Assembly (NCBI GenBank): GCA_021846945.1
Contig: JAJZVZ010000003.1
Span: 1-64,000 of the forward strand
Length of the DNA: 64,000 nt
Direction of reading: 5' to 3'
Source of the DNA: Acidobacteriota bacterium
GTDB taxonomy: Bacteria > Acidobacteriota > Terriglobia > Terriglobales > Acidobacteriaceae
Part shown: positions 1-64,000 of the stretch, piece by piece
Layout: each line of letters begins with the position of its first letter
Numbering within the stretch: position 1 is the first letter of the stretch
The notes under the pieces: model-generated
Database searches by the model: none
What the model saw: only the letters and a program-made list of their open reading frames with translations
What the model was told of the DNA's origin: nothing
Program-made: the position numbers and the translations under genes

Positions 1-155
1 GGGGCTGTTGCATTTTATGGTGAGGCGTTGCCGGACAGCACAGAACGAAGTTTGCTATTCTGACAGGCCAAAGCCATGCGGATTCTTCGCAAGAGCTTGT
101 TCAAAAGTACTTCGGGACAGGCTGCGCGCTGCCAGCGGGAAGAAGACCGCGTGGA

Positions 156-1112
156 ATGATCAGGGAACGGGGTTTGGGTGTGCGAATCTACGGCAAGATT
201 GCATGTGCGGTTGCTTCATTATTTTTTCTGGGCGGGGCATGGCTTCTCCACGCGCAGCGGAGAGAGACCGGGCCGGTGGATGAGGGATTTACCGTCACAA
301 GCCGAGTGGTGTATACGAACGGCGCGCACGGGCCGCTGCTGGCGGATGTGTATATACCCATGAAAGAGGGCGTTCATCCCGGCATTGTCTTCATCCACGG
401 CGGCGGCTGGAAGAACGGAAATCGCCATCAGATGATCAAGCTGATCAAGGCGCTGGCGGAGGATGGTTATGTCTGCTTCACGATCGAATATGATGTCGAT
501 CCCGTTCCCTTTCCGGCCTCGTTCCACGAATCGCTGGCCGCAGTGAAGTTCTTCCGCGACCATGCCGCGCAGTATCATCTGGATCCGGCGCGCGTGGCCG
601 TGGCGGGCAGTTCGGCGGGTGGCGAACTGGCAGCGCTGGTGGCGCTGAATCCCTCGGGTCTGCCTCTGGGAACGGGACTGGCCAAATATGAGGCGCAGGC
701 AGGATCGGCCTCGGCAGTGCAGGCGGGCGTGATTCTGAATGGCGTTCTGGATCTTACCGATATGGCCAGGACCCATGAGGCCGGAATGATTACGGCGTAT
801 CTGGGCGGCACATGCGAAGCAAAAATGGATGCCTGCAAGGATGCCTCGCCGGTCTTTCATGTTCATCCGGGAGCGCCGCCGATGTATGTGGGCCATGGCA
901 CGGCGGACCAGACGGTGCCGTTTGCCGAAGCGGTGGCCTTTACGAATGCTCTGAAGGCCGCGCGTGTGCCCGTGCGGTTTTTCCAGGCGGAAGGCGGCAG
1001 GCATACCTTCTGGGCCGATCCGCGGTTCTACACCGAAAATCTTGAGGCCATAAAGGAATTTCTGTCGATTCATCTGCGCGGTGGCGCGCAAGCGAAGTTC
1101 GCGGAAAAGTGA
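156..1112 (+). CDS. alpha/beta hydrolase (esterase/lipase-like), secreted
   Basis: ORF with IVFIHGGGWKNGN oxyanion motif, AGSSAGGE nucleophile elbow, GHGTADQTVPF Asp region and GGRHTF His; N-terminal hydrophobic segment. Confidence 0.85.
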   Translation: MIRERGLGVRIYGKIACAVASLFFLGGAWLLHAQRRETGPVDEGFTVTSRVVYTNGAHGPLLADVYIPMKEGVHPGIVFIHGGGWKNGNRHQMIKLIKALAEDGYVCFTIEYDVDPVPFPASFHESLAAVKFFRDHAAQYHLDPARVAVAGSSAGGELAALVALNPSGLPLGTGLAKYEAQAGSASAVQAGVILNGVLDLTDMARTHEAGMITAYLGGTCEAKMDACKDASPVFHVHPGAPPMYVGHGTADQTVPFAEAVAFTNALKAARVPVRFFQAEGGRHTFWADPRFYTENLEAIKEFLSIHLRGGAQAKFAEK

Positions 1113-1261
1113 TGCGGAGCCGGGCGCCGGTATTTCGCACACAGCCTGCTTGAGTGCGGAGCACGGCAATGCGGAGGGCGCCGCTTATAATTGGGCCGTT
1201 GCGCGCAGCGTCTTTTGGCCTGATTCAAAAAACGGAAATCTTTCCTGATTCGGAGTATTGA

Positions 1262-4051
1262 GTGACTCTTTCCCGCCGCAAATTCCTGACGACAGTTGCG
1301 GCCGCGGGCAGCGCGGCTGTTACTTCCCCCGGCGCCTTTGCCGCGCCTTACCAGGTTTCAGTGCATCGCAGTGGCGGCGGCCAAAGGCAGCAAGGCACGC
1401 GCAATGCGGCGTCTGGCCCGCATACGCCTCGTGTGCCGGTGACGATTCCGGAAACCATGCCGATGGGCTCTGGCGCGGCCCTGGGGGGAATTGGCACGGG
1501 CTTCGTGGAGATTCGCGCTGACGGCTGCTTCTACGAGTGGCAGATCTTCAATGCGGGCCCCTGGGGACAGAACGTGCATTCGACTACGGCGCCTCCGCCG
1601 CCGGGACCGCAATATCTGCGTTTTCTGCTGCGGGCGCGCAAGATTTCCGGTGGAGCGCCCGAGGTGCGCCGGCTTTATCTGCGCTCCGATGAGAATGATC
1701 TTTATTCGCTGCCCTTCGCGCAGGATGTGGAGTCGATCGACTACTTCGCGTGGTTCCCGATGACGGGGCTGCGCTACAACGATCCGACGCTGCCGGTTCG
1801 CGTCTCGGCGCAGGCCTTTTCGCCGTTCTTCCCGGGCAACGCGCGCGAGTCCGGTACGCCGGGTTTCCATATGGTCTATTCGCTGGAAAATATCTCCAAT
1901 GATGCGGTCGAAGTGTCGTTGGCGGGGTTCCTCGATAATCCGCTGGCCTCGGCGCTGGCGGATCGCAAGCTGACCAATACGATCTCACAGGACGGCGATG
2001 TGACCAGGCTGATGCTGGAGACCGCTGCACAGACGGATTTCCCGTCGGGAATCGGCAACATGTGCCTTTCGGTCACGGGCGGCGATCCTTCCTATATCGC
2101 CGGCACGTTTCGCCAGTACATGCTGCCCGGCGAATGCCACTGGCGGACGGAGCGCATTCATTCCATGACCGTGGATGTTCTGGCCGGCTTCCAGAGCACC
2201 GGGCGGCTGCCAAACACGAAGGGAAGCACCGACCCGAGCATTGGATTGCCTTCGCTGGATGCCATCGATGCGCTTTCCGCCGCGCAGGTGGCACAGAAGA
2301 TCAAGGAGCTGAGCGCGGACGCGCTGCTGGCGCGGATCTTCGCCGATGCGCGCGTGGCCAATCCGAATGGTGGCACGGATGCAGACCGTGAGTTGCTGAA
2401 GGAGGTTTATAACAATCTGGCCGAAGACAACGGTCCTCGGCACCTGACCTGGGGAACCGGCGCTCTGGCTTCCACGGTGAAGCTGGCGCCGGGGCAAAAG
2501 GCGGAGATTCGCTTCACGATGAGCTGGTTCTTTCCGCATCATCTGGCCCGGGACGGCCGCGAGATTGGGCACATGTACAACAATTGGTTCAGCGATGCCG
2601 CCGGCGTGAACCGCTTCCTTTGCACCAGCTATGCCAGGCATCGCAGCGCAACGGAGGCCTTCGCGCGCACACTTACGGATACGACCCTCGGCGATGCGAT
2701 GGCGTTTGTGTGGTCGAGCCAGCTCTCGACCCTGGTCACCAATACATGGTGGACGAAGGATGGCGGCTATGCCGTGTGGGAAGGGCTGGGCTGCTGCGGA
2801 CTTTCGACGACGGACGTCGATTATCAGGGGAGTTATTCCATCGTTGCGCTGTTTCCGGAGCTGAAGCTCTCGCAGATGCAGCGGATAATCGAGTTCCAGA
2901 ACGAGTTGGGACAGGTGCCCCATAACTTTGCCGGCGACCTGGACCGCGTGGATCGCGGCTTTAAGCGCGTGGATATGAATCCGCAGTTCGTGATGATGGT
3001 TTATCGCGATTATCTGTGGACGGGCAACCGGGACTATCTGACGTCGATGTGGCTGCACGTGGTGCGAGCCATGGCGTTCACTGAGTCGCTGGATACCAAT
3101 GGCGATGGGCTGCCTGATCGCGATACGAGTCTGCAGACCTATGACCAGTGGGGGATGCGCGGCACGCCGTCTTATGTGGCTTCGCTGTGGATCGGCGCGT
3201 TGCGCGCGGCGGTGCGGATTGCGGACGCCGCCGGCAAACCCGACGACTCTAAGCGATGGGCGGATCTGCTGAAGAAAGCCTCGGCCAGCTTCGATGCGCT
3301 GCTTTTCAACGGCGAATATTACAGCCTGTGGGTGGATGGACAGACGCGCGATGAGCTGTGCATGACGGATCAGATATCGGGCGAGTGGTTTTCTCACCTG
3401 ATCGGTCTGGATACGACGATCTCCCGCAAGAACCTGAGTCAGGCAGTCGCCAGCATCGTGAAATACAACTTCAATTCGGAGTTTGGACTGCACAACGCCA
3501 CGGCGCCCAAGGGAGGCGCGGGATTGCTGGCGCTGACCAACTTCCAGGCCGGCGGAGTCTGGTCAGGCATCGAGTTCGCGTTCGCCTCGCTGCTGATCGA
3601 TCATGGCCACTACGCCGAAGGCGCGAGGATCGTCGAGGCGATTCACCGCAGGTATTTGCGGGCGGGCCGGCCATGGAATCACGTGGAATGCGGCAATCAC
3701 TATACGCGTCCCATGAGCAGTTGGGCCACGCTGCTGGCGGCGACGGGATTCAAACCCGATGCGCACAACCAGAGCCTCGAACTCATCCCCAAGGCGCCCG
3801 GGAACTTCCGCGCGCCGTGGGTCACAACCTCTGGTTTTGGAACCATCAGCCGCAGCGGACGCACGCTTGCAATGCACTGTGTCTACGGAAAGCTGGAGTT
3901 GAAATCGCTGAAGGCGCCGGCGGGCGTGAGCAGCGCGCAACTGGAAGGACATACGCTTTCGGCGAAAGTCCTGAAGCACAGCGACAGCGTGACCCTGGAG
4001 TTGTCCAAACCCGCGTCGCTGGGCGCGAACCAGACATTGACGATTGCATAG
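1262..4051 (+). CDS. GH116-family glycoside hydrolase (non-lysosomal glucosylceramidase/beta-glucosidase type) with Tat-like signal
   Basis: N-term SRRKFLTTVAAAGSAAVTSPGAFA; GH116-like blocks GSGAALGGIGTGFVEIRADG, TYDQWGMRGTPSYVASLWIGAL, CMTDQISGEWF. Confidence 0.85.
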   Translation: MTLSRRKFLTTVAAAGSAAVTSPGAFAAPYQVSVHRSGGGQRQQGTRNAASGPHTPRVPVTIPETMPMGSGAALGGIGTGFVEIRADGCFYEWQIFNAGPWGQNVHSTTAPPPPGPQYLRFLLRARKISGGAPEVRRLYLRSDENDLYSLPFAQDVESIDYFAWFPMTGLRYNDPTLPVRVSAQAFSPFFPGNARESGTPGFHMVYSLENISNDAVEVSLAGFLDNPLASALADRKLTNTISQDGDVTRLMLETAAQTDFPSGIGNMCLSVTGGDPSYIAGTFRQYMLPGECHWRTERIHSMTVDVLAGFQSTGRLPNTKGSTDPSIGLPSLDAIDALSAAQVAQKIKELSADALLARIFADARVANPNGGTDADRELLKEVYNNLAEDNGPRHLTWGTGALASTVKLAPGQKAEIRFTMSWFFPHHLARDGREIGHMYNNWFSDAAGVNRFLCTSYARHRSATEAFARTLTDTTLGDAMAFVWSSQLSTLVTNTWWTKDGGYAVWEGLGCCGLSTTDVDYQGSYSIVALFPELKLSQMQRIIEFQNELGQVPHNFAGDLDRVDRGFKRVDMNPQFVMMVYRDYLWTGNRDYLTSMWLHVVRAMAFTESLDTNGDGLPDRDTSLQTYDQWGMRGTPSYVASLWIGALRAAVRIADAAGKPDDSKRWADLLKKASASFDALLFNGEYYSLWVDGQTRDELCMTDQISGEWFSHLIGLDTTISRKNLSQAVASIVKYNFNSEFGLHNATAPKGGAGLLALTNFQAGGVWSGIEFAFASLLIDHGHYAEGARIVEAIHRRYLRAGRPWNHVECGNHYTRPMSSWATLLAATGFKPDAHNQSLELIPKAPGNFRAPWVTTSGFGTISRSGRTLAMHCVYGKLELKSLKAPAGVSSAQLEGHTLSAKVLKHSDSVTLELSKPASLGANQTLTIA

Positions 4052-4411
4052 ACCACTTCTTCACATGCCGCCCTTGTGGCTTGAACATCGGGTGGCTTGC
4101 TTGAGCGTAGCGCTACTGGAATGCAAGGCTTCGGTATACAGCAGAAGGAGAAGTGCAATAGGGCGCGCTGACGCTGCCCCCGCAGATCGCATTGCCAGCG
4201 AAAAGAACCGGGCCGGGCGCACGCTGGAATTATCTTTCCGAAGACAACTCTTCGCGCGCGGGAGCGCATCTTAAATGGGCTAATGCGCGGAGCAAGAATA
4301 CTCCTGAGGAATCGGGGAGTAAATAATCATATTTCTTCTAGTTACAGGAAGCATACAGATGGCGGTTAGCCGCGCAGAATCTCTTTTTCGTCGGAAAGGA
4401 GGAAATCAAAA

Positions 4412-5068
4412 ATGACAGCAAAGCGAGCGGGCAAGTCTATCTTGATTCTTTCGGCGGTGGTATCGCTGGCGGCATTGACCGTTGCGCAAGGCCAGCAGCT
4501 GGGAGGGATGGCTCCACAGGCGCCGGTCCAGCCCGGCCAGCAACAGCCGATGCCCGGGCAGCCGAATTATCCCGGCGCACAGATGCCGGGAACAAACCCA
4601 GGAAGCGCGCCATCGCCATCCGACCAGTTCTTCGTGAAATCGATTCTCGAGAGTGATGCCGCAGAAGTGCAGATGGGCAAGCTTGCCGAGGTAAAGTCGC
4701 AGAGCACCGATGTGAAGCAGTTCGGCCAGAAGATGGTGGAGATCAGCAAGAGGCTTGATCAGCAGCTCAAGCCAATCGCCGAAAAGCTGGATGTGAATAT
4801 GCCGAAGGGGCCTGCGAAGAAAGAGAAGGTGCTGATTGCAAAGCTCGAAAATTTGTCGGGTCCGCAGTTCGACCAGAGCTACCTCCAAGCGGTAGCGAAA
4901 GATCACCAGAAAGATGTGAAGGCATTCCAATCCGAAGCCGCATTGGCTCACGATCCGTATGTGCAGCAGGCTGCGCGCATCGATGCGCCGGTCATCGCGC
5001 AACATCTCCAGGTGATCAAGCAGATCGCGCAGAAACACAATGTGACGCTTACCGGCAAAGCGAAGTAG
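4412..5068 (+). CDS. DUF4142 domain-containing secreted protein
   Basis: Signal-like N-terminus, Pro/Gln-rich linker, then DQFFVKSILESDAAEVQMGKLAEVKSQSTDVKQFGQKMVEISKRLDQQL typical of DUF4142; ribosome site aaaggagg upstream. Confidence 0.8.
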   Translation: MTAKRAGKSILILSAVVSLAALTVAQGQQLGGMAPQAPVQPGQQQPMPGQPNYPGAQMPGTNPGSAPSPSDQFFVKSILESDAAEVQMGKLAEVKSQSTDVKQFGQKMVEISKRLDQQLKPIAEKLDVNMPKGPAKKEKVLIAKLENLSGPQFDQSYLQAVAKDHQKDVKAFQSEAALAHDPYVQQAARIDAPVIAQHLQVIKQIAQKHNVTLTGKAK

Positions 5069-5280
5069 CCACGAAGCGGACATAACGAGCCGCTTAGGCG
5101 GGTGCGCCCAATTGGCAGCGAGATGCCGCGCTCTGCTGCCGGATGGTGGAGTGTGCGAGGGCGACGCGGGAATCCACTTCCCGTCTCATACCGGGACGGC
5201 ATGTCTCAACGAATTGCAGACTGAGCTTCTTTCCGGCGGCTTCCGGCAGGTACACTGGGTGCTGACAGGAGGTCCCGGCT

Positions 5281-6051
5281 ATGCAGACCCGGATTCAGGG
5301 CACGACCATGCCCGTGCTCGAGGTGCAGCTCGATCCGAACGAGAGCGTATTTTCAGAGAGTGGCGAGCTCTCGTGGATGACAGGCTCCATCCAGATGGCC
5401 ACGCATACGCAGATGGGTGGAGGCGGCGGCCTCTTTGGCGTGTTGAAGCGCGTGGCTGGAGGCGGCAGCATCTTCATGACGGAATACCGGGCCTACCAGT
5501 ATCCGGGCACGGTCGCGTTTGCCGCCAAAATGCCGGGACATATTGTGCCCATCGAACTGGGGCAGGGACCTGAGTTTTTCGTGCACCGTCACGGTTTTTT
5601 GTGCGCCACGCCGCAGGTGACCATCGGCGTGGGCTTTCAGCAGTCACTGGGCGCGGGCATCTTCGGCGGCGACGGCTTTCTGCTGCAGCGCGTGGGCGGC
5701 GTGGGCACAGCGTGGCTGGAGCTATCCGGCGAGCTGATCATGAAGGACCTGGCGCCGGGTGAAACGCTCAGCGTGCATCCCGGACACGTCGGCGCTTTTC
5801 AGGCATCGGTCGGGTTTCAGATCACCATGGTCCCGGGGATCAAGAACATGATCTTCGGCGGCGACGGACTCTTTCTGGCGGTTCTCACCGGGCCGGGCAG
5901 GGTGTGGCTGCAGACGCTGCCGATCTCGCGGCTTGCGCACCTGATCGGCGAATATCTGCCGCAAGGAGAGGTGCGCCAGACGACCGCGGCGGGTCTTGGC
6001 GGAGGCGTGCTGGGCGGGATCGTAGGGTCGATTCTGGGCGGAAGCCAATAG
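5281..6051 (+). CDS. AIM24 / TIGR00266 family protein
   Basis: Gly-rich MGGGGGLFGVLKRVAGGGSIFMTEYRA and PGHIVPIELGQG motifs, C-terminal Gly-rich tail. Confidence 0.85.
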   Translation: MQTRIQGTTMPVLEVQLDPNESVFSESGELSWMTGSIQMATHTQMGGGGGLFGVLKRVAGGGSIFMTEYRAYQYPGTVAFAAKMPGHIVPIELGQGPEFFVHRHGFLCATPQVTIGVGFQQSLGAGIFGGDGFLLQRVGGVGTAWLELSGELIMKDLAPGETLSVHPGHVGAFQASVGFQITMVPGIKNMIFGGDGLFLAVLTGPGRVWLQTLPISRLAHLIGEYLPQGEVRQTTAAGLGGGVLGGIVGSILGGSQ

Positions 6052-6063
6052 GAACGCGCAGGC

Positions 6064-7095
6064 ATGAGCCAGGCTTCCGGCAATTCGCGCAGCTTTCGTA
6101 GCGACATCCTGTTCGGCTTCGCGCTGGCGTTGGCCTGTTACGTCGGATGGCTCATCCGCGCGGAACTGGCGCTGCTCTACGTCAGCGCGCTGTTTGCGGT
6201 TGTGCTCACTCCTGTGGTGCATTTCACGACGCGCATCCGTATCGGGCGTTGGCAGCCGTTCAAGGGTCTGGCAATCTTCCTGCTTCTGCTCGTGGTGGCC
6301 GGAGCGCTGACCGCCTTCGGCTTTGTTGCGCTGCCTCCAGTGATCTCCGACTTGCAGGAATTCGCAAGAGAAGCTCCGGCGCGTCTGCCGGCAATTTTGG
6401 AGAAGCTCAAGCACGTTCCCTTCGCCAATCATCTGAATGCCGCCGATCTGAGCGCCAGGGCGCAGGGATTTGCCAGCAACGCAGCCACCTATCTTCTGCT
6501 TTCGGTCCGGGAGTGGGCCGGCAGGCTCTTTGATCTGGTGATGGGCTTCACACTCACGGTGTATTTCATTCTGGAAGGCGATCGGGCCTACCACTGGTTC
6601 CTTTCTTTTGTTCCGGTTGAAAGCCGAAGCCGGCTGGACCGGACGTTGCAGCGGGCCAGTGTGCGCATGGGCAAATGGCTGCTGGGCCAGGGCAGTCTGA
6701 TGCTGATCCTGGGAGTCACGAGCACGATCGTTTATCTTTCCCTGGATGTGCGTTACGCTTATGCGCTGGGCGTACTGACGGGATTGCTCAACATTATTCC
6801 GGTAGTAGGAGCTGCCGTCAGTATCGGGTTGGCCCTGCTGGTCGCCGCCATCGACTCCTGGGGCCGCGTAATCGGCATCGCCATCTTCTACGCGATCTAT
6901 GTGCAGGTGGAGAACTCGTACCTGGCGCCACGCATCATGAAGTCGAGCGTGGGCCTGCCGGCCCTGGGGATACTGGTCGCGCTGCTGATCGGCTCACGGC
7001 TCGAAGGCATTGCCGGGGCGATGGTTGCGGTGCCGACGGCGGCGCTGGTTGCGGTGCTGTTGGAAGAGTATCTGGTGCGGAAGGATGCGGTGTGA
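6064..7095 (+). CDS. AI-2E family transporter (permease)
   Basis: Multiple TM segments; FTLTVYFILEGDRAYHW, GVLTGLLNIIPVVGAAVS, VENSYLAPRIMKSSVGLPALGILVALLIG motifs. Confidence 0.9.
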   Translation: MSQASGNSRSFRSDILFGFALALACYVGWLIRAELALLYVSALFAVVLTPVVHFTTRIRIGRWQPFKGLAIFLLLLVVAGALTAFGFVALPPVISDLQEFAREAPARLPAILEKLKHVPFANHLNAADLSARAQGFASNAATYLLLSVREWAGRLFDLVMGFTLTVYFILEGDRAYHWFLSFVPVESRSRLDRTLQRASVRMGKWLLGQGSLMLILGVTSTIVYLSLDVRYAYALGVLTGLLNIIPVVGAAVSIGLALLVAAIDSWGRVIGIAIFYAIYVQVENSYLAPRIMKSSVGLPALGILVALLIGSRLEGIAGAMVAVPTAALVAVLLEEYLVRKDAV

Positions 7096-7153
7096 TGCCG
7101 CAGCGGAGTGTGCACGGTTTGTGCCAAAGACTTTTTTCGAAACGAGGGCCTCG

Positions 7154-7954
7154 ATGGTTGATTATTCCCGCAGGAATTTGATTGTTTCCGGATTCGCCAT
7201 TTCGATATCCGCGCTCGTGGGCCGCCGGGCATTTGCAAGCGGCCTGGGAGCGGGCGCGCCGGAGAAGGAATCCTTTGCCCCGCAGGGCTATAAGCTGGCC
7301 TGGTCAGACGAATTCAGCTGCAACACGCTCGACCGGTCGAAGTGGGACTTCCGCACCGACTCTAAGCAGTGGAGCACGCAGTTGCCCGGAAACGTCTCGG
7401 TGCGCGGCGGAAAGTTGATCATCACGCTTGACCGCGCGCCGGCCGGTGCCGCGATGAAATACGCCGGCGGCGGCGTGATCAGTAAAGAGGCTTTCGGCTA
7501 CGGCTACTACGAATGCCGGATGCGCATCCTGGCGGGCAAGGGCTGGCACTCGTCCTTCTGGCTGATGAAGCACAATGGTTCGGGTGGCACCGGCACTTCA
7601 GCGGCCGATCTGGAACTGGACGTGATCGAGAATGATTCCATCGACCTTCGGTCGTATGGCATCACCACGCATAAGTGGAAGGACGGGCATGTCGCCTATG
7701 GCCACAAGGTCGTGCATACGCCGTCTCTCTCGGAGTATCACGTCTATGGTTGCGAGTATACGCGGGAGATAGTCCGGTACTACTTCGACGGAATTCTTGA
7801 GCAGAGCACCGATATTGCATCGCTGCCGCAGGGCAAATTGAATATCTGGCTGACGTCGATCGCATCGGGGCTGGGACATACCGATCGCGTGGACGACGCG
7901 CGGCTACCCGGCCACGTAGAGTATGACTACGCGCGGTACTACCGCAAAGCGTGA
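7154..7954 (+). CDS. GH16-family glycoside hydrolase, secreted
   Basis: Start set at MVDYSRRNLIVSG; YKLAWSDEFSCNTLDRSKWDF, ISKEAFGYGYYECRMRI, LELDVIEND catalytic region. Confidence 0.85.
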   Translation: MVDYSRRNLIVSGFAISISALVGRRAFASGLGAGAPEKESFAPQGYKLAWSDEFSCNTLDRSKWDFRTDSKQWSTQLPGNVSVRGGKLIITLDRAPAGAAMKYAGGGVISKEAFGYGYYECRMRILAGKGWHSSFWLMKHNGSGGTGTSAADLELDVIENDSIDLRSYGITTHKWKDGHVAYGHKVVHTPSLSEYHVYGCEYTREIVRYYFDGILEQSTDIASLPQGKLNIWLTSIASGLGHTDRVDDARLPGHVEYDYARYYRKA

Positions 7955-8023
7955 AGGCGGCGCGCGGCGTTACGGTTGTTTGGCCCGCTTGAGGGGCATG
8001 CTGGGAGCCGGCATGCGCTGGCT

Positions 8024-9718
8024 CTAACGAGCCCGCCCAGGCAACGACGCTCTCCTGGCCTGCATGCCGGCATCCACCGCCGCTTTCATCACGCCGCAAT
8101 TGGCGAAGAAGTCGACCAGGTCGGCGGAAAGCGGCCGCATCACCGGCGATTCGTATGGCTCGGCCGGCCGGCTCAGCAATTCAGGAAAGCTGACGCTTTG
8201 GGCGGTTTGGATTGCGCCGGAACCTTGCGCGTCGAGGATGAGGGACGTGAGCTTGCGGGCGAGATCAAGCGGGAAGCTCTCCGAGACGAAGACCATTTTG
8301 CCCCGGGTGGTGATGACGACCGGGCCCTCGTTCGTGGAGAAGACCTGCTCCGTGGTTCCATCCGCGGTGGGAGCTGAAGCTTGCGCGGACAGGTCGGGCT
8401 TGAGGCTGGAATATTTGCGGCCCAGGCTGTTGGCGTAAAGCCGGGCGAAGACCTGAGCGGAGGCCGAATTTCTCCAGACCGAAAGGTAAAAAATGGAGAG
8501 GGATTTGGTGCTGTCCTGTTCCGCCGGGGTCCGGGCGCTGCGCAACTGGCCCGCCCAGTAAAGACCGCCGTCCCAGGCTGGAGTCAGGTCGCGCGAGGCA
8601 TCTTCGCCGCCGAACAGCTCGGTCATGATCTTTACATCAAGCTCGCCTAGCTGCCCGATGTCGTAGGGCTTGTAAAGCTTGTCGACAAGCGGATGGATGT
8701 TGGGCAAGAGCGGAATGGGCGGAATCTGCCTTCTTTCGTAGTCGCGCGGGTTCAGGATCTCCCAGCTTGATGTGGGCGGACGGTCGAGCGTGCCGGCAAA
8801 GGCGGCTTCCCGGCCTTTATCCATCCATACGTCCTGCTCGAAGCTGAGGCCCTCCTGGTAGGGGAAGAGCATGGATTCTGAGAGCACGAGGGGAGCCCGG
8901 GCCATCACCGGCGAATTCGCTGAGCTGGTCATGTGATTCTTGATGATGTTCACAACCTCGGGGTCTTTGATCAGGCTTTTTCCGAGAGGCTTGAGGATGT
9001 AATCCATCATGACGGCGGTGGCCTGTCCCTCTGCCACGGCGTCGCGGGCGGTATCGATTTCGTCTTTGGCAAGATGCTCAGTGTCGCCGGCCGCGGTGTG
9101 CGAGACGCTGTCCGGGGTCTGGTTGTCCCACTTTTCGAGGTTGGAGTGCTGGTCCTGGAGGGCATGCGTAAGCTCATGAGCCATGACGGGCTTTTGCTCA
9201 TCGACGCTGACCCAGTCAAGCAGATTGACGGTCTTGGTCTTGGAGTCGTAGTAGGCTTCGATCTGCTCCTTGAGGAGCGCGAGCAGAAATGGCCGCAGCT
9301 CGAAGTCCTTGTCGAGAAGGCCGAATTTTTTCAGGATAATTTCGTCGCGTTGCAGGCGTTTTGTGCCCTGGTCCTCGTTAAATTTCTTTTCCAGGTAGGC
9401 TTCGACGGCGGCGCGGGTGGTCAGGCGGCGCTTGACGGAGCTCTTGATGGGCAGACCGGTTTCGTCCGAGGAGAACTTCAGGAGCGTATCGACGAGCGCG
9501 AAGAGCTGTTTGGCCTGTTCAGGGGTGATGTGGGCGGAGTCATTTCCCGTATCCGGGGTCTTGGCCGGGCTGGTCTGCGATGCGGCCGCGTCCGAATGCC
9601 GCGGCGCCGGAGCTGGCTGCCACGCCCAGGCGATGGTTGCCGCGGCCAGGCAGAGCACCGCCGCCAATGCAAATCCAGTTTTTCCCCGTCTTACCAATGT
9701 CAGCTGCGTGCTCATCAA
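8024..9718 (-). CDS. secreted protein with zinc-metallopeptidase-like HExxH motif
   Basis: Long ORF, signal-like N-term, VMAHELTHALQDQHSNLEKW motif; coding strand preferred over the fragmentary plus-strand ORFs. Confidence 0.7.
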   Translation of the reverse strand: MMSTQLTLVRRGKTGFALAAVLCLAAATIAWAWQPAPAPRHSDAAASQTSPAKTPDTGNDSAHITPEQAKQLFALVDTLLKFSSDETGLPIKSSVKRRLTTRAAVEAYLEKKFNEDQGTKRLQRDEIILKKFGLLDKDFELRPFLLALLKEQIEAYYDSKTKTVNLLDWVSVDEQKPVMAHELTHALQDQHSNLEKWDNQTPDSVSHTAAGDTEHLAKDEIDTARDAVAEGQATAVMMDYILKPLGKSLIKDPEVVNIIKNHMTSSANSPVMARAPLVLSESMLFPYQEGLSFEQDVWMDKGREAAFAGTLDRPPTSSWEILNPRDYERRQIPPIPLLPNIHPLVDKLYKPYDIGQLGELDVKIMTELFGGEDASRDLTPAWDGGLYWAGQLRSARTPAEQDSTKSLSIFYLSVWRNSASAQVFARLYANSLGRKYSSLKPDLSAQASAPTADGTTEQVFSTNEGPVVITTRGKMVFVSESFPLDLARKLTSLILDAQGSGAIQTAQSVSFPELLSRPAEPYESPVMRPLSADLVDFFANCGVMKAAVDAGMQARRASLPGRAR

Positions 9719-9881
9719 GTCTCCTATGCGTTTTTTTGCTCTTCTGGCTGTGGCATTTGTCTCAGCTCAAGGCGCCCGGGGCGGGCAGCACCGCATCTAC
9801 TACCAAGGCTATAATCAGAGAGCGGTCTGACGCCAAGTTTGTCCGTAAGAATTGCGTTAGGCTGCGGAAGAGTTTTTCTCC

Positions 9882-11090
9882 ATGACAGAAGCCGATCTTG
9901 CAGGATCGATACAGGCTACGGCCCTTGTGGCGCTTTTGGACGCGGCGCGTACTCCGCATAAGGTAGTTACATATCGCGGCGTTCTTACCCCCTCTGAGTT
10001 GGATGCGCCTGCCACGGAAACAGCGGCGCTGGCATCAGGCGCGGCCATTCACGACCTGGGCTGGATGCGGCGCGTGGCGGTGCGCGGAGCAGACCGCTTC
10101 AGATGGCTGAGCGGGATGGTTACGAACACGGTCAACGACCTGTTTCCGAATTCAGGGGCGTGGAACTTCGTGCTGAACGCACAGGGACGGATTCAGGGTG
10201 ATCTGACGGTCTGGCGCACGGGCGCGGAGCCTTCACCTCCGCGGCGTAATCAGGGAGCCCGAAGCGCAATAGAGGGAGATCCGCTGCTGGGTACCCCATT
10301 TGCCGGGGAATCCGGCCTGGAGCTGGAGATTGCGGCCGATCAGTTCGAGCGCCTGATGACGCATCTGGATCATTTCATCATCATGGATGATGTCGAGCTG
10401 ATTCCGCTGGGCGAAGAGCAGGTGGGCGAGGCAGGCTCAGAGACCGCCGTCGGGCTGACGGGGCCGTTGGCGAGCGAGGTGCTGGAACGGGTGGGACTGC
10501 CGGTCATCGTGCAGCCGATGTCGGCCGTGAGCGTAGAGTGGAACGGCTGGGATGTACGGATTTTGCGCGGCTACGGCGTGCTGGCGCAGCACTATGAGCT
10601 TTGGTTGCCGTCCGCCGGGCTGGGCAAGCTGTGGTCGTGCCTGCGCACGGGGGGCGCTACGCCAGTTGGCTGCGCAGCGGTGGAGAAGTTTCGGATTGCC
10701 GAGGGGATTCCCCGGTATGGCGTTGATATTATGGAGCGTGACCTGCCGCAGGAGACCTCGCAGATGCGGGCGCTGCACTTTAATAAAGGTTGCTACCTGG
10801 GTCAGGAGATCGTGGAGCGCATCCGCTCGCGTGGCAATGTGCACCGGCACTTGCGGCCGCTGGAGTTGCTTGGACCGGTACCGCCGGCGGGCACGGAACT
10901 GACCCTGGAAGACGGCAAGTCTGCCGGGCAGATTACCAGTGCGGCCGAGTTGCCGCTGCAGGCTGGAGCGCGAGTGTTCGCTCTTGGCATGATCGTCAGT
11001 GAAGCGGAGCAGGGCAACCCGTCGTTCAGCTATAAAACTGAATCGGATACGGGCACAGCGCGGCTTCTCACGGCGCCGCCGGCCCTGTGA
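9882..11090 (+). CDS. ygfZ: folate-binding protein YgfZ/CAF17-like (Fe-S cluster assembly type)
   Basis: KGCYLGQEIVERIRSRGNVHRHLRPLEL signature; DRFRWLSGMVTNTV aminomethyltransferase-like N-term. Confidence 0.88.
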   Translation: MTEADLAGSIQATALVALLDAARTPHKVVTYRGVLTPSELDAPATETAALASGAAIHDLGWMRRVAVRGADRFRWLSGMVTNTVNDLFPNSGAWNFVLNAQGRIQGDLTVWRTGAEPSPPRRNQGARSAIEGDPLLGTPFAGESGLELEIAADQFERLMTHLDHFIIMDDVELIPLGEEQVGEAGSETAVGLTGPLASEVLERVGLPVIVQPMSAVSVEWNGWDVRILRGYGVLAQHYELWLPSAGLGKLWSCLRTGGATPVGCAAVEKFRIAEGIPRYGVDIMERDLPQETSQMRALHFNKGCYLGQEIVERIRSRGNVHRHLRPLELLGPVPPAGTELTLEDGKSAGQITSAAELPLQAGARVFALGMIVSEAEQGNPSFSYKTESDTGTARLLTAPPAL

Positions 11091-11174
11091 AAAGATGCGC
11101 CGGGAGGCCGGCCATAGCCGGTTGGCAAGGCAGACAATCAGAAATTCAGCAAGACGAACGGGAAACGGGAGACC

Positions 11175-11795
11175 ATGAGCGATACTCCAAAATTCGAAGT
11201 CATTGACCGCCGCAAGATTAAGGCGGAGGAGGAACGGGAGGAGCACCAGCCCCCTGCAGCGGAAGCGAAGCCGGAAAAGACTCCAGTCGAGCCCGGTGCC
11301 GGACCGCGGCTGGTGACGAACGAGAGCCGGCGTGAATCTGCCGCCGCAGCGGAGCCGCAGTTGGGCGCCGCAGTGCAGGAGCCCGAGTCGGAATTGCCTT
11401 CCCCGCCAACGGCTCAGGAGAGTCATGCGCAGAAGGCCGCCTATGACGCCTCGGCGCAGCGGCTTGAGGACCTGATCCGGGCGCAGAATCCGGGTATGGG
11501 TGCGCCACCTCCAGTGAGCTTCGAGACCCTGATCCAGCAGTTTTATGTTTCGGCGATGATCCAGATGGGAGCGGGAACGCAGGAGGGCCAGCGGCCGCAT
11601 GTTGATATTATGGGCGCGCGCACGACCATCGACCTGCTGGGCATTCTGGCGGAGAAGACAAAGGGCAACCTAACTGACGCGGAGGATCGCACCCTGCAGT
11701 CAGTCTTGTTCGACGTGCGGATGGCCTTCCTGGAACTGACCAGCATGATCAACATGCAGAGTATGCCGCCGCCTCCGCCCGCGGGCAAGAAATGA
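11175..11795 (+). CDS. DUF1844 domain-containing protein
   Basis: VDIMGARTTIDLLGILAEKTKGNLTDAEDRTLQSVLFDVRMAFLEL matches DUF1844 as recalled. Confidence 0.8.
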   Translation: MSDTPKFEVIDRRKIKAEEEREEHQPPAAEAKPEKTPVEPGAGPRLVTNESRRESAAAAEPQLGAAVQEPESELPSPPTAQESHAQKAAYDASAQRLEDLIRAQNPGMGAPPPVSFETLIQQFYVSAMIQMGAGTQEGQRPHVDIMGARTTIDLLGILAEKTKGNLTDAEDRTLQSVLFDVRMAFLELTSMINMQSMPPPPPAGKK

Positions 11796-11799
11796 GAAC

Positions 11800-12008
11800 A
11801 GCTTCCAGCCTTCAGCACTCAGCTTTCAGTTTCGAAACAAGGATATTCCTGCGGTGTGGTTCCATAGCGTGATTCCCCGGATTGGGAGCCACTGCAACCC
11901 CCGGCATGAGAGAGAGAACGGCCTCCACGCTCCCAGCAAGGAGCAAGCCACTGAAAGCTGAAGACTGTGAGCTGAAGGCTGCAAGCCAGGAGCTTAAAGC
12001 TAGAAGCT
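11800..12008. repeat. intergenic imperfect inverted/low-complexity AGCTTTCAGC-type repeats
   Basis: Left block agcttccagccttcagcactcagctttcag (11800-11829); right block ctgaaagctgaagactgtgagctgaaggctgcaagcc...agcttaaagctagaagct (11951-12008) is its approximate reverse complement. Confidence 0.6.
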
Positions 12009-12014
12009 AAAGAG

Positions 12015-12815
12015 ATGGAAGGTCAGCTTACATTCCTGGGCACGGGAACCTCCATGGGAGTTCCGACGCTGGGGTGCGACTGTGCCGTGTGTACCTCGGC
12101 GGACCCGCGCGATCGACGCCTGCGGCCCTCGGCGCTGTTGCGCTGGGCGCAGCCGGGCGCGGACGAGCGCGAGCGCGCGGTGGTATTCGACACCGGCCCG
12201 GATTTCCGCGAGCAGGCATTGCGGGCAGGGCTGATGCGGCTGGATGCCGTGTTTTACACACACTCGCACGCCGACCACATCTTTGGGATGGACGATCTGC
12301 GTCCGCTCAGCTTTCGGGCCAGCCGCGAAGGAGGGCCGATACCGCTGTATGCCGCGCCGGAGACGATCGCTGTTCTGGAGCGCGTCTACGAGTACACTTT
12401 TTCGCCGCAAGCCACCTATCCGACGCGCGCGCGGGTCACCCTGGAGCCTCTGGCAGAGTGCAACCGGGTGCACGGCGTTGAATTCCGGCGCGTTCCGATC
12501 ATGCACGGAAAAATGGAGATATGCGGCTTCCGGTTTGGGCGAGCGGCTTACTTGACCGACGTGAGCGCCATCCCCGAGGAGAGCTTTGCGCTACTGGAAG
12601 GCGTGGATCTGCTCGTACTGTCGGCGTTGCGCCACAAGCCGCACCCCAGCCACGCTACCGTGGAGCAGGCGGTGGGCTGGGCCCGGCGGATCGGCGCGAA
12701 ACAAACCTTGCTGACTCATATCGCCCACGAGCTGGGCCACGAGCAGACCAATCGCGCTCTGCCTGACGGCATGAAACTAGCCTACGACGGGTTGAGCGTG
12801 CCCGTGACCCTATGA
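12015..12815 (+). CDS. MBL-fold metallo-hydrolase (PhnP / cyclic phosphodiesterase-like)
   Basis: TFLGTGTSMGVPTLGCDCAVC, THSHADHIFGMDDLRP, LTHIAHELGH motifs. Confidence 0.88.
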   Translation: MEGQLTFLGTGTSMGVPTLGCDCAVCTSADPRDRRLRPSALLRWAQPGADERERAVVFDTGPDFREQALRAGLMRLDAVFYTHSHADHIFGMDDLRPLSFRASREGGPIPLYAAPETIAVLERVYEYTFSPQATYPTRARVTLEPLAECNRVHGVEFRRVPIMHGKMEICGFRFGRAAYLTDVSAIPEESFALLEGVDLLVLSALRHKPHPSHATVEQAVGWARRIGAKQTLLTHIAHELGHEQTNRALPDGMKLAYDGLSVPVTL

Positions 12816-13789
12816 GCGGAGCCGGGGCCAGTGTGGCGCATGGTGGGCGGAGGGTTCCCGTCTTCCGGTCGCTGGCGGAGATTCCCACCGGCTTTGGTCC
12901 CACGGTGGCGGCGATCGGGAACTTCGACGGCGTGCACCTGGGACACCGCGAAATTCTCTCCGCCGTGGTGGCTGAAGCGCGTGCCGTAGACGCCCGCGCA
13001 GTTGCCATTACCTTCGAACCGCATCCGGAGCATTTCCTGCGCCCGGAGCAGGCCCCGCAGCTTCTGACGCCGCTTGCCGAGCGTCTGCGGCTGCTCAGCA
13101 GTACCGGCATCGACGCGGTGCTCGTGCTTTCCTTTGACGCGGCGCTGGCGCGGCTCGCGGCGCGGGATTTCGCGCGTACCATCCTGAAGGATGCGCTTGC
13201 CTTGCGGGGACTGCACGAGGGACACAACTTCCGCTTTGGACACGGCGCTGAGGCCGGAGTGCGGGAACTGGCACTCCTGGGCTCCGAATTCGGGTTTGGT
13301 GTGCATGTCCACGACGCGGTACGGGTGCGGGGGATGGAGGTATCGAGTTCCGCGATCCGGGCGCTGGTGGCCGCTGGAGACGTGCGGCGGGCGCGCTGGA
13401 TGCTGGGCCGGCCGTTTGCGGTGCTTTCGACGCAGTCGCGCGGGCGCGGCATTGGAACGCGGCTACTGGTGCCGACAGTGAATATGGCTCCGTATCCGGG
13501 GTTGCTTCCGGCCTTCGGCGTGTATGTGACGCGGCTGAAGCTGAACGGAATTCGCTTTCAGGCAGTCACGAATGTCGGGAACCGGCCCACCTTTGGCGAC
13601 GCGTCATTTGCCGTCGAGTCACACATTCTCAATTTTGAGCCGGTCGAGATGGACGAAACGACCCCGATCGAACTGGAGTTTCTGTTGCGGCTGCGCGGCG
13701 AGCAGCAGTGGTCGTCGCCCGATGCGCTGAAGGCGCAGATCCTTAAAGATGTGGCACGGGCAAATCGATACTTCCGGTTAACTAAATAG
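12812..13789 (+). CDS. ribF: bifunctional riboflavin kinase/FAD synthetase
   Basis: AAIGNFDGVHLGHREIL, EPHPEHFLRPEQAP, GHNFRFGHG, GIGTRLLVPTVNMAP, TNVGNRPTFGD. Confidence 0.93.
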   Translation: MSGAGASVAHGGRRVPVFRSLAEIPTGFGPTVAAIGNFDGVHLGHREILSAVVAEARAVDARAVAITFEPHPEHFLRPEQAPQLLTPLAERLRLLSSTGIDAVLVLSFDAALARLAARDFARTILKDALALRGLHEGHNFRFGHGAEAGVRELALLGSEFGFGVHVHDAVRVRGMEVSSSAIRALVAAGDVRRARWMLGRPFAVLSTQSRGRGIGTRLLVPTVNMAPYPGLLPAFGVYVTRLKLNGIRFQAVTNVGNRPTFGDASFAVESHILNFEPVEMDETTPIELEFLLRLRGEQQWSSPDALKAQILKDVARANRYFRLTK

Positions 13790-14315
13790 GCTGCTTGTCC
13801 CGTGCTTCTTCCGTGCGCGCTGCAAACGTGTCCTGGACGAATTGCAGGATATACCGTTCGTCGCCGCGGCTGAGCAGGCGCGCAATTTTGGGGATCATCA
13901 GCCCCCATAGCACAAGCGCGGGGGGAATGAGCAGGCCGGCCCAAATCGTGAGGTTCAAAAAGTCGTGACGCTTCACGGCATAGTTCAACGTTCCCAAAAA
14001 GATCGCCAGTGCGATGACCACCAAAAGACCAAGCCAGATGCGCAGGAACCAGATCGTCCATTCCGGAAAATCAAAGTAGCCCTCGATCCTGGTTCCGCCC
14101 GGCGCCTGGTCGAAGCGCCCATAAAACTGGCATGGGAAGTCGCTGCGGCCGGAGCGGCGCCGGAGTATTTTGAATGCGTTGCGGCCAGCCTCAAGGCGGA
14201 GTGAAATCCTCGCCTTCCCGTCCGGATCCATTTGTTCCTTTTCGACGGAACGGGACAGGACTGCTGCGGCTTCTTCTGGAGCAAGAGTGGAGTGGAAGAC
14301 GTGCATCTTTCTCAT
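13782..14315 (-). CDS. hypothetical membrane protein (two TM helices)
   Basis: ORF with hydrophobic segments WFLRIWLGLLVVIALAIFLGTL and LTIWAGLLIPPALVLWGLMI; converges with and overlaps ribF by 8 bp. Confidence 0.65.
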   Translation of the reverse strand: MRKMHVFHSTLAPEEAAAVLSRSVEKEQMDPDGKARISLRLEAGRNAFKILRRRSGRSDFPCQFYGRFDQAPGGTRIEGYFDFPEWTIWFLRIWLGLLVVIALAIFLGTLNYAVKRHDFLNLTIWAGLLIPPALVLWGLMIPKIARLLSRGDERYILQFVQDTFAARTEEARDKQPI

Positions 14316-14323
14316 AGCTTGGC

Positions 14324-16630
14324 TTATCGGACCACCTTTGCACCCGATCCCTTTGCAGACAGGTTCTCCCGCACGACCGGGTGCAAAGATGCGGGATGGG
14401 AGTTCTGTGGCAGGGCGGCCTGCTGCATCGGAGGAGTGGATTGATCACCCGGAAACTGCTCGTCGGGCTTGCCTGCAATGGCGGCGCGCATGAAGGTCAT
14501 CCAGATGGGCAGCGCGGCGCGTGCGCCGGTTTCCTTGTCGCCCAGCGATTGCCGATTGTCGTAGCCCACCCAGACACCGCAAGTGACTGAAGGCGAAAAG
14601 CCCAGAAACCACGCGTCGGTAAAGTTGCTGGTGGTTCCCGTCTTGCCGCCCAGCGGATGGTTCAACTGCGAAGCAGCGGCGGCGGTGCCGTGATGGACCA
14701 CAGCTTCCAGCAGGGTCATCATGCTGCGCGCTGTCCGCTGGTCGATCACCTGCTTGACCGGAGACGAATCCTGCCACAGCGTAATGCCGTCAGCGTTTGA
14801 GACATTGCGGATGAGGCGCGGGGTCACGCGCAGTCCGTCGTTCGGGAAGACCGAATAGGAGGCCACTTGTTCCACGAGCGGAACCTCTACAGCACCCAGC
14901 GCGATGGGCAGATAGGGAGGGATGTTGCTCGTAACTCCGAAGCGGTGTGCCATATCGATGACCGTGTGGATACCGACGCGCGACGCCAGCTTGAGGGCGG
15001 GAATATTGCGTGAGTCGGCAAAGGCGGTGGTGAGCGTGATCGGGCCCATGTAGTTGTTTTCGTAGTCGTGGGGAACGTAGCTGCCGAAGCGTACCGGGCC
15101 GTCGACGATGGTGTCGCCGGGTTTGAGGCCGGCCTCGAAGGCGGCGGTGTAGACGTACGGCTTGAAGCTGGAACCGGTTTGCCGCTCCGCTTGCGTGGCG
15201 CGGTTGAACTGGCTCAGAGCGTAGTCCCGCCCGCCAACCATGGCCAGGATGTCGCCGGTGGTGTTGTCCATGGCCAGCAGAGCGCCCTGGACGCCGGAAT
15301 CCTGCTCCAGCGTAGCGCGGCGCGCATTGCCCTCAACCGCATTGGCGAGGTGGATGTAGATGATGTCCCCGGGCTTGACCAGAGCGTCGCCGTAGCGCTG
15401 CCCGGTCCACTGCCAGTCCGCGGGCAGAAGAACCACTTTTTGCTCGCCGACGCGAGCGTCGATTTCGAGCGGCAGGACGCGCATGACGAGGGCGTGGACG
15501 TAGTCGCCGGGATGGGTCGCCACGGCCCAGTCGGGATGACTGTAGTTGTCGAGGGTGTAACCGGCCGCCAGCACATTTTCGGGTTGGCCCTTCCAGCCAT
15601 GCCGGCGCTCATAGGCTGCGAGCCCGTCATCCACGGCCTGGTTGGCCGTCTCCTGCAGGTCGAGGTCCAGCGTGGTTTCGATCTTCAGGCCGGCTTCATG
15701 TACCTCGTCGGAGCCGAAGCGCTGATCGAGTTCGCGACGCACTTCATCCTGAAACCACGGCGCTACCGAACCCTCTGGCTGGGCGATGTGCAGGCCCAGC
15801 GGGGCCCTTCGCGCTTCTTCCGCCTGGGCATGGGTGATGGCCTTATCCGCCTCCATCTCATCGAGCACCAGATTACGGCGGCGCTGCGCCTTTTCCGGAT
15901 TCAGGATCGGAGAGTAAGCCACCGGTCCTTTGGGAAGGCCGGCGAGGAGCGCCGCCTCGGTGAGCGTCAGATCCCTGGCGTGTTTCGAAAAGTAGAACTC
16001 CGAGGCAGCCTCGAAGCCATACATGCCGCTGCCCAGATAAATCTGGTTGCCGTAGAGTGTGAAGATTTGCTGCTTGGTGAAGTTGCGCTCGATCTGGATC
16101 GCCAGATAGGCCTCTTCAATCTTGCGGGTATAGGTGCGATTGGAAGAGAGAAAGAGGTTACGCGCCAACTGCATGGTCAGCGTGGAGGCGCCCTGCGAGC
16201 GTCCGTGCGTGCGCAGATCATGCACCAGGGCTTCGAGGACGCGGAAGACGTTGATGCCCCAGTGCGACTCGAAGTTCTTGTCCTCGATGGAAATGACGGC
16301 CTCGCGCAGGACGGGCGCAAAGTCGTTGTACCCGATCACTACGCGCCTCTGCAGCGCAAAGGATCCGATGATGCGGCCCTTGCGGTCGTAAAGATCAGTA
16401 ATGGTCGAAGGGCGATAGGTTTCAAGCTCGCTGATCTGGGGCAGATCGGCGGAGTAGATCAGGGTGAGACCGGCGAGGGAGCCGGTAATGGCCGCGAGCA
16501 CCAACAGCACTGCCAGGGCCGAGCGGCCTGCAACCTTGCGGCGGCGTAGAGTCGAAGGCGACGCCGCGGCCAGCCGGCGTGACCGGCCAAGGCCGCGCGA
16601 TTCAACAGGCCGTTGGGGGTTGGCAGCCAA
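14324..16630 (-). CDS. penicillin-binding protein 1A family (glycosyltransferase/transpeptidase)
   Basis: AVISIEDKNFESHWGI, RSQGASTLTMQLARNLFLS (GT51), TGSSFKPYVYTAAFEAG (SxxK), GGKTGTTSNFTDAWFLGF (KTG). Confidence 0.93.
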   Translation of the reverse strand: MAANPQRPVESRGLGRSRRLAAASPSTLRRRKVAGRSALAVLLVLAAITGSLAGLTLIYSADLPQISELETYRPSTITDLYDRKGRIIGSFALQRRVVIGYNDFAPVLREAVISIEDKNFESHWGINVFRVLEALVHDLRTHGRSQGASTLTMQLARNLFLSSNRTYTRKIEEAYLAIQIERNFTKQQIFTLYGNQIYLGSGMYGFEAASEFYFSKHARDLTLTEAALLAGLPKGPVAYSPILNPEKAQRRRNLVLDEMEADKAITHAQAEEARRAPLGLHIAQPEGSVAPWFQDEVRRELDQRFGSDEVHEAGLKIETTLDLDLQETANQAVDDGLAAYERRHGWKGQPENVLAAGYTLDNYSHPDWAVATHPGDYVHALVMRVLPLEIDARVGEQKVVLLPADWQWTGQRYGDALVKPGDIIYIHLANAVEGNARRATLEQDSGVQGALLAMDNTTGDILAMVGGRDYALSQFNRATQAERQTGSSFKPYVYTAAFEAGLKPGDTIVDGPVRFGSYVPHDYENNYMGPITLTTAFADSRNIPALKLASRVGIHTVIDMAHRFGVTSNIPPYLPIALGAVEVPLVEQVASYSVFPNDGLRVTPRLIRNVSNADGITLWQDSSPVKQVIDQRTARSMMTLLEAVVHHGTAAAASQLNHPLGGKTGTTSNFTDAWFLGFSPSVTCGVWVGYDNRQSLGDKETGARAALPIWMTFMRAAIAGKPDEQFPGDQSTPPMQQAALPQNSHPASLHPVVRENLSAKGSGAKVVR

Positions 16631-16850
16631 GCGATTCGCGCCTCATCAGCATATCCCCAAGGTGCGGGGGAAAATGCCTCAGCCTAAGGCTAGCATCTTG
16701 ACGCGTTTCGCGGACGATCGCGGAACGCATCCGTACCATAGAGTGTACGAGCCAATACGCAGAACGGAAGACACTCAAATACGGAACTGTCACAGCGGCA
16801 CATTGACCGCTGGACAAATTGAGTGTTCAAGGCAACAAAGAGATGAGTGT

Positions 16851-18089
16851 TCAGCCTTGCTTCGCCTTCAACAGATCGAGCGCCTTGTTGAGGATCTCGT
16901 CTCCGTTCGGAGGCGGTGTCTGCTCGGTTTCTTCATCCAAGACCACAGGCAGGTTGACGGCGACGGTCGGAGCGACCGCTTCGTCCTGAATTTTCTTGCC
17001 GTTGGGGCTTTCATACTTGGCCACGGTAAGCAGGATGGCGGCGCCGTCAGGCAACGGGATGGTCTTCTGGACGGATCCCTCGCCAAAAGTGCGTTCGCCG
17101 ACCACATCGCCACGATTGTGGTCTGCAATGGCCGCGGCGGTAATTTCAGGCGCGCCAAAGGTGCCGCGGTTGACGAGCACCGCCAAAGGCGCATCCGTGA
17201 GGAATTGGGCCGGGTCGGCATTGAAGGTCTGCATAGCATATTTCTGACCGACCAGCTTGGCCAGAGCGCCCTGGTTGATGAAGAAGTTCGCCAGACGAAT
17301 ACCCTGCTGCATGTCTTTGCCGTGGCAGTCGCGCAGGTCAAGGACGATCTTTTGATTTTTGCCGGCGGCTTTGATCTTGGCGGCAATCTCGCTGACGCGT
17401 TCCGCCGTCAGTTCGTCAGGCTTGAGGTAGAGAACGGTCCCGTTGTTATATTCCTGCTGGGCGACCGGGGGCAGCGGCGTAGCGGCGCGTGTGAGCGTCA
17501 GCTTGTCCGGATCTGCCTTGAATGGACGCACTACGGCCATGGAGATCGTGGTTCCGGCTTTGCCTTCGAGCATGAGGCGGATGACGGCCAGCGACAACTC
17601 GCGGGTGGAATGCCCCCCGATCGCTTCAATGACGTCTCCATCCTTGAGATGGGCCTTGTCGGCGGGCGATCCCTGAATCACGCTCACCACCGTGGCATAG
17701 CCGTAGCGCTTGGAGACGATAAGGCCAACCTGATCCGAGCCTGTAGCGGGGCGATCCTTGAAGATCTTGTATTCGGTGGGAGTCAGGTAGCTGGAGTCGG
17801 CGTCGAGCGAATCAAGCAGGCCGTGCAGAGCGCCGTTGGTGACCTGATTGATGTTGGGCACGGTGACGTAGTCTGTCTGGATCTTCTTGAGAACTTCAGC
17901 ATAGACGCGCATCTGGCGATAGGCGCCGTCCTGCTCGCCTCCGGCATGTACGCCAAACATTCCGAACTCGCCCAGGGCAAAGCCGAGGCCGAGCGCGGCA
18001 AAGATCGCAACGGAGAGAACGAAAACAAAACGCTGGAAGAATCGTGACACAAACACCACCGGTGCGGCCCTCAAGGGGAACCGGGCCAC
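16851..18089 (-). CDS. S41-family carboxy-terminal processing peptidase with PDZ domain
   Basis: N-term TM; PDZ-like YATVVSVIQGSPADKAHLKDGDVIEAIGG; VLDLRDCHG; VNRGTFGAPEITAAAIADHNRGDVVGERTFGEGSVQ. Confidence 0.88.
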   Translation of the reverse strand: MARFPLRAAPVVFVSRFFQRFVFVLSVAIFAALGLGFALGEFGMFGVHAGGEQDGAYRQMRVYAEVLKKIQTDYVTVPNINQVTNGALHGLLDSLDADSSYLTPTEYKIFKDRPATGSDQVGLIVSKRYGYATVVSVIQGSPADKAHLKDGDVIEAIGGHSTRELSLAVIRLMLEGKAGTTISMAVVRPFKADPDKLTLTRAATPLPPVAQQEYNNGTVLYLKPDELTAERVSEIAAKIKAAGKNQKIVLDLRDCHGKDMQQGIRLANFFINQGALAKLVGQKYAMQTFNADPAQFLTDAPLAVLVNRGTFGAPEITAAAIADHNRGDVVGERTFGEGSVQKTIPLPDGAAILLTVAKYESPNGKKIQDEAVAPTVAVNLPVVLDEETEQTPPPNGDEILNKALDLLKAKQG

Positions 18090-18306
18090 TAACCCACTTA
18101 GACTCCATGATAGCGCATCGGGAATCGGCGTAAAGGAATCACCAGACCGTGGGGGGCGGCCAGAACAAAATCAGGGATGCTGAATCGCGAAGGCTCAACT
18201 TCCAGGTCGGCGAGCCCAGGGCAGCGGTGGCCGCGGAAGCAAGTTCCAGGGGCGCACCTGGACTAACCCATTCCGGGTTTCACTATAAGGATCAACAGCT
18301 TAGCTC

Positions 18307-19200
18307 TTAATCGGCAGTAGCGGGCTGCTTCACCTTGGACGCGACGGACGGTCGGTCAAAGTCGCTTACTTGAGTAACCTTGCCGGCCCGCTGGACCCGA
18401 TCTTTTATCTGGAACTCCCGGGCAATCGGCAGGCTGTCCAGAACAGATTCGTCCCATCGGCGCAGAACGCTGTCGATGATGAGCCTGAGATCGGACCGAA
18501 GCGTGGCGCGGGCCATGTACTGAGCGTCCATGCTGTGCTTGGCAGGGAGAATAATGGCGTGATAGCAGGTGTCCAGTTGTTCCTTGGTGAGATGCGCGAA
18601 AGCCTTCTCCTCGCGGGCAAAGGCGACAGTTGCAGCGCCGGTGATTCCCGGGCGGCAAGGGAGTGCGGAAACCAGATGTTCCGGCAGTTTTGGCCGCGGA
18701 CCTACTAGGCTCATGTCTCCGAGGAGCACATTCAGAAGTTGTGGCAACTCATCGAGCTTCCAGCGGCGCAGAAAGGGCCCGACCGGGGTGAAGCGCTGGT
18801 TCGCGGCCGTTGTTACCGCGTGATGCTCAACGTCGGTCGAGTGAACCAGCGTTCGGAATTTAATGATAGTGAAGATGCGGCCGTGGCGGCCCACGCGCTT
18901 CTGCAGGAACAGAACCGGACCCGATGAAGTGAGGCGCACCGCCAGAGCAAGCATGAGGAAGATAGGAATCAGCAGCGGTAGCGCGAGCAAGACACAGGTA
19001 CAGTCAAAGACGCGTTTCGCGCGTGATTGCGACCAGGGACTCAGTCTGCGCAGAGAAATGGGCGTAGAAAGCGCACGATCTTGCGTTTGAGTGAACACCC
19101 GTTCTCTGGCTTGTTCCACATTATCCGAGATACTATGGCCCGACGTAAGTTCAACTCCTGTGTCGTCAAGATATCTTCTAACATTGAACTTGGCGTTCAA
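18307..19200 (-). CDS. exopolysaccharide sugar transferase (undecaprenyl-phosphate glycosylphosphotransferase type)
   Basis: [83 protein letters not shown]. Confidence 0.92.
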
Positions 19201-19924
19201 GAGACCTCCGCTGAATACTCAACGCCACGGAAGATCCGTGGGACAAAACAACCTTCCTGTAAACAATGCAATTGATATGCCGAATTACCCGTTGCTCACG
19301 CTCAAAAACCTGAATGAGGCTTGCCACGTCGCCGCGCACACCTATCCCTCCGGCGGGCGCTCGTTTCCAACGGAATCTAGCTTATATTCCTCACTGTATC
19401 ACGACCCATAGATGCGCGAAAAGTTGCGTTGTTCGAATGAAATTGCGGAAACTTTAGTACTTTTTCATCTTTTCTTTTTTATTCATCAAATTGTCACTGA
19501 TCTTCAAGCGTCCTGCGCGTTTGGAAATTGATCGCGGTGACTCGAAGTTACCAATATAGTGACTCCGCAATTTCGTCTTTGCAGATATAGATATGGAAGG
19601 CGTACAGATAGTTATGATGCAGTATCCAGCATGAACAGGTGAGCGTGAACAAACCGGAAGTAATCCCGTCCTCGGGCCAAGGGATCATGTATCGCTTGCC
19701 ACGATGTGGTTTGTGGCGTGCAACAGCGTGGAACGAGGGTTGCTTTGGCAAATCCTTTCTTCTGGAGTTATGTGAGTTGCGGTCTGCTTTGGTCATTGCC
19801 GAGCTTACTGCCGGCATCCCGCTGAAGAGCGCCGCGCAACATGCGGGCGGGGCGATCCGTGCTTAAAGCCATTCCCCCGTCCAATTTGTAGCAGTTATCG
19901 TTGCACGTGCTAGACTCGTGGCAT

Positions 19925-22699
19925 ATGAATGGTAGGCAGAGCGGGAGAGACGGCTGCAAGTCTTGCTGTTCCCGCCAAAGGAAAGTTTTGCGCGGTTGCG
20001 GTGCGGGACGATTTGGCATCCCTTTGTTGATTTTCGCGCTCATGACCACGCCCTGCGCGCGGTTGTGGTCGCAGACCAATCCCCCGGGGAGTGAGCAGAA
20101 CCCGAGCCCATGGGATTGCTCCGACCCGCTGCTCGCGAATTCGCCCGAGTGTACGGGCCAGAGCCAGGGGATCAATGTGCCATCTGGGGCGCCGCAGGCA
20201 ACTCCGCCGGCCTCTACGACGTCGTTATCAGGAGGCTATGGCGCACAGCTGCGGAATCCGGCGCTGAATTACTCAGATATTGAACAACTGTCCCGGCAGG
20301 GAGCAATGCAGCCAGCGCCGTTGCCCCCAGAACCTCTGACTGAATTCCAGAAATTTGTAGCGTCTACAACCGGCCAGGTTTTGCCGATCTTCGGCGCCAA
20401 CCTATTTCGCAGAGTGCCCTCGACTTTCGCGCCATTGAATCTGACGCCGGTGCCCTCCAATTACGTGATCGGGCCCGGGGACGAATTGCGGATTCGCGCA
20501 TGGGGCCAGGTGAACTTCCAGGCGAATGTGCGAGTGGACCGCTCGGGTGAAATCTATGTGCCGCAGGTTGGTCCGGTGCACGTGGCGGGACTGCCGTATT
20601 CAGCGCTCGATGGGCAATTGAGGGCCGCGATCGGGCGCGTGTATCGCAACTATGACATGACCGTGGATGTGGGACAGATTCGCGCCATTCAAATCTATGT
20701 GGCTGGAGAAGCCCGGCGTCCGGGTGAATATACAGTGAGTTCGCTGAGCACGCTGGTGGATGCGCTCTTTGCCAGCGGAGGCCCCTCGGTAGCCGGTTCG
20801 CTGCGCCACATCGAATTACGGCGGGGCAATGCGGTTGTCGCGGATTTCGATCTCTATGATTTGTTGATCCACGGCGACAAGTCGAAAGACGTGAGCTTGT
20901 TACCCGGGGACGTCATCTTCATTCCGCCGGCAGGACCGCAGGTAGCTGCCACCGGAAGCGTGCGTAATCCCGCCATCTACGAACTCAAAAAAGGTGAATC
21001 TCTTTCCGGACTGCTTGCGGATGCCGGAGGTGTTTCGGCGGTTGCGGCGGAAGCGCGCATCTCCATCGAGCGTATTTCGGATCATCGCGACCGGCGCGCC
21101 CTGGATGTTGCATATGACACCAGCGGGTTGGCGACGCCCCTGACTGATGGCGATGTGGTTCGTGTTTATTCGATCCTGCCCATGTATGAGAAGACGGTGA
21201 TTCTCAGGGGCAATACGGCCAATCCCGGGCGTTTTGCCTGGCATCCGGGCATGCGTATCAGCGATCTGATCCCCGACAAGGATTCGCTCATTACGCGGAA
21301 CTATTGGTGGAAGCGGTCGCAGCTTGGGCTGCCCGTTCCTGAGTTTGAACCGACGATGGGTCTGGGCTATATGCGCCAGCCATACGATAACCATGCGTTC
21401 TCGCTATCGATTCCTCCACCGGAAGTTACAGGCGGGGTGAACCAATTTGGTTTGCAACAGAATGAATACTTGCGCGGTCGCTACTCGAATGAAGAACAGC
21501 AGTATCCATATGGAATGCAGCAGAACCAATATGGCATGCAGCCGAATCAGTACGGGCCGCCGCAGGACCAGTATGGCATGCAGTCGAACCAATATGGGCC
21601 GCCGCAGGACCAGTACGGGAATCAGCAACCCTTGAGCGCCCAACAGCGCGCAAGCAGCTCCTCTTTGGCGGTCGAAGAGGCCGGCCTATCCAGCCAGAAT
21701 TTGCTCGGGGCGCGGCGGAACCATGTTGGTTTGCTTGCCCCCGAGATCGATTGGGACTATGCCGTGATAGAGCGGCTCGATCCGGCCACCCTGAAGACCA
21801 AATTGATTCCGTTTGATCTGGGCAAGCTCGTGCTGCAACACGATGCCTCACAGAATCTTCCGCTGCAGGCCGGGGACGTGGTCACCGTCTTCTCGCAGGC
21901 TGACATCCATGTGCCGATTTCGCAGCAAACCAAGCTGGTCCGTCTGGAGGGGGAGTTTGTTCATGCCGGTGTCTATTCGGTCCAGCCGGGCGAAACGCTG
22001 CGCCATCTGGTGGAACGGGCCGGTGGGTTTACGCCGAACGCATATCTTTATGGTTCGGAGTTTACACGCGAGTCAACGCGCGCCCTTCAGCAGGCCAGGA
22101 TTGATGAGTATGTGCGAGATCTGACGCTGCGGATGCAGCGGAGCACGTTGAACATGGCCGCGGCATCGGCCGGCTCACCGCAGGTGTTGGCCAGCGGTAC
22201 CGCGGCACAGAGCACTGAGCAGGATTTGCTGGCGAACTTGCGGCGCATTCGCGCGACGGGCCGAATTGTGCTGAACTTAGAGCCTGACAGCAAGGGAGTG
22301 GCTCACATTCCCGACATTACTCTCGAGGATGGAGACCGCTTTATCGTGCCGCAGGTGCCGGTTACCGTGAACGTGGTTGGGGCGGTATACGACCAGAATT
22401 CGTTTCTCTACGGACGGGGTGAGCACGCCGGACAGTATCTGAAACTTGCCGGCGGCGCAACGAAGAGCGCCGACCAAAAGCACGAATTCATCATCCGGGC
22501 TGATGGAGAAGTCGTAAGCCGCAATACCAATGAGAGTATCTGGGGCAATTCCTTCGACAATCTGCACATGAATCCCGGCGACACCATTGTGATTCCGGAG
22601 AAGACCTTCAAGCCGTCGGCGATGGTTGGCATGATGAACTGGTCGCAGTTGTTCTCGCAGTTCGCCCTGGGTGCGGCCATGGTAGGCGTACTTCCTTAA
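19925..22699 (+). CDS. large SLBB/polysaccharide export (Wza-like) protein
   Basis: FGANLFRRVPSTFAPLNLTPVPSNYVIGPGDELRIRAWGQV (polysaccharide export N-domain) followed by several SLBB-like blocks (VYVAGEARRPGEYTVSSLSTLVDALFASGG etc.); start set at internal MNGRQ. Confidence 0.88.
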   Translation: MNGRQSGRDGCKSCCSRQRKVLRGCGAGRFGIPLLIFALMTTPCARLWSQTNPPGSEQNPSPWDCSDPLLANSPECTGQSQGINVPSGAPQATPPASTTSLSGGYGAQLRNPALNYSDIEQLSRQGAMQPAPLPPEPLTEFQKFVASTTGQVLPIFGANLFRRVPSTFAPLNLTPVPSNYVIGPGDELRIRAWGQVNFQANVRVDRSGEIYVPQVGPVHVAGLPYSALDGQLRAAIGRVYRNYDMTVDVGQIRAIQIYVAGEARRPGEYTVSSLSTLVDALFASGGPSVAGSLRHIELRRGNAVVADFDLYDLLIHGDKSKDVSLLPGDVIFIPPAGPQVAATGSVRNPAIYELKKGESLSGLLADAGGVSAVAAEARISIERISDHRDRRALDVAYDTSGLATPLTDGDVVRVYSILPMYEKTVILRGNTANPGRFAWHPGMRISDLIPDKDSLITRNYWWKRSQLGLPVPEFEPTMGLGYMRQPYDNHAFSLSIPPPEVTGGVNQFGLQQNEYLRGRYSNEEQQYPYGMQQNQYGMQPNQYGPPQDQYGMQSNQYGPPQDQYGNQQPLSAQQRASSSSLAVEEAGLSSQNLLGARRNHVGLLAPEIDWDYAVIERLDPATLKTKLIPFDLGKLVLQHDASQNLPLQAGDVVTVFSQADIHVPISQQTKLVRLEGEFVHAGVYSVQPGETLRHLVERAGGFTPNAYLYGSEFTRESTRALQQARIDEYVRDLTLRMQRSTLNMAAASAGSPQVLASGTAAQSTEQDLLANLRRIRATGRIVLNLEPDSKGVAHIPDITLEDGDRFIVPQVPVTVNVVGAVYDQNSFLYGRGEHAGQYLKLAGGATKSADQKHEFIIRADGEVVSRNTNESIWGNSFDNLHMNPGDTIVIPEKTFKPSAMVGMMNWSQLFSQFALGAAMVGVLP
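21499..21630 (+). repeat. in-gene tandem repeat coding QYGMQxNQYGPPQD
   Basis: Translation QQYPYGMQQNQYGMQPNQYGPPQDQYGMQSNQYGPPQDQYGNQQ; underlying DNA repeats with 42-nt unit. Confidence 0.85.
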
Positions 22700-22714
22700 C
22701 AGGTGCGGATATTC

Positions 22715-22744
22715 CGGCTTTGCAGAGGGCCCTCTGCAAAGCCG
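22715..22744. repeat. perfect 30-bp palindrome just downstream of the SLBB gene
   Basis: cggctttgcagaggg|ccctctgcaaagccg, 15 nt after stop codon; no T-run follows. Confidence 0.8.
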
Positions 22745-23227
22745 CTGGCATGCCCTGGGGCGAAGCCGCTGCCGTGAAGAAAACTTGCGTGGAAGTGCGG
22801 GATTTGTAACAATGACTCAAGTTTACCGCTGCTCGCAATTTCCCGGCTCCTCTGCGGCATCCGGTAATTGGCCCCGGACTGGGCTCTCAAAGACAGACAA
22901 TCCCAGGTTTTGGAAAGCGCCGTCCGCGAAAGCTGCAAGACGGGTTCTCTCAGCACTTTCCTCTTCGCCCGCGGTGAGTAGCAGGGGTAAATTGCACAGA
23001 CGCGTGCAAAATGCGCACGTGTGTCACTCTTCAGCGTTCCGGGCGGTGCCAGCGCGGGCTACAGGTCAATCCACAGTTCAGGTAGGGTCTTGCATTTTTG
23101 CAATGGTTGCAGGCCGGCGGCAGTGCAATGAGTTAGCACTCGCCATGCTCCGCCGCGGTGGTGTCCCTTGCATCGCGCCGGAGTGTTCGTGGCAATTGTG
23201 AAAATGCCTTAATTCCACTGAGAAGGG

Positions 23228-26200
23228 GTGGCCGCCGTGAATCTCCCTCTTCGCCGCATTGCTGTCGCTGTCGCGGGTCTAGTGTGTTTCTGTGTCTTTT
23301 TGCCGGCACAGACCGCGCAATTCACGCAGGCGAGAACGTCCCCTGCCGGATCACTGCGGCAAAACTCCGGGGATGCATCTTCGCTTTCTCCGCAAACGGC
23401 GGTGATTCCAGGACCATTGCGTTCCTTTCTTCGCATGGCTGGAATCAGCCAGGAGATATCGCCCGATCAGGTGATGCCGCTGCTGGCGCGCAATATCTCC
23501 CTCTGGGGCTATGATCGCGCGGGACAAACCGAGTATCTCCGGCTGCTCATTCGCTACGTATACGTCGCAAGGGAACTTCAGTACCTGGCGGGCACGGGCG
23601 GTGTCATTCGCGTTGCGGATTGCAAGGATGCGGTTCGGCTGATTCAGGTTCTGGGGTACGAGTTTCGTCATGCCTGCGGGCAGAAGGATGCTTATCTCGC
23701 GACAGCCAACGCCGAAAGGGCATTTTTGACCGTCGATTCGGGCTTTCCGCTGACCAGGCTGGAAGAAGCGCTGCAGCGCGGCGCGGTCTTCACTTACGCG
23801 TTTGCTGCCACGCGGGTTCCAATCCTGTCGTCAGAACGGAATTGGGCGAAGATCAGCCCGTGGAGCAGCAAGGTGGGCGACAGTCTTCTAGACATCCTCC
23901 TGTATGACCGCAACGCAGATCGCCTTTATGCGGCACTGGCGGGATTGGATCTCCAGGCTGAGCGCGTGCTCGTCGGATCGCTTGGACTCAGAACACTGCT
24001 TCCTTATGCGCCTTTGCTGGACTTATATGGAAGCCAAATCTGTATTCGCTCCGGAACTGTCGCCGTGCCCGGTGGAGCCGGAGCCGAACAAAGCTGGCGT
24101 GACCTGGTGGGAGCGGACCCGCGAGCGCCGGCATCGTTTATGCCGCATCTGATTACCAGGGATCACGGCTGGCTGGTTGCATATTTCGATGCGCTGTCAC
24201 GGGTAAGGCCGAGTCAGCAAATCCGCCTGATACAAGGGCAACGTCTCAAGCGAGTCTATGAGGCATATCGTTCTGCGGCTACCGTCGATTCAGCGGCAAC
24301 GGGCGTATTTCCCCGGAATGTGGAACTCTTGCTGCTCTTTACGCGCGTGCGATGGGATGCGAATGGGGAACCCCAGGTTCCGGGCAATCTTGCCGTCTGG
24401 AAGGGAATTTTGCGGCGGGAGCCTCGATCGCAAGGGATCCGGGATTGGGCCAGGAGAACCCGTAGTTGGGACAGCCCGGAGCGGCTGCTCGAAGCACTGG
24501 CGGCCTCATCCCAGATCAGGTCAGAGAACAGCCCGCTGCAACTCTATCTGGCGTTGAGCGCAATTGACCGCGGAAGGCCGCTGGAGAGGCGCTTGAGTGG
24601 AAATGCAGTCGAACTGCTCGCCGCCAAATTTCCCCAGTTTTATAGCTGGTATTCCATTTTTGCCGAATTCCCGGCATTGGACGACGGGTCTATCGCCAGC
24701 TTCATCAAGGCTGCCGGCCAGGTTAATTCGATTTCAAACCAGCCGCTGCGCGCGAACGCTCTGGGATCGTTGCAGGCCGAGATCGGGCTATGGCAAATCC
24801 TTGCGCGGCAAGGGCAGATTTCCTCCGACGCACAGAGTGCTTCCTGGCAGGATGTGCTTGCCCCATTCAACGGAGTCGCATCGTCCACCCAACTCTTTAA
24901 TGCTGGGCGGAATGGGTTGCGATCGATGGTGCGTGCCGCTACAGGCAGCGATTCGCTGAGTGCGGATCGAGTTATCGATCTGCTTGCCGGCCCCAGCCAA
25001 ACCACCGCGACAGGCAGGCGCGTGCATGAACAACTGGCCGAGCGGATTCGAGTAGTGATGAATGCCCAACAACTGGTTTCCCTCGATTCGCTTTTTGCGC
25101 TTTACGATGGCCTGGATGCGATGGCGCATGGGGCGCCGGTCGAGGACCAAATGCTTGAGTTTGCGGGAGACCTGCGCGAATTTGAGGTGCCGCGTCCAGT
25201 TTTTTCAGGGAATGTAAGAGCGTCCTGGTCGCCAGTAATTTACAGCAACCGCCACGCGGAGTTGCAGGTTCGAACCGACTTGACCAAAGTGATCCGCGCC
25301 CCGGCATCCCCAGCTCAACTCGAAGCTGCCCGCGCTTGGCTCACGCCCTTTCTCCGGGATACGCTGGTCGGACTGAACTATGCATACTATGAACCGCCCG
25401 GCGCTCAGGTGCTTGAGAACAATCCCCTCTTCGTCCGCGCGCAGGACTTTTCTTCCGAATCGGTTTACGGCCTCAATCAAATTTGGGGCCCGCCGAAGGC
25501 GATGGGAGTGGGAGTTGGAGGAGGCGGAGGCGCTTTCCTGCTGGGTTCGCTCGCCGACTTGCCCTACGCGCTGGCTGCAGTGGAGGAGGATTTCATTGCT
25601 CCGGCACACGTGCAGGCTCTGATCTGGAGGGCAATCGTCCCTATTCTCCTTGAGAACGCGGCGGTGACTCGCTGGTGGAGCGTGAGCCGGAATGAATTAC
25701 ATGCGGCGGCTCTCTATCAACGGGCCGGAGAAGAGATCTTGACAGCGGCGGCGCGGAATCCGGCACTGCGCGCGAAGGCCCTCAGCATTCTCACGGATTG
25801 CCTGACGACGCACCGCCTGGAAAGCATTGAAGCTGCACTGCAACAACCCGAGAGCGCCGCAGCGCTGATCTCTCAGATGCGACCCACGGATACGTTCTAC
25901 CTGGCCACCGAGTTTCGCCGCAGATTTCCCGCGCAGGCTGCCTCCTGGGGAGACGCAGGCAGCGAATTGGATGAACTCGTGCGCCGCGCCCCGCGCGATA
26001 CCAATGCGGCGCGTCTGAGGAGGGACTTTGGCGTGCCTCATCCGGCAATGGCGCAAAGCCATGCGTCCACGCTGCTCTTTACCGATATATTTCCCGTGGC
26101 GGGAGGCGTCGCGAACCGGCTGTTTGGTGAATCCTGGGAATCCACAAATCTCTATTGGGCGCGTCTCGCGGATGAGAAGGGGTACGCTCCGGCGATGCTT

Positions 26201-26377
26201 AACATCCTCGTTCCTGCCCTGACCCGTCATATGGTTGCCAACATCTTTGGAACAAACACGGCCGATTGGCCCGCACTGCTGCGCGCAATGGAAGAAACAG
26301 CCGTGGAGTTCCGGCAAGGCAGAATCACCGTCCAGGGTATGGGCCCGATTGGCCGTCAGGTAGCATCCAGCAAATAA
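23228..26377 (+). CDS. large secreted hypothetical protein, 1049 aa
   Basis: Long ORF with signal-like N-term (RRIAVAVAGLVCFCVFLPAQTAQ), 9 bp before the VWA gene; no family recognised. Confidence 0.75.
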   Translation: MAAVNLPLRRIAVAVAGLVCFCVFLPAQTAQFTQARTSPAGSLRQNSGDASSLSPQTAVIPGPLRSFLRMAGISQEISPDQVMPLLARNISLWGYDRAGQTEYLRLLIRYVYVARELQYLAGTGGVIRVADCKDAVRLIQVLGYEFRHACGQKDAYLATANAERAFLTVDSGFPLTRLEEALQRGAVFTYAFAATRVPILSSERNWAKISPWSSKVGDSLLDILLYDRNADRLYAALAGLDLQAERVLVGSLGLRTLLPYAPLLDLYGSQICIRSGTVAVPGGAGAEQSWRDLVGADPRAPASFMPHLITRDHGWLVAYFDALSRVRPSQQIRLIQGQRLKRVYEAYRSAATVDSAATGVFPRNVELLLLFTRVRWDANGEPQVPGNLAVWKGILRREPRSQGIRDWARRTRSWDSPERLLEALAASSQIRSENSPLQLYLALSAIDRGRPLERRLSGNAVELLAAKFPQFYSWYSIFAEFPALDDGSIASFIKAAGQVNSISNQPLRANALGSLQAEIGLWQILARQGQISSDAQSASWQDVLAPFNGVASSTQLFNAGRNGLRSMVRAATGSDSLSADRVIDLLAGPSQTTATGRRVHEQLAERIRVVMNAQQLVSLDSLFALYDGLDAMAHGAPVEDQMLEFAGDLREFEVPRPVFSGNVRASWSPVIYSNRHAELQVRTDLTKVIRAPASPAQLEAARAWLTPFLRDTLVGLNYAYYEPPGAQVLENNPLFVRAQDFSSESVYGLNQIWGPPKAMGVGVGGGGGAFLLGSLADLPYALAAVEEDFIAPAHVQALIWRAIVPILLENAAVTRWWSVSRNELHAAALYQRAGEEILTAAARNPALRAKALSILTDCLTTHRLESIEAALQQPESAAALISQMRPTDTFYLATEFRRRFPAQAASWGDAGSELDELVRRAPRDTNAARLRRDFGVPHPAMAQSHASTLLFTDIFPVAGGVANRLFGESWESTNLYWARLADEKGYAPAMLNILVPALTRHMVANIFGTNTADWPALLRAMEETAVEFRQGRITVQGMGPIGRQVASSK

Positions 26378-26386
26378 GGAGAGTGT

Positions 26387-27472
26387 GTGGACATGATCAT
26401 TGCAAAGCGGCATCTCGGATCACTCGGTCTATGTCTGGGTCTGCTCGTTCTTCCAGGCGGCGAGCCACGCCCGGCGGCCCAGAACCTGGCGGCGCGCTTC
26501 AGGGTGAATGTTGATCTGGTGCAGCTGAATGTCGCAGTTACCGATCGCAAGGGGAGCTACATCACCGGTCTCCGTCCTGAAGACTTCGCCATCACCGAGG
26601 ACAACAATCCGGAGAAGATCGCCACCTTCGAGGAAGGGAACGAGTCCGTAATCAGATTTGGCCAGAAGGACGCTTCCGAGCAGGAGCGCGGCACACAAGG
26701 TTCGTTAGGCACAGCGGGCCAGCCGGGTTCGCTTCGCTCATCCGCTCCACCGGTGGGCGGGGCCAGTGTTTTCATTCTCTTCGATACGAGTAACTATATG
26801 TACCGGGGCTTCGTTTTCGCGCAGGATGCCACGATTGATTTCGTGCGTTCTATGGGAGCTGCGGACAAGATAGCTTTATACTCCTTCAGCCGCAACCTAC
26901 TGCGCGCGGCGACGCTGACGACTGACCGATCGAGGATCGTGGCGGGAGTGCGGAGGACCGTGGCGGGCGATGACGCGGCACTCTATAACTGTCTGTTATT
27001 GACGGTTGAAGATGCGGCGCCGCTGCGCGGCCGGAAAGCGATTGTGGTCTTTTCAAACGGGCCGGATAACGCCAGTTCGATTCCACCGGAGGATGTGGCG
27101 GAGCTGGCCCAGTCAACGGGGACAATCATCTATATCATCAGCACATGGAGGGCCACGGAGCAACCAGCTACCGCGGCGGCATTTCGGCGTATCAGCAAAG
27201 CGACGGGCGGCAAGGCCTACTTTGCGGGGAACTGGCACGACGAGCAACAGGCTTTCACTTCGATTCGGGAAGACCTGGCGCACCTCTACACCCTGAGCTA
27301 CTATCCGCAACCTAATCCGAATCACGGCTGGCGCGCAATCAAAGTAAAGCTGGTCGGCAATCAATTGCAGAAGTATCGCGTGCGGACGCGAGACGGATAC
27401 AGCCTGCGGAAACAGACGCAGGTGTTCGCGGACAACGCGTCAGAGGCCGGGCTCGCGCACGGTCCTGAATGA
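26387..27472 (+). CDS. VWFA-related domain protein (TIGR03436-like, acidobacterial type)
   Basis: FRVNVDLVQLNVAVTDRKGSYITGLRPEDFAITEDNNPEKIATFEEG; VFILFDTSNYMYRGFVFAQDATIDFVRSM; TLSYYPQPNPNHGWRAIKVKL. Confidence 0.85.
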   Translation: MDMIIAKRHLGSLGLCLGLLVLPGGEPRPAAQNLAARFRVNVDLVQLNVAVTDRKGSYITGLRPEDFAITEDNNPEKIATFEEGNESVIRFGQKDASEQERGTQGSLGTAGQPGSLRSSAPPVGGASVFILFDTSNYMYRGFVFAQDATIDFVRSMGAADKIALYSFSRNLLRAATLTTDRSRIVAGVRRTVAGDDAALYNCLLLTVEDAAPLRGRKAIVVFSNGPDNASSIPPEDVAELAQSTGTIIYIISTWRATEQPATAAAFRRISKATGGKAYFAGNWHDEQQAFTSIREDLAHLYTLSYYPQPNPNHGWRAIKVKLVGNQLQKYRVRTRDGYSLRKQTQVFADNASEAGLAHGPE

Positions 27473-27701
27473 GCGGAGATCTGGCCGGAAGAGAAGCAAA
27501 GGAGCGCATACGCATCCGGAGTGGCGAGCTGATCATGCCCGTCCTGCGATACAGCCGGGTATAAAGCGCGCGGCTTCTGGCTCAATCGGTGTGTTTCACT
27601 CCGGGCTCCTGCTCAACCTCGCGGTTCCATGAACTGGCCATTTTATGTAATGGATTAATCCTATACAGCATCTCCTTCCGCTTGATATCGTTATCACCGT
27701 C

Positions 27702-30086
27702 ATGATTGGTATGTTGCGACGGCAAAGCGCGTTGCTCCTCTTGTGCATGATGCTTGCATGTTGCTTGAGGTGTACCGCGGAAGAGCATTCATCGAATGAA
27801 TCGGCAGTTACCGTTCCCGGTGATCGCTGGCTTGAGGTCGATCTCTATTGGTTTGATCAGAGTCACCTTCAAGACTCCGTTAACACGTTCTGGAGCCGCT
27901 TCACGCCTCTGTATCGCGGTGTTTCCGGCGACAAGGGAGTCATTCTAAATGTGGGATGGACTGTCGCCTACATCATGGAATGGAGCGGCAATCTGCAGCA
28001 GCGGATCTCTCTGCCGCTTGGAACGGGGCAGCAGCCATGGGTGGCAGAGACTTCATCGCTGCCAGGCTCGACGGAGCAGCGCCGCGAAGAATGGAAGCAG
28101 CGGTTTGCCAATCCGGTTATGGTGCAGAAGCAGGGGTATGGACCGTGGACGTATGCCGATCTGAAGCGCCTTGCGGAAATGATGCGCGCAACGGCTGAAG
28201 AGCACGGAATTCACAACTTCAAGGTCGGCAGCCTGGTGTATGCGTGGGATGACGCTTATGGCGAGGTTACGCCGTGGGCCAAGCGTCATCCCGAGGCCTT
28301 TACCGCGTTCGCCAATAGCAAGGGCCAGGCTCGTGCGGGTGCGCGGAGGTTCTTTAATCCCGCCAATACGTTGCATGCGGATCCCACACCGCTCGGAGGG
28401 CTTCCGCATGGATTGACTGAAGGGATGAGCGTGCATGCCGCATTCGCGGCGCAGTGGGGCAGCTTGTCCCGCGCAGCCGGATTGGATGCGCTGATGCTTC
28501 GTGATTCCTTCGGTTTTCCCATCCCCTACAAGCGCAGAGGGCCGATGGGCACTCTGATGCCGTCGCACGAGGCGATTCAACAGGCGACGGCGAGAGTTGC
28601 CGCTCTGGTTCGCGAGACGAAGCTGGCCAACCCGCATGCTTTGCTCATGATGTATTCGAATGCGGCCAGCGCGATAGGAGACTGGCGCAGCAATGGATGC
28701 GACCTTGAGCAGATTGCCAGGGAAGGCTATCTCGATATCTTTGTGGATCAGACGTGGGCCGGCGCGTGGAATGAGGTCGGTGTACGCCAGAAGGACTTTT
28801 GGAACTCGCCGACGCTTGGCTGGAGCTATCAGCTCGCTTACACGCTCATGCACGGAGCGATGCTCGCCGGTACGAAGGTCCGCCATTATCCGCTGGTGGA
28901 GACCTTTGATGCGTGGGAATCATGGGATGTGTTGCACACAGTGCCGCAGCGGCTTCGCTGGGGAATCTGGGCTTATTCGCATGCGGCGGTCATAACACCG
29001 GATGGCCTGGTCATGCCGCAAGGGTCGTACATCTCATGGGCAAACCAGGGCAAGCGGCTTCTCTCAGCGAGCGATGTCGCCTTTCTGAGCAGCAACGTCA
29101 ATGCCGCCGTGCGCGACGCCGCTCAAACGAAGGAAGTCTTCGGACCGACGGTCGTTTATTCGCGGTCCGCAATGCAATGGCAGATCGATCACGCGACAAA
29201 AGACTCGACCATCAAGGAATGGATCGACGAGCAGACGGGATCCATCATCAAGTGGCATGTCCCGATCATGTCTGCAACACGTATCGAGTGGCTGCCGCGC
29301 GTCAACACCGGAATGGCAATCGTCCAAACGCCGTCGCACATGCATCCTGCGGAACTTAGCGGCCTCCAGCAGATGATTGATCGAGGCAGGCCGGTGGCCT
29401 TGTTTGGCAGCTTTGCCGGTGGCATCGATCCGCGGCTGCTCTCGCTCGCCGGATTGCGCCAATTTCAGCGCGGCGAGAGGCTCGCGTCAATTCACACCGC
29501 GCAGGCCGGCGACCTGAAAGGGTTAGCCGTCCGCAATGTGCCGTCGCGCTTTCCGGTGCAGGAAGTGCTTGATACTTCTCTGCAAGCTGCTTCTGCATCA
29601 GCTCAGGGCATGGCAACGACCATCTACAGCACGGACGGATTCCCCGAGCTTGTATTGAAGGACGATGCGGCGCAGAAACTTCTGCTTTGGGATCCACCGG
29701 AATTTTCGGTGCATCCTGGTGAGCGACTGCTGAAGATTTTGGGTGGAAGCCCGGCTCCGTATGTGTTGGCTGCCGCCGCGGTGAATGCGCTCGAACGTGA
29801 TGCCGGTTTACTCCATGTCCGGAGCGTCGACGCGGAGCAGACGGGAGCCGCGGGCGCGTGGATGACCTCGGACGGAAGGATTCATCTGCTCTTCGGAAAC
29901 ATGGAAGAGGGATTACGCGATGATGCTGATCACAGCCGCCATTTCATCGTGGAAGCGCCTGCCGCGTGGAATAATGTCGCATGGCGCTCGGTATGGAGCG
30001 GCGCGTCCACGCCCGTGACGGGCGGGAGTATCCACGTTGATCTTGCGCCGGACCAATCCATCCTTCTTGAATCAAAAGCGAAATAG
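27702..30086 (+). CDS. secreted protein of unrecognised family, possibly glycoside-hydrolase-like
   Basis: 794-aa ORF, lipobox-like LLLLCMMLACCLRC N-terminus; WTVAYIMEWSGNLQQRISLPLG, GLDALMLRDSFGFPIPYKRRGPMG, VDQTWAGAWNEVGVRQKDFW. Confidence 0.65.
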   Translation: MIGMLRRQSALLLLCMMLACCLRCTAEEHSSNESAVTVPGDRWLEVDLYWFDQSHLQDSVNTFWSRFTPLYRGVSGDKGVILNVGWTVAYIMEWSGNLQQRISLPLGTGQQPWVAETSSLPGSTEQRREEWKQRFANPVMVQKQGYGPWTYADLKRLAEMMRATAEEHGIHNFKVGSLVYAWDDAYGEVTPWAKRHPEAFTAFANSKGQARAGARRFFNPANTLHADPTPLGGLPHGLTEGMSVHAAFAAQWGSLSRAAGLDALMLRDSFGFPIPYKRRGPMGTLMPSHEAIQQATARVAALVRETKLANPHALLMMYSNAASAIGDWRSNGCDLEQIAREGYLDIFVDQTWAGAWNEVGVRQKDFWNSPTLGWSYQLAYTLMHGAMLAGTKVRHYPLVETFDAWESWDVLHTVPQRLRWGIWAYSHAAVITPDGLVMPQGSYISWANQGKRLLSASDVAFLSSNVNAAVRDAAQTKEVFGPTVVYSRSAMQWQIDHATKDSTIKEWIDEQTGSIIKWHVPIMSATRIEWLPRVNTGMAIVQTPSHMHPAELSGLQQMIDRGRPVALFGSFAGGIDPRLLSLAGLRQFQRGERLASIHTAQAGDLKGLAVRNVPSRFPVQEVLDTSLQAASASAQGMATTIYSTDGFPELVLKDDAAQKLLLWDPPEFSVHPGERLLKILGGSPAPYVLAAAAVNALERDAGLLHVRSVDAEQTGAAGAWMTSDGRIHLLFGNMEEGLRDDADHSRHFIVEAPAAWNNVAWRSVWSGASTPVTGGSIHVDLAPDQSILLESKAK

Positions 30087-30530
30087 AGAAGCGAGTTTTT
30101 GCCCTGTAATGTGAGGGCGGCGTCAGGCCCAGGAAATCTGGCAGGGCCATTGGCATTACACCCTGCCAAGGCAATTCCTCGCCCCGGGCGGCATAAAGAA
30201 TCTGCTCATCTTAATCACCAGAGGTAACTCGGGAGATACAGTACACCCCGGACATCCGGTCTCAGTCAGGTCGCGGAATATCATTGTATATTATTGATAA
30301 TAAATATAATAGATATCTATAATTCGCGATAAATGCCTGCCATTTCCTGCCTCTTGAGTTTGTATAAGTAATCGACCTTGAGGCAAAAATGACCAATTTA
30401 ATCATTTTTGTGGACATATTAATCAAATTGAAGTACTGTAGCTAACATCGTTGGGCTTAGGCTCTTTCATTGTTTCAAAAGGCCTTGGCGTTCTCCGGTG
30501 CTCTGCAACCTTTACAAAAGGAAGGTCAAC

Positions 30531-30731
30531 ATGCGACATCCCGCTCGCAAATTTCTCTCCCTGATCGTGTGTTTGATGTTCGTTAACGTGATGGTTTTGT
30601 GCGCCCAAAACGTGGCTGAATCCACCAGCAGCGTAGCCGCCGACCCAACCGGCGCCGTGGTTTCCGGCGTCACCGTGGCGGCTCATAACATCGGCAACCG
30701 CACGCAGTTGCCCACCACCTGCAACTCTTGA
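30531..30731 (+). pseudogene. short ORF resembling a truncated N-terminus of a carboxypeptidase-regulatory/TonB receptor
   Basis: Signal peptide then VAADPTGAVVSGVTVAAHNIGNRTQL and stop; same module type as GQVTDPSGAVVPGAKVVATDL in the next gene. Confidence 0.5.
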
Positions 30732-30743
30732 AGCGAGGCCTCG

Positions 30744-33700
30744 ATGAACACTAAAAATTTTCTGCGCATTCTTCTTGGGTTCGCACTGGTACTGTGCGTT
30801 TCCCTAGCCCCCGCCCAGACCGTAACGGGTACGATTACCGGCCAGGTGACTGACCCGAGTGGCGCCGTGGTGCCCGGCGCCAAGGTAGTGGCAACCGACC
30901 TGGACACCAGCGTGTCCACCTCCGCAACCACAAATGCGGACGGACTTTTCCGCATTCAATTTTTGCCGATTGGCCATTACCAGGTGGCGATCACGGCGCC
31001 CGGATTCAAGAACGGAACCATCGCGCCGTTCTCCCTGGAAGTTCAGCAGACGGCGAACTTCAATGTGAAATTAGAGGTGGGGAGCACGACAACCAGCGTG
31101 AGCGTATCAGCGGCGGCGCCTATTCTGAATACCAGCAGCCCCACGATCGGCAGCGTTTTCACCGCAAATACCATCTCGAATCTACCGCTGAACGGTCTCG
31201 ATTTCTCGGCGGTTACGCTCTATATGCCGGGCGCGGTGTCGTCGTATGGAACGTCGGGCTCCACGAGCATCGAGCGCAGTACGTTCAACTCCGACACCCC
31301 CAATTTCAATGGCAATCGGTCGCAGGCGAACAACTACACGATCGACGGCATCGACGACAACGAGACCTACAACAATCTGATTTCGTACAGTCCGGCCCCC
31401 GAGGCTCTCGACGAGATGAGAGTGGTGACGGCTGACTCGCCGACCGATCAAGGAAACGTGAATGGCGCCGCCGTGGAGCTTGTGCTGAAGAGCGGCACGA
31501 ATCAATTTCACGGTTCGGTCTACGCCTACGTGCAGAATTATCGCTTCAACGCAAATTCCTACCTCAACGGCCTGACTACACCGGTGACGCCTATCAACCC
31601 ATTCACGCAGACGCAGTTTGGGGGCACGATCGGTGGTCCCATCAAGCGCGACAAGTTGTTCTTCTTTGCCGATTACCTCGGGGCACGCCAGAACAGCGGG
31701 GGATTCCAGCATGCGAGCGTGATTCCAGCGGCAATGCGCAACGGCGATTTCTCCGCCTTGCTCAACGGCTCCAATCCGATCCAGCTCTACAACTCGCTCA
31801 GCACTGCGACTGTCGCTGGAAAGACCACGTACACATTTCAGCCATACTCTGGCGATACCGGCATCCCCGTCAACAATCCGGTAGCCAAGTTTCTGTTTGC
31901 ACATCCAAATCTATATCCCGACTGCGGAGCGGATAACCCGGTGACGCCGACGGGTGGTTTGTGCGTGCCTCCCACCGATGGAATTGCGCAGAACAACTAC
32001 GAGGCTCCGATCAAGAATTTTATCGGCAACAACCAGGGCGACCTGAAGCTCGAATACGACATGCGGCCCAGCGACAAAATCACGGCCTTTTTCTCGGACT
32101 CCCACGCCTATAACGGCGGGACTTCGGTTATGCCCATTCTCTTCCCGGTCGAGGATCTGTATCCGACCTGGATCGTGGGGGCGAGTTGGGTACATACATT
32201 CTCTCCTTCGCTCGTGAATAATGCGCGTATCGGCTTTACTCGGACAGATTGGAACCAGGGACTCCCGACGGATCCGACGGGAATCTTCGGTACTACAGGC
32301 AACGCCAAGGTAGGCATCACCTTTCCGAATCAAGCGTACAATGGGTTCACCAACCAGAACCTCAACAACGGCCTCAGCAGCGTTGGCACCTCGGCTTACG
32401 TTGCCGGAGTCATCGACAATACTTACACCTACACCGACGTTCTGACGTGGCAGCGCGGAAAGCATTTCATCAGTATGGGCGTGGACGCAAAGCGCTACCA
32501 GAACAACTACCCGACGGGCAACAACGACGGCTACATGGGTTCGCTTAATTACAGCGGAGCCTTCACGTCGAGTCCGTTCGCCGCAACCGCCAGCGGTTAC
32601 GGCCCGGCGGATTTTGTGCTGGACCGTGTATCGTCGGGAGGTGTTACTTTATCAAGCGTCAATGTCGGGCAGCGTCAATGGCGCGCAGCTGGCTTTGCCC
32701 AGGATAGCTTTAAGGTGCTCCCCGATCTCACAGTGGTTTACGGCCTGCGTTACGAGTACGACGAGCCGTGGGTCGAGCAATCCGACCGGACCGGAAATAT
32801 CAACCTGGCGACGGGGCAGATCATGTATGCCGGTCACATTCCCGTAGGCGCGCCGCCCGATGCGGCGATCTGCCCCAACACTGCCTGTTACCAACCAAAC
32901 TTCAGGCAATGGATGCCCCACGTTGGATTTGCTTACCAGATCACTCAACGCTCAGTCATCCGCGGTGGCTATGGAGCGGTAAGCTTCTTTGAGGGCAACT
33001 CATTCAATCAGCGCCTGACAGCGATTATGCCCTTCATGCAGGCGGCCGGTTTCACGGTCAACGCCCCTACCCCAACGGCGGTGGCCACGCCAAACACAGC
33101 CGAGGAAGGCTTTACCAATACCGACACCAGCGTTCAGTACAGCAGTTCCAACAACGGCTTCACGGCGTATCCGCAGAACATTCAGCCGGCGTTCGTGCAG
33201 GAGTGGAACCTCACGACGGAGTACGCACTCAGCCAAACGCTTTCGCTGCAAGTGGGGTACGTGGGCGAACAGGGGCAGCACATTGAAGACTACGGCAACG
33301 TCAATCAGTGGCTGGTGAACGGCGATTCCACCTCGGCCCCGTTTTACAACAGCAAGTACATTGGCGTGGATGGGGTCGATTCGGCGCTGGGCGTCGGCGG
33401 CAATGGCGGGCTCCTTATTACCGAGTCGCGCGCCATGATGAATTACAACGCGTTGCAGGCTGTGCTGCGCCAGCGCTTGAGCCACGGACTCGAGTACACT
33501 CTGAACTACACGTGGAGCAAGGCGATGACCAACAGCATAGGCAACTATTCGCTGTTCGGCAGCTTTTTTACCCCCGGTTACGGTTACAGCGGCGCATTCC
33601 AGAACTACTACAACAGCCACGCAGACTACGGTCCGGCCGGCTATGACGTGCCGCAGAACATCTCCGCGACGGGCGTGTATGCACTGCCGGTAGGCCACGG

Positions 33701-34235
33701 GCAGATGTTCCTTCCCAATGCCAACCGGCTGGTGGATGAGGCGCTGGGTGGTTGGAAGATCGCGACCGCCTTCGCAGCCTACTCGGGCTTCCCGCAGGTC
33801 ATCACCGGACCAGGCAACAACTCCAATAGTTACGGCGCCAGCCGTGTGAACCAGTACCGTAAGCTGAAGGTCGTGGGCCGCAGCAACGTAAACTGGTGGG
33901 GCACTGATCCGTCAGCGAAGCCGTGTCTCACGCCGGGAGTGGACAATGGCGTGTGCGCCTACGGCGTGCCCGCTCCCGATACTTTCGGGACTGAAAGCAA
34001 CGGCTCAATTCGCGGACCGGGCTTCGTCAATATGGACCTGTCGGCTTTCAAGGACTTCAATACGTTCCGTGAGCAGTCGATCGGTTTCCGGTTCGATGCT
34101 TTCAATGCATTCAATATCGTGAGCTATGGGAATCCGGATTCCAGCATCACGGATCCAAACTTCGGCAACGTTTACTTTCAGCAGCCGCGTTCGAACTCAC
34201 GCACGCTGCAGTTTGCGCTGCACTACAACTTCTAG
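30744..34235 (+). CDS. TonB-dependent receptor with N-terminal carboxypeptidase-regulatory-like domain (Oar-like)
   Basis: Signal peptide, TGQVTDPSGAVVPGAKVVATDL, plug-like ISNLPLNGLDFSAVTLYMPG, NYTIDGIDDNETYNNL, C-terminal RSNSRTLQFALHYNF. Confidence 0.9.
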   Translation: MNTKNFLRILLGFALVLCVSLAPAQTVTGTITGQVTDPSGAVVPGAKVVATDLDTSVSTSATTNADGLFRIQFLPIGHYQVAITAPGFKNGTIAPFSLEVQQTANFNVKLEVGSTTTSVSVSAAAPILNTSSPTIGSVFTANTISNLPLNGLDFSAVTLYMPGAVSSYGTSGSTSIERSTFNSDTPNFNGNRSQANNYTIDGIDDNETYNNLISYSPAPEALDEMRVVTADSPTDQGNVNGAAVELVLKSGTNQFHGSVYAYVQNYRFNANSYLNGLTTPVTPINPFTQTQFGGTIGGPIKRDKLFFFADYLGARQNSGGFQHASVIPAAMRNGDFSALLNGSNPIQLYNSLSTATVAGKTTYTFQPYSGDTGIPVNNPVAKFLFAHPNLYPDCGADNPVTPTGGLCVPPTDGIAQNNYEAPIKNFIGNNQGDLKLEYDMRPSDKITAFFSDSHAYNGGTSVMPILFPVEDLYPTWIVGASWVHTFSPSLVNNARIGFTRTDWNQGLPTDPTGIFGTTGNAKVGITFPNQAYNGFTNQNLNNGLSSVGTSAYVAGVIDNTYTYTDVLTWQRGKHFISMGVDAKRYQNNYPTGNNDGYMGSLNYSGAFTSSPFAATASGYGPADFVLDRVSSGGVTLSSVNVGQRQWRAAGFAQDSFKVLPDLTVVYGLRYEYDEPWVEQSDRTGNINLATGQIMYAGHIPVGAPPDAAICPNTACYQPNFRQWMPHVGFAYQITQRSVIRGGYGAVSFFEGNSFNQRLTAIMPFMQAAGFTVNAPTPTAVATPNTAEEGFTNTDTSVQYSSSNNGFTAYPQNIQPAFVQEWNLTTEYALSQTLSLQVGYVGEQGQHIEDYGNVNQWLVNGDSTSAPFYNSKYIGVDGVDSALGVGGNGGLLITESRAMMNYNALQAVLRQRLSHGLEYTLNYTWSKAMTNSIGNYSLFGSFFTPGYGYSGAFQNYYNSHADYGPAGYDVPQNISATGVYALPVGHGQMFLPNANRLVDEALGGWKIATAFAAYSGFPQVITGPGNNSNSYGASRVNQYRKLKVVGRSNVNWWGTDPSAKPCLTPGVDNGVCAYGVPAPDTFGTESNGSIRGPGFVNMDLSAFKDFNTFREQSIGFRFDAFNAFNIVSYGNPDSSITDPNFGNVYFQQPRSNSRTLQFALHYNF

Positions 34236-34470
34236 ACTTTGCTCATTGGCTGATTTACAAAAATTGACTGTCCCAGGTCCCGATTCCGGGACCTGGGTAC
34301 GACAACGGCTTCCGCGCTCGCGAGATGAGCGATCATCAGGCCTGAGTATTGATGGCGCGGACGAGCGCAACTGGCCGCCCGAGGGCAAGGGCTATATCAC
34401 TTGCGCTTTGGATTCAGTGTGATCGTACGTGCGCGCTGGGATCTGAAAGCCAGTAAGACTGGGATCGATC

Positions 34471-35241
34471 ATGGTACTTGAAATTTGTGTGGACTCTCTG
34501 GAATCGGCGATTGTCGCGGCCAAGGGAGGGGCAGAACGCATCGAGTTGTGCAGCGATCTGATGGAAGGCGGCATTACTCCAAGTGCAGGCCTCATTCAGG
34601 CAGTCCGGAACGCCGTTGCGATCGATCTCTTCGTGATGATCCGTCCCCGCGGCGGCGATTCGGTCTACTCGATCCGCGAGCTTGAAGTGATGGAAAAAGA
34701 CATTGCCGTTGCAAGGCAACTGGGCGCAAACGGCGTGGTTCTTGGCGTGCTTCGCGACGACGGCCGGGTAGACATCCGGCGCACGGAGCAGCTCGTGAAG
34801 CTTGCATTGCCCATGCAGGTAACCTTTCACCGCGCCTTCGATATGACTCCCGATCTTGAACAGGCGTGCGAGGATGTCATCGCTGCTGGAGCGCATCGGA
34901 TTCTCACCTCCGGAGGCAAGCAAACAGCGCGCAAAGGCGGGGCACAGATTGCCCGGCTGGTCAAGCGTGCGGGAACCAGGGTTGGCGTGATGGCGGGCAG
35001 CGGCATCAATGCCCGCAATGCGGTTGAACTGGCCCGTGTCACCGGCGCCGCGGAGTTTCACGCTTCGCTCAGAAAGCAGGTGAAGAACCCGGTGAGGTAT
35101 CGCAAGAGCGGCCTGAGCATTGGAGTGCCAAAGAGTGCGGAGTTGGTCCGCTTCGTGCTGGCGGAGGCCGATGTTCGCGCTTTGCGCCAGGCACTGGACT
35201 CTGCCGTTGCGACGGCAATCGCGGGCCATTCAGTAGAATGA
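34471..35241 (+). CDS. cutC: copper homeostasis protein CutC family
   Basis: LEICVDSLESAIVAAKGGAERIELCSDLMEGGITPSAGLI; FVMIRPRGGDSVYS; VTFHRAFDM; ILTSGGKQTA. Confidence 0.93.
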   Translation: MVLEICVDSLESAIVAAKGGAERIELCSDLMEGGITPSAGLIQAVRNAVAIDLFVMIRPRGGDSVYSIRELEVMEKDIAVARQLGANGVVLGVLRDDGRVDIRRTEQLVKLALPMQVTFHRAFDMTPDLEQACEDVIAAGAHRILTSGGKQTARKGGAQIARLVKRAGTRVGVMAGSGINARNAVELARVTGAAEFHASLRKQVKNPVRYRKSGLSIGVPKSAELVRFVLAEADVRALRQALDSAVATAIAGHSVE

Positions 35242-35285
35242 ACCTGGTTACACCATCAAACCCGGGAGGCGCTTTTCCGTCCGCC

Positions 35286-36071
35286 ATGTCCTCGAAAACC
35301 GATGAGCGCGCAAACACCATCCTGCGGCTGCTTTTGAGCCACGGCAAGACTTCGGTCGACGATTTGATGTCAATCGTCGGCACATCGCCGGCCAGCGTTC
35401 GCAGGGACCTGGCCCGGCTTGAAGCGCGCGGGCTTGTGCATCGCACCCATGGTGGCGCGATGCTGGCCGATCAGGCTGTATACGAGCCGTTTCGCTTTGA
35501 TGCGTCGTTTGCCACTCGCGAGGATCGGTTTGCGCGCGAGAAGCGCCGCATTGCCGCTGCAGCGGCGGAATTGATCAATGAAGGGGATACCATCGGATTC
35601 AGCGCCGGCACAACGACAGCACAAATTGCCCGCCTGCTGAAGAATCGGAAGCATCTGAACATCGTCACGAACGCCATCAATATCTGCATGGAACTCGGTT
35701 CCGGCGGCGGCGTGAACACGATTCTTACCGGAGGCTCGCTGCGCTGGCCGGGAGCTTTTTCGCTGGTAGGTACAACGGCATTGGAATCGCTGAACGGATT
35801 CGTCCTGCAGCGTGTTTTCATCGGTGTTTGCGGGATCGACGCTGAGCACGGAGCGTCAATCATTGAACACGAAGAAGCCGCCGTGGTGCGGGCCATGGTG
35901 CGCCAGGCCAGGCAGGTGGTGGTTGTGGCGGATTCAAGCAAAGTCGGCCAGTGCAGTCCGGCACTCATCTGCCCGATCAACGCGATCGATATCCTGATTA
36001 CCGACGATGGCGCCTCGCCTGAGGCGCTGGACTCGTTGACGCAGTCGAAAACCAAGGTGGTTGTTGTGTGA
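35286..36071 (+). CDS. DeoR/GlpR-type transcriptional regulator
   Basis: HTH SVDDLMSIVGTSPASVRRDLARLEARGLVHRTHGGA; sensor domain INEGDTIGFSAGTTTAQIARLL; start set at MSSKTDERAN. Confidence 0.9.
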   Translation: MSSKTDERANTILRLLLSHGKTSVDDLMSIVGTSPASVRRDLARLEARGLVHRTHGGAMLADQAVYEPFRFDASFATREDRFAREKRRIAAAAAELINEGDTIGFSAGTTTAQIARLLKNRKHLNIVTNAINICMELGSGGGVNTILTGGSLRWPGAFSLVGTTALESLNGFVLQRVFIGVCGIDAEHGASIIEHEEAAVVRAMVRQARQVVVVADSSKVGQCSPALICPINAIDILITDDGASPEALDSLTQSKTKVVVV

Positions 36072-36331
36072 AGCTGGCTACGAATCAGTACCCTATGGGG
36101 TGCCACGGCACACGTTCTTCCCGGCGCACATCTCGCCCTCGACTTGATGCAGTGCCGCGCTCGTTGCCATGCAGCGGAGAATGATGCATCAGGCGGACAC
36201 GCGAACCACGCTCATTGTGTGGGGGGCGATGTGACGGATGAAAGGACCACCGCAGGAATCAAGATAGCGCAGCTCGCGTTTCAGCAAAACTGAGGGCAGA
36301 CTGAGCGCAAGAGCCGTCAAGTTATTGATTT

Positions 36332-36378
36332 ATTGGTGGACGCGGTAGGAATCGAACCTACAACCTGTCGGTTAAGAG
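36332..36378. repeat. att site at the int-distal end, 47-bp displaced 3' fragment of tRNA-Lys
   Basis: attggtggacgcggtaggaatcgaacctacaacctgtcggttaagag identical to 43744-43790; tRNA homology stops inside the anticodon loop. Confidence 0.92.
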
Positions 36379-36497
36379 TTGCAGGACCGCCATTTTCTGC
36401 TGATTACTCCGGGTGACTCTGAATTGCTCGGAACCCTGTGTTTATGCGGGTCCCGCGCCCCGCGCCACTACTCCCGATGACTTCGTATTGCTGCCAA

Positions 36498-36522
36498 GGG
36501 TCCCCGGTATTTTCCCCGGTAT
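36498..36522. promoter_or_regulatory. putative arm-type integrase/Xis site (left)
   Basis: gggtccccggtattttccccggtat, two CCCCGGTAT 9-mers spaced by TTT; identical 25-mer at 43676-43700. Confidence 0.6.
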
Positions 36523-36761
36523 AATTCTTCGCGCTTCCGCTGGGGGAAGCAAGCCACTTGTGGGCACGGTGTGAAACCGCTTTGCCCTTTCCGCCCCTCC
36601 CCCACCCTCAAAATTGCAGCGATTGATTCAAGCGCACAACCTCTCACCCAAAAATTTCCCAAAAAATCTGGTTTGGGTAACAGATGTAACCTCGATTTTC
36701 GCTTGGCTGCTCCATGCGAATTGAACACAATATGCAAGATTCGTTGTATGTTATTCGTGTG

Positions 36762-37232
36762 ATGCCGATTGCCTACAACTTGCGTATATCAGATGGCTCG
36801 AAATCGCTTCAGAGGGCGCTGCGCATGGCTGCGGCAAGGCGTGGAATTGCGGTGCGCGACTTCGTGCTTTGGACTTTGTATGCCGAGTTGAACAGAGAAC
36901 TGAGTGACAGTTTCATGGATACCGTTTGGCAGCCAAAGGGGTATGAGGAGTTGCGGGAGCAGCGGAAAGCAACGCGGGAACAGCGCAGCGTGGCCGCGCG
37001 CACGGCTGCGATGGCTCGCTGGCATCCGGAATTGTGTGTTGCGAAGCACCAGTCAAGTGACCAGATGGCCGTGACCGCGCAGCCCGTGTCCGCGCCCCGT
37101 ATTTCTAGGGCGACGGCCAAATCTTGCCCTTCGATTCGCTGCCCTGTGAGTGTAGACCATCCCGCACAACGGCGGGATGACGGCGTGTGGTGCCCAGCTT
37201 GCGAAAAACACTACATTCTTCTTAGCGACTGA
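36762..37232 (+). CDS. hypothetical element protein with C-terminal zinc-ribbon-like Cys pairs
   Basis: MPIAYNLRISDGSKSLQRALRMAAARRGIAVRDFVLWTLYAEL...SIRCPVSVDHPAQRRDDGVWCPACEKHY; weak ribosome site, start uncertain. Confidence 0.45.
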   Translation: MPIAYNLRISDGSKSLQRALRMAAARRGIAVRDFVLWTLYAELNRELSDSFMDTVWQPKGYEELREQRKATREQRSVAARTAAMARWHPELCVAKHQSSDQMAVTAQPVSAPRISRATAKSCPSIRCPVSVDHPAQRRDDGVWCPACEKHYILLSD

Positions 37233-37340
37233 CTGCCGGATCAGCCATGCACCCCCCCTCAAAATTGCTAGTGTAGATTGACCCTCGGAACCCACCGCCC
37301 AAAATCTTTCTAGAATATCAACTATTTTGCAAGCACCGGC

Positions 37341-37670
37341 TTATTGGATATTTGTGTACACGAAATCGCCGATTCGCTGGCTGGTGCCCATGTGAACCGA
37401 CCCATCCGGCGCGGTGATCGTGTGGTATTCGATATTTCCGATCTGCTGGCTGTTTGTGTACCACTGTCCTGAAGGCATAGCGAAATTGCCGTATGTGAAT
37501 TTGCCGATCTGCTGAGTTGTTCCCCACAGATTCCCGGCGGAGGAGGTTCCATTGATAAACCCGAGGTTACCGATCTGCTGGGTCGTCTGCTGTGCCGTAT
37601 AGCCGTTCGATCCCGTAGTCGTGGAAAAAGTGAGGTTGCCGACCTGCTGACTTGTAGTGTCATAGGTGAC
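37341..37670 (-). repeat. five ~22-23 aa QQ[IV]G[NKD]-type protein repeats
   Basis: SQQVGNLTF / TQQIGNLGF / TQQIGKFTY / SQQIGNIEY / SQRIGDFVY in register at the C-terminus. Confidence 0.85.
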
Positions 37671-38810
37671 GGGGCCAGAATACGTGCTCGTGTAGCCGAG
37701 GCTCGAAGAAGATGTTCTGCTCATTTCGGCGTTTGCCGCTTCCCGTTGCAGAGCCTGACCAGAAGACGCAAGACCGATGGCCAGCCCTTCACCAAGGGCA
37801 CGCCAAAACTGATGTCGCCTTTTGATCGGCTTCAAATTGGCGTCATAGACGGTAATCCTCCTGCCCACAATGTGAGCGTAATAGAGTTGTCCGTCACGGC
37901 GTGTCGAATACCAGTTGAGCGGCCTAAAATCGGCATCAAAATACTCAGTGATCCCATCGTTGTAGTCTTTCAGCCAAACGATTTTTCCCGCCTGCGTTGT
38001 CGAGCTGTGAATATTCAGGTACTTGAAGTTCTTGTCATAAAGCTCGACCTCTTGCCCCGTTGTATAGGCGTAGTAGGTCTCCCCGGAGGATTCGAAAGTG
38101 CTCCAGTTGGTAGGCTCTCCAAAACGATCATAGATGTCAGAGTAACCGTCTTCCGGCTTCTCAAAGTAACCGTTCGTTCCGTCACAATACCAACGGAACA
38201 GGACTTTGTTCGTCTTAACGTCGATGTATTCGGAACCATCCTGATGATCCTCAATTCGAGTCGTGGGATTGCCGTCTTTGTCGAGAAGTAGCCGAATGCC
38301 GACGTACTTGAAATCCTTGTTGTAAATGTAGACCGTCGAGCGGTCGCGAATGACGTTATAGTGATTCCCGTTCCTGTTGAAACTCATGAAGTCGAGCACA
38401 TCTGCCAAGTTCAGAACTTCCGGCGTTTTGTCTTCATGAAACTGGAATGTTCCCTTTTCAGGGAGGGCCTTGAAATGGGGATAATTCACCGAATAGTTGC
38501 CGAAATAGCTGTCCCCACTGATGACCCCTTGAAACTTAATGTCGCCCGAGGGTCCTTCGCTTTCGACGGTCATAGTCGATTTGTCTTTGTCAAATGCGGA
38601 GATGTCGCAAGGACCGGAGCCAAGGAGGGGAGCACCGATTCGTAGCGTGCATTCCTTGTGACTGAAGCTGATCGTGGCGGTCCCCTGGATTGAATGTCTC
38701 GGATTTGTGGTGTTGATGACCGTACCACTAAGAGACCATGGGGCATTTTGGGCGGTGGACGGCGAGACGGACATGACGACCACGATGCAAATCAGCAATT
38801 CACGCATCAC
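37341..38810 (-). CDS. secreted cargo protein with internal tandem-like blocks and five C-terminal QQIGN repeats
   Basis: Signal peptide MMRELLICIVVVMSVSPSTAQ; blocks VYIYNKDFKYVGIR / VELYDKNFKYLNIH / ITVYDANLKPIKR; C-terminal repeats. Confidence 0.8.
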   Translation of the reverse strand: MMRELLICIVVVMSVSPSTAQNAPWSLSGTVINTTNPRHSIQGTATISFSHKECTLRIGAPLLGSGPCDISAFDKDKSTMTVESEGPSGDIKFQGVISGDSYFGNYSVNYPHFKALPEKGTFQFHEDKTPEVLNLADVLDFMSFNRNGNHYNVIRDRSTVYIYNKDFKYVGIRLLLDKDGNPTTRIEDHQDGSEYIDVKTNKVLFRWYCDGTNGYFEKPEDGYSDIYDRFGEPTNWSTFESSGETYYAYTTGQEVELYDKNFKYLNIHSSTTQAGKIVWLKDYNDGITEYFDADFRPLNWYSTRRDGQLYYAHIVGRRITVYDANLKPIKRRHQFWRALGEGLAIGLASSGQALQREAANAEMSRTSSSSLGYTSTYSGPVTYDTTSQQVGNLTFSTTTGSNGYTAQQTTQQIGNLGFINGTSSAGNLWGTTQQIGKFTYGNFAMPSGQWYTNSQQIGNIEYHTITAPDGSVHMGTSQRIGDFVYTNIQ

Positions 38811-38950
38811 ATTTACCTTTAACTGGGAAACATCTTAGCTCAGGATTAAGCTCATGACGAACCATTTTCCCCGTCGGCGACGCCTCTCGCATCCTCGCAG
38901 AACGAAAGTCTGAGTCAGGACTTCGGATTGTGCTACGATTCGAGCAATAG

Positions 38951-38978
38951 AAAAGCCGGGGTGCCAGCCCCGGCCATT
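38951..38978 (-). terminator. putative rho-independent terminator on the minus strand
   Basis: On the minus strand: gccgggg-ctggca-ccccggc followed by ttttctatt. Confidence 0.5.
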
Positions 38979-39148
38979 CGTGAATTTTGCTTGCGGGCAA
39001 TCTTATTGTGCTTGAGGTTTGCCCAAAATGCAATCGCTTTGCTTGGCATCCGAAGACGATTCCCAACTTCTTGAGTTTGTGAAGAATCAGCTTCCCTCGA
39101 TAAGAGCGGGGCAGGTGTACTGCGAACTGGCCGGCGATGGTACTGCCG

Positions 39149-39367
39149 TCATAGCCTCAGTTCGTGCGGATTTGGCCCAGGACGCTGGTGTAAATCTGCG
39201 CCTCCGTATTCATTCTCTTGACCGCACTTCGGACATTTGCCCGGAATAGAAATTGGCTCTTCAAATGGAACAATGTGTCCCGGGCGCACTCCACCTGCAA
39301 ATTGAAGAAAGATCCATTCTCCGCAGCTTCGACACTGCGCTGCCCACCATATGTGAATGATCTTCAT
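39149..39367 (-). CDS. small zinc-ribbon protein (72 aa)
   Basis: MKIIHIWWAAQCRSCGEWIFLQFAGGVRPGHIVPFEEPISIPGKCPKCGQENEYGGA with two CxxC pairs; ribosome site unclear. Confidence 0.45.
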   Translation of the reverse strand: MKIIHIWWAAQCRSCGEWIFLQFAGGVRPGHIVPFEEPISIPGKCPKCGQENEYGGADLHQRPGPNPHELRL

Positions 39368-39461
39368 AATGCCGAGAATTATACGTTCTTTACTTACAGA
39401 AGGCTTCCTACGATCTTCGATGGCCCAGCGGGGCCTCAATTTTGAAATAAACGAAACGCCG

Positions 39462-41411
39462 TCACTGGAGCAGACCGCCACACGCGCTATCGAACGGCGA
39501 CGCATCAGCATTGAGATTGCTGCGATCCAGGATCATTTGTTCCTCATTCTCCCGAACCAGCTTTCCCCCGCCATTGGCGCGGGTTTCAGGGCTATTTTGC
39601 GTTTCTGGTTCTCTGGTTCGTTGTATATCCTGCGAACCAGAAAACCACTTTTCATAAAGGTATGGTTTACCCCGCGTGCCTTCCCCGGTTCGCTTCACCC
39701 TTTCAGAGCGAGTTAGAGACGTGAGTGCTGCCCGAATGGTCTTTGTCGTCCCTTCCACTTCATCGCGGATTTGTTTCTGAGCCTGAGGCTTCCCAGCGGT
39801 TTGCAGATAGGTGAGAATTCGGCTCTCAGCATCGCTCTGATCCCTTTCCGCCTTGCTGCCATCGAGGGACAGTTTGCGCGTTACGGGATCGAAGGCGAGC
39901 ACGGTTTCAGAGAGATCGGTGCAGATGCGCTGGACAGTCTGGAGGGTCCGGTAAGTTTCGGTACGCTTGAGCAGCAGCAAGGTAGAAACGATGCCACCCA
40001 GGGCCGTGCTCCCAAGAGGCGAGTCGATAGCATCAGCTTTCAGGCTCTTTCCGGCATGGTGCGTCAGCAGGATATGAGTGCCCGTTTCGCGGGCAATGTC
40101 AATCAACGGCCCTAATGCCTGATAGGTCTCCGCATAGGCTTTCTCGTCACGGATGCGCGCCAACCGGAAGAGGGGATCAATCACCACCAGCGCCGGTGTG
40201 CGTTCCCGTACCAGTCGCACCAGAGCGGGCATCGCATCTTCAGGTGCATGAGCGGCATGTATGCGGATCGGCTCTTCGCCGGATGCGCCCAATGCGCGAA
40301 AATCGGCTTTCACGTCCTCGGCTCTTTCTTCCAAGGCAAGGTAGATAACTTCGCCTTGTCGAGTTTTGCGACCGAGGAAATCTCTGCCCGTGCTCACAGC
40401 GAGGGCCAAATTCCGCGCGAAGGTGCTCTTGCCCACCTTTGGTTTTGCCACAACAGCCGCGACTGTCCCCGCAATCAGCAGCCCTTCCACCAGGTAATCC
40501 ACGGGAGCATCGGGGCGGGCCATCAACTCTCCCAGGTGAATCAGCTCATAACCGCCCGGATTCCCACTTTGTGATGCTTCCATCCTGTCGCACTCCGTTA
40601 TCCCTTTCGGGTTCGGATACCTCGCCGGAATGTCGCGTGCGATGGCGCGCACCTTCGCATCGGGCAACGGCGGAGAAAATACGCCGTTCTCCACCAGCAA
40701 TGCCGCTTCGATGGCAGCCGGAGTCATTCCTCGTTTGTGCATGGAACCGGCAAGGGAAACTAGATGCTTTGTACGACCACCTTTGCCGATTGGCTGGTTC
40801 ACCAACGCGCCCACTACTGACGTGCTTTGTGGCGTCTGTGCGCCTTGCGGCTCTTGGATGAGGGATAGGAGCCATCCAGGACACAGCACGGGCGGAATGG
40901 CCGATTCGTTGATTTCATACCGTGCGCCGCTCGCATGGACCGAAGGTGGGGCCACAACGTAGCCGCCGTTTCCGCGAATGTCCAGCCCTGGAGCTATCCG
41001 GCTCTGCGAATTGCGAACGTCCGCACCTTTCGGCCAAAGGAAATAGAGGTGCTGTCCTCCGCCGCCCGTTCGGACGGTGTAGCTATCGGGTAGCGGGCCA
41101 TAACGCCTCTCAAGTTCGATGAGGGATTGCTCGCCTTGCTTGCCGTCAACATCCAAGACAAGGATGCCGCTCTCCGCCCCGGTCACGATGCCGATATTTG
41201 CATCCGGCCAGCGGGTCCACCATTCGCGGATCGTGGCCGGATCACGGCTCGCGTCTTTCAGGCCGTGGGCAGTCCGGGGATGCTTGCCGGGACTCTCACA
41301 GTCTGCCCGCCCGCAAGAGCAACCGTGCGCCGCTGGGGAATGGAGTGGGATCACAAGCCAGCCCCGCGCCGCGTACCCCAGTGCCGTCACAAGATCGGAC
41401 GGGGTCATCAT
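39462..41411 (-). CDS. bifunctional primase/polymerase (AEP Prim-Pol) fused to RepA-like AAA ATPase
   Basis: GYAARGWLVIPLHSP, GKHPRTAHGLKDASRDPATIREWWTRWPDANIGIVTG, LVLDVDG, TGGGGQHLYF; Walker A KPKVGKSTFARNLALAVSTG, Walker B-like ALVVIDPLFRL, ILLTHHAGKS; C-terminal wHTH-like region. Confidence 0.9.
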   Translation of the reverse strand: MMTPSDLVTALGYAARGWLVIPLHSPAAHGCSCGRADCESPGKHPRTAHGLKDASRDPATIREWWTRWPDANIGIVTGAESGILVLDVDGKQGEQSLIELERRYGPLPDSYTVRTGGGGQHLYFLWPKGADVRNSQSRIAPGLDIRGNGGYVVAPPSVHASGARYEINESAIPPVLCPGWLLSLIQEPQGAQTPQSTSVVGALVNQPIGKGGRTKHLVSLAGSMHKRGMTPAAIEAALLVENGVFSPPLPDAKVRAIARDIPARYPNPKGITECDRMEASQSGNPGGYELIHLGELMARPDAPVDYLVEGLLIAGTVAAVVAKPKVGKSTFARNLALAVSTGRDFLGRKTRQGEVIYLALEERAEDVKADFRALGASGEEPIRIHAAHAPEDAMPALVRLVRERTPALVVIDPLFRLARIRDEKAYAETYQALGPLIDIARETGTHILLTHHAGKSLKADAIDSPLGSTALGGIVSTLLLLKRTETYRTLQTVQRICTDLSETVLAFDPVTRKLSLDGSKAERDQSDAESRILTYLQTAGKPQAQKQIRDEVEGTTKTIRAALTSLTRSERVKRTGEGTRGKPYLYEKWFSGSQDIQRTREPETQNSPETRANGGGKLVRENEEQMILDRSNLNADASPFDSACGGLLQ

Positions 41412-41611
41412 TGCAGGTCCAGCGCGGGCATCGTTCCGCGATCAATGATCTTCTGGATGGTCTCATCCGAGATTCTGACCGCGCGGCCTACTTTGACGTA
41501 TTCAATGCTCCGGCGGTAAATCCATGATCGAAGACACTTGACGCTGATTCCGAGCCGCGCGGCAGCCTGGGGCAGTGAATTCAGTTTCGACTCTTGCAGC
41601 GATGCGGGCAT
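41408..41611 (-). CDS. excisionase-like HTH DNA-binding protein
   Basis: LNSLPQAAARLGISVKCLRSWIYRRSIEYVKVGRAVRISDETIQKII; start 41611 preceded by GGAGG; ATGA overlap with the Prim-Pol gene. Confidence 0.85.
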   Translation of the reverse strand: MPASLQESKLNSLPQAAARLGISVKCLRSWIYRRSIEYVKVGRAVRISDETIQKIIDRGTMPALDLQ

Positions 41612-41674
41612 TTGATCCTCCAGAATACGGTTTGCTCTACTTTCCAAATAAATGCTACGAAATATCGGGAGCGC

Positions 41675-42511
41675 ATGTCGATATTATTTGATTGCCTTTT
41701 GTTGCCGATACGTGCTATCTATATTTTGGTGAAGCGCGATGCCCAATTGCCGCTAGAGATTTACGGAATACACGGCGTGGCTCCCTTTGAGCAAAGCCGG
41801 GCTGTCCTCGAAACGGTCTGCAACGCGCTAAATTCCGATTCGCGCGCAGAGTTGAAAAATCACCTCCGTGCGCTTGTGAGAAGGTGGCTCGATTCGGGTC
41901 CGAACTTGGAACAGATGCTTCAGGACGCGAGCATCCTTGTGGCGACGAACCAAGACAGCGTAGAGCTACTTTCGCGTTCAACCTTGCCCCAGAATGAGCG
42001 TAAAGTGCTCACGTTTGGGATGCGTGCGGTTTGGACTCCCACTTCCGGGGCACAGGCCCGGCTTGTCCTCATGTCCGATTACGAAATGCTGGAGACTTTG
42101 CTAGGGGAACCTGTGCGCCAGAAAGGGCCGAACGGAAAAGAGACAGTTATGCCCAAGGCAGAGGCGCTGATGCTCTTTTACCTGTTGACCGTCACTCCGG
42201 GCTGCGAAAAGATCGCCGGTCCCTGTCCGCGTTGTGATCGCTACTACATCAAGAAGCGAGCATCGCAAAAAGTCTATTGCTCCCGCCGGTGTGGAAATGC
42301 TGCTACGGCGGTAGCGCGAACCCATGAGCGAATCGCCAGTGAGCGCAGAGACAAGCTCGCGCGCGCCAAGGCTGCAATGAAGAAATGGAAGCCCACGGCT
42401 ACCCAGCAGGACTGGAAACACTGGGTTGCCATGAAAACAGGGATTGACCCGCGCTTTTTGACCCGCGCTGTCACTAAGGGCGACTTGGTGCCGCCGCGAA
42501 AGAAGAGGTGA
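41675..42511 (+). CDS. protein with C-terminal CGNR/DUF6076-like zinc finger
   Basis: CPRCDRYYIKKRASQKVYCSRRCGNAATAVARTHER; GGAG ribosome site before MSILFD; ends 3 bp before int. Confidence 0.75.
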   Translation: MSILFDCLLLPIRAIYILVKRDAQLPLEIYGIHGVAPFEQSRAVLETVCNALNSDSRAELKNHLRALVRRWLDSGPNLEQMLQDASILVATNQDSVELLSRSTLPQNERKVLTFGMRAVWTPTSGAQARLVLMSDYEMLETLLGEPVRQKGPNGKETVMPKAEALMLFYLLTVTPGCEKIAGPCPRCDRYYIKKRASQKVYCSRRCGNAATAVARTHERIASERRDKLARAKAAMKKWKPTATQQDWKHWVAMKTGIDPRFLTRAVTKGDLVPPRKKR

Positions 42512-42514
42512 ACT

Positions 42515-43735
42515 ATGTCAGTGTTTCGCTACAAGGGCAGCAAGGTTTGGACGATGGATTTTCTCTTCCACGGCCAGCGCATCAGGGAAAGCACAGGGAC
42601 GCGCTCCAAGACGCTTGCTCTGAAGATTGAGGATAAGCGTCGCCGGGCATTGGAAGAGGGCGCAGCGGGCATCAGGAAGCGGCAGCAGCCCCTTCTGCTT
42701 TCGGTTGCGGCAGATGATTGGCTGAAATTGAAGAAAGCCACGCTTGCGCCGCGCTCTGTGAAGATCGAACAGGCTAACCTTGCACATCTGCTCCCGGAGT
42801 TGGGCCGTAAGCTGATTTGCGATATTGAAGCGGCGGACGTTGCCCGCTATCAGCAAAAGCGGATTGACGAAAAGGCTTCACCCAAGACGGTCAATCTGGA
42901 AGTGGGGACGCTGCGGGCGATTCTGAAACGCTCCGGCCAGTGGGCGCGGTTGCAGCCGGAAGTGAGTATGCTTCCCACGCGGGATGATGTGGGCCGGGCC
43001 ATCACAGCGGACGAGGAAACGGCGCTGCTACAGGCTTGCAGTCAATCCCGCTCCCGCTCTCTGGTTCCATTCGTCACCCTGGCGATTGAGACGGGGGCGC
43101 GGTACGGAACCATTCGGACGCTCGAATGGGGCAACGTGGATTTTGAAAACCGCTGCTTGAAGTGGGGCAAAGACAAGACGGCAGCCGGTACGGGGCGAAT
43201 AGTGCCGCTCAGTCAAAGGGCCGTTGCTGCTCTCAGCTTTTGGGCGACACACTTCCCGAATCGCAAGCCGGAACATTACGTGTTCCCTTCAGAGCGGTAC
43301 GGCGCGGGCGGGGACGAATTCAGCCCCAAGGCTTACCACGTTGACACGTCCAAGCCCATCGGGAGCATCAAGGAAGCATGGGAAGCGGCCAGACTGCGGG
43401 CAGCGCGGATTCTGAAAGGCGAGACGGAAGAGACGGAAGAGAACACCGAGACGGAACCCAAAGAACCGATTGCGCCCCTTGCTTGCCGCTTCCACGATCT
43501 GCGGCACACGGCGGTTTCCCGGATGCTCAACAACGGTGTACCGATTGCCAAGGTTGCGAAGATCGTAGGATGGAGCAAGTCTACGATGGTGCTCATGGCA
43601 GCGCGGTACGGTCACTTCTCTTTGAACGATCTGCGAGACGCTGTCGAAGGCATCAGCGGGAGCAAAATTGAAGCGGGGTCCCCGGTATTTTCCCCGGTAT
43701 CGGAGCAAAGCCCGGAAGCGAAGCGGCCTAACTGA
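42515..43735 (+). CDS. int: tyrosine-type site-specific integrase
   Basis: ETGARYGTIRTLEWGNVDF, HDLRHTAVSRMLNNGVPIAKVAKIVGWSKSTMVLMAARYGHFS catalytic boxes; next to the tRNA att site. Confidence 0.93.
   Translation: MSVFRYKGSKVWTMDFLFHGQRIRESTGTRSKTLALKIEDKRRRALEEGAAGIRKRQQPLLLSVAADDWLKLKKATLAPRSVKIEQANLAHLLPELGRKLICDIEAADVARYQQKRIDEKASPKTVNLEVGTLRAILKRSGQWARLQPEVSMLPTRDDVGRAITADEETALLQACSQSRSRSLVPFVTLAIETGARYGTIRTLEWGNVDFENRCLKWGKDKTAAGTGRIVPLSQRAVAALSFWATHFPNRKPEHYVFPSERYGAGGDEFSPKAYHVDTSKPIGSIKEAWEAARLRAARILKGETEETEENTETEPKEPIAPLACRFHDLRHTAVSRMLNNGVPIAKVAKIVGWSKSTMVLMAARYGHFSLNDLRDAVEGISGSKIEAGSPVFSPVSEQSPEAKRPN
43676..43700. promoter_or_regulatory. putative arm-type integrase/Xis site (right), within int 3' end
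   Basis: gggtccccggtattttccccggtat identical and in the same orientation as 36498-36522. Confidence 0.6.
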
Positions 43736-43743
43736 TTGAGTCG

Positions 43744-43790
43744 ATTGGTGGACGCGGTAGGAATCGAACCTACAACCTGTCGGTTAAGAG
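43744..43790. repeat. att site at the int-proximal end, 47-bp repeat inside the intact tRNA-Lys
   Basis: Identical to 36332-36378. Confidence 0.92.
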
Positions 43791-43821
43791 CCGAATGCTC
43801 TGCCAGTTGAGCTACGCGTCC
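43746..43821 (-). tRNA. tRNA-Lys (CTT), CCA end encoded
   Basis: Minus strand GGACGCGTAGCTCAACTGGCAGAGCATTCGGCTCTTAACCGACAGGTTGTAGGTTCGATTCCTACCGCGTCCACCA folds as a cloverleaf; 7-nt loop CTCTTAA gives anticodon CTT; 27-43 pair is U/C. Confidence 0.93.
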
Positions 43822-43961
43822 AATCCATCAAGGGAGGCCGTGCGGCAGGCTTTCCATCGCACGGTTGAAGCGAAGGCAAATGACTCCGCCCTTCAAAATA
43901 TAGCACAGTGCCGCTGCGGACTCCAAAACGGCCGGAGCCTCTGCCCGGCGCCTCGCCGCTT

Positions 43962-45236
43962 TCACTTTCTGCCGTTGAACTCGCGCACCGCGTCCAGCAT
44001 GGCGACGATGTTTTCGACTGGCGTGCCCGCCTGCACGTTGTGAATTGTGTTGAAGACGAAGCCGCCGCCGGGCGCGAAGATCGCACAGCGGCGCAGCACC
44101 TGCTCGCGGACCTCGGCCGGCGTGCCGAAGGGCAAAACGTGCTGCGTATCCACGCCACCGCCCCAGAACACGATGCGGTCGCCGAAATTCGCTTTGAGCT
44201 GCTCAGGGTCCATGCCAGCTGCCGAACACTGCACCGGATTGAGGATGTCGAAGCCCGCATCAATAAACGTCGGGATGAATTTGATCACTGAACCGCAGGA
44301 GTGTTTGAAGGTCTTCCACGGCGTGTGCGCGTGAATCCAGTCATTGACACGCCTGTAATAGGGCGCGTACAGCTCCTGAAGTGTTCTTACCGAGCAGAAT
44401 GCGGAGGTCTGCGTGCCGAAATCCGTGCCGCAGATAAAGACTGCCTGCACCTTGTCGCCGACTACCGCATGGATGCGCTCCAGATTTTGGATGCCGATCT
44501 CGCACTGGCGCTCAAAGATCCTGTGAATGTAGTCCTGGCGGCTGCGCGTGGAGACGTACCACTCGGCCACATCGCGGATGCCCCGGGGATGCTTGACGGA
44601 CGGGCCGGGGACGAGCGCAATGTCGCCGAATGCGGTGCCGCCAAAGCTGGCGATGACGCCGCGGCCTGTTGCCGCCGCTTGCGTGGCCGCGCGGGCAAAG
44701 TGGTCAAGCTCCTCCTGAGAGACAGGGACGTACTCCTCCAGGTTGTCTTCCGGGTTCAGCTTCTCTTCGTCGATTGGATCCTGGCGCACGATGCAATCGA
44801 AGAAGTAGCCGCCCTTCGGCATCCGTCCGCTCGGGGGGACGCTGGTGTCGCCGCCGGGATAGATAAGCGTGTCGCCGCGGTCGTCTGTGGTTACATTGAA
44901 GTCGCCGGGAACAAGCACATCGAGTCCGTTGAACTCCCAGCTCTTCCATCGCTCTGCCGGAAAGCCGAACATCGTGCCGCGCGCAAAGATGCCCACCACG
45001 TCCACGCCCATCGCCTCCAGCAGGTCGTTTTCAAGTAGGCCCAGCATCTGGAACGGCTCGTGGATCTTGACCGGCCGCTTCTCCAGCCCGTAATAGTCGC
45101 GCAGCGCTGCCACGCAACTGGCGTGAACACCGGTCACGGCGGTTCCGCCAAAGTCAATGGGAACACGATCGGGCTGTTTGTGGTTCAAGGTGTTCGCAAG
45201 TCGTTCGCGGCTGGTGATATCAATTGCGGTCGTCAT
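43962..45236 (-). CDS. uroporphyrinogen decarboxylase-family protein (paralogue 1)
   Basis: ITSRERLANTLNHKQPDRVPIDFGGTAVTGVHASC; FICGTDFGTQTSAFCSVRTLQELYAPYYRRVNDWIHAHTPWKTFKHSCGSV. Confidence 0.9.
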   Translation of the reverse strand: MTTAIDITSRERLANTLNHKQPDRVPIDFGGTAVTGVHASCVAALRDYYGLEKRPVKIHEPFQMLGLLENDLLEAMGVDVVGIFARGTMFGFPAERWKSWEFNGLDVLVPGDFNVTTDDRGDTLIYPGGDTSVPPSGRMPKGGYFFDCIVRQDPIDEEKLNPEDNLEEYVPVSQEELDHFARAATQAAATGRGVIASFGGTAFGDIALVPGPSVKHPRGIRDVAEWYVSTRSRQDYIHRIFERQCEIGIQNLERIHAVVGDKVQAVFICGTDFGTQTSAFCSVRTLQELYAPYYRRVNDWIHAHTPWKTFKHSCGSVIKFIPTFIDAGFDILNPVQCSAAGMDPEQLKANFGDRIVFWGGGVDTQHVLPFGTPAEVREQVLRRCAIFAPGGGFVFNTIHNVQAGTPVENIVAMLDAVREFNGRK

Positions 45237-45276
45237 GTTGTTCTTCTCAGCCTTGCATGCGCGCTCGTCCGCGCGC

Positions 45277-46551
45277 TCATTTCCGTCCGTTGAATTCGTG
45301 TACGGCGTTGACCATGGCCACAATATTTTCAACTGGCGTCTGCGCCTGAATATTATGAACCGGGTTGAAGACGAAGCCGCCGCCCGGCGCGAAGATCCCG
45401 CAGCGCCGCAGCACCTCTTCGCGGACCTGGGCCGGCGTGCCGAAGGGTAGTGTCTTCTGCGTATCCACGCCACCACCCCAGAACACGATGCGGTCGCCGA
45501 AATTCGCTTTCAACTGTTCGGGTTCCATGCCCGTAGCCGAGCACTGCACCGGGTTGAGAATATCGAATCCCGCCTCAATAAACGTGGGGATAAACTTCGA
45601 AACCGCGCCGCAGGAATGCTTGAAGGTCTTCCACGGTGTGTGCGCATGAATCCAGTCGTTGATGCGCTTGTAATAAGGCGCGTACAACTCCTGGAGCGTC
45701 TTCACGGAGCAGAAGGCGGAGGTCTGCGTGCCGAAGTCCGTGCCGCAAAGGTAGACCGCCTGCACAGCATCGCCAACGACCGCGTGGATACGTTCCAGAT
45801 TCGCCAGCGCAATCTCGCTTTGGCGCTCAAAGATTCTGTGGATGTAATCCTGGCGGCTCCGCGTGGAGACGTACCATTCCGTAATATCGCGTATTCCCTT
45901 CGGATGCTTGAGCCCCGGACCCGGCACGATCGCGATGTCGCCGAAGGCGGTGCCGCCAAAGCCCGCGATGACACCGCGCCCCGATGCCAACGCATCCTTT
46001 GCCGCGGTCGCCAGATAATCGAGGTCGGCTTGTGAAATCGGGCCGTATTCCTCCAGATTGTCTTCGGGATTCAGCTTGTCTTCGTCGATTGGGTCCTGGC
46101 GCACGATGCAGTCGAAGAAGAAGCCACCGGCCGGCATGCGCCCGCTCGGCTGCGCCGTAGTGTCGCCTTCAGGGTAGATCAGCGTGTCGCCGTTCGAGTC
46201 GGTCGTAACGTTGAATTCTCCGGGAACCAGCACCTCCAGCCCATTGAAGAGCCAGGGCTTCCAGTTCTCCGCTGGAAAGCCCCATTTGGTGCCGCGCCGG
46301 AAGACTCCGGTCACGTCCAGGCCCATCGCGTCTTTCAGGTCGTCTTCTACCAGGCCCAGCATCTGCGAGGGCTCATGAATCCGCACCAGACGCTTTTCGA
46401 GGCCGTAATAATCACGCAGCGCCGCCACGCAACTGGCGTGGATGCCGGTGACGGAGGTTCCGCCAATGTCCAACGGAATGCGGTCGGGCTGCCGATGATT
46501 CAATGCATTGGCCAGCCGCTCTCGGCTGGTGGTTGCTGCCAGGGTAGTCAT
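45277..46551 (-). CDS. uroporphyrinogen decarboxylase-family protein (paralogue 2)
   Basis: TTSRERLANALNHRQPDRIPLDIGGTSVTGIHASC; nearly colinear with paralogue 1, both 424 aa. Confidence 0.9.
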   Translation of the reverse strand: MTTLAATTSRERLANALNHRQPDRIPLDIGGTSVTGIHASCVAALRDYYGLEKRLVRIHEPSQMLGLVEDDLKDAMGLDVTGVFRRGTKWGFPAENWKPWLFNGLEVLVPGEFNVTTDSNGDTLIYPEGDTTAQPSGRMPAGGFFFDCIVRQDPIDEDKLNPEDNLEEYGPISQADLDYLATAAKDALASGRGVIAGFGGTAFGDIAIVPGPGLKHPKGIRDITEWYVSTRSRQDYIHRIFERQSEIALANLERIHAVVGDAVQAVYLCGTDFGTQTSAFCSVKTLQELYAPYYKRINDWIHAHTPWKTFKHSCGAVSKFIPTFIEAGFDILNPVQCSATGMEPEQLKANFGDRIVFWGGGVDTQKTLPFGTPAQVREEVLRRCGIFAPGGGFVFNPVHNIQAQTPVENIVAMVNAVHEFNGRK

Positions 46552-46650
46552 ACCGATCCTTCTGCGCTTTCCAGTGCTTCAAAATGCCGCCTCGCCGCGT
46601 CGCCTGACGCGTGCGGTGCCATCTTGCGTAGAAAGGTGATTCGGCTTTCA

Positions 46651-47661
46651 TCATACTCCCGCGCCGCGTGGTGCGAGTTCGATCGCCAGCCGCATCGCCT
46701 CCAGCATGCTGCGCTCGTCGGCCTTGCCGGTGCCTGCGATGTCGAACGCCGTGCCATGATCGACCGAGGTACGGATGACTGGGAGTCCGATGGTAATGTT
46801 TACGCCCGACTCCAACCCCAGCGCCTTTACGGGTCCGTGGCCCTGGTCGTGATACATGGCGATGACCAGATCAAAATCGCCGCGCTGGGCGCGAAAAAAC
46901 AGCGTGTCCGCCGGCAGCGGGCCCTCCACATTCCAGCCCTTCTGGCGGCAGGCCGCGATCGCCGGCGCAATCTTCGTCTCCTCCTCGCCGTAGCCGAAGA
47001 GCCCATTTTCGCCGGCGTGGGGATTGATGCCGCAGACGGCAATCTTCGGGTTGGCGATTCCGGCTTTGACGAGCGCATGGTGGCCGCGCGCAATGGTGCG
47101 CTCCACCAGCCCCGGTTCGATTTTGGCGATGGCATCAATTAGTCCGATGTGCGTGGTTACGTGCAGCACGCGCATTTTGGGCGTGGTCAGCATCATCGAG
47201 ACTTCCTGCGTTCCGGTCAGGTGCGCCAGCAGTTCGGTGTGGCCCGGGAAGTTGTGCCCGCCCGCATGCAGTGCCTCTTTATTGAGCGGAGCGGTACAGA
47301 TGGCCGCGACCTTGCCCGCAACCGCAAGTCTTGCCGCAACCTCCACGTAGTGGAATGCGGCGTCTCCGGCCACGGCGGAGAGCTTGCCCCACGGCAGTTC
47401 CTCGGGAATCAGCTTCAGATCGACGCAATTCACTGTGCCCGGCTCGAATACGGCCTGCGCGATTTCATCTTCGGCAAACACACGTACGGCCAGATGGCAT
47501 CCTGCGATCCGTCCCGCCTCACGCAACCGCGCCGCGTCGCCGATCACCAGCGGCCGGCACTGTGCGTAGAGCTCCGCGTGAGTGAGGCTCTTCATGACGA
47601 CCTCGGGGCCGACGCCCGCAGCGTCTCCCATGGTCATGGCAATGATCGGCAATTCGTTCAT
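46651..47661 (-). CDS. PdxA-family 4-phosphate dehydrogenase (PdxA/PdxA2)
   Basis: MTMGDAAGVGPEVVMKSL, LNKEALHAGGHNFPGHTELLAHLTG, AMYHDQGHGPVKALGLESGVNITIGLPVIRTSVDHGTAFDIAGTG. Confidence 0.92.
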   Translation of the reverse strand: MNELPIIAMTMGDAAGVGPEVVMKSLTHAELYAQCRPLVIGDAARLREAGRIAGCHLAVRVFAEDEIAQAVFEPGTVNCVDLKLIPEELPWGKLSAVAGDAAFHYVEVAARLAVAGKVAAICTAPLNKEALHAGGHNFPGHTELLAHLTGTQEVSMMLTTPKMRVLHVTTHIGLIDAIAKIEPGLVERTIARGHHALVKAGIANPKIAVCGINPHAGENGLFGYGEEETKIAPAIAACRQKGWNVEGPLPADTLFFRAQRGDFDLVIAMYHDQGHGPVKALGLESGVNITIGLPVIRTSVDHGTAFDIAGTGKADERSMLEAMRLAIELAPRGAGV

Positions 47662-48950
47662 TTGACTCCTTTGTCTTTTGGATTCTGCCGGCCGCCGCGG
47701 TCAAGCGCACGGAGAAATTGCAGGCAACGCAGGAATGTCTCCGGCGTGCCGAAGGCGCCCGCTTTGGTGAGGATCGGCAGCCGGCTCTTCCATCCTGTGG
47801 CGACCGAGTACGGCAGGCCCGCTTCCACTTCGCCTACAAGCTGTATCCGGCAGATGCTCCATGCCTGAAAGACTGCGCGCGCAGTTTCGCCGCCGGTCAC
47901 CACAAGGGCGCCGACGTGATCCGCAAAGGGCCGAACCATCTCCGCCAGAGTCGCGGCGAGCAGCAACCCTTTGGCGGTTTCCAATCCCGGTTGCTGCGCC
48001 GGCATGACCGCGACATCCCGGCCTGCCTGCAATGCTTCTTCGAGCGCCGACTGGCATGCGCGCCACTCAGGCAACCCCTCGCCGCCGAGCATAACTCCCG
48101 GCGCAATCTTCAATGTCATCACATCTGACCGGGCGGCCAGAAATTCCGCCTGGTCGCGCGATATGCTGGAGCCGCTGCCAACCACAAAGAGCGTAGGCCC
48201 GGTGGCCAGCGGTTCATCTCCAGTCCTCACCGAAGCGCTCGTGATTCCCGCGGCGGGTGGCAGATGATAGGCCAGCCCCGCCGATCCAGCCCAAATGGCG
48301 CCGCGCCCGAGCGCCATGGAAGCCTCTGCAATGGCGCGCAGGTCGTCATCGGTCTCCGCGTCGCAAACCAGCACATCGGCCTCCCGCGCCAGCGTCTTCA
48401 TCGCTTTCCGCAACGCGCTGTGCTCACTTCGAATCAATTCGAGCGTCACCAGCGCGGAGCGCAGATGCGCTTCATTCAGCATCTCAGGAAGAAATGACCG
48501 GGCGGTCATGCGTTCATATTGCCACAGCTCGGTTTCCTCGATCGGCTTGCCGTGGACAAGCTGCCGCCCGTTCACCGTGGTCCGTCCGTTGGCGGGAAAG
48601 GCCGGCGCCAGCACAGCCACAATCCGCTCGTCCGCGGAAGCCAGCGCGCGGCGCGCTTCCAGAGCGGCTCGCAACTCCACGGCCACATTTCCGCGCAGCA
48701 CAGAGTCCAGCTTCTTATACAGCAAAGTGCCTTGATCGCGCAGATACCGTTGCACGATTCGCGCGGTTTCCGCAGCGGCTTTGTTACACTCCAGAGAACG
48801 AGTGTTGCCGTCTACGGCCAGGACATCCGCATCGACTTCCCCGCCATCCTCTGCCAGCACGACGACGGTGCGCAGGCCATGACTGGCGCAAGCTACCCCA
48901 CAATCGGCGGCGCCGGTCAGGTCATCCGCAACGACCAGCATCTTTGCCAT
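47658..48950 (-). CDS. DUF1537 four-carbon acid sugar kinase family
   Basis: MLVVADDLTGAADCGVACASHGLRTVVVL, LYKKLDSVLRGNVAVEL, GALVVTGGETARAVFQAW. Confidence 0.9.
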   Translation of the reverse strand: MAKMLVVADDLTGAADCGVACASHGLRTVVVLAEDGGEVDADVLAVDGNTRSLECNKAAAETARIVQRYLRDQGTLLYKKLDSVLRGNVAVELRAALEARRALASADERIVAVLAPAFPANGRTTVNGRQLVHGKPIEETELWQYERMTARSFLPEMLNEAHLRSALVTLELIRSEHSALRKAMKTLAREADVLVCDAETDDDLRAIAEASMALGRGAIWAGSAGLAYHLPPAAGITSASVRTGDEPLATGPTLFVVGSGSSISRDQAEFLAARSDVMTLKIAPGVMLGGEGLPEWRACQSALEEALQAGRDVAVMPAQQPGLETAKGLLLAATLAEMVRPFADHVGALVVTGGETARAVFQAWSICRIQLVGEVEAGLPYSVATGWKSRLPILTKAGAFGTPETFLRCLQFLRALDRGGRQNPKDKGVK

Positions 48951-48955
48951 TGCGC

Positions 48956-49951
48956 TCACTCCTTGCCGCCGGCCAGCGCGCTGAGTTGCGTTCGGCGGTA
49001 CCACCACGCGGTGAGCACTGGAGCCAGAAATGCGGTCACAATGACGCAGGCAGCCACCAGAACGGTGGCCGGGGCCGCGGCGGCCGCATACTTATGGTTG
49101 GCTGCGGCCACCAGCGCGGGCACTGCCGCCGCATTGCCCGCCGTTGTTGAGGCAGCCATGCCTGCAACCCCTGTTCCGCCCGTCCACCGGTCGACGAGGA
49201 TGAGAAAGGCTCCGGAAACCGCGATCACCGCGATTCCCAGCAGAAATCCGATGATGCCCGCCTGCCAGATCTGCGCCAGATTCAGCGTCGATCCGAGCGC
49301 GAATGCGAAGAAGGGAATCATCACCGGCGCGGCCTTGCCCAGGAACTCGCGCAGTTCTGGATCCAGGTTGCCGAGCGCCATCCCCAGAAAGAGCGGGAGA
49401 ATTGCGCCCGTCATCGTTTGCCACGGAAAGCTCGCCAGCCCCACCACGCCCAGCGTGAGCATGGTGAAGAATGGCCCTGACTCCAGCGCCATGACGCAGT
49501 AGGCGCCGGCATCTTCATGCCTCCCGTAGTACTCCATCAGGGACATGTACAGCCCGCCGTTGGTATCGTTGAAGGCCGCCACCACGGCCAGCGTCGAGAT
49601 GCCTGCCAGCCATCCGCTCTGGATGGGCAGGATGCCGATGAGGCGACCGAGCAGGAAGCCCGCCACTACTCCCAGGCCGAGCTTTACCGCCATCATTGCG
49701 CCGCCCCGCCGGATCATTCGCGGTAGTGAACGCACGGAGATCGTGCTTCCCAGGCAGACAAAGAAGACCGCGATGATGGGAATCGCGCTTGTGAACAGCG
49801 CGCCCGTGAACGAACCGAAGAAGCTGGCCGTCCCCGGCGCGAACGTGGTGATGATTGCTCCGCAGGTGAGCGGCACAACCATCATTCCGCCGGGAATTTT
49901 TTCAACTGCACGCTTGATCCGGATGGCTCTCTCCCCGCCAGGCGGCTCCAT
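48956..49951 (-). CDS. 2-keto-3-deoxygluconate permease family transporter (KdgT-like)
   Basis: IKRAVEKIPGGMMVVPLTCGAIITTFAPG; FNDTNGGLYMSLMEYYG; GVAGMAASTTAGNAAAVPALVAAAN. Confidence 0.88.
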   Translation of the reverse strand: MEPPGGERAIRIKRAVEKIPGGMMVVPLTCGAIITTFAPGTASFFGSFTGALFTSAIPIIAVFFVCLGSTISVRSLPRMIRRGGAMMAVKLGLGVVAGFLLGRLIGILPIQSGWLAGISTLAVVAAFNDTNGGLYMSLMEYYGRHEDAGAYCVMALESGPFFTMLTLGVVGLASFPWQTMTGAILPLFLGMALGNLDPELREFLGKAAPVMIPFFAFALGSTLNLAQIWQAGIIGFLLGIAVIAVSGAFLILVDRWTGGTGVAGMAASTTAGNAAAVPALVAAANHKYAAAAAPATVLVAACVIVTAFLAPVLTAWWYRRTQLSALAGGKE

Positions 49952-50110
49952 TCGCACGGGCGCTTCGCTCGAAGTGTACCAGCGCCAGCGACGGCCTCGC
50001 ATCTCTGGATAGCGCAAGGCACTGCCAACGCCGAATCGGCCTGCCGCATCCGGTTCAGCGGCCCATCGATCCGGCAGATTAACCCCTGCAAACACGCCCG
50101 CGGAGCTCCG

Positions 50111-51670
50111 TTAGTATCCGATGTTCTTGAGCGCGGATGGCCCGAGACGCTCCTTCAATTGCTCCAGGTAAAGGCTTCGCGGCTTTACTCGATGCTCGGG
50201 TGATTCGATTGTGGCTGGCGCAAGGGTCGCGCGCTTTGATCCATCAAAGACCGGAAATCGCGGGTCAGTCTCCTTGCCGCGATTGCCGATGGACCAGATA
50301 TAGGTGCCGGGCGGTGTGTTCATTCCGAACGACTTTGCCGTGTTGTTCCACGCTACCGCCCAGCCAATGGCCCAGCCGTGGCCAGATCCCATCTCACCGC
50401 GATTCATCAGGTCGATGCCGCCGCCGGGCACGTCGCAATTGTTAATCAGCAGGCCCGTTGACCAGCGTTGATGCGGCTGGATATGCCCATTGCCGAAAAA
50501 GCGGCAGTGCAGTACCACCACCGGACCCTGCTGGCGCGACTGGGTGGCAAAGTAGAAAGTGTTGTCACCGCTGCCTGTGCAGCGGTCAAACAGAATCTGC
50601 GATCCGTTTGCGGAGAAGTTGAATGGCTTGGCGGCGGTGGTCACGGGTACATGCTGCGCTACGTTGCACTTGAGCACCGTGATCCGCTCGGTACCGGAAT
50701 TGATATGAATGCCATTGGTCGTATCTTCCAGCACCACCGATTTCACCCAGCTATTCACGGCATTCTGCATGACAAGGCCGTCGAACGCCGGAGCGCCCAG
50801 TGGTATGCTGCGCCGGGGGGCAAGGATGCGCAGGTCTTCGATGCCCACTTGTGCGATTTGACCGCTGACCTCAATCTTGCGGACTACTGCATGGCCGCCA
50901 TCGAAAAAGCGTGCATCGTAGTCATCCATCAGAGGCACATCGAGCGTAATCGTATGACCTGAAACCGCCGCGATACGCCGCCGTGTGTCGAGATGCGCGC
51001 TGTTCACCCAGTGCTCGTTCTTGCCGTGGCGATGCAGATCGTCCATCCCCATAAAGTGAATCCATGCCTGGGTGACCGGCTTCACAATCAGCACGGTATC
51101 GCCTGAATGCAGTTGGCTTGCATCCGCGACGTGGAGGGTCAATGTCCCGGCAGGAACGTAGTGATCCGTGATGGCGGTTTCCACCCTGCTGAGCTTCTGT
51201 TGCAGTTGTCCGGCGATGCGCAGGGCGAGATGCGGCGCGTCCGTCATGATGATGGTTGTGCCGCGATTGCCGCTGCCGGCTCCGCGCAGGACCACGCCCG
51301 AGGCCGTAATCGAAATCGTGCCTGAGCAATGAAATGTGCCTGGCGCAAGCTCGACGGCGCCGCGAAATCCTCCCGTCAGAGGCAGCTCTGAAACGGCGTC
51401 GATGGCCTGCTGAATCGCTGTAGTGTCATCTGCTCCGGACGGCCTGACGGTGCCCCGGGCAGGCACAACCGGCAGGGCCACGCCTCCGCCTTCATAGCCC
51501 GCATAGGAAAAGTCGGGAATGCGGTCGCCTTTGGATGTAAGCGCGTAAACGAGCTTGCCGTTCGAGCCGAAATGAACCCAGCGGCTTTGCGCGAACAAAG
51601 TACTCGAACCGCAGAAGATTACGGCAAAGAGAATCAAAGCGAGGCTCAAGCGAGTAGATATTTGTCCCAT
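50111..51670 (-). CDS. secreted right-handed parallel beta-helix / pectate-lyase superfamily protein
   Basis: SGADDTTAIQQAIDAV...GAVELAPGTFHCSGTISITASGVVLRGAGSGNRGTTII; signal peptide. Confidence 0.8.
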   Translation of the reverse strand: MGQISTRLSLALILFAVIFCGSSTLFAQSRWVHFGSNGKLVYALTSKGDRIPDFSYAGYEGGGVALPVVPARGTVRPSGADDTTAIQQAIDAVSELPLTGGFRGAVELAPGTFHCSGTISITASGVVLRGAGSGNRGTTIIMTDAPHLALRIAGQLQQKLSRVETAITDHYVPAGTLTLHVADASQLHSGDTVLIVKPVTQAWIHFMGMDDLHRHGKNEHWVNSAHLDTRRRIAAVSGHTITLDVPLMDDYDARFFDGGHAVVRKIEVSGQIAQVGIEDLRILAPRRSIPLGAPAFDGLVMQNAVNSWVKSVVLEDTTNGIHINSGTERITVLKCNVAQHVPVTTAAKPFNFSANGSQILFDRCTGSGDNTFYFATQSRQQGPVVVLHCRFFGNGHIQPHQRWSTGLLINNCDVPGGGIDLMNRGEMGSGHGWAIGWAVAWNNTAKSFGMNTPPGTYIWSIGNRGKETDPRFPVFDGSKRATLAPATIESPEHRVKPRSLYLEQLKERLGPSALKNIGY

Positions 51671-51703
51671 TCCTTTTCCTGTCGGATGATTGTTCGCACC
51701 ATT

Positions 51704-53122
51704 CTACGCTTCCGCAGAGAGCTTGAATGAATCGTGCGTATTGCGGCACCACTCAGAGAGCATCGCCCGATGCTCGTCGAGGATCGGCTTGAATCGGGGA
51801 TCGACTGCAAGGTTCACCATCTCGCCGGGATCTTCCCACAGGTCCACGAGCGATTCAGGGTCTTTGCCGGTGTTGTATGCGCAATATTTGTAGCGCTGCG
51901 CGCGCAGCATCCGGCCGGTTGAAGTGGGCAGGCTGCCATCAACCGGCGCACCTTGCACCATCTTGTTGGACACCACCACATACTTGCGCGGATCATTGAC
52001 GCCGTTCTTCACGCTCAGCCCCGGCAGGCCCGGCGGCGGAGCAATCCCCGCAAAGTCGCACAGCGTCGGAATCAGGTCGATGCCTGTATTCACAAGCCGC
52101 TTCGAGGTTCCCGGCTTGATGGCGGCTGGATAGCTGAGCACGAAGGGAACACGGCTCGCCTCCTCGTAGAAGACGGTTTTCTGGTTCCACAGATGCGCGC
52201 CCTGGCAATCGCCGTGATCGGCAAGCATCACAATCAATGTGTCCCTTTCATGTCCCGAGTGACGCAGAGCCTGCAGCACGATTCCGATTTGCGCATCGAC
52301 CTTCTCAATCAGCCGATAGTAGGCCCACTCGTATTGACGCCACTTGGCATCGTCGAAATTGCCGACGGGAAACATCGGCGCGGCCTGATAGGAGCGGCGC
52401 ATGAGCGCCACGATCTCCGGCTCATATTTTTGAGGCAGGTGATCCGCGCGCAGTGGCGGGCATTGATTGGCGGACGGCGGCGCGCCGATCGGTCCCAGCG
52501 GCAGCCTTTGTTCCCGCGCCCATTCGCAGATGTTGTGCGGGTTGAGGAAAGATGCCACCGCGAGAAAAGGCGCATCGTGCCGCTGGTGAAGGAAGCCGGC
52601 TGTGTTTGCTGTTGTTTCAGTATCAATGCTGCTGGCGCCGTATTTGCCTCTTCCCATCTCCGCCGTGGCAAAGCCATGAATCGCGGTGTCGCTGGTGGGG
52701 CAGGGAATATGCCACTTCCCGAAGTACGCAGTTTCATAACGCGCGTCCGCAAAGATCTTTCCCAGCATCTTGATTCTGCTGAAGTCGAGCTTTACCGTCC
52801 GCAGGTCCGAGTTATCCATCACTCCGGTCACGGTGGGGTATTGTCCCGTGAACATGGAAGTGCGCGACGGAACACAGAGAGGGTTGGAGCAGTATGCCCT
52901 CGTGTAAACACGCCCGCGGGCTGCGACCGCATCCATATTGGGAGTGTGAAGGTACCTGGTTCCGATACGATAGCTGGCCGCATCCGCGGATAGCTCGTCA
53001 GTGATAACAATGAGAATATTCGGCCGCTTGAAGGCTGTTGCTGCACGCGAAGGCGCATGCACTGCAAAGAACGCTGCCCCCGCTCCTCGGATGAAATCCC
53101 GCCTGGTGATCATGTTTGGCAC
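51704..53122 (-). CDS. sulfatase (Cys-type, formylglycine-dependent)
   Basis: RPNILIVITDELSADAASYRIG; SNPLCVPSRTSMFTGQYP; LIVMLADHGDCQGAHLWNQKTVFYEEASRVPFV. Confidence 0.92.
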   Translation of the reverse strand: MPNMITRRDFIRGAGAAFFAVHAPSRAATAFKRPNILIVITDELSADAASYRIGTRYLHTPNMDAVAARGRVYTRAYCSNPLCVPSRTSMFTGQYPTVTGVMDNSDLRTVKLDFSRIKMLGKIFADARYETAYFGKWHIPCPTSDTAIHGFATAEMGRGKYGASSIDTETTANTAGFLHQRHDAPFLAVASFLNPHNICEWAREQRLPLGPIGAPPSANQCPPLRADHLPQKYEPEIVALMRRSYQAAPMFPVGNFDDAKWRQYEWAYYRLIEKVDAQIGIVLQALRHSGHERDTLIVMLADHGDCQGAHLWNQKTVFYEEASRVPFVLSYPAAIKPGTSKRLVNTGIDLIPTLCDFAGIAPPPGLPGLSVKNGVNDPRKYVVVSNKMVQGAPVDGSLPTSTGRMLRAQRYKYCAYNTGKDPESLVDLWEDPGEMVNLAVDPRFKPILDEHRAMLSEWCRNTHDSFKLSAEA

Positions 53123-53200
53123 CTATTTCCGGTATGGTCTAAATTTGCGCGCGCCATCTGCGCCTGTCACGGGATCTGCGCACCCTGTCCTCCATTCTGA

Positions 53201-54703
53201 CTAGGCTCGTGGAAGCGGCATGCGCCCGCGGGCAAGCGTCGTTGCGCGCAGCGCGACGTGAAGCCGGAACTTCGTCTCCTTCATTGCCGGGTCGTCTGCG
53301 AGATTCTTGAGCTCGCTCGGGTCCGTCCTGTAGTCATATAACTCTTCCCCATCTCGTCCTTCATTCCACCAGGTGTAGCGGTAGCGCTCGTCGCGAATCG
53401 AATAGCCATCGATCCTGGCGTGCTCCTCTGTCTTTCCGCGGCGCACCTGGGTTATCGCCGGCTTGCTCCACTCCGCGGCAGGATTGTGAAGCAGAGGCGC
53501 CAGGCTTTCGCCGTGCAGATTCGTCGGTATGCCCTCAAGCTCACAGAGGGCGGCGACGGTGGGATAAAGGTCAAGATTCTCGACGGGTCGCCGGCACACT
53601 CCTCCACGTGACGCCACACCGGCTCCGGCAAAGATCATGGGCACGTGTGTGGCAGGTTCGAAGAGCGTTTGCTTCATCCACTGCCCATGCTGGCCGAGTT
53701 GCCAGCCATGATCGACCCAGAAGACCACGAGAGTATTCTCTGCCAGGCCCGAGGCTTCCAACTCATGCAGGACGCGGCCCACCTGCGCATCCATAAAGGT
53801 TGTCGCCGCGTAGTAGCCCTGAATGGCATCCTTCCGCTGATCGATATCCATCCCGAAGTTGGTCGGGTGCGTCCAGTAGGCAGGTGGCGGCGCAATTGTG
53901 AGCTCGCTGGGGTCGAAGGGATACGGCTGGATTGTGCTGATCGGATAGCGATTGAAATAGGCCTCCGGAACCACCCACGGCACATGCGGCCGATAGAGCC
54001 CAAAAGCAATGAAGAATGGCTGCTCATGCGGTTGCTTCAGCAGGCGAATCACATGGTCCGCGCCGATGGCGTCGGTAATTTCGTCATCCTGCGCCTTCGA
54101 CCGATGGAATGCAATGGAACTGCCGAGTCCCCGGCGCGGCGTAAAGTTTGTGATCAGCGGCTCTTCCTTGTAGCGATCCACGCCTGCGGGATCGTAGGTC
54201 CAGTCCCAGGTCATCGGATCGTCTAGGCCATCGGTTCCCTCTTCTTCGGGATTGCCCGCATGAAAAATCTTGCCGACTCGCGCCGAGAAGTATCCATTCT
54301 CGCGGAAGAGCTGGCCAAGCGTGATCACGTTCGGCAGGGCCTGGCGGAAGTGGGTCTGGTTATCGTGTACGTGCGTGATGTCAGGCGAAAGTCCAGTCAT
54401 CAGCGAACTGCGTGACGGACAGCACAACGAAAACTGGCAGTACGCCGCGTCAAAGCGCACGCCGCGAGCCGCAAGCCGGTCCAGGTTCGGACTGTGAACC
54501 GGCCGTCCATAGCAGCCAAGCTGGGTGGCCAGATCGTCCACGCCGATAAAGAGCACATTCTTGCGCGGCTTTCGCTTGAGGATTGTGGGCGCGGTGAGTG
54601 CCGGCGCTGATTGCGATGGCGTTTGGCCGAAGAGGCCGGTGGCCCTTGTTGCTGCAACTCCCGACAGGACACCTTCAATAAACTTGCGGCGGTTGATTGC
54701 CAT
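53201..54703 (-). CDS. sulfatase, iduronate-2-sulfatase-like (Cys-type)
   Basis: KNVLFIGVDDLATQLGCYG; CQFSLCCPSRSSLMTGLSPD; VVFWVDHGWQLGQHGQWMKQTLFEPATHVPMI. Confidence 0.92.
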   Translation of the reverse strand: MAINRRKFIEGVLSGVAATRATGLFGQTPSQSAPALTAPTILKRKPRKNVLFIGVDDLATQLGCYGRPVHSPNLDRLAARGVRFDAAYCQFSLCCPSRSSLMTGLSPDITHVHDNQTHFRQALPNVITLGQLFRENGYFSARVGKIFHAGNPEEEGTDGLDDPMTWDWTYDPAGVDRYKEEPLITNFTPRRGLGSSIAFHRSKAQDDEITDAIGADHVIRLLKQPHEQPFFIAFGLYRPHVPWVVPEAYFNRYPISTIQPYPFDPSELTIAPPPAYWTHPTNFGMDIDQRKDAIQGYYAATTFMDAQVGRVLHELEASGLAENTLVVFWVDHGWQLGQHGQWMKQTLFEPATHVPMIFAGAGVASRGGVCRRPVENLDLYPTVAALCELEGIPTNLHGESLAPLLHNPAAEWSKPAITQVRRGKTEEHARIDGYSIRDERYRYTWWNEGRDGEELYDYRTDPSELKNLADDPAMKETKFRLHVALRATTLARGRMPLPRA

Positions 54704-54827
54704 AGCTTTTCAAACCTCCCACTTCTCCTAAGCCGAGAAGTGCTGCTGAACGATCGATCGCTGAACAAATTCCGGCGTGCAGACGCTTTTGCCGGCACAT
54801 GTGAAACGCACGTTCCCGATGCCTTGG

Positions 54828-56468
54828 TCAGCGTGTGTCGTCCACGATCTCTTTCACGGCTTGCTCGACGGGGAAGTTTGGCGTTTCGGAGAATAGCGGG
54901 AAGCCGCGCTGATCCTTGTCCATGGGTGCAATGCCCGAGGTGTTCTGATACCAGTGCAACAGCCGCTCCTGCAGGGCAACTTGAATCGAGGCGACGCTTG
55001 CCTCGCCATAGCGATTGTGCAGTTCCTGCGGATCGCTCTGGTAGATGTATAGCTCGCTTTGCCCCTGCGGGCGCGATATGAGCTTGTACTCAGGTGTGCG
55101 CACCATGGCTGCGCGCGTGATGGTCTCAGGATGCTCAACCTCAAGGTTCTCCTTGGGAAAGTAAAGCGCGGAAGGATCGTGTGTGTTGTCTTCAAAACAC
55201 TGCGGCTCATAGAGGTTGTAGCCGCCTTCAGCAAAGGCGGAACGATGAGGATCGCCGCTGCCGCCGCGGATCTGCGGCATGAGACTGCGCGCAAAGTGCG
55301 TGTGATTGGCGCGCGTATTCGCCAATTCCAGACAGGTGGACATTACGTCGAATAACTCGACCATCTCCTGGCTGACCCAGTTGGACTTTCCACCGGGAAC
55401 ACGGGCGATGATGGGCACATGAGTCAGCGTATCCTCAAGCCCACTGGGCCATTTCTCGACAAGTCCGTAGTCGCCCGCATAATCTCCGTGGTCGGAAAAG
55501 ACGAAGAGCGCCGTGTCCTTTGCGTGGTTGGTGCGCTCAATGGCTTCCATCAGCTCGCCCAGCATCCAGTCGCTATAACTCACCATGCCGTAGTAGAGAG
55601 AGCGTATCTGCCGGAAGGTCTGCTCCGGCATTTTGTCGATGCCGTAGGCTCTGCGAATCCCTTCAATGTAATTGGGCTTGCGGGGAAGGCCGATGGGGCG
55701 AAGTCCAGTGATATCGGCAGGGTTATACATACTCCGGAAACCCTCCGGCGGGCCATATGGCGGATGCGGCGAAGAGAGCGGCAGAAAGATGCAGAATGGC
55801 CGGTCCGTCTCGCGCCGCTCCAGAACGCGAATCCCCGCCTGCAGGTTGTGGTAATCGCCTGTCGCGGTCCGCTCGTGGCGCCCTTCGCTGATGAAGGTAC
55901 GCGCATATTCCTGCCTGGGTTCGCCTGGGCGCGCTCGGCCGCCTCCGCCATTGCCTCCCACGGGCATATGGTCCAGGTAGTTCCACTGGGTCACGCTCTG
56001 ATAAAACGACTGTGCGGCCAGGGCGTCATTTTTTCCGAACCAGAAGACGTCATAGCCGGCCTGGCGCAGGTAACGGAACAGATTCGGCTCTTCGGGACGC
56101 AGAAAATACATCAGGCTCCGATGCCCGCGTACGCTGGTGGGCCATCCGGTAAGCAGGCTGCATCGCGAGGCCCCGCAGACCGGGTACTGTACGTGGCAGT
56201 TTGCAAAGCGCGTGCCCTCGGCAGCCAGCTTGTCGAGATTCGGAGTTTTGCAGACGGGATTCCCGTAGCAGGCCAGCGCGTCGGCGCGCAGTTCGTCGGG
56301 CATAAAGAGAACCAGGTTCGGCCGCGAGCGAATTTCCGCGGCAGGCTGTGCTCCGCCATTGGTAGAGCTGAGAACTTCAGCCGTTCCTCCGGCCGGCGAT
56401 GCCAGCCCCGCCAACAACGTTGCGCCTGTAGTTCCCATAAAATCGCGCCGCGAGAAATTCTTTTTCAT
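54828..56468 (-). CDS. sulfatase (Cys-type) with Tat-like signal
   Basis: FSRRDFMGTTGATLLAGLASPAGG; VQYPVCGASRCSLLTGWP; LFVFSDHGDYAGDYGLVEKWPSGLEDTLTHVPI. Confidence 0.9.
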   Translation of the reverse strand: MKKNFSRRDFMGTTGATLLAGLASPAGGTAEVLSSTNGGAQPAAEIRSRPNLVLFMPDELRADALACYGNPVCKTPNLDKLAAEGTRFANCHVQYPVCGASRCSLLTGWPTSVRGHRSLMYFLRPEEPNLFRYLRQAGYDVFWFGKNDALAAQSFYQSVTQWNYLDHMPVGGNGGGGRARPGEPRQEYARTFISEGRHERTATGDYHNLQAGIRVLERRETDRPFCIFLPLSSPHPPYGPPEGFRSMYNPADITGLRPIGLPRKPNYIEGIRRAYGIDKMPEQTFRQIRSLYYGMVSYSDWMLGELMEAIERTNHAKDTALFVFSDHGDYAGDYGLVEKWPSGLEDTLTHVPIIARVPGGKSNWVSQEMVELFDVMSTCLELANTRANHTHFARSLMPQIRGGSGDPHRSAFAEGGYNLYEPQCFEDNTHDPSALYFPKENLEVEHPETITRAAMVRTPEYKLISRPQGQSELYIYQSDPQELHNRYGEASVASIQVALQERLLHWYQNTSGIAPMDKDQRGFPLFSETPNFPVEQAVKEIVDDTR

Positions 56469-56587
56469 GATGCCTCCGCCCGTGTTTTTACTTCCGCCCC
56501 AATTGTACGCATCGGTGCTGGCATCTGTGCGCGGCGGGTCGATGAGCCTATACATCCGGGCATCGAATGCGGTACCCTTTTCGCGTC

Positions 56588-59164
56588 ATGAAAAACTTTC
56601 GCAACCGCTCCGTGAACGCCATTTCTGTCTTTGTGCAGGTCTGCCTGCTGCCGGTTCTGCTCGCGTTGGCCGCAGCCGCAGGTCTGCAAGCCGCAGCCCA
56701 GGCCCCCGTGCCGGACTCACCCGCTATCGAGGCCAAGGCCCACGCCCTGCTGAGCAAGCTTACCCTCGAGCAGAAGATCACGATGCTGGGTGGCATTGAC
56801 AGCATGTACACGAATGCGATTCCCTCGGTCGGGTTGCCTCGCTTCAAGATGTCCGACGCATCCGTTGGCGTCCGCACCTGGGGGCCAACAACGGCCTACG
56901 CCGGCGGCGTCGCGCTGGCCGCCACGTGGGACCCGGCTTTTTCGCGTAAGCTGGGCGAGAGCCTGGGCAAGGATGCGCGCGCGCGCAGCGTCAATTTCCT
57001 GCTCGGCCCCGGCGTTAACATCGCCCGCGCCCCGGTGGGAGGGCGCAACTTCGAGTATCTCTCCGAGGATCCTTATCTCAACTCCGTGCTTGTCGTGCCG
57101 TATATCCAGGGGGTGCAATCACAGGGGGTTATCGCTACGGTCAAGCACTACGCGCTCAATAATGAAGAGTTCAACCGCCATAACGCCAGCTCTGACGTGG
57201 ACGAGCGCACCATGCGCGAGATTTACCTGCCGTCGTTCGAGGCCGCGGTTACCAGAGGGCATGTGGATGCGGTGATGAACTCCTATAACCTCATCAACGG
57301 AGTTCACGCCACCCAGAATGAGTTCCTCAATCTCAAGCTGCTCAAGGGCGAATGGGGCTTCAAGGGCGTCCTGATGTCCGACTGGGCGGCGACCTATGAC
57401 GGAGTTGCGGCGGTGAATAACGGCCTCGACCTGGAGATGCCCAGCCCGCGTTTCATGAATGCCGAGACTCTGCTGCCGGCGATCAAGGACGGTAGCGTCA
57501 AGGAGTCCACCATCAATGACCATGTTCTGCGGCTCTTTCGCGTGATGTATCGCTACCACTTCCTCGATCGCCCGCAGTTCGATTCGGATGACTCGACGTA
57601 CTCCGTAGCCGACCGCGCCGTTGCGTTGCAGGGCGCATTGGAAAGCATTACGCTGCTCAAGAACGAGGGCCATCTGCTGCCGCTTGATCCGGCGAAGATC
57701 AAGACCATCGCCGTTGTCGGGCCGAACGCATGGCCGGCGGTCACGGGCGGCGGCGGTTCTTCTGAAGCTCATGCGTTTGAGCCGGTCAGCATGCTTACCG
57801 GCATCGCCAACTTCCTCGGCCCCAACGTCCATGTTCTCTACAGCCGCGGTCTGCCCGATATGGCGGATGTCTTCCAGCACACGCAGTGGCAGGGCGGCAT
57901 CAAGATGGAAACCTTCCCCAGCGGTGACTTTACCGGCACGCCGGAAACCTCTTCGGCCCGGGCCATCAGCAACCTGCGGCCGGGGATGCGCGGCCCGGCG
58001 GCCACCAGGGCTCGCAGCATCCGCTACACCACCTCCTTCAAGGCAGACGAGGCGGGAAAATATCTGGTTCTCGCTGCTTCGTCCCGCCAGGATGCCTTTA
58101 AGGTTCTCATTGACGGTAAGCAGATTCTGGAACAGGAACACGCCGAAGGCCAGGTTCCGCAGTACGCGACGATTGACCTGAATGTCGGGCAGACGGTCAA
58201 CGTGGTGGCCGATTATCTGCCCCGCACGCCCGCCAACAACTTCGGCCTCGGCATCATCTATGGGCCTGACCTGGTTTCCGCCGATGCCAAGAAGTTCGCC
58301 GCTCTTGCCAATGTCGTAGTTGTCGCGGCCGGCTTCGATCCCATCACCGAGGGTGAGGGGCACGACCGTACCTTTACGCTGCCCTGGGGCCAGGATCAAC
58401 TGATTCAGGCCATGGCTGCGGCCAATCCGCACACCATTGTGACCTTGACTGGTGGCGGCGGTATGGAGACGCAAAGCTGGCTCGACAAGGTGCCTGTGCT
58501 GCTGCACACCTGGTATCCGGGCCAGGAGGGTGGCACGGCAATCGCCGAAATCCTCTTTGGCAAGCATGATCCCGAAGGCAAGCTGCCCGTTTCCTTCGAC
58601 CGCAGTTGGCCTGATAGCGCCTCGTATGCCTGGTACTACCCGGTGAAGGGCGGCGATACCACACTGCGCGAAAAAGGTGGGAACGGCGAACCCGTCACGT
58701 ACACCATTCAGCACATCAAGTATGGTGACAAGCTCATGGTCGGTTACCGCTACTGGACGACCGTGGGCAAGCAGCCGCTGTTTCCCTTTGGTTTCGGCCT
58801 CACCTACACAACCTTCAGCTTCTCGAATCTCCAGGTGCCCGCATCGGCTCCGACTGGCTCCTCGGTTCCGGTCAGCTTCGATGTGACGAATACCGGCAAA
58901 GTGGCGGGAGCCGAAGTTGCCCAGCTCTATGTGTCAGATCCCTCCGCGAAGGTCAACCGGCCCGAGCGCGAGCTAAAGGGATTTGAGAAAGTACGCCTGG
59001 CCCCCGGCGCCACGCAGCATGTGACTCTTAGCCTCGACGCGCGCGCTTTCAGCTTCTGGGATGAGTCTGCGCACAAGTGGACGATTGACCCCGGCAAGTT
59101 CGTGATCCGCGTCGGCGATTCGAGCGAAAATACGCCGCTTACTGCTGATCTGACGCTGAAATAA
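56588..59164 (+). CDS. GH3-family beta-glucosidase/xylosidase, secreted
   Basis: LGPGVNIARAPVGGRNFEYLSEDPYLN, KHYALNNEEFNRHNASSDVDERTMREIYLPSFEAAV, MSDWAATYDGVAAVNNGLDLEMP; PA14-like insert and FnIII-like C-term. Confidence 0.93.
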   Translation: MKNFRNRSVNAISVFVQVCLLPVLLALAAAAGLQAAAQAPVPDSPAIEAKAHALLSKLTLEQKITMLGGIDSMYTNAIPSVGLPRFKMSDASVGVRTWGPTTAYAGGVALAATWDPAFSRKLGESLGKDARARSVNFLLGPGVNIARAPVGGRNFEYLSEDPYLNSVLVVPYIQGVQSQGVIATVKHYALNNEEFNRHNASSDVDERTMREIYLPSFEAAVTRGHVDAVMNSYNLINGVHATQNEFLNLKLLKGEWGFKGVLMSDWAATYDGVAAVNNGLDLEMPSPRFMNAETLLPAIKDGSVKESTINDHVLRLFRVMYRYHFLDRPQFDSDDSTYSVADRAVALQGALESITLLKNEGHLLPLDPAKIKTIAVVGPNAWPAVTGGGGSSEAHAFEPVSMLTGIANFLGPNVHVLYSRGLPDMADVFQHTQWQGGIKMETFPSGDFTGTPETSSARAISNLRPGMRGPAATRARSIRYTTSFKADEAGKYLVLAASSRQDAFKVLIDGKQILEQEHAEGQVPQYATIDLNVGQTVNVVADYLPRTPANNFGLGIIYGPDLVSADAKKFAALANVVVVAAGFDPITEGEGHDRTFTLPWGQDQLIQAMAAANPHTIVTLTGGGGMETQSWLDKVPVLLHTWYPGQEGGTAIAEILFGKHDPEGKLPVSFDRSWPDSASYAWYYPVKGGDTTLREKGGNGEPVTYTIQHIKYGDKLMVGYRYWTTVGKQPLFPFGFGLTYTTFSFSNLQVPASAPTGSSVPVSFDVTNTGKVAGAEVAQLYVSDPSAKVNRPERELKGFEKVRLAPGATQHVTLSLDARAFSFWDESAHKWTIDPGKFVIRVGDSSENTPLTADLTLK

Positions 59165-59179
59165 CGCGGCGCAAGAATG

Positions 59180-59220
59180 ATCAACAAAAAGCCCCGCAGC
59201 ACGCGGGGCTTTTTGTTGAT
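59180..59220. terminator. bidirectional rho-independent terminator
   Basis: atcaacaaaaagccccgc-agcac-gcggggctttttgttgat, perfect 18-bp stem between convergent genes. Confidence 0.93.
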
Positions 59221-59241
59221 GGAACCGCAATGGTTCGTGGC

Positions 59242-60039
59242 TTACTGGCCTTGGGCCAGCAGATCATTCTCCGCTTCCTGCAGCGAAACATCTGCAGGGA
59301 GTTCCTTGAACTGCGACTTCTCGTCGTCTTCCTGTTCTGAGATGCTTTTGAAGATCAGCGCATGCCCCTGGATGTGCACATGCGTCTCAGTGATCTTCCA
59401 TTTACCGTTCTTCATTTGGCGGCGCTCCACGTCAAAGGTGCCTCCGGCCTGGAGGTTACCCAGCAAGCCACCCCAGAATTTGACGTCGTGCGTCAATCGC
59501 CCCTTGAGGCTTACGATCCGGTGCTGTGTGTTGTCGACCACCATCTCGCCGGTCATGGCCGCGAAGACGCGCGACTGCCACGTCGGAGGACGAAACTGTG
59601 GATTCGGCCAGAAGTGGAGGGTGGTGCGATCCTCGCTCCTGCTAGCGATAGACCAATAGAATGCCTGCGGCAACATGCCAAGCATTTGCGACGCTTCCTG
59701 ATCGTCATGCTGTGCGCCCTTTCGCTGGCGCATCTGCGCCCTGGAGCTGAATATGAAGTTGTTCATACTGCTGCGTTGAGACTGCTTTGTCAGTTTCTGG
59801 CCGTTTTGCTCCAGCACGCGCGTCATGTCGCCGTTGCCCGTTTCCGCCACCCACTGTTCCACGGTGCCGCCTGGTTTGCGGTCCACGTCGTAGTACAGCC
59901 AGTGGGTGTGATCGCGTGCGTCGGCATACAACTCCACGCGCACCGCCTGCCTCACGATCTGTTGTGCAGTCTGGCCCGCCATGGCCACGCAGGAGCCGAG
60001 CAGAATAGCCCAGATTAGCAATTGGCTCTTCTTCAGCAT
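59242..60039 (-). CDS. secreted hypothetical protein
   Basis: Start set at MLKKSQLLIWAILLGSCVAMAGQTAQQIVRQAVRVEL (signal peptide). Confidence 0.7.
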   Translation of the reverse strand: MLKKSQLLIWAILLGSCVAMAGQTAQQIVRQAVRVELYADARDHTHWLYYDVDRKPGGTVEQWVAETGNGDMTRVLEQNGQKLTKQSQRSSMNNFIFSSRAQMRQRKGAQHDDQEASQMLGMLPQAFYWSIASRSEDRTTLHFWPNPQFRPPTWQSRVFAAMTGEMVVDNTQHRIVSLKGRLTHDVKFWGGLLGNLQAGGTFDVERRQMKNGKWKITETHVHIQGHALIFKSISEQEDDEKSQFKELPADVSLQEAENDLLAQGQ

Positions 60040-60188
60040 CGTTTCTCCCTTGTTTGACTGATCAGGTGGCGCAAGCGATACAAAACTCTCTGCAATATGC
60101 CGATGATTGGATTCGCTCTGGAGATGCCTGAGGAGCCCAATTCCTGAGGTTGCGGCCACGCCCGCGCGCGGAAAGTTATGATCGTTGC

Positions 60189-60845
60189 ATGAAACGTGTC
60201 CTCTTGTCCTGGAGCAGCGGCAAGGACAGCGCCTGGGCACTCCACGTGCTCCGCCGCGATCCTGCTATTGAGCTGTGCGGTCTGCTCACGACTCTGAATG
60301 AGCAATTTCAACGCGTCGCCATGCACGGCACACGGCGCTCCGTGCTGGAGGCGCAGGCGCGGGCTGCGGGGCTGCCGCTCTGGATTGTTCCTCTACCCTG
60401 GCCCTGCCCAAATGAGATCTACGAGCAGCGCATGGCGGAAGCCTGCAATCGCGCCGTTGCCGAGGGCATTGACGCCGTTGCTTTCGGTGACCTCTTTCTT
60501 GCCGACATCCGCGCCTACCGCGAGAAGCAAATGGCGCCCACTGGACTTGAGCCACTGTTTCCTCTCTGGCAGGTTCCCACCGATGCGCTGGCCCGCGAAA
60601 TGATCGCCGCTGGGCTCCGCGCCAGATTATCCTGCGTCGACAAGAAGCAACTGCCCGCCACCTTCGCCGGTCGCGAATTTGATGAGGCGCTCCTGCGCGA
60701 TCTGCCGCCGGCGGCAGACCCCTGCGGAGAGCGCGGTGAGTTTCACACCTGCGTTTACGCCGGGCCTATGTTCGCAGCGCCGCTGCCCATTGAAACAGGA
60801 GAAATCGTTGAGCGCGACGGCTTTGCCTTTGCTGATTTTCAATAA
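60189..60845 (+). CDS. Dph6-like PP-loop ATP pyrophosphatase (diphthine-ammonia ligase family)
   Basis: MKRVLLSWSSGKDSAWALHVL PP-loop; CGERGEFHTCVYAGPMF C-terminal signature. Confidence 0.85.
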   Translation: MKRVLLSWSSGKDSAWALHVLRRDPAIELCGLLTTLNEQFQRVAMHGTRRSVLEAQARAAGLPLWIVPLPWPCPNEIYEQRMAEACNRAVAEGIDAVAFGDLFLADIRAYREKQMAPTGLEPLFPLWQVPTDALAREMIAAGLRARLSCVDKKQLPATFAGREFDEALLRDLPPAADPCGERGEFHTCVYAGPMFAAPLPIETGEIVERDGFAFADFQ

Positions 60846-62953
60846 AGGCGCAGGTGCTCCGGCGCCTCCGGCAATCCGGCCTGTGCGGGCGTCGGCAGCG
60901 TGTGTTTGGCCTGCCACTGATACCGCAAATCGTCCCAGCGCTCGCAGCGGCCGATCCACAGTTGTGCGGCCATGTCGTAGTGGTTCAGGTTGTTGCGCAG
61001 CCAATAGGGCCGGTTATCGCGCAGCCATGCCTGCCGGTAGAGACCGCGCAACAGCGAGTAGCCATCGCGAATATCCTGCATCCAGCCGTTGTTCGAGCCG
61101 ATCGTCGCCAGCATTTCGCCGATTTGGCTCCGCCGCTCCGGATCCTCGCTGAGCGAGAACGCCTTGTCGTATTCCAGTACGATCTGGTCGGCGAGCTGGA
61201 ACTTCAGTCCGATAAAATCCATGCGCCGCGCGCCCAGTTCCAGCGCATCCAGCGCATCCTGGTTATCGAGCTTTTCCGTGGCTCGTGCCTCTTCCACAAG
61301 CGCGATGGCGCGCTCGGCGTGCAACCGCAGCTCGTGCTCCGCCGGCCGCAGTTTTTCCGCCACCTGCTGGCCCTCGGAGGAGAACGGATCGACCCAGAAA
61401 TAGCTGTCCTGCGCATCGACCAGGCCGGCCTTCTTGAAGAGTGTCTGCGCGGCCATCAGCTCGCGCTGCGCCTGGCTGATCTTGCCCGTCGAGTCGCGAT
61501 GAAACGCCAGTCCATACGAGGCGACAAACGCATCCTCGGAGCTCTCGCCCGCCTGCCAGCCGGCCGCCGCGCCAAACAGCACACCGAACCAGTCCTGGTC
61601 AAAGATCCCTTCGCCGTCGTCGTTCCACGTCGTGTTCAACTCGCCGGTCGATCCCATCTTCTGGCCATCACGTACAAAGAGGCGGATATTATCAAGCGCC
61701 TGCACGTAATTCGGATACACGCGGCTGACATTGCGCACGCTTGGCGCCACCCATGTCTCCAGTCCGGCTTTCGTAAATGGCTCGATCAGCGGCGTGTAAT
61801 CGGGCTGCACGCTGTAGCGCCAGGCCACGGCGATCATGTCCTTGGGCAGCGTACCTACCAGCTCCGGCGACTTCACGGCAATGTCGCCCCAGAAGAGGAG
61901 CCGCTTGTGATACGGCTCGAGCGTGGCATGAATGCGCCGCAGAAAGTCGATGTAGACCGCGCCCAACCCCTGCTGCTTGACCTCGGCGTGCGATTGCCCC
62001 ATGCCCAGCTCAAAGGTCTCGTCCGCCCCGATATGCGCGTACGGTGCAGGGAAGACCTTGGCCAGCTCGGCAAACCAGCTTGCGATCAGCGGCAGCGTGC
62101 CCGGTGTGCCAGGCGCAAGCACGGCTCCGTGCGGAGTTTCTCCCAGGTCCAGGTACTGCTCGTAGGCCAATACGTGGTGCAGATGGCCGAAGGCCTCCTG
62201 CTCGGGGATCACCATGATGTGATATTTCGCCGCATAGGCGACCATCTCGCGCGCCTGGTCCGGCGTCATTGCGCCTCCCGGAAATGCCGTGACCGGCGAA
62301 ACCGGGTACGCGAAAGTCGCCTCAAAGTAGGGCGAGAGGACATTGATTTTGTATGCCGCCAGCGTGCGAATCTCGCGCTTCAGGAAGTCCATGGTCGGCA
62401 TCGGCCCGCGCGACCAGTCGTCGGACAGGCCCCGGTGCGCCATTGCCGGCCAGTCGCGCAGCGTGGGCGCCAGCAGCAGGGCTTCCTCGCCCCGGCCGCG
62501 AATCAATTGCTTCACCGTCTGCGCGCCATAAAAGATCCCGGCTGAAGTTTCGGCGATCACGGCCAGGCCGTTCCGGCCGTCGGGCACCGTGACGTAGCCC
62601 TCGTCGCGCATCGCCGAATCGAGCTTGAGATCATGCCGCGCCAGCAGTTCCTTCGCTCGCGATGTCTCTGCCCGCTCCAGCGAAATCGTTACTTTGCCGC
62701 CAGTTTTGAGGCCGGCATTTTCGGCCGCCTGCTCCAGGTCTTTGGCGGCGAACTGGTCTTCGGCGTCCTTCCCGGCAACAACGCGCACGCCCAGCCTGCC
62801 TGCGGGCTGCGTCTCAACCGCCGTGCACTCTCGTGGCGCGGGCACCAGTTCGAGATTCGAACATGTGGGCGCAGCAATTTGCGACGTCTGCGCAGGCACG
62901 CAGTTGCTGGCACACAAAAACAGCAATGGGCCGGCGAGGAAAAGAATACGCAT
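60839..62953 (-). CDS. GH20-like beta-N-acetylhexosaminidase, secreted
   Basis: RDWPAMAHRGLSDDWSRGPMPTMDFLKREIRTLAAYKINVLSPYFE; VIPEQEAFGH; YAHIGADETFELG (HxGxDE). Confidence 0.8.
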   Translation of the reverse strand: MRILFLAGPLLFLCASNCVPAQTSQIAAPTCSNLELVPAPRECTAVETQPAGRLGVRVVAGKDAEDQFAAKDLEQAAENAGLKTGGKVTISLERAETSRAKELLARHDLKLDSAMRDEGYVTVPDGRNGLAVIAETSAGIFYGAQTVKQLIRGRGEEALLLAPTLRDWPAMAHRGLSDDWSRGPMPTMDFLKREIRTLAAYKINVLSPYFEATFAYPVSPVTAFPGGAMTPDQAREMVAYAAKYHIMVIPEQEAFGHLHHVLAYEQYLDLGETPHGAVLAPGTPGTLPLIASWFAELAKVFPAPYAHIGADETFELGMGQSHAEVKQQGLGAVYIDFLRRIHATLEPYHKRLLFWGDIAVKSPELVGTLPKDMIAVAWRYSVQPDYTPLIEPFTKAGLETWVAPSVRNVSRVYPNYVQALDNIRLFVRDGQKMGSTGELNTTWNDDGEGIFDQDWFGVLFGAAAGWQAGESSEDAFVASYGLAFHRDSTGKISQAQRELMAAQTLFKKAGLVDAQDSYFWVDPFSSEGQQVAEKLRPAEHELRLHAERAIALVEEARATEKLDNQDALDALELGARRMDFIGLKFQLADQIVLEYDKAFSLSEDPERRSQIGEMLATIGSNNGWMQDIRDGYSLLRGLYRQAWLRDNRPYWLRNNLNHYDMAAQLWIGRCERWDDLRYQWQAKHTLPTPAQAGLPEAPEHLRLY

Positions 62954-63029
62954 GGCCTCTCCCGAATGAATCAGAATTGCCAGCCAGCCTACTACTTCAT
63001 TGTGCCGCGCACAAGAGCAGAGATCCGAT

Positions 63030-63773
63030 TTAGTAAGTAGCCCGGCCGCCACTCACGTCATAACATTGCCCGGTGACAAACGAGCAATCCCGGCTGGCCA
63101 GGAAGTGGACCACTGCCGCCACCTCTTCAGGTTCGCCCGTGCGCTTCATGGGGATGCGCTGCACCATGTAATCGACCTGAGCGGGCGTAACCTGTTCCAG
63201 AATCTTCGTCCGGATCACAGCTGGCGTTACGGCGTTTACGCAGATGCCTTCCGTCGCCACCTCCTTGGCAATCGACTTGGTCAGCCCGATGAGCGCTGCT
63301 TTCGACGCCGAATAAGCCACCATATTCGGATTGCCTTCCTTGCCGGCGATGGACGCGATGTTCACGATGCGCCCGTAGCCCCGGGCCCGCATATGGGGCA
63401 ACACGGCGCGGCACAGATAGAACGGCCCGTTGATGTTGATGTCCATCACGCGATGCCAGTCCTCATCGGACTGTTCCCAGATGGGTGCGGCCTTGCCTGC
63501 CCGCCCGGCATTGTTCACCAGGATCTCGATTGATCCGGCCGTCTCGACAACCTTTGCCACCGCGGCGGCCACCTCGCTGGCTTTGGTTACATCCAGCGCC
63601 AGTGCAAAGGCTCCGCCACCTATCTTCTCTGCCGTTGCGCTTGCCGCGTCAAAATCGATGTCTGCCACGGCCACTCTTGCCCCGGCAGCAGTCAGCCGGC
63701 GCGCAATCACTTCACCAATTCCCATCGCCGCTCCTGTGACGATGGCGGTCTGTCCTGTCAAATCAAGAAACAT
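63030..63773 (-). CDS. SDR-family oxidoreductase (FabG-like)
   Basis: TGQTAIVTGAAMGIGEVIARRL, NNAGRAGKAAP, IVNIASIAGKEGNPNMVAYSASKAALIGLTKSIAKE. Confidence 0.92.
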   Translation of the reverse strand: MFLDLTGQTAIVTGAAMGIGEVIARRLTAAGARVAVADIDFDAASATAEKIGGGAFALALDVTKASEVAAAVAKVVETAGSIEILVNNAGRAGKAAPIWEQSDEDWHRVMDININGPFYLCRAVLPHMRARGYGRIVNIASIAGKEGNPNMVAYSASKAALIGLTKSIAKEVATEGICVNAVTPAVIRTKILEQVTPAQVDYMVQRIPMKRTGEPEEVAAVVHFLASRDCSFVTGQCYDVSGGRATY

Positions 63774-63863
63774 TTCTCTATGCCTCGTTTACTCCGCAAA
63801 CACACTATAACCGAGGCTGCCCGCACTGTGGTCAGCGTGGAATTATCCGACTCAGAGAGCAGC

Positions 63864-64000
63864 CTAAATCCGAATGAAGATATTTTTCCTGAACATCCAG
63901 AACAACACCAGCCAATAGGTTGCCAGTGTCAGTAGGCCCAGTACCAACGGCTCCAGCGATGCTCCCAGGCAGTTCAGGACCCGCATGCCCAGGTTGATGC
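63864..64000 (-). CDS. C-terminal fragment of a membrane protein, possibly HGSNAT/DUF5009-like acyltransferase
   Basis: Minus-strand translation INLGMRVLNCLGASLEPLVLGLLTLATYWLVLFWMFRKNIFIRI*; truncated by the window end. Confidence 0.5.
   Translation of the reverse strand, partial: INLGMRVLNCLGASLEPLVLGLLTLATYWLVLFWMFRKNIFIRI

Follow-up and report, generated by a model that had tools for sequence, protein, structure and literature searches.

What kind of element occupies the tRNA-Lys gene of this Acidobacteriaceae bacterium, and how might something so small pass from cell to cell? We consider the segment at 36332-43790 of the window (the whole 64,000-nucleotide stretch of DNA that was analysed), which is 7,459 bp long including the repeat at each end and is called here the tRNA-Lys element. 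What we observe is its anatomy and its conservation: the boundaries, the reconstitution of the tRNA, the gene families and their layout, the paired inner repeats, and the scatter of all of these among relatives. The element has genes to insert, excise and copy itself and none for travel between cells, and so it probably hitchhikes in phage particles. Our best reading, which we hold with modest confidence, sees in it a minimal, integrating "hitcher" and most likely a phage satellite that works like the phage-inducible chromosomal minimalist islands (PICMI) of the Vibrionaceae, a system that is experimentally proven (PMC10803314). Minimal satellites show how few functions suffice for phage parasitism, and proof of them exists for only a few groups that can be cultured, the Vibrionaceae and the streptococci among them.

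Boundaries and the tRNA-Lys target

A direct repeat of 47 bp bounds the element (36332-36378 and 43744-43790, start-to-start distance 7,412 bp). The features referred to in the text are the following.

36332-36378, no strand: distal att core (left 47-bp copy), the displaced chromosomal 3' part of tRNA-Lys
36498-36522, plus strand: distal putative arm-type site, tandem TCCCCGGTAT TT TCCCCGGTAT, about 120 bp inside the left core
36714-37232, plus strand: P0001, 172 aa, no family match, homologue in a second element of the same genome
37341-38810, minus strand: P0002, cargo, 489 aa, signal-peptide-like N-terminus and C-terminal QQIGN repeats
39149-39511, minus strand: P0007, possible small zinc-ribbon ORF with an uncertain start, sharing sequence with the 3' end of the replication gene
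39462-41411, minus strand: replication protein, 649 aa, Prim-Pol, PriCT_1 and RepA-like hexameric helicase ATPase (AAA_25)
41408-41611, minus strand: excisionase-like HTH_17 protein, read from an ATG at 41611, its gene running into the start of the replication gene
41612-41728, no strand: intergenic stretch from which the two operons diverge, probably a switch region
41729-42511, plus strand: P0005, zinc-finger protein, probable GTG start (41729), ending 3 nt upstream of int
42515-43735, plus strand: P0006, tyrosine integrase (int), 406 aa, catalytic R-K-HxxR-H/W-Y residues conserved
43676-43700, plus strand: proximal putative arm-type site, matching the distal copy at 25/25 positions and lying 43 bp inward of the right core
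43744-43790, no strand: proximal att core (right 47-bp copy), inside the intact tRNA-Lys gene
43746-43821, minus strand: intact tRNA-Lys(CTT), the integration target

Both copies of the repeat are exact, as the preliminary description had claimed, and the right one covers the 3' 45 nt of tRNA-Lys(CTT). When the left flank, one core and the right flank are joined in silico, a base-identical tRNA-Lys(CTT) results. With the same procedure, no tRNA is found in the predicted circle junction (...GATTGAGTCG-core-TTGCAGGACC...) or in the present left end; the predicted excised circle has 7,412 bp. Repeat and reconstitution together are the signature of integration by a tRNA-targeting integrase, and a chance origin is dismissed because a 47-nt exact repeat ends inside a tRNA. 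The GC content of the element is 0.555, versus 0.595 and 0.608 for its flanks.

The comparison with related strains proposed earlier yields unoccupied tRNA-Lys sites that share one flank, and no strict empty site with both flanks conserved. The reason lies in the neighbourhood: four congeners keep the right flank (uroD-like) at tRNA-Lys, and the left flank (CutC/DeoR) is located elsewhere in them.

Genes and inner repeats

The integrase, the excisionase-like HTH protein and the Prim-Pol/RepA-like ATPase that the preliminary description had named are each matched by profile. P0006 matches the integrase models of Pfam (PF00589, 5.7e-22) and PHROG (1.2e-53), and the HTH_17 protein matches PF12728 above the cut-off (1.5e-8) as well as "excise" (8.3e-9). 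The replication protein matches Prim-Pol (1.5e-52), AAA_25 (2.7e-32) and PriCT_1, and the sequence of its ATPase part matches that of the solved RepA structure 1g8y (2e-9). The claimed zinc-finger protein (P0005), which is of C2C2 type, is named by no library model, and the cargo ORFs are likewise unrecognised. Neither Foldseek nor a PDB-sequence search gives P0005 a credible match, and a query against the genome contigs finds none; a C-terminal zinc knuckle (CxxC...C...C) and its helices are kept in the int-adjacent genes of relatives.

The remaining genes are less clear. P0007 has only sub-threshold zinc-ribbon matches and is a doubtful ORF. P0002, for which no strong relative is found among 200 family genomes, looks almost private to its own genome and looks secreted; its single-sequence structure prediction (pLDDT 39) is unusable. 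The N-terminal part of P0001 resembles, by eye, a ribbon-helix-helix protein.

Searches of the element's ORFs with Pfam, PHROG, NCBIfam and PADLOC profiles find no virion, packaging, relaxase, T4SS or defence gene. This agrees with the absence of capsid, portal, terminase, relaxase and T4SS genes noted earlier; markers of a complete prophage (capsid, portal, large terminase) and of integrative mobilizable or AICE elements (relaxase, FtsK-like transfer gene) are thus both missing from these ORFs. A promoter and terminator scan of the element performs no better than on shuffles, and no iteron-like origin is found in it.

The preliminary description overlooked a 25-nt exact direct repeat inside the element (36498-36522 and 43676-43700), the proximal copy of which is embedded in the 3' end of int, within the reading frame, where it encodes GSPVFSPV. 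Do similar pairs exist in related elements? For 12 of the 14 related bounded elements, all but L071 and L081, such a pair beats every one of 60 shuffles. Most copies on the left are 150-190 nt away from the element's end and most on the right 111-118 nt, with outliers in L156 (138 nt, left) and L157 (141 nt, right). The sequence varies with the integrase group (TCCCCGGTA, TCCCCAAAG, CCCCCACA, GTCACC..., ACCCGC..., ACCCTCA); within one element both copies match each other, and the positions hold across the groups. Repeats that are paired, fixed in position and matched to the integrase would fit the arm-type sites expected of a lambda-type integrase.

Relatives and exchanged modules

A search of 80 genomes of the genus, with this one counted, finds the integrase at 81-93% identity in 8 others, the copy in G236 being split between two frames. 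The 17 named loci with a close integrase all come from Acidobacteria, most of them labelled Acidobacteriaceae; Granulicella MAGs are among them, as is the isolate Acidobacteriaceae bacterium KBS 89. In 6 of 20 sampled tRNA-Lys loci the integrase adjoins the tRNA, and a seventh locus has an int 3'-end fragment only. Relatives bounded by repeats measure 5.1-14.9 kb and lie at tRNA-Asn, -Val, -Pro, -Glu and -Lys. The target tRNA also varies among close integrases (86% identity at tRNA-Lys in G269, 87% at tRNA-Asn in L277, 80% at tRNA-Val in L069).

The layout of int and zinc-finger gene on one side and xis and replicase on the other, which the preliminary description proposed to look for elsewhere, is found exactly in L088 (tRNA-Glu, 45-bp direct repeat), and in L079 and L156 the integrase and replicase are recognised with the small genes in place by position. 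The replicases themselves are exchanged. The Prim-Pol/RepA-like type of the tRNA-Lys element is shared with L156 and L079, in L088 the same ATPase is joined to a primase whose N-terminal part differs, L071 and L082 (PF13148) and L273 have a DUF3987 replicase, and that of L069 is of the D5/DUF5906 type.

A second element of this kind (L273) occupies the same genome (G000 contig 31, 2847-9600), with a length of 6.75 kb and 46-bp repeats at tRNA-Ala(CGC). Its layout is that of the tRNA-Lys element: int, a zinc-finger-like gene (233 aa) sharing 23 nt with int, an HTH protein in divergent orientation, and a replicase with 59% identity to the DUF3987 protein of L082 and 54% to that of L071. It has an arm pair of its own, ACGACACAAA. 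It also encodes an 88-aa homologue of P0001, and P0001 is therefore probably element-associated rather than random cargo.

The tRNA-Lys element could instead be what is left, now immobile, of a complete temperate prophage whose late genes were lost. Related integrases do occur in phages, and a decayed derivative is seen in another genome (L112, where the 3' end of int is fused to a piece of xis). The core ORFs of the tRNA-Lys element, however, are all intact, its att cores are exact and its arm sites are 25/25 identical. Many genomes show this compact layout with exact repeats, and this one has it twice, a pattern that independent decay would not produce; we therefore rejected this quite improbable reading.

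The cargo of the relatives includes MmeI-like restriction-modification, C5 methylase, GmrSD, NotI and zeta-toxin families; several related elements have restriction or methylation genes, which satellites often carry. Variable cargo, a secreted-type protein included, together with a tRNA target, a tyrosine integrase and a replicase, would also fit the tycheposons, tRNA-integrating genomic-island vehicles that mainly move cargo and spread by vesicles or capsids. The tRNA-Lys element is much smaller, however, with the cargo cut to one to three genes, and we consider such a vehicle very improbable.

Routes of transfer and comparison with known systems

How, then, might a phage satellite of this kind find its carrier? 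One of about 15 relatives, L069 (integrase 80% identical), encodes a recognised small terminase (terS; PF03592, 2.5e-29), with no large terminase or capsid recognised beside it; elsewhere among 250 family genomes this terS has weak partial matches only, counted as sequence matches irrespective of neighbourhood. Of 111 element proteins, one matches the PHROG "head morphogenesis". Integrases closely related to those of the family are present on phage contigs: in L182, a contig with a tape-measure match, the integrase is 78% identical to those of the compact elements L078 and L160, and the contig sits at the same tRNA-Pro. No relaxase or coupling protein is found in the tRNA-Lys element or recognised in related elements. 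The terS of L069, the integrases in phage contigs and the lack of a relaxase support transfer by phage over conjugation.

Transfer by conjugation is the main competing idea. An integrative mobilizable element or integrated plasmid, comparable to a pSAM2/AICE core without tra genes, would use Int, Xis and Prim-Pol for excision and replication, and would move through a conjugative helper and an unrecognised oriT, or by natural transformation. Int, Xis and Prim-Pol also form the core of actinobacterial integrative plasmids; the Prim-Pol/RepA module is common to plasmids as well as phages, and P0003 matches 228 plasmid records, mostly from Streptomyces. Competence, moreover, is an additional transfer route of streptococcal satellites (PMC13376191). 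The missing relaxase and coupling protein, the terS and the phage-contig integrases speak against this idea, which we judge unlikely, if well short of negligible. The tRNA-Lys element shares with pSAM2 and the AICEs Int, Xis, a Prim-Pol replication protein and a tRNA site, but has no recognised FtsK-like transfer gene, an int divergent from xis-rep, and a host of another phylum.

The satellite reading draws most on PICMI. PICMI115 has 6.1 kb and six genes and has been shown to be packaged by phage; in these islands a gene overlapping int is needed for excision, AlpA is sufficient to trigger excision, the primase leads to replication, and a virulent helper packages the DNA as a concatemer without capsid remodelling (PMC10803314). 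The likeness extends to a size of 6-7 kb, direct repeats, few accessory genes, no capsid-remodelling genes, and an arrangement that sets int and the gene overlapping it or contiguous with it (iolg/icg) opposite AlpA/HTH_17 and a primase. The tRNA-Lys element has the PF00589 integrase and the HTH_17 protein (PF05930/PF12728) by which PICMI are recognised, and by position its zinc-finger gene, contiguous with int, takes the place of iolg/icg. It differs in lying in a tRNA gene rather than next to fis, in having Prim-Pol and a RepA-like ATPase rather than DUF3987 (PF13148) or DUF5906 (PF19263), in the zinc-finger nature of the int-adjacent protein and in the phylum; the sister element L273 does have a DUF3987-type protein. 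Because of the integration site and the primase family, the tRNA-Lys element is not to be filed as a PICMI.

Other satellites give a partial match. With the PICI and SaPI the element shares an int-plus-regulator operon (the zinc-finger protein being the putative regulator) divergent from xis-pri/rep, and the lack of structural genes and of a large terminase, with a terS in the relative L069; it is, however, half their usual size, and no terS, stl-like repressor or capsid-morphogenesis gene is recognised in it. P4-like elements also combine a tRNA-targeting integrase with their own primase-helicase, but psu, delta, sid, alpha and alpA are absent from the PHROG and Pfam matches of these ORFs.

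The same functional slots in the same arrangement as in PICMI lead us to propose phage-triggered excision, replication and helper packaging, and we infer the following regulation and activity. Int would bind the arm sites, which lie about 120 bp (left) and 43 bp (right) inward of the cores, and recombine the chromosomal gene with the attP core, a sequence equal to the 3' part of tRNA-Lys, so that the tRNA would be restored. While the element is resident, int and the zinc-finger gene would be on and the divergent xis-primpol operon silent. An outside signal, probably phage infection or induction, would switch on the HTH/Xis protein, and this protein and Int, probably together with the zinc-finger protein, would excise the 7,412-bp circle. 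Prim-Pol/RepA would prime and unwind this circle for replication, and the circle or a concatemer would most likely be packaged in helper phage capsids, since the element has no virion or conjugation genes of its own. The exact boundaries, and the presence of some carriers in cultured genera, make excision and packaging directly testable.

Several observations stand against the satellite reading: the tRNA-Lys element has no terS, capsid-remodelling or recognised packaging gene, a recognised terS is seen in one of about 15 relatives, the Prim-Pol/RepA module is also plasmid-borne, no strict empty site is found, the terminase cluster of the same genome shares no DNA similarity with the element, and the secreted-looking P0002 is atypical satellite cargo.

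Does the element represent a family? The preliminary description suggested an undescribed acidobacterial satellite family. The compact, tRNA-integrated and self-replicating character that it described is supported, and the satellite reading is strengthened by the PICMI-like layout, the terS in one relative and the integrases in phage contigs; a strict empty site is not found. Homologous elements are present in many Acidobacteriaceae genomes and profile searches reveal no structural or transfer genes, so that neither of the findings named beforehand as fatal (no homologues; hidden structural or conjugation genes) is seen. We tentatively suggest, at somewhat less than even confidence, an undescribed family of minimalist phage satellites in Acidobacteriaceae, with a conserved cassette of Int, zinc-finger gene, arm sites (co-varying with the integrase group) and tRNA, with swapped replicases and cargo, and with integrases and att sites shared with full-size acidobacterial phages that may be helpers. 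A survey of 2018 noted in passing that virion-less acidobacterial prophages might be satellites (PMC5900883), and no description of acidobacterial phage satellites is found in the literature searched. A shared gene plan in a dominant soil phylum, differing here by the int-adjacent protein, the replicases and the tRNA targets, suggests a minimal hitchhiker design that either arose by convergence or has spread deeply.

A possible resident helper phage can be pointed to in the same genome, where contig 39 carries a large-terminase gene; no DNA similarity is found between this terminase cluster and the tRNA-Lys element. By eye, the neighbours of the terminase gene resemble portal and capsid genes.

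The tRNA-Lys site and target choice

G270, L101 3719-5020: an integrase different from, and longer than, that of the window, in tRNA-Lys
G177:C3:601408-670866 (L108-L111): a truncated tRNA-Lys copy and the intact gene, 69 kb apart
G254, L112 10508-10869: a decayed attR

Since the tRNA-Lys gene of G270 holds a different integrase, this gene is an integration hotspot common to different integrases; in G270 it adjoins the same uroD-like flank as in the window. In G177 the 69 kb that separate the truncated tRNA-Lys copy from the intact gene suggest a much larger element at this site. In the decayed attR of G254, a piece of the xis gene is joined to the int 3' end, and one arm site and a tRNA fragment remain.

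We also consider the integrases 76-93% identical to that of the window, whose targets are tRNA-Asn, tRNA-Val or tRNA-Lys (L154, L277, L069 and L071 versus L150 and L153). Among these loci, the arm sites change more slowly than the choice of core site.

Terminases and possible phage partners

G000 contig 39, around 71-95 kb (L271, L272): a gene for a large terminase (phrog_2, 7.7e-24)
L069 8020-8901: small terminase (PF03592)

The contig 39 terminase of the source genome is flanked by genes that by eye resemble portal, capsid and tail genes. This cluster, a resident prophage or a domesticated phage cluster, is a possible helper for the window element. The element L069 is 12 kb long, and its integrase shares 80% identity with that of the window; no large terminase is recognised in L069.

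A phage contig with a tape-measure match (L182, IMG/VR 3300050821_021080) is located at tRNA-Pro(GGG), as are two compact elements, L078 and L160, which share 78% integrase identity with it. Together, these may represent a phage/satellite pair with a common att site.

A second compact element and the P0002 repeats

G000 contig 31, 2847-9600 (L273): repeat-bounded compact element of 6.75 kb at tRNA-Ala CGC
Window 37341-37580: QQIGN repeat tract at the P0002 C-terminus

The gene layout of L273 matches that of the window element, within the same genome; it encodes a DUF3987-type replicase and a homologue of the 172-aa P0001. The cargo protein P0002, secreted-looking and nearly private to the source genome, has a 22-aa unit (66-69 nt) that is repeated some four to five times.
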